Assembly: GCA_001303705.1 (NCBI GenBank)
Contig: LJUI01000081.1
Coordinates: 1 to 10,742, forward strand
Reading direction: 5' to 3'
Origin: a candidate division TA06 bacterium SM23_40
Lineage (GTDB): Bacteria; LJUI01; SM1-40
DNA: 10,742 nt
Below the pieces are notes generated by a model. That model searched no databases and had not been told where the DNA came from. It saw only the letters and a list, made by a program, of their open reading frames with translations. Position 1 is the stretch's first letter. Each line of letters begins with the position of its first letter. This document shows, piece by piece, positions 1 to 10,742 of this stretch. Made by a program: the position numbers and the translations under genes.

Positions 1-104
1 TGTCCTCGGGGCTGCGAAGCGCGATATTTCCGTGGTGCCGGCAATCTGGCACCTCTATGTTGCGTCGACAGCTGGCAGTGGAATCGAGCTGGCAGTGAAA
101 TCGC
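1..104. other. left edge, no assignable gene
   Basis: No gene can be assigned before radC. One + frame is open from the left edge to a TGA at 122-124 (about 40 codons, fairly GC-rich third positions), so it could be the C-terminal tail of an upstream gene, but nothing in it is recognisable. A small inverted repeat lies at 34-39 (GGTGCC) and 48-53 (GGCACC). It could be the terminator of an upstream gene, although no T-run follows. Confidence 0.25.
70..103 (+). repeat. 17-bp tandem repeat abutting the radC -35 box
   Basis: Two head-to-tail copies of AGCTGGCAGTGRAATCG (70-86 and 87-103) differ at one base, G81 versus A98. The second copy ends one base before the predicted -35 hexamer at 105. 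Direct repeats in this place are typical of operator or activator half-sites, so a regulator of radC could bind here. The alternative is a chance slippage duplication. The unit matches no regulator site that I recognise, including LexA. Confidence 0.6.
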
Positions 105-133
105 TTGACAGGTGGGGCCGCTGAGTGTAGTAT
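105..133 (+). promoter_or_regulatory. sigma-70 promoter of radC
   Basis: The -35 is TTGACA (105-110), the spacer is exactly 17 nt, and the -10 is TAGTAT (128-133), which matches four of six consensus bases including both ends. The predicted transcript start is near 139-141, about 88 nt upstream of the radC ATG. The -35 context TCGCTTGACA is shared base for base with the promoter at 5958-5986. Confidence 0.65.
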
Positions 134-139
134 CCCGAC

Positions 140-167
140 GAGAGACCGGGCACGAGCCCGGTCTCTC
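140..167 (+). promoter_or_regulatory. 12-bp hairpin at the 5' end of the radC leader
   Basis: GAGAGACCGGGC (140-151) pairs perfectly with GCCCGGTCTCTC (156-167) around the loop ACGA. A pyrimidine-rich stretch, TCTCTATAT, follows. The stem begins at the predicted transcription start, so it would form a 5'-terminal stem-loop that stabilises the mRNA or attenuates transcription. It could instead be the terminator of a gene to the left, with the promoter overlapping its upstream flank. Confidence 0.6.
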
Positions 168-227
168 TCTCTATATGGGGGCCGGGCGCGTGGCAGGAGC
201 TGCGGGTGAGATGAGGGAGACAGGACC

Positions 228-944
228 ATGGCAGCGCGTGGACGAAGGAGGAACATCCGGGGGAGGAACATCCGGGAATGGCCCGAAGAGGAGAGGCCCC
301 GCGAGCGGCTCCTGACGAAGGGAGAAGGTGCGCTCTCCGACAGCGAGCTGCTGGCGATCATCCTCCGCACAGGAGATGCGGTCGGGGGACTCAGCGCGGT
401 GGAGCTTGCGCGTAACCTTCTGCGCCGATCGGGTGGGCTGAAGGGGCTCGACACGATGACTGCTACGGGATTGGTGAAGACGAAAGGGATCGGGCCGGCG
501 AAAGCTGCCCAGGTCAAGGCTGCAGTCGAGCTCGGCAGACGGATGCAGAGCGGGAGGCTTCGTCGAGGAAGGGGCTTCAGCTCATCGAATGAAGTGGCGG
601 AGCACTTCCTCCCGTATCTCAGGGGGCTGCGGAAAGAGGTGTTCAAGATACTGCTGCTCGATGCCCGGAACCGGATGATCCGCGAGGAGACGGTCTCCGA
701 GGGGAGCCTGACGGCGAGCATCGTCCATCCGCGGGAGGTATTCAAGGCCGCGGTCGAGGAGTCGGCAGCCTCGGTCATACTGGTTCACAATCATCCCACC
801 GGTGATCCCACGCCGTCGAAGGAAGACCGTGCCATCACCCGTCAGCTGGTCAAGGCGGGGGAGATCATGAATATCAAGGTGCTCGACCACATCATCGTGG
901 GCGACGGCGTGTACCTCAGTTTTGCCGATCAGGGGCTGTTGTAG
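228..944 (+). CDS. radC: RadC family protein (JAMM/MPN+ domain)
   Basis: The product has 238 residues, slightly longer than the roughly 220-230 usual in the family. The N-terminal UPF0758 signature is clear at residues 17-50 (REWPEEERPRERLL, then LSDSELLAIILRTG). A helix-hairpin-helix-like segment lies near 84-96 (KTKGIGPAKAAQV). The C-terminal JAMM metal site is intact, with E158 and H187-N-H189, then S197 and D200 in HNHPTGDPTPSKED. RadC was named after a repair phenotype later assigned to recG, and its real function is unsettled. The fold suggests a zinc metalloprotein, and in some bacteria relatives are tied to DNA uptake or recombination. The ATG at 228 has GAGGGAGA (213-220) seven bases upstream. 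The N-terminus contains a 15-bp tandem duplication (247-276). The gene ends 49 bp from the convergent pyrK, with no clear terminator between them. Confidence 0.95.
   Translation: MAARGRRRNIRGRNIREWPEEERPRERLLTKGEGALSDSELLAIILRTGDAVGGLSAVELARNLLRRSGGLKGLDTMTATGLVKTKGIGPAKAAQVKAAVELGRRMQSGRLRRGRGFSSSNEVAEHFLPYLRGLRKEVFKILLLDARNRMIREETVSEGSLTASIVHPREVFKAAVEESAASVILVHNHPTGDPTPSKEDRAITRQLVKAGEIMNIKVLDHIIVGDGVYLSFADQGLL
247..276 (+). repeat. perfect 15-bp tandem duplication inside radC
   Basis: GGAGGAACATCCGGG occurs twice in a row (247-261 and 262-276), adding five in-frame codons and giving the RNIRG-RNIRE doublet at residues 8-17. It lies just before the conserved EWPEEERPRE signature, in the variable tip of RadC, so function is probably unaffected. 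Each copy carries an internal GGAGG, a Shine-Dalgarno look-alike, but no good in-frame start follows it. Confidence 0.85.
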
Positions 945-993
945 CGAGTAGGGGCGATGTGGAGGTTAGGGTTGCTTCCGTGGGCAGGTATCG

Positions 994-1800
994 CTAGCTT
1001 TCTCTCCAGGAGGCATAGTCCTCGATCGTCGTGACGCGTCCATCCCTGAGACGCGCCGACCTGCCGAAGTCGGAGAGCTGGCGGAGAAGGGAAGAAGAGA
1101 AGACTGGTCCGTCGCGGCAGACCAGGTACCCGTCGCAGCAGCACTGTCCACAGATGCCGATGCCGCACTTGATGTACCGCTCGAGCGCCGCCTGGCAGGG
1201 AAGGTGGTGAGCCTCGCAGATGTCGAAAACCTGGCGCATCATCGGCTCAGGCCCGCACGTATAGACGACATCTGTCGCCTTCGGGTCGAGGAGGGAGCGG
1301 AATGCCTCAACAGCCGACCCATGAAATCCCTCCGAGCCGTCGTCAGTGGCAAATGAGACCTCGGGGAACCGGTTGCGGAAAATGAGGAGGTCCTGCGAGC
1401 GGGCTCCATAGATGACGAGCGGCTGCTGGAGCCGGTCGATGAGCGCAGCGAGGGGCACGATCCCGATGCCGCCGGCGACGACACAGGCCCGACGTGAGCG
1501 CTCCACGACGGAGAATCCGTTCCCGTACGGGCCGCGCAGCCCGATCGCAGATCCGGGAGTGAGGGAGAAGAGAGCGTGGGTGAACGGCCCTCGTTCCTTA
1601 ACCGTGATGCCAACCTCCCCTTCGAAGTGGTGAGAGAGGGAGAATGGCTTCTCGCCAACGCCCGGGAGCCAGATCATGAAGAACTGTCCTGGCTTGTACG
1701 CTGTGGAGTGACGGATGACCAGGGTCTTCACCCCGGGGGCTTCTGATATCACCTCGGTAATCTCTCGGAGCTGTGGCTGTTCGATCCTCGGACCTATCAT
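994..1800 (-). CDS. pyrK: dihydroorotate dehydrogenase electron transfer subunit
   Basis: PyrK passes electrons from the FMN of PyrD through a 2Fe-2S cluster and FAD to NAD+ in pyrimidine biosynthesis; in class 1B enzymes it forms a cytosolic complex with PyrD. From the ATG at 1800 it has 268 residues. The N-terminal half is a ferredoxin-reductase-like FAD domain with KPFSLS at 51-56 (usually RPxS, so Arg is replaced by Lys). The NAD-binding half has GGIGIVPLAAL at 110-120 and TCGPEPMM at 181-188. The C-terminal cluster ligands are C212, C217, C220 and C228 (KCGIGICGQC, then VCRDGPVF). Extra cysteines at 221 and 222 make an unusual CCC run. A GTG at 1821 would add seven residues, but it has no Shine-Dalgarno, whereas the ATG follows GAGGAGAGG closely. 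The gene lies 35 nt behind pyrD on the same strand, so it is probably co-transcribed. Confidence 0.94.
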   Translation of the reverse strand: MIGPRIEQPQLREITEVISEAPGVKTLVIRHSTAYKPGQFFMIWLPGVGEKPFSLSHHFEGEVGITVKERGPFTHALFSLTPGSAIGLRGPYGNGFSVVERSRRACVVAGGIGIVPLAALIDRLQQPLVIYGARSQDLLIFRNRFPEVSFATDDGSEGFHGSAVEAFRSLLDPKATDVVYTCGPEPMMRQVFDICEAHHLPCQAALERYIKCGIGICGQCCCDGYLVCRDGPVFSSSLLRQLSDFGRSARLRDGRVTTIEDYASWRES

Positions 1801-1835
1801 CCTCTCCTCGGCGAATCGCACAACTGCGAATCACG

Positions 1836-2747
1836 TCACTGGTGAGCTGCTCCCACTATCTCTGTCAGGCTCTCATAGCCGTGGTCTTCCATCCACGTCC
1901 TGATCTCCCGGCAGACCTCGCTGAACACGTCCATCCCCCGGTAGTACACCGCTGATCCGATGCCTACCGCCCGCGCCCCGGCCATCATCATCTCGATCGC
2001 ATCCCTCCCCGTGGTGATGCCCCCCACTCCGATGATCGGCAGGTCGACCGCCTCATAGATGTCATACACACACCGGACAGCAACCGGCCGCAGGGCAGGC
2101 CCGCTCACTCCACCCTTCTTGAATCCGAGCACCGGTCGCGCCGCCTCGATGTTGATGACCATTCCCGGGCCGATCGTGTTGACAGCGGTGATCCCGTCGG
2201 CTCCTCCATCGCGTGCCGCTTTGGCGAGATCGACGACCTCCGGCCCGCCGGCGGGGAGCTTCACAAACAGCGGCAGCTTCGTCTTGTCGCGGACGAGCGA
2301 CGTGATCCTTCTGATCGCATCGGTCGAGGCATGTCCGCCCATCAGCCCGAACCCGGGGGTATGGGGACACGAGACCGGGATCTCAGTGGCCGCGAACGGC
2401 AGCGCGGTGAGTATCTCAGCTACTGCTGCGAACTCCTCGGGCTCGGTGCCGACGGCGCTGGCGATCACCGGCACGGGCAGCTGGTCGACCGCGGCGAACT
2501 CCTCGCGTGCCGCCTCGGCGCCGGGGTTGGGATAGCCCATGGCATTGAGCATCCCCGCCTCATACGTCACGACGCATGGGTTGTCATGGCCGGACCGCGG
2601 CTCGAGACTGATCGACTTCGTCGTAACCGCACCGGCACCGCAGGATGCCACGCGCGCAAGCGAGCATCGGCTCACCCCGAGGACGCCTGAAGCCAGAATG
2701 GTCGGGTTGGGAAGCTTGATGCCGCAGAGGTCGATAGAGAGATCCAT
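1836..2747 (-). CDS. pyrD: dihydroorotate dehydrogenase, class 1 catalytic subunit
   Basis: This FMN enzyme oxidises dihydroorotate to orotate, the fourth step of UMP synthesis. The next-door pyrK points to NAD+ as acceptor (class 1B). The product has 303 residues in a single TIM barrel. Recognisable parts are TTKSISLEP at 42-50 with K44, LNAMGYPNPG at 67-76, the active-site loop VSCPH at 125-129 with catalytic C127, VNTIGPG at 189-195, GGVSGPALRP at 212-221 and GVGGI at 240-244. The style resembles archaeal-type PyrD. The oddity is that P124 and H129 stand where Asn is usual in the classical xNxSCPN loop. The chosen ATG has GAGGG five bases upstream. The frame stays open to 3137, but that upstream part is not PyrD-like and crosses the promoter and the tRNA-like remnant. 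pyrD precedes pyrK in this unit. Confidence 0.93.
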   Translation of the reverse strand: MDLSIDLCGIKLPNPTILASGVLGVSRCSLARVASCGAGAVTTKSISLEPRSGHDNPCVVTYEAGMLNAMGYPNPGAEAAREEFAAVDQLPVPVIASAVGTEPEEFAAVAEILTALPFAATEIPVSCPHTPGFGLMGGHASTDAIRRITSLVRDKTKLPLFVKLPAGGPEVVDLAKAARDGGADGITAVNTIGPGMVINIEAARPVLGFKKGGVSGPALRPVAVRCVYDIYEAVDLPIIGVGGITTGRDAIEMMMAGARAVGIGSAVYYRGMDVFSEVCREIRTWMEDHGYESLTEIVGAAHQ

Positions 2748-2820
2748 TTCGCCCTCTTGCTGATGGCGGTTAGTGGTTCGGCTGCCCGGTGACCGTAGTT
2801 CGTACTTGCGTCGGCTTGAG

Positions 2821-2849
2821 AGCCTACCCGATTCGCGCCGTCCTGTCAA
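2821..2849 (-). promoter_or_regulatory. predicted promoter of pyrD-pyrK
   Basis: On the - strand, TTGACA (2849 to 2844) is followed after 17 nt by TAGGCT (2826 to 2821). The -35 is perfect. The -10 keeps only the first T, the A and the last T. A start near 2814 would give a leader of about 67 nt, which shows no strong hairpin. No pyrimidine-attenuation element is evident. Confidence 0.5.
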
Positions 2850-2880
2850 CCGCCCCGCCCATCGGAAAGTCACTGAGCAG

Positions 2881-2933
2881 GGCTGGTAAGAGCTAACCAC
2901 CGGATCCCGGGTTCGAGTCCTGCCCGGGGAGCT
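2881..2933 (+). other. tRNA-like 3' half, probable degraded tRNA
   Basis: The stretch contains GGCTGGTAAGAGC (2881-2893), like the 3' side of a tRNA D-arm. It is followed by CCGGGTTCGAGTCCTGC (2907-2923), a T-arm with the invariant TTCGA loop and four of five stem pairs, then an acceptor-like CCGGGGAG. Only about 13 nt separate the D-like and T-like parts, so no complete anticodon arm fits. No partner for the 3' acceptor strand is seen upstream. I infer an internally deleted tRNA gene or the trace of a past tRNA-targeted integration. No integrase gene or second copy lies in the window. A functional tRNA is unlikely. Confidence 0.4.
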
Positions 2934-2988
2934 TCTCGTCAGTAAGAACCAGTCGAGTGGACAGCGTTTACAAGTTCCGACATTGACC

Positions 2989-3017
2989 ATGACACCCTTG
3001 CTCAAAGGGGGTACACT
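2989..3017 (+). promoter_or_regulatory. predicted promoter of the first two beta-helix genes
   Basis: ATGACA (2989-2994, five of six bases) is followed after 17 nt by TACACT (3012-3017). A start near 3024 gives a leader of about 180 nt. A second -10-like box, TATGAT (3027-3032), lacks a -35 at a sensible distance. The pyrD promoter (2821-2849) diverges about 140 bp away. Confidence 0.42.
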
Positions 3018-3203
3018 CAACGTGAGTATGATATTCGCGAGATTTCTGCTCGAATCAGGACTGGCAGAGGGCGCCCGGTGGCCTCGGGAATAGGCGGCAC
3101 CGCAACAGCTCGAGGGTGGGTTATTCGAGAGCGACACCGAGCGTCACTAGGTGAGGGGTCGTTCTTTTCTTTTTCTGGCTAGATTGACGAGAGGGAGGAT
3201 ACC
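3018..3203 (+). promoter_or_regulatory. leader of the first beta-helix gene
   Basis: This untranslated stretch holds a small hairpin near the predicted transcript start, with CGAG (3038-3041) pairing CTCG (3049-3052) and flanking ATT/AAT. Further down, TCAC-TAG-GTGA (3144-3154) precedes a pyrimidine run at 3162-3176. A short stem followed by a T-rich tract could act as an attenuator, but the stem has only four pairs. The Shine-Dalgarno GAGGGAGG stands five bases before the ATG at 3204. Confidence 0.3.
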
Positions 3204-4451
3204 ATGCGAGTCGCCATTCTAGGCCTGCTGGCGGCGGCATTGCTGTGCCCCCTGGTCAGCAATGCTACCGTGGTTCACGTTCCTGGCGACCAGCCCACCA
3301 TCCAGGCAGGGCTCGATGCAGCTGCCTTCGGAGATACTGTCCTGGTGGCGCCGGGAAGGTACGTGGAGAACATCATCTGGCCGGATGTTGATGGAATCAA
3401 ACTGATTGGAGACGGGAGGAGGACCACGGTTATCGATGGCAATAACGTAGCCAGCGTCATCCGCTTTAAGAGCGGAAGCATCATCACAAATTCGACAGTG
3501 GTCGAAGGATTCACGATCACCAACGGGAATGCACAGCCACCCTGGCCCTTGTCTCTGGGCGGTGGGATCTGCATATTCGCCTCCGCTCCAATTCTCAGGG
3601 ATCTTACGGTCACTGAGAATTTCGCTGACGACTTCGGCGGAGGCATATATTGCTGGGGCTCATCGAATCCCATCTTGAGCCATGTCGCCATCATCAACAA
3701 TACTGCTTTATCACGGGGCGGATACTCAGGTGGTGGGGGCTATCACCTACTGGACCACGTAACGATTGCAGGAAACGATCCGGGAGGTTTCTATATCGAA
3801 TCTGCATATCAAGGAGGCCTGTTGGTAAACTGCGTCGTTGCCTTCAACACCTTCTATGGGGTACAGCTTCAGGGGACCTCATTTCAGCCAACCTATCTGG
3901 ATATCGCCTACTCAGACATAAACGATCCTGTGTGGGAGATTGGCTACTCTGCGGTGAACTGGCTGGAAGGGAACATCGATGCGGATCCCGTGGTTGTATT
4001 GAAGGAAGAGCAAGACTATCGTCTGCTCTGGGAATCGCCCTGCATCGATGCAGGGGATCCTGACTCTCTTGACCCGGACGGCACTCGGACCGACATGGGG
4101 GCGCATTTCTTCGATCAGGATGACTACTTGACGCTCTACCTGGCGCCCCATGAGACGGAGGTATCGCCCGGCGGAATCCTCGGGGTGACCTACACGGCGA
4201 TCAACCGGTGGGCGCAGCCCGAGTCGTTCTGGGTGCTGACGGAGGCGACCCTTCCGAACGGGAACCCCCGGAATGTCCTCGGTCCGATCCCGTACACGTT
4301 GCCGGGGAATACGACCGTGCAGCAGTACATTAGTCGCGACGTGCCCTTGGCTGCGCCATTGGGTATGTATGAGTATTGGTCCCGAATCGGGGTGCCGCCG
4401 TCGACGCTGTACGATGAGGACAGCTTCGGCTTCTGGGTGACGGGGCCATAG
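3204..4451 (+). CDS. secreted right-handed parallel beta-helix protein, paralogue 1
   Basis: The product has 415 residues with a signal peptide (MRVAILGLLAAALLCPLVSNA, cut predicted near residue 21). The mature part opens with the family motif VPGDQPTIQAGLDAAAFGDTVLVAPGRY, the usual cap of PbH1 proteins. Beta-helix rungs with VEGFTITNG, GGGICIF and GGGIYCW follow to about residue 240. A junction motif, CIDAGDPDS...DPDGTR...DMGA, lies at about 280-300 and recalls the choice-of-anchor Q style. Residues 306-415 form a separate tail rich in short beta strands, shared by all three paralogues. I see no catalytic residues of a pectin lyase or other polysaccharide enzyme. A surface or extracellular binding role is plausible but unproven. 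Paralogue 2 starts 36 bp downstream. Confidence 0.9.
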   Translation: MRVAILGLLAAALLCPLVSNATVVHVPGDQPTIQAGLDAAAFGDTVLVAPGRYVENIIWPDVDGIKLIGDGRRTTVIDGNNVASVIRFKSGSIITNSTVVEGFTITNGNAQPPWPLSLGGGICIFASAPILRDLTVTENFADDFGGGIYCWGSSNPILSHVAIINNTALSRGGYSGGGGYHLLDHVTIAGNDPGGFYIESAYQGGLLVNCVVAFNTFYGVQLQGTSFQPTYLDIAYSDINDPVWEIGYSAVNWLEGNIDADPVVVLKEEQDYRLLWESPCIDAGDPDSLDPDGTRTDMGAHFFDQDDYLTLYLAPHETEVSPGGILGVTYTAINRWAQPESFWVLTEATLPNGNPRNVLGPIPYTLPGNTTVQQYISRDVPLAAPLGMYEYWSRIGVPPSTLYDEDSFGFWVTGP

Positions 4452-4487
4452 TGCGGTGGGAGAAGTTCCAACACCAAGGAGGAATGC

Positions 4488-5729
4488 ATGCGGGTCACTA
4501 CTCTAGGCTTGCTGGCGGTGGCGTTGTTGTTTCCCCTGATCGCGAATACGACCGTGATCCACGTCCCTGGCGACCAGCCCACGATTCAGGCTGGCCTCGA
4601 TGTGGCAGTCTTCGGAGATACTGTTCTTGTCGCGCCGGGAAGGTACATTGAGAACATTATCTGGCCGGATGTGGACGGGATCAAGCTGATAGGAGACGGA
4701 AGGGAAAGCACGATTATCGACGGGAATCATGTGGCCAGCGTGATTCGCTTTGAGACTCATGATATCATCACCAACGCGACGGTCGTCGAAGGATTCACCA
4801 TCACGAACGGGAACGCGCTTCCCCCGTGGCCTGAGTCAGAGGGTGGCGGGATTTTCCTGTTCTACGCTGATCCGATTCTGAGGAACCTGGCTATCCGGGA
4901 GAACTTCGCCGACGACTTCGGAGGAGGTGTCTATTCCTGGGGTTCGTATCCCATTCTCAGCCATGTTCTCATTGCCGACAATGAAGCGATCTCCCGGGGG
5001 GGATTCGTGGGCGACAGGGGCTCGCCTACCTTGGATCACGTAACCGTTGCCGGGAACACTCCGGGCGGCCTCTATTTCGGTGAACAATCGTCGGGGTCGT
5101 TAGAGAACTGTATTGTCTCCTCCAACTATCTGTACGGGATAGAGCTCGTCTCCGGCATGTATTCGGCCACCGTGATAAGCATCGCCTGGTCGGATATCGA
5201 TGATCAAGTGTGGCTCATCGGCAACTCCTATGTGAACTGGCTGGGAGTGAATATCGACGAAGATCCTCTGTTTGCGCTGGAGGAGGAGCAGGACTATCGT
5301 CTGCTCTGGGAATCACCCTGTATCGATGCCGGCGATCCGAGTATCCTCGACCCGGACGACACTCGGACCGACATGGGAACGTACTTCTTCGATCAAGATG
5401 ACTACCTGACGCTCTACCTGACGCCCGATCAGCCCGAGGTATCGCCCGGCGGGATCCTGGGAGTCACGTACACGGCGATCAACCGGTGGGCGCAGTCCGA
5501 GCCGTTCTGGGTATTGACAGAGGCGACCCTTCCGAACGGGAACCCCCGGAATGTCCTCGGTCCGATCCCGTACATGTTGCCAGCGAATACGACCGTGCAG
5601 CAGCACATCGGTCACAATGTGCCCCTGGCTGCGCCAGCGGCTATGTACGGGTATCGGTCCCGGATCGGGGTGCCGCCGTCGACATTGTACGACGAGGATA
5701 GTTTTGCGTTCAGGGTGGTGGAGCCCTGA
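4488..5729 (+). CDS. secreted right-handed parallel beta-helix protein, paralogue 2
   Basis: The product has 413 residues and the same layout as the gene before it. A signal peptide ends near ANT (residues 19-21), followed by VPGDQPTIQAGLDVAVFGDTVL, Gly-rich rungs (GGGIFLF, GGGVYSW), CIDAGDPSI with DPDDTR and DMGT, and the tail at 304-413. The N-terminal cap and tail are nearly identical to paralogue 1, and the middle rungs (about residues 150-250) have diverged. One 55-nt stretch (5520-5574) is identical to 4242-4296. The start has AAGGAGG five bases upstream. Only 36 bp separate it from the previous stop and no promoter is visible there, so it is probably the second gene of one transcript. 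The function is unknown; a surface-exposed binding or structural protein is likely. Confidence 0.9.
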   Translation: MRVTTLGLLAVALLFPLIANTTVIHVPGDQPTIQAGLDVAVFGDTVLVAPGRYIENIIWPDVDGIKLIGDGRESTIIDGNHVASVIRFETHDIITNATVVEGFTITNGNALPPWPESEGGGIFLFYADPILRNLAIRENFADDFGGGVYSWGSYPILSHVLIADNEAISRGGFVGDRGSPTLDHVTVAGNTPGGLYFGEQSSGSLENCIVSSNYLYGIELVSGMYSATVISIAWSDIDDQVWLIGNSYVNWLGVNIDEDPLFALEEEQDYRLLWESPCIDAGDPSILDPDDTRTDMGTYFFDQDDYLTLYLTPDQPEVSPGGILGVTYTAINRWAQSEPFWVLTEATLPNGNPRNVLGPIPYMLPANTTVQQHIGHNVPLAAPAAMYGYRSRIGVPPSTLYDEDSFAFRVVEP

Positions 5730-5957
5730 TGGGGAGGCAGGCGGAAGGCTCGTGAGCGGGCCCGGCTCCCGGATACGCGGGTCTCGGCTGTCAGGGGATA
5801 TGCGGACGGTACATGCGCCGGTTGGGTTGACTCGGGAGCATCGGGCGCCCTACGGTGAGGCGTTCGAGGGTCCCGGGTATACGTGCCCGGGGGATACGGG
5901 CCCGGGGGAGGGACATCGAGTTGAGCGTGCTTTGGCGCTTGTGATGCAGTTTTTCGC
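5730..5957 (+). other. intergenic stretch with CCCGGG repeats
   Basis: No gene is supported. Three CCCGGG cores (5872-5877, 5886-5891, 5901-5906) recur every 14-15 bp with a similar GATACG or TATACG spacer, making a short degenerate tandem repeat. The cores are self-complementary, so the RNA could fold in several GC-rich ways. A related GGATACG occurs at 5769-5775. GAGC (5754-5757) can pair with GCTC (5765-5768) just after paralogue 2. Any terminator of the two-gene unit must lie here, but none has a convincing T-run. T5 at 5950-5954 touches the next promoter. Confidence 0.4.
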
Positions 5958-5986
5958 TTGACACCGCCGAGGATTGATGATATAAT
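5958..5986 (+). promoter_or_regulatory. perfect consensus sigma-70 promoter
   Basis: TTGACA (5958-5963), a 17-nt spacer and TATAAT (5981-5986) match the consensus at all twelve positions with the optimal spacing. A run of five T lies just upstream of the -35. The start should be near 5992-5994. It drives the structured leader and paralogue 3, about 337 nt downstream. A perfect promoter is uncommon for an ordinary gene and suggests strong expression that is controlled later, or a stable RNA. Confidence 0.85.
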
Positions 5987-5992
5987 TCCCAA

Positions 5993-6329
5993 AACGGTGA
6001 GCAATGGTTGCTCCGGCATATTCCCGGCGATGGCCGGGGGATGTGCCGAAAGAGATACTAGACATAGCGGTGTGGAAGGGCGGTGGTTGTACGGTGGCGG
6101 ATGAGGTGAGGGGTATGCCGGGAGCCGACAAAGCAGTCGGCTCCGGTAAAGAGAATGTTGTGACGGTGAACGGCTACACGCCTGGAGCGTAGTAGTGAGG
6201 GCTCCGAGGATGTAGCCGTGTGTATTTGGCGTTACTGGGGGAGCCGCGCGAGGGAGGTGCGGAGGGGAATCTAGTAGGCCGGGAGACACACATCGTCACC
6301 TAAACGTGCATCAAAAGGAGGGTGGCTCG
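5993..6329 (+). ncRNA. structured leader or small RNA candidate
   Basis: The expected transcript has four strong local structures. Hairpin A is GAGCAA (5999-6004) with TTGCTC (6008-6013). Hairpin B abuts it, with CGGCA/TGCCG (6014-6018, 6044-6048) around CCCGGC/GCCGGG (6023-6028, 6033-6038) and a GATG loop. Hairpin C is GGAGCCGAC/GTCGGCTCC (6121-6129, 6136-6144), which extends past a one-base bulge to 6116 and 6148. Hairpin D is a 9-bp stem (6170-6178, 6211-6219) enclosing GGAGC/GCTCC (6184-6188, 6201-6205), with CCT/AGG added across a bulge. Between B and C is a purine-rich, poorly paired tract. The end carries the AAGGAGG of the next gene, and I see no terminator, so read-through is likely. 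It resembles no riboswitch, tmRNA, 6S, SRP or RNase P RNA that I recognise. The 62-codon frame at 6004-6192 lacks a ribosome site. Confidence 0.55.
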
Positions 6330-7574
6330 ATGAGATCTGTGACAGTTCTTGTGAGCGCAGCGTTGGTACTTGGGTTGAGCGCAGCCGCGTCGGCGACGAT
6401 TCTGAACGTGCCGGCGGACTACCCGACCATTCAGTCCGGAGTAGATGCCGCGGCGGATGGCGACACCGTCCTGGTATCGTATGGTCTGTACACCGGCCCC
6501 GGAAACGTGAACATCGATTTCGAGGGAAAGGCGATCGTGGTCATGTCGGAGTGCGGGCCCGAAGTGACTATCATCGACTGCGATGGGACCTGTCGCACCG
6601 GGTGCCGTGGGTTCTACCTCCACAGCGGGGAAGGCCCCAACTCGGTAATTCAGGGGTTCACGATTCGGAACGGCCACGTATTCGGCGCATGGCCATTGTC
6701 CACCGGGGGTGGTATCCTGTGCGATGGAGCCTCCCCGACTATCATTGGGAATATCGTGACCTGCAATGTGGCGGACGGTGCAGGAGGTGGGATCTCATTC
6801 CGCAACTCTTCCTCAGTAATGGTGGGCAACACAATCAGGTGGAATACGACAGCGTACGATGGTGGTGGGATCTTCGCTGAGGGCTCGTCCCTGGTCATGG
6901 ATCGCAACACGATCGCAGGAAACGTAGCCGACAAGGGCGGTGGGATCTTCTGCGCTGCAGTCTCTTCAGCCACAGTCATCAATTCGATCTTCTGGGGGAA
7001 TGAGGGTGCTCCGGGTCCCTCGATCCACAAGACCGGCGGGAGCACTGTTACTGTCACCTACTCGGATGTGGAGGGCGGCTGGACGGGTGAGGGGAACTTC
7101 TTTCTCCCTCCGATGTTCGTGCTCTGGGACAAACGCGACGTACGCCTCCTCTGGGAATCGCCCTGTATAGACGCGGGGCACCCGGACTCTCTGGATCCCG
7201 ACGGCACACGCTGTGATATGGGGGCACACTTCTTCAATCAGGATGATTATCTCACGCTCTACCTGACTCCCGACGCAGCGGCGGTACCACAGGGTGGGCA
7301 GCTCGGGGTGACATACACGGTCATAAACCGCTGGGCGCAGCCCGAGACATTCTGGGTGCTCACGGAAGTCATTCCCCCTGTAGGAGCGCCGTTGACAGTA
7401 GTCGGCCCGGGCCAGTATGCCATCCCGGCAGGATTTACCGCGCAGCAGTATCTCGAGCACCATGTGCCGCCGATGGCCCCGCTCGGGGACTACTTATACT
7501 ACGCGAGAATCGGAACGCCGCCGGCGAACCTGTATGACCAGGATCGCTTCCTGTTCACCATTACAGGGCCCTAG
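6330..7574 (+). CDS. secreted right-handed parallel beta-helix protein, paralogue 3
   Basis: The product has 414 residues from the ATG at 6330, chosen because AAGGAGG (6312-6318) lies upstream and a typical signal peptide follows (cut near ASA, residues 21-23). A GTG at 6306 would put eight polar residues ahead of it. The mature protein opens with NVPADYPTIQSGVDAAADGDTVL. Four GGGI rungs start at residues 126, 152, 178 and 203, a regular 25-26 residue helical repeat. The junction CIDAGHPDS...DPDGTR...DMGA and the tail (305-414) match the other two. The middle differs most, with several cysteines around residues 75-95 (ECGP, DCDGTCRTGCRG) that may form disulfides after export. Unlike the other pair, it has its own strong promoter and a long structured leader. 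The ligand is unknown. Confidence 0.9.
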   Translation: MRSVTVLVSAALVLGLSAAASATILNVPADYPTIQSGVDAAADGDTVLVSYGLYTGPGNVNIDFEGKAIVVMSECGPEVTIIDCDGTCRTGCRGFYLHSGEGPNSVIQGFTIRNGHVFGAWPLSTGGGILCDGASPTIIGNIVTCNVADGAGGGISFRNSSSVMVGNTIRWNTTAYDGGGIFAEGSSLVMDRNTIAGNVADKGGGIFCAAVSSATVINSIFWGNEGAPGPSIHKTGGSTVTVTYSDVEGGWTGEGNFFLPPMFVLWDKRDVRLLWESPCIDAGHPDSLDPDGTRCDMGAHFFNQDDYLTLYLTPDAAAVPQGGQLGVTYTVINRWAQPETFWVLTEVIPPVGAPLTVVGPGQYAIPAGFTAQQYLEHHVPPMAPLGDYLYYARIGTPPANLYDQDRFLFTITGP

Positions 7575-7669
7575 TCGGTTGATCGAGGATAGGGACTCCG
7601 GGGTCCGCGGAGATGTGTCTCCCTCAGTAGGTCGGTGAGAACCCGGGAAGCGAACAGAACGCATATAGT

Positions 7670-7698
7670 CATGAGCGCCTCGACAAGAGGCGCTCGTG
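7670..7698 (+). terminator. 12-bp hairpin behind paralogue 3
   Basis: CATGAGCGCCTC (7670-7681) pairs with GAGGCGCTCGTG (7687-7698), with one G-T wobble and the loop GACAA. It lies about 95 nt after the stop of paralogue 3. No T-run follows, so it would act as a U-less terminator or as a 3' mRNA-stabilising stem. Confidence 0.45.
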
Positions 7699-7899
7699 CT
7701 GTACATCGGCTTGTCCGGAGACTGTTGTATTGCGGAGAGTCTGAAAGCGTACCTTCTCGGCGCTGGGGTGCAGGTTCAGTAGCTATTCATTCCTCCCTGA
7801 GAGGGCCGCGCTCCGTATTCTCTGCTTCTCGACGGGACGCCGGCAACGGGCTGGACCACCGTCTGTCGCCACAGGCGCGGGGAGGGCGCTGGGGGAATG

Positions 7900-7940
7900 C
7901 GTCGGAGCCCCTGGATCAATTGATACCAGGGGCTCCGACG
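7900..7940. terminator. 15-bp perfect hairpin, likely terminator
   Basis: The left arm (7900-7914, CGTCGGAGCCCCTGG) and right arm (7926-7940) are perfectly complementary over 15 bp, with an 11-nt loop that is itself nearly palindromic (ATCAATTGAT). It begins 23 nt past the stop of the lipoprotein gene and lies between convergent genes, so it can stop transcription from both sides. Neither side has a T-run. Confidence 0.65.
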
Positions 7941-7962
7941 GTTGGTGTGGACGGCTTCGGGG

Positions 7963-8631
7963 CTAGTCGGATAGTGCATAACGCGAGAAATGGTCGATCT
8001 CCGTGACGACTTCCTGAGTGTTGAAATCGAACCATGAATCGAGCTTCTTCCATTCCTCGGCATCTTTGTCCCACCAGTGGATGCACAGTGTGTGCGGGAG
8101 CATCGCGTTGAGAGTCAGATGTTCGACACGGAATCGGAGTTCTATCTTTTTCAGGAACTGTGTGCCATCAGGGCCGAAGTCGGCTATGGCGTAGTCGGGA
8201 TCCCTCAATATCGAGATGGTTGTATGATGCTCCAGTGCCCCGGGGGGGATCACTACCCTCATCAGCCTGTTGTCGACCTCGCCGCCCTTGTTGGAATTGA
8301 TCCTTTTCTCGATGAAAATGGGAAATACCAGGCGTTCTCCGTTTGGACCTATGACCGGAAGCTCTCCAATCGCAATCGGGTTCATCGGGCCGTCGTCGTC
8401 CTGACTCTGCTTGTGCGCTTTGTCGTGCGCGGGCGATCCCGGTTCCGAAGGGCCGCCTCCTGTGGCGTCTTCTAATAGGAGCTCTTCTATAGGGATGAGG
8501 CTCGGTTCTGTCGTCGCCGCGGGGGCGGGCGGCGATGTCGGCAGGTCGTCCCGACCGCAGCTGGCACAGAAGGCCATCACCGTCAACGCCACTCCCAGAA
8601 CTAGGATGCTTGTGTTGTTGGGCGAACGCAT
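7963..8631 (-). CDS. putative lipoprotein with ZU5-like domain
   Basis: The product has 222 residues. A hydrophobic signal segment (9-21) leads to CASC, with C25 the likely lipidated cysteine. The -3 residue is Cys rather than the usual Leu, so the lipobox is imperfect. A linker rich in Pro, Ser, Glu and Asp (residues 27-85) follows, as expected for an anchored protein. Residues 114-220 resemble the ZU5-type beta fold found in many bacterial surface proteins: a GG start, VVIPPGAL at 127-133, FGPDGTQF with a beta strand at 152-168, WWDKDAEEW at 186-194, and the ending DHFSRYAL at 213-220. ZU5 is named from animal ankyrin and netrin-receptor proteins, and bacterial versions have no settled role. 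AGGAGGT stands five bases before the ATG. It is transcribed toward paralogue 3. I cannot name a partner. Confidence 0.8.
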   Translation of the reverse strand: MRSPNNTSILVLGVALTVMAFCASCGRDDLPTSPPAPAATTEPSLIPIEELLLEDATGGGPSEPGSPAHDKAHKQSQDDDGPMNPIAIGELPVIGPNGERLVFPIFIEKRINSNKGGEVDNRLMRVVIPPGALEHHTTISILRDPDYAIADFGPDGTQFLKKIELRFRVEHLTLNAMLPHTLCIHWWDKDAEEWKKLDSWFDFNTQEVVTEIDHFSRYALSD

Positions 8632-8754
8632 CTCAGACCTCCTGCGTGTCAGGGCTGCTATTCGATTTCGATGAGATGTTTGTTGCCGGCGTTGCCGGAT
8701 CCGATCAGGGTCGCCGGTCTCTTCGGCGCACCTTCATTCGGAGTTCATCGAACT

Positions 8755-8763
8755 ATTGTAGCA
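8755..8763 (-). promoter_or_regulatory. possible extended -10 promoter of the lipoprotein gene
   Basis: On the - strand the sequence reads TGCTACAAT, an extended -10 (TGN plus TACAAT, five of six bases). The -35 region 17 nt upstream is GCCACG and poor, as often seen with extended -10 sites. A start near 8748 gives a leader of about 117 nt. Confidence 0.35.
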
Positions 8764-8774
8764 AGACGCGTGCC

Positions 8775-8854
8775 TGACGTGGCCCGATGAACGTCATACT
8801 CTCCGAACCACTTAGTTTGATGGATCTTACATGATCCCGCGCGGGTTCGGAGAG
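8775..8854. repeat. nested inverted-repeat element
   Basis: Two structures lie end to end. TGACGT (8775-8780) and ACGTCA (8791-8796) pair around 10 nt. Three bases later, CTCTCCGAACC (8799-8809) and GGTTCGGAGAG (8844-8854) pair perfectly over 11 bp. Inside the second, GGATC (8822-8826) and GATCC (8833-8837) form a smaller stem. It could be the 3' structure of MATE transcripts, a binding site upstream of the lipoprotein promoter, a small RNA, or a mini-element. There are no obvious target-site duplications. Confidence 0.5.
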
Positions 8855-9122
8855 CCACCACGACACCGCCGGAGCGGGCAGTCTGCTCTATTGCGACAGT
8901 CCATTTCGATGGCCCATTCTGTTACAGGCTGTTGTCGTCAGCTCCGGGCCGCATCGAGGATGTGTTCGTGCTCCAGGCATTGCCCGCCCATCCTTCCCAC
9001 ATTCTGCGCTCCTTCATGCCCGGCCTATCAGGGAATCTGTTCCGACTCAAGAGTCGATTCGGTTTCAGTCTGGCGTCACGACCGAGAGGTCCTTCACTCT
9101 CGACCGAACCTGCTCGTGTTCC
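8855..9122. other. gene-free stretch downstream of the MATE gene
   Basis: No gene is supported; open frames here lack start signals and run into the antisense of the MATE gene. A tight palindrome, CGACTCAAGAGTCG, sits at 9043-9056. CGAGAG/CTCTCG (9083-9088, 9097-9102) is a 6-bp stem starting 21 nt past the MATE stop and may end its transcript, but it has no T-run. Confidence 0.4.
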
Positions 9123-10505
9123 CTACACCTTGTGTTCCTTCCACTTGCCTCGTTTGAACCAGATGATCAACAGCAGGCCGAGGGCGGTCATCGCGAAGGA
9201 GATCGTGAGCCAGACGCCCTGGACACCGAGGCCGAGGACGACAGCCAGCAGATACGCGGTGGGTATGCGCAGGACGGCTGTGATGGTGGTGAAGACCATC
9301 GGCGGCACGGTATCGCCGGCCCCGCGGAAGGCCCCGCTCATGATCTGGCCGGTTCCCTGGAGGATCTGGGCGATGGCGATGATTCTGAGGTAGCTGGCGC
9401 CGATCTGGATTACAGTCGGATCCGAGTTGAAGACGGCGACGAGGCGGTGGGGGATGAGGAGGAAGACGAGTGCCAGAACGCCCGTGAATCCGAAGATGAT
9501 ACTTGCTGTCGTCCATGTCGCGCGCTCGGCACGTCCTGGTTGCGATGCGCCCAGGTTCTGCCCCACGAGGGTGGCCGCGGCAACGGAAAACCCCCCAGCC
9601 GTCATATATGAGAACGACTCCAGCCTGGTGCCGACGCCGAGGGCGGCGATGGCAGGGGTCCCGAAGATGGCGGCGATCCGGGTGATCACGACATATACGA
9701 GGCTGAAGGTAACCCAGGAGATGGAAGACGGGATGCCGATCCTGAGAACCCTCCAGATGGTTGTCGGTGAGAGCCTGAATCGGCTGTCGTAGGTGAGTCG
9801 TATTCCGGACCTTCCCCGGATGACGAGTGCGAGCCCGATGGCGAACGCCACGGCTTCGGCTATCACCGTGGCGAGGGCCGCTCCGTTCACCTCCAGGCGC
9901 GGAAAGGGGCCGATCCCCAGTATGAGCAGGGGGTCGAGAATCATGTTGAGCACAATACTCGTGAGGGTGAGGCGCATCGGCGTCTGCGTGTCCCCGGCTC
10001 CGGAGAGTATGGAGTTGATGAGGAAGAGCCCGAAGAAGATCGGTATACCGGCCAGAGCGATGCGCATGTACCCGGCCCCAATGGTCTGTACGTCGAGCTC
10101 GACGCCGACCAGGCGGAGCAAGGGTTGGGCCGCGATGAGACCGCCCCCGCCGAGGACGCATGCTGTGAGCAGGCCGAACGCCATGCCCTGACGCGCGATC
10201 TCGTTCGCCTCGGATCTGTTCCCGGCGCCGAAAAACCGTGCCACGAGCGCCGTCAGTCCCACGGAGATCATGTCGGAAAGGGAAAAGATGAGCCAGATGA
10301 TGAACCCGCTCGCGAAGACTGCGGCCATTGCCGCGGGGCCGAGTTTTCCCACCCAGAAGGCATCGGTCGTGTTGAGGGAGGCGTGCATCAGGGTAGAGGC
10401 GACTGCCGGCCAGGCGAGGCGGAAGATCGCACGGGGGATGCTGCCGCCGATGAGGTCCGGTCTCGGCACGCCTTCCAGGGAGTCGATTGGTGCGTCGCGT
10501 TTCAA
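9123..10505 (-). CDS. MATE family efflux transporter
   Basis: The product has 460 residues, normal for multidrug and toxin extrusion proteins, which export cationic or amphipathic compounds across the inner membrane using a Na+ or H+ gradient. The N-terminal start of the fold is typical, with GSIPRAIFRLAWPAVAS near residues 21-37 and DAFWVGKLGPAAMAA at 48-62. The hydrophobicity fits 12 helices in two homologous halves. The repeated signature ILSGAGDTQTPMR (first half) matches FRGAGDTVPPMVF (second half). The ending WFKRGKWKEHKV is a basic cytoplasmic tail. The start codon is TTG (10505); an in-frame TAA lies about 15 codons upstream, with no ATG or GTG between. The ribosome site is weak (GAGAAAG). 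The substrate cannot be told, and neither norM nor dinF is assigned. The gene stands alone behind its own promoter. Confidence 0.95.
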   Translation of the reverse strand: MKRDAPIDSLEGVPRPDLIGGSIPRAIFRLAWPAVASTLMHASLNTTDAFWVGKLGPAAMAAVFASGFIIWLIFSLSDMISVGLTALVARFFGAGNRSEANEIARQGMAFGLLTACVLGGGGLIAAQPLLRLVGVELDVQTIGAGYMRIALAGIPIFFGLFLINSILSGAGDTQTPMRLTLTSIVLNMILDPLLILGIGPFPRLEVNGAALATVIAEAVAFAIGLALVIRGRSGIRLTYDSRFRLSPTTIWRVLRIGIPSSISWVTFSLVYVVITRIAAIFGTPAIAALGVGTRLESFSYMTAGGFSVAAATLVGQNLGASQPGRAERATWTTASIIFGFTGVLALVFLLIPHRLVAVFNSDPTVIQIGASYLRIIAIAQILQGTGQIMSGAFRGAGDTVPPMVFTTITAVLRIPTAYLLAVVLGLGVQGVWLTISFAMTALGLLLIIWFKRGKWKEHKV

Positions 10506-10581
10506 TGTCGTGCTTTCTCGCTGTTCGGTAGTGACCGCCGACCTCGGTTATCGCCGATGGGGCGTGGGCGCGAAGGGCGAC

Positions 10582-10610
10582 ATGGTAACACCGGAATCCC
10601 AGAATGTCAA
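10582..10610 (-). promoter_or_regulatory. sigma-70 promoter of the MATE gene
   Basis: On the - strand, TTGACA (10610 to 10605) is followed after 17 nt by TACCAT (10587 to 10582, four of six bases). A start near 10575 gives a leader of about 70 nt before the TTG codon. No operator-like palindrome is obvious next to it. Confidence 0.6.
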
Positions 10611-10742
10611 AGCATTAAGCGAGGACGGCACGTATCGCGTGCGGGCTCCGGGGATCGCCGAAGGTATCGATGGCAGGAGGCCGGTAGTCGCCGCCTCGGG
10701 AGGGATGAGGTAGGGCGCGGCCTGTACGGGAGGAGCCGCGGC
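10611..10742. other. right edge, no assignable gene
   Basis: A - strand frame is open from the right edge to a TAA at 10548-10550 (about 64 codons, rich in Pro and Ala). It runs through the MATE promoter and shows no recognisable motif. It could be the C-terminal end of a neighbouring gene, or chance. Confidence 0.2.

Follow-up and report, generated by a model that had tools for sequence, protein, structure and literature searches.

A recurrent structured leader upstream of secreted beta-helix genes in the candidate division TA06 bacterium SM23_40

Ahead of a gene for a secreted beta-helix protein, the 10,742-nt stretch of contig LJUI01000081.1 analyzed here (hereafter, the window) carries a sigma-70-type promoter and a predicted, heavily structured 5' leader (Table 1). 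This leader belongs to what we call class A, a family of leaders that has not been described before but is of a familiar general type. In the 2.88-Mb genome, class A is represented by at least five leaders and, on contig C162, by a sixth, weaker core. The reading we favor, with confidence that is evenly divided, is that the promoter and the 337-nt leader form one of at least five paralogous modules acting in cis on the mRNAs of beta-helix proteins. A strong sigma-70-type promoter would produce the transcript, whose leader carries, counted back from the start codon, a core hairpin at ~160 nt and the element GAC-N9-10-TCRC at ~45 nt. The leader may then set the translation or the lifetime of the surface-protein messages in cis, most likely by being bound by a common trans-acting factor.

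Table 1. Positions in the window of the promoter, the class A leader with its parts, the gene behind it, and the class B leader
Feature	Position	Strand	Basis or remark
Sigma-70-type promoter, TTGACA-N17-TATAAT	5958–5986	+	12 of 12 consensus positions; predicted start ~5993
Predicted 5' leader of 337 nt, rich in G (0.40; C 0.19)	5993–6329	+	Fold z −6.4, composition, paralogous leaders
5' hairpin, CGGCATAT..ATGTGCCG	6014–6048	+	Three of the five leaders retain it in part; those on C11 and C4 pair otherwise
Second hairpin, GGAGCCGAC/GTCGGCTCC	~6118–6146	+	Large stem not conserved in sequence in the paralogue leaders
Conserved core hairpin, 50 nt, two-tiered, outer helix ACGGCTAC/GTAGCCGT	6170–6219	+	Hallmark of class A; alignments, covariance model R1
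Weaker hairpin	~6244–6262	+	Seen in the leader fold
Conserved 3' element, GACACACATCGTCAC (GAC-N9-10-TCRC)	6285–6299	+	~45 nt (43–46) before the ATG in five of five leaders
Shine-Dalgarno, AAGGAGGG	6315–6322	+	Read from the sequence
Secreted right-handed beta-helix protein, 414 residues, N-terminal signal-like sequence	6330–7574 (ATG 6330)	+	Pfam Beta_helix
Class B leader, before the first beta-helix gene	3030–3181 (at widest 2989–3181)		Nine strong genome copies, covariation

The original prediction, made on this DNA by eye, had described a perfect-consensus promoter with a 17-nt spacer, and this was verified at every base. From base composition, 0.0005 such sites would be expected in the window. 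Since the whole genome contains 13 perfect promoters with spacers of 16–18 nt, versus 0 for a reversed-pattern control, the organism uses the sigma-70 consensus. The transcription start near 5993 is predicted from the promoter. The gene behind the leader has dozens of paralogues in the genome, and the family is general beta-helix; a NosD identity was rejected, as gene 1 reached 25 bits with the NCBIfam NosD model against a cut-off of 300.

The same prediction had spoken of a densely structured leader, and its hairpins are indeed found in the computed fold. The leader has an MFE of −144.3, compared with a mean of −116.4 (sd 4.4) for 100 dinucleotide shuffles, none of which was as stable. As controls, coding segments from the window's three beta-helix genes gave fold z scores of −1.9 to +0.9. 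When the class A leaders were compared (n = 5), all were more stable than their shuffles (z −1.5 to −5.8), two of them weakly so (−1.5 and −1.9). The two-tiered stem is conserved in sequence in the paralogous leaders, unlike the second hairpin. An Rfam covariance search returned no relevant match, even at E values up to 1–2, so the leader, unclassified by eye, stays so.

A BLAST-type search of the organism's own genome showed that the middle of the leader recurs twice on contig C185, and further copies were sought by BLAST and then with R1, the covariance model of the core. Five of the upstream regions of ~50 beta-helix paralogues, collected and compared all versus all, are class A: two of them lie on C185, and one each in the window, on C11, and on C4. 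Each of these full leaders begins at a TTGACA or TTGACG box at the equivalent place and precedes a secreted beta-helix gene, with all five intact copies on the sense (+) strand, a recurrence before related genes that fits the general kind of cis-regulatory leader RNAs. The two C185 copies are neighbors, each with its own TTGACA promoter before a beta-helix paralogue. The C162 core, which was absent from model building, was recovered by the covariance model with 44.5 bits (E 8e-9); this copy is cut off by the end of its contig and lacks a clear −35 box.

The core consists of an 8-bp outer helix, 34 nt between its arms, and within these a less regular inner helix, and it is gapless across the six copies. 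Its mean pairwise identity is 0.70, versus 0.50–0.58 for the other leader segments compared. The distance from the core to the ATG is 157–162 nt in all five intact leaders, while that from the promoter to the core varies from 212 to 239 nt; a core held in place relative to the ATG, with a varying promoter distance, is what an element acting on the mRNA should show. The 3' element is confined to the five class A leaders among all the upstream regions collected, and these leaders have a similar composition (G 0.37–0.41, C 0.19–0.23). The original prediction had also proposed an undescribed cis-regulatory RNA. In its descriptive part, and in its caution, this holds, given at least five leaders that are noncoding, with a fixed ATG distance and no Rfam match, while for the mechanism our confidence is even.

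The core could instead be a DNA operator, a double-stranded site where a regulator binds downstream of the promoter and of which the RNA hairpin is a by-product. We give this a minor chance of being right. The inverted 8-bp arms are almost invariant, their gapless 34-nt spacing is exactly constant in the six copies and also fits an operator of two half-sites, and they lie 42 bp apart from center to center, equal to four helical turns. An operator, however, sits poorly with a promoter distance that varies by 27 nt when the ATG distance is fixed, and with an inner helix that is still paired in most copies. In the core as a whole, 92.6% of the cells are paired, versus 35–44% with the strands slid. 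G-U changes exceed A-C mismatches (8 vs. 2 columns, p 0.055), which favors an RNA read from the + strand. Covariation, the test named in the original prediction, was not above that of shuffles in the core (two of 18 pairs changed on both sides; 148 of 500 shuffles scored equally high), a result that reflects an almost invariant outer helix and a sample of just six sequences.

That the leader is a riboswitch or attenuator, in which binding of a ligand controls the gene, we consider improbable. A long structured leader does precede the gene, and the class B leader of the same window is attenuator-like in build. On the + strand of the class A leader (5993–6329), however, no terminator was found, including between the core and the ribosome-binding site. 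When pairing of the core with the Shine-Dalgarno and with the region after it was compared with swapped leaders, the true combinations were no better, and no pairing mutually exclusive with the Shine-Dalgarno region was seen. The core also has no strongly conserved single-stranded pocket.

Other structures considered for the core were rejected. In each class A leader, the core loop and the GTCAC element share complementary stretches of 4–6 nt, but for a pseudoknot the matched leaders did not outperform swapped ones (71 of 120 permutations did as well). A wider pairing between the core and the tail ranked first of 120, yet the core positions involved differ in each leader and do not make one helix. 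A short coding frame was likewise dismissed: a single frame is open through the six copies, without a shared start codon, and in three of the five leaders it meets a stop at the core or within two codons before it.

Plain duplication, in which promoter, leader, and gene were copied jointly and the leader merely carries the message, is similarly improbable. The copies do lie within one genome, two of them adjacent on C185, and because of this their likeness is partly due to shared ancestry. Against it, the identity of the core is well above that of the adjacent leader segments, and the leader classes, class A included, are scattered over the protein tree and do not follow it, a tree that for these repeat proteins is weakly resolved. 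Finally, a discrete small RNA gene located by chance before a beta-helix gene would suit the strong promoter and stable fold, but is highly improbable, and the small RNA reading into the gene that had been suggested at the outset has no support either: a terminator is absent from the stretch that separates the core from the ribosome-binding site, and the ATG distance of the element is fixed at five loci.

The class B leader, located before the first beta-helix gene of the window, is unrelated to the class A leader, and the case for it as an attenuator-type RNA is stronger than that for the class A finding. Its covariation is significant, with seven pairs changed on both sides and none of 500 shuffles as high. 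At its 3' end is a terminator-like stem, GAGCGACACC..GGGGTCGTTC, followed by a U-run. The conserved CGGTG loop region is complementary over seven pairs to the 5' arm of the terminator; this complementarity is 100% kept and, being nearly invariant, demonstrates compatibility rather than covariation. Two copies of class B were also observed before genes for secreted-type proteins that are not beta-helix proteins: at L087 1501–1651 (C160:20970) the product is a secreted protein of FG-GAP-like type, and at L086 1501–1650 (C185:3401) it is lipoprotein-like, with 310 residues and no Pfam match.

When 385 further genomes from the same domain were searched with the class A covariance model, no match had an E value below 0.08. 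The source genome is the sole member of its phylum among the genomes searched, and because these include no close relative, the absence of class A elsewhere says little about its true distribution. For class B, a search of 386 genomes gave as best match outside the own genome L098 (E 0.0009), which shows none of the landmarks of class B and seems fortuitous. The Poribacteria genome encoding the nearest foreign protein had no match to the class B model.

Long structured 5' UTRs are familiar from genes for abundant surface proteins, such as E. coli ompA and the S-layer genes, usually with one such leader per genome. The class A modules resemble them in having a strong promoter, a long stable leader, and a secreted or surface product, and differ in that several leader families here serve dozens of paralogues. 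Comparative genomics has also yielded candidate cis-regulatory leader motifs (Weinberg et al. 2010, PMC2864571). Like class A, those motifs are structured intergenic elements of unknown function, some of them from a single species (the Solibacter-1 motif, for example, is listed for Solibacter usitatus only; PMC2864571). Class A differs from them in matching no Rfam model and in that its intact copies all precede one paralogous surface-protein family. The epsC/EAR element of Bacillus exopolysaccharide operons (PMC2864571) is likewise a conserved 5' UTR RNA before genes for cell-surface products; in contrast to it, class A shows no sign of antitermination, and the two have no sequence or model match.

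Class A probably serves a set of surface proteins as a control element that is ordinary in appearance, though undescribed. The analysis adds at least two leader RNA families that had not been described, class A and the better supported one at 3030–3181, which together stand before a dozen or more surface-protein genes in one poorly sampled bacterium. If this is confirmed, RNA leaders, instead of or besides promoters, would select which surface-protein paralogues are made. More tentatively, it is possible that the unrelated leader families (A; B, with an attenuator-like pseudoknot opposed to a terminator; and a smaller class C) are interchangeable modules. Through them, the secreted beta-helix paralogues, which number in the dozens, would be sorted along with some other surface proteins into separate expression groups under RNA control.

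Class C, which like class B is a further leader class found ahead of beta-helix genes, was observed in three copies, upstream of the genes L051-390, L052-8022, and L059-4246. A terminator-like hairpin, GACCTGAGC..GCTCGGGTC, is common to the copies, and a U-run comes after it in part of them. Just before class B promoters, another hairpin, GAGCTGAGGCGATC..GATCGTCTCAGCTC, is repeated (L009 5480–5650, L086 1400–1460, and L087 1400–1450), which is probably the terminator of the upstream operon. In addition, L093 1501–1658 (C2:2173–2330) matches class B weakly (E 0.0016), has a terminator-like end, GACGACACC..GGTGTCGTTTCTTTTT, and is possibly a diverged class B copy.
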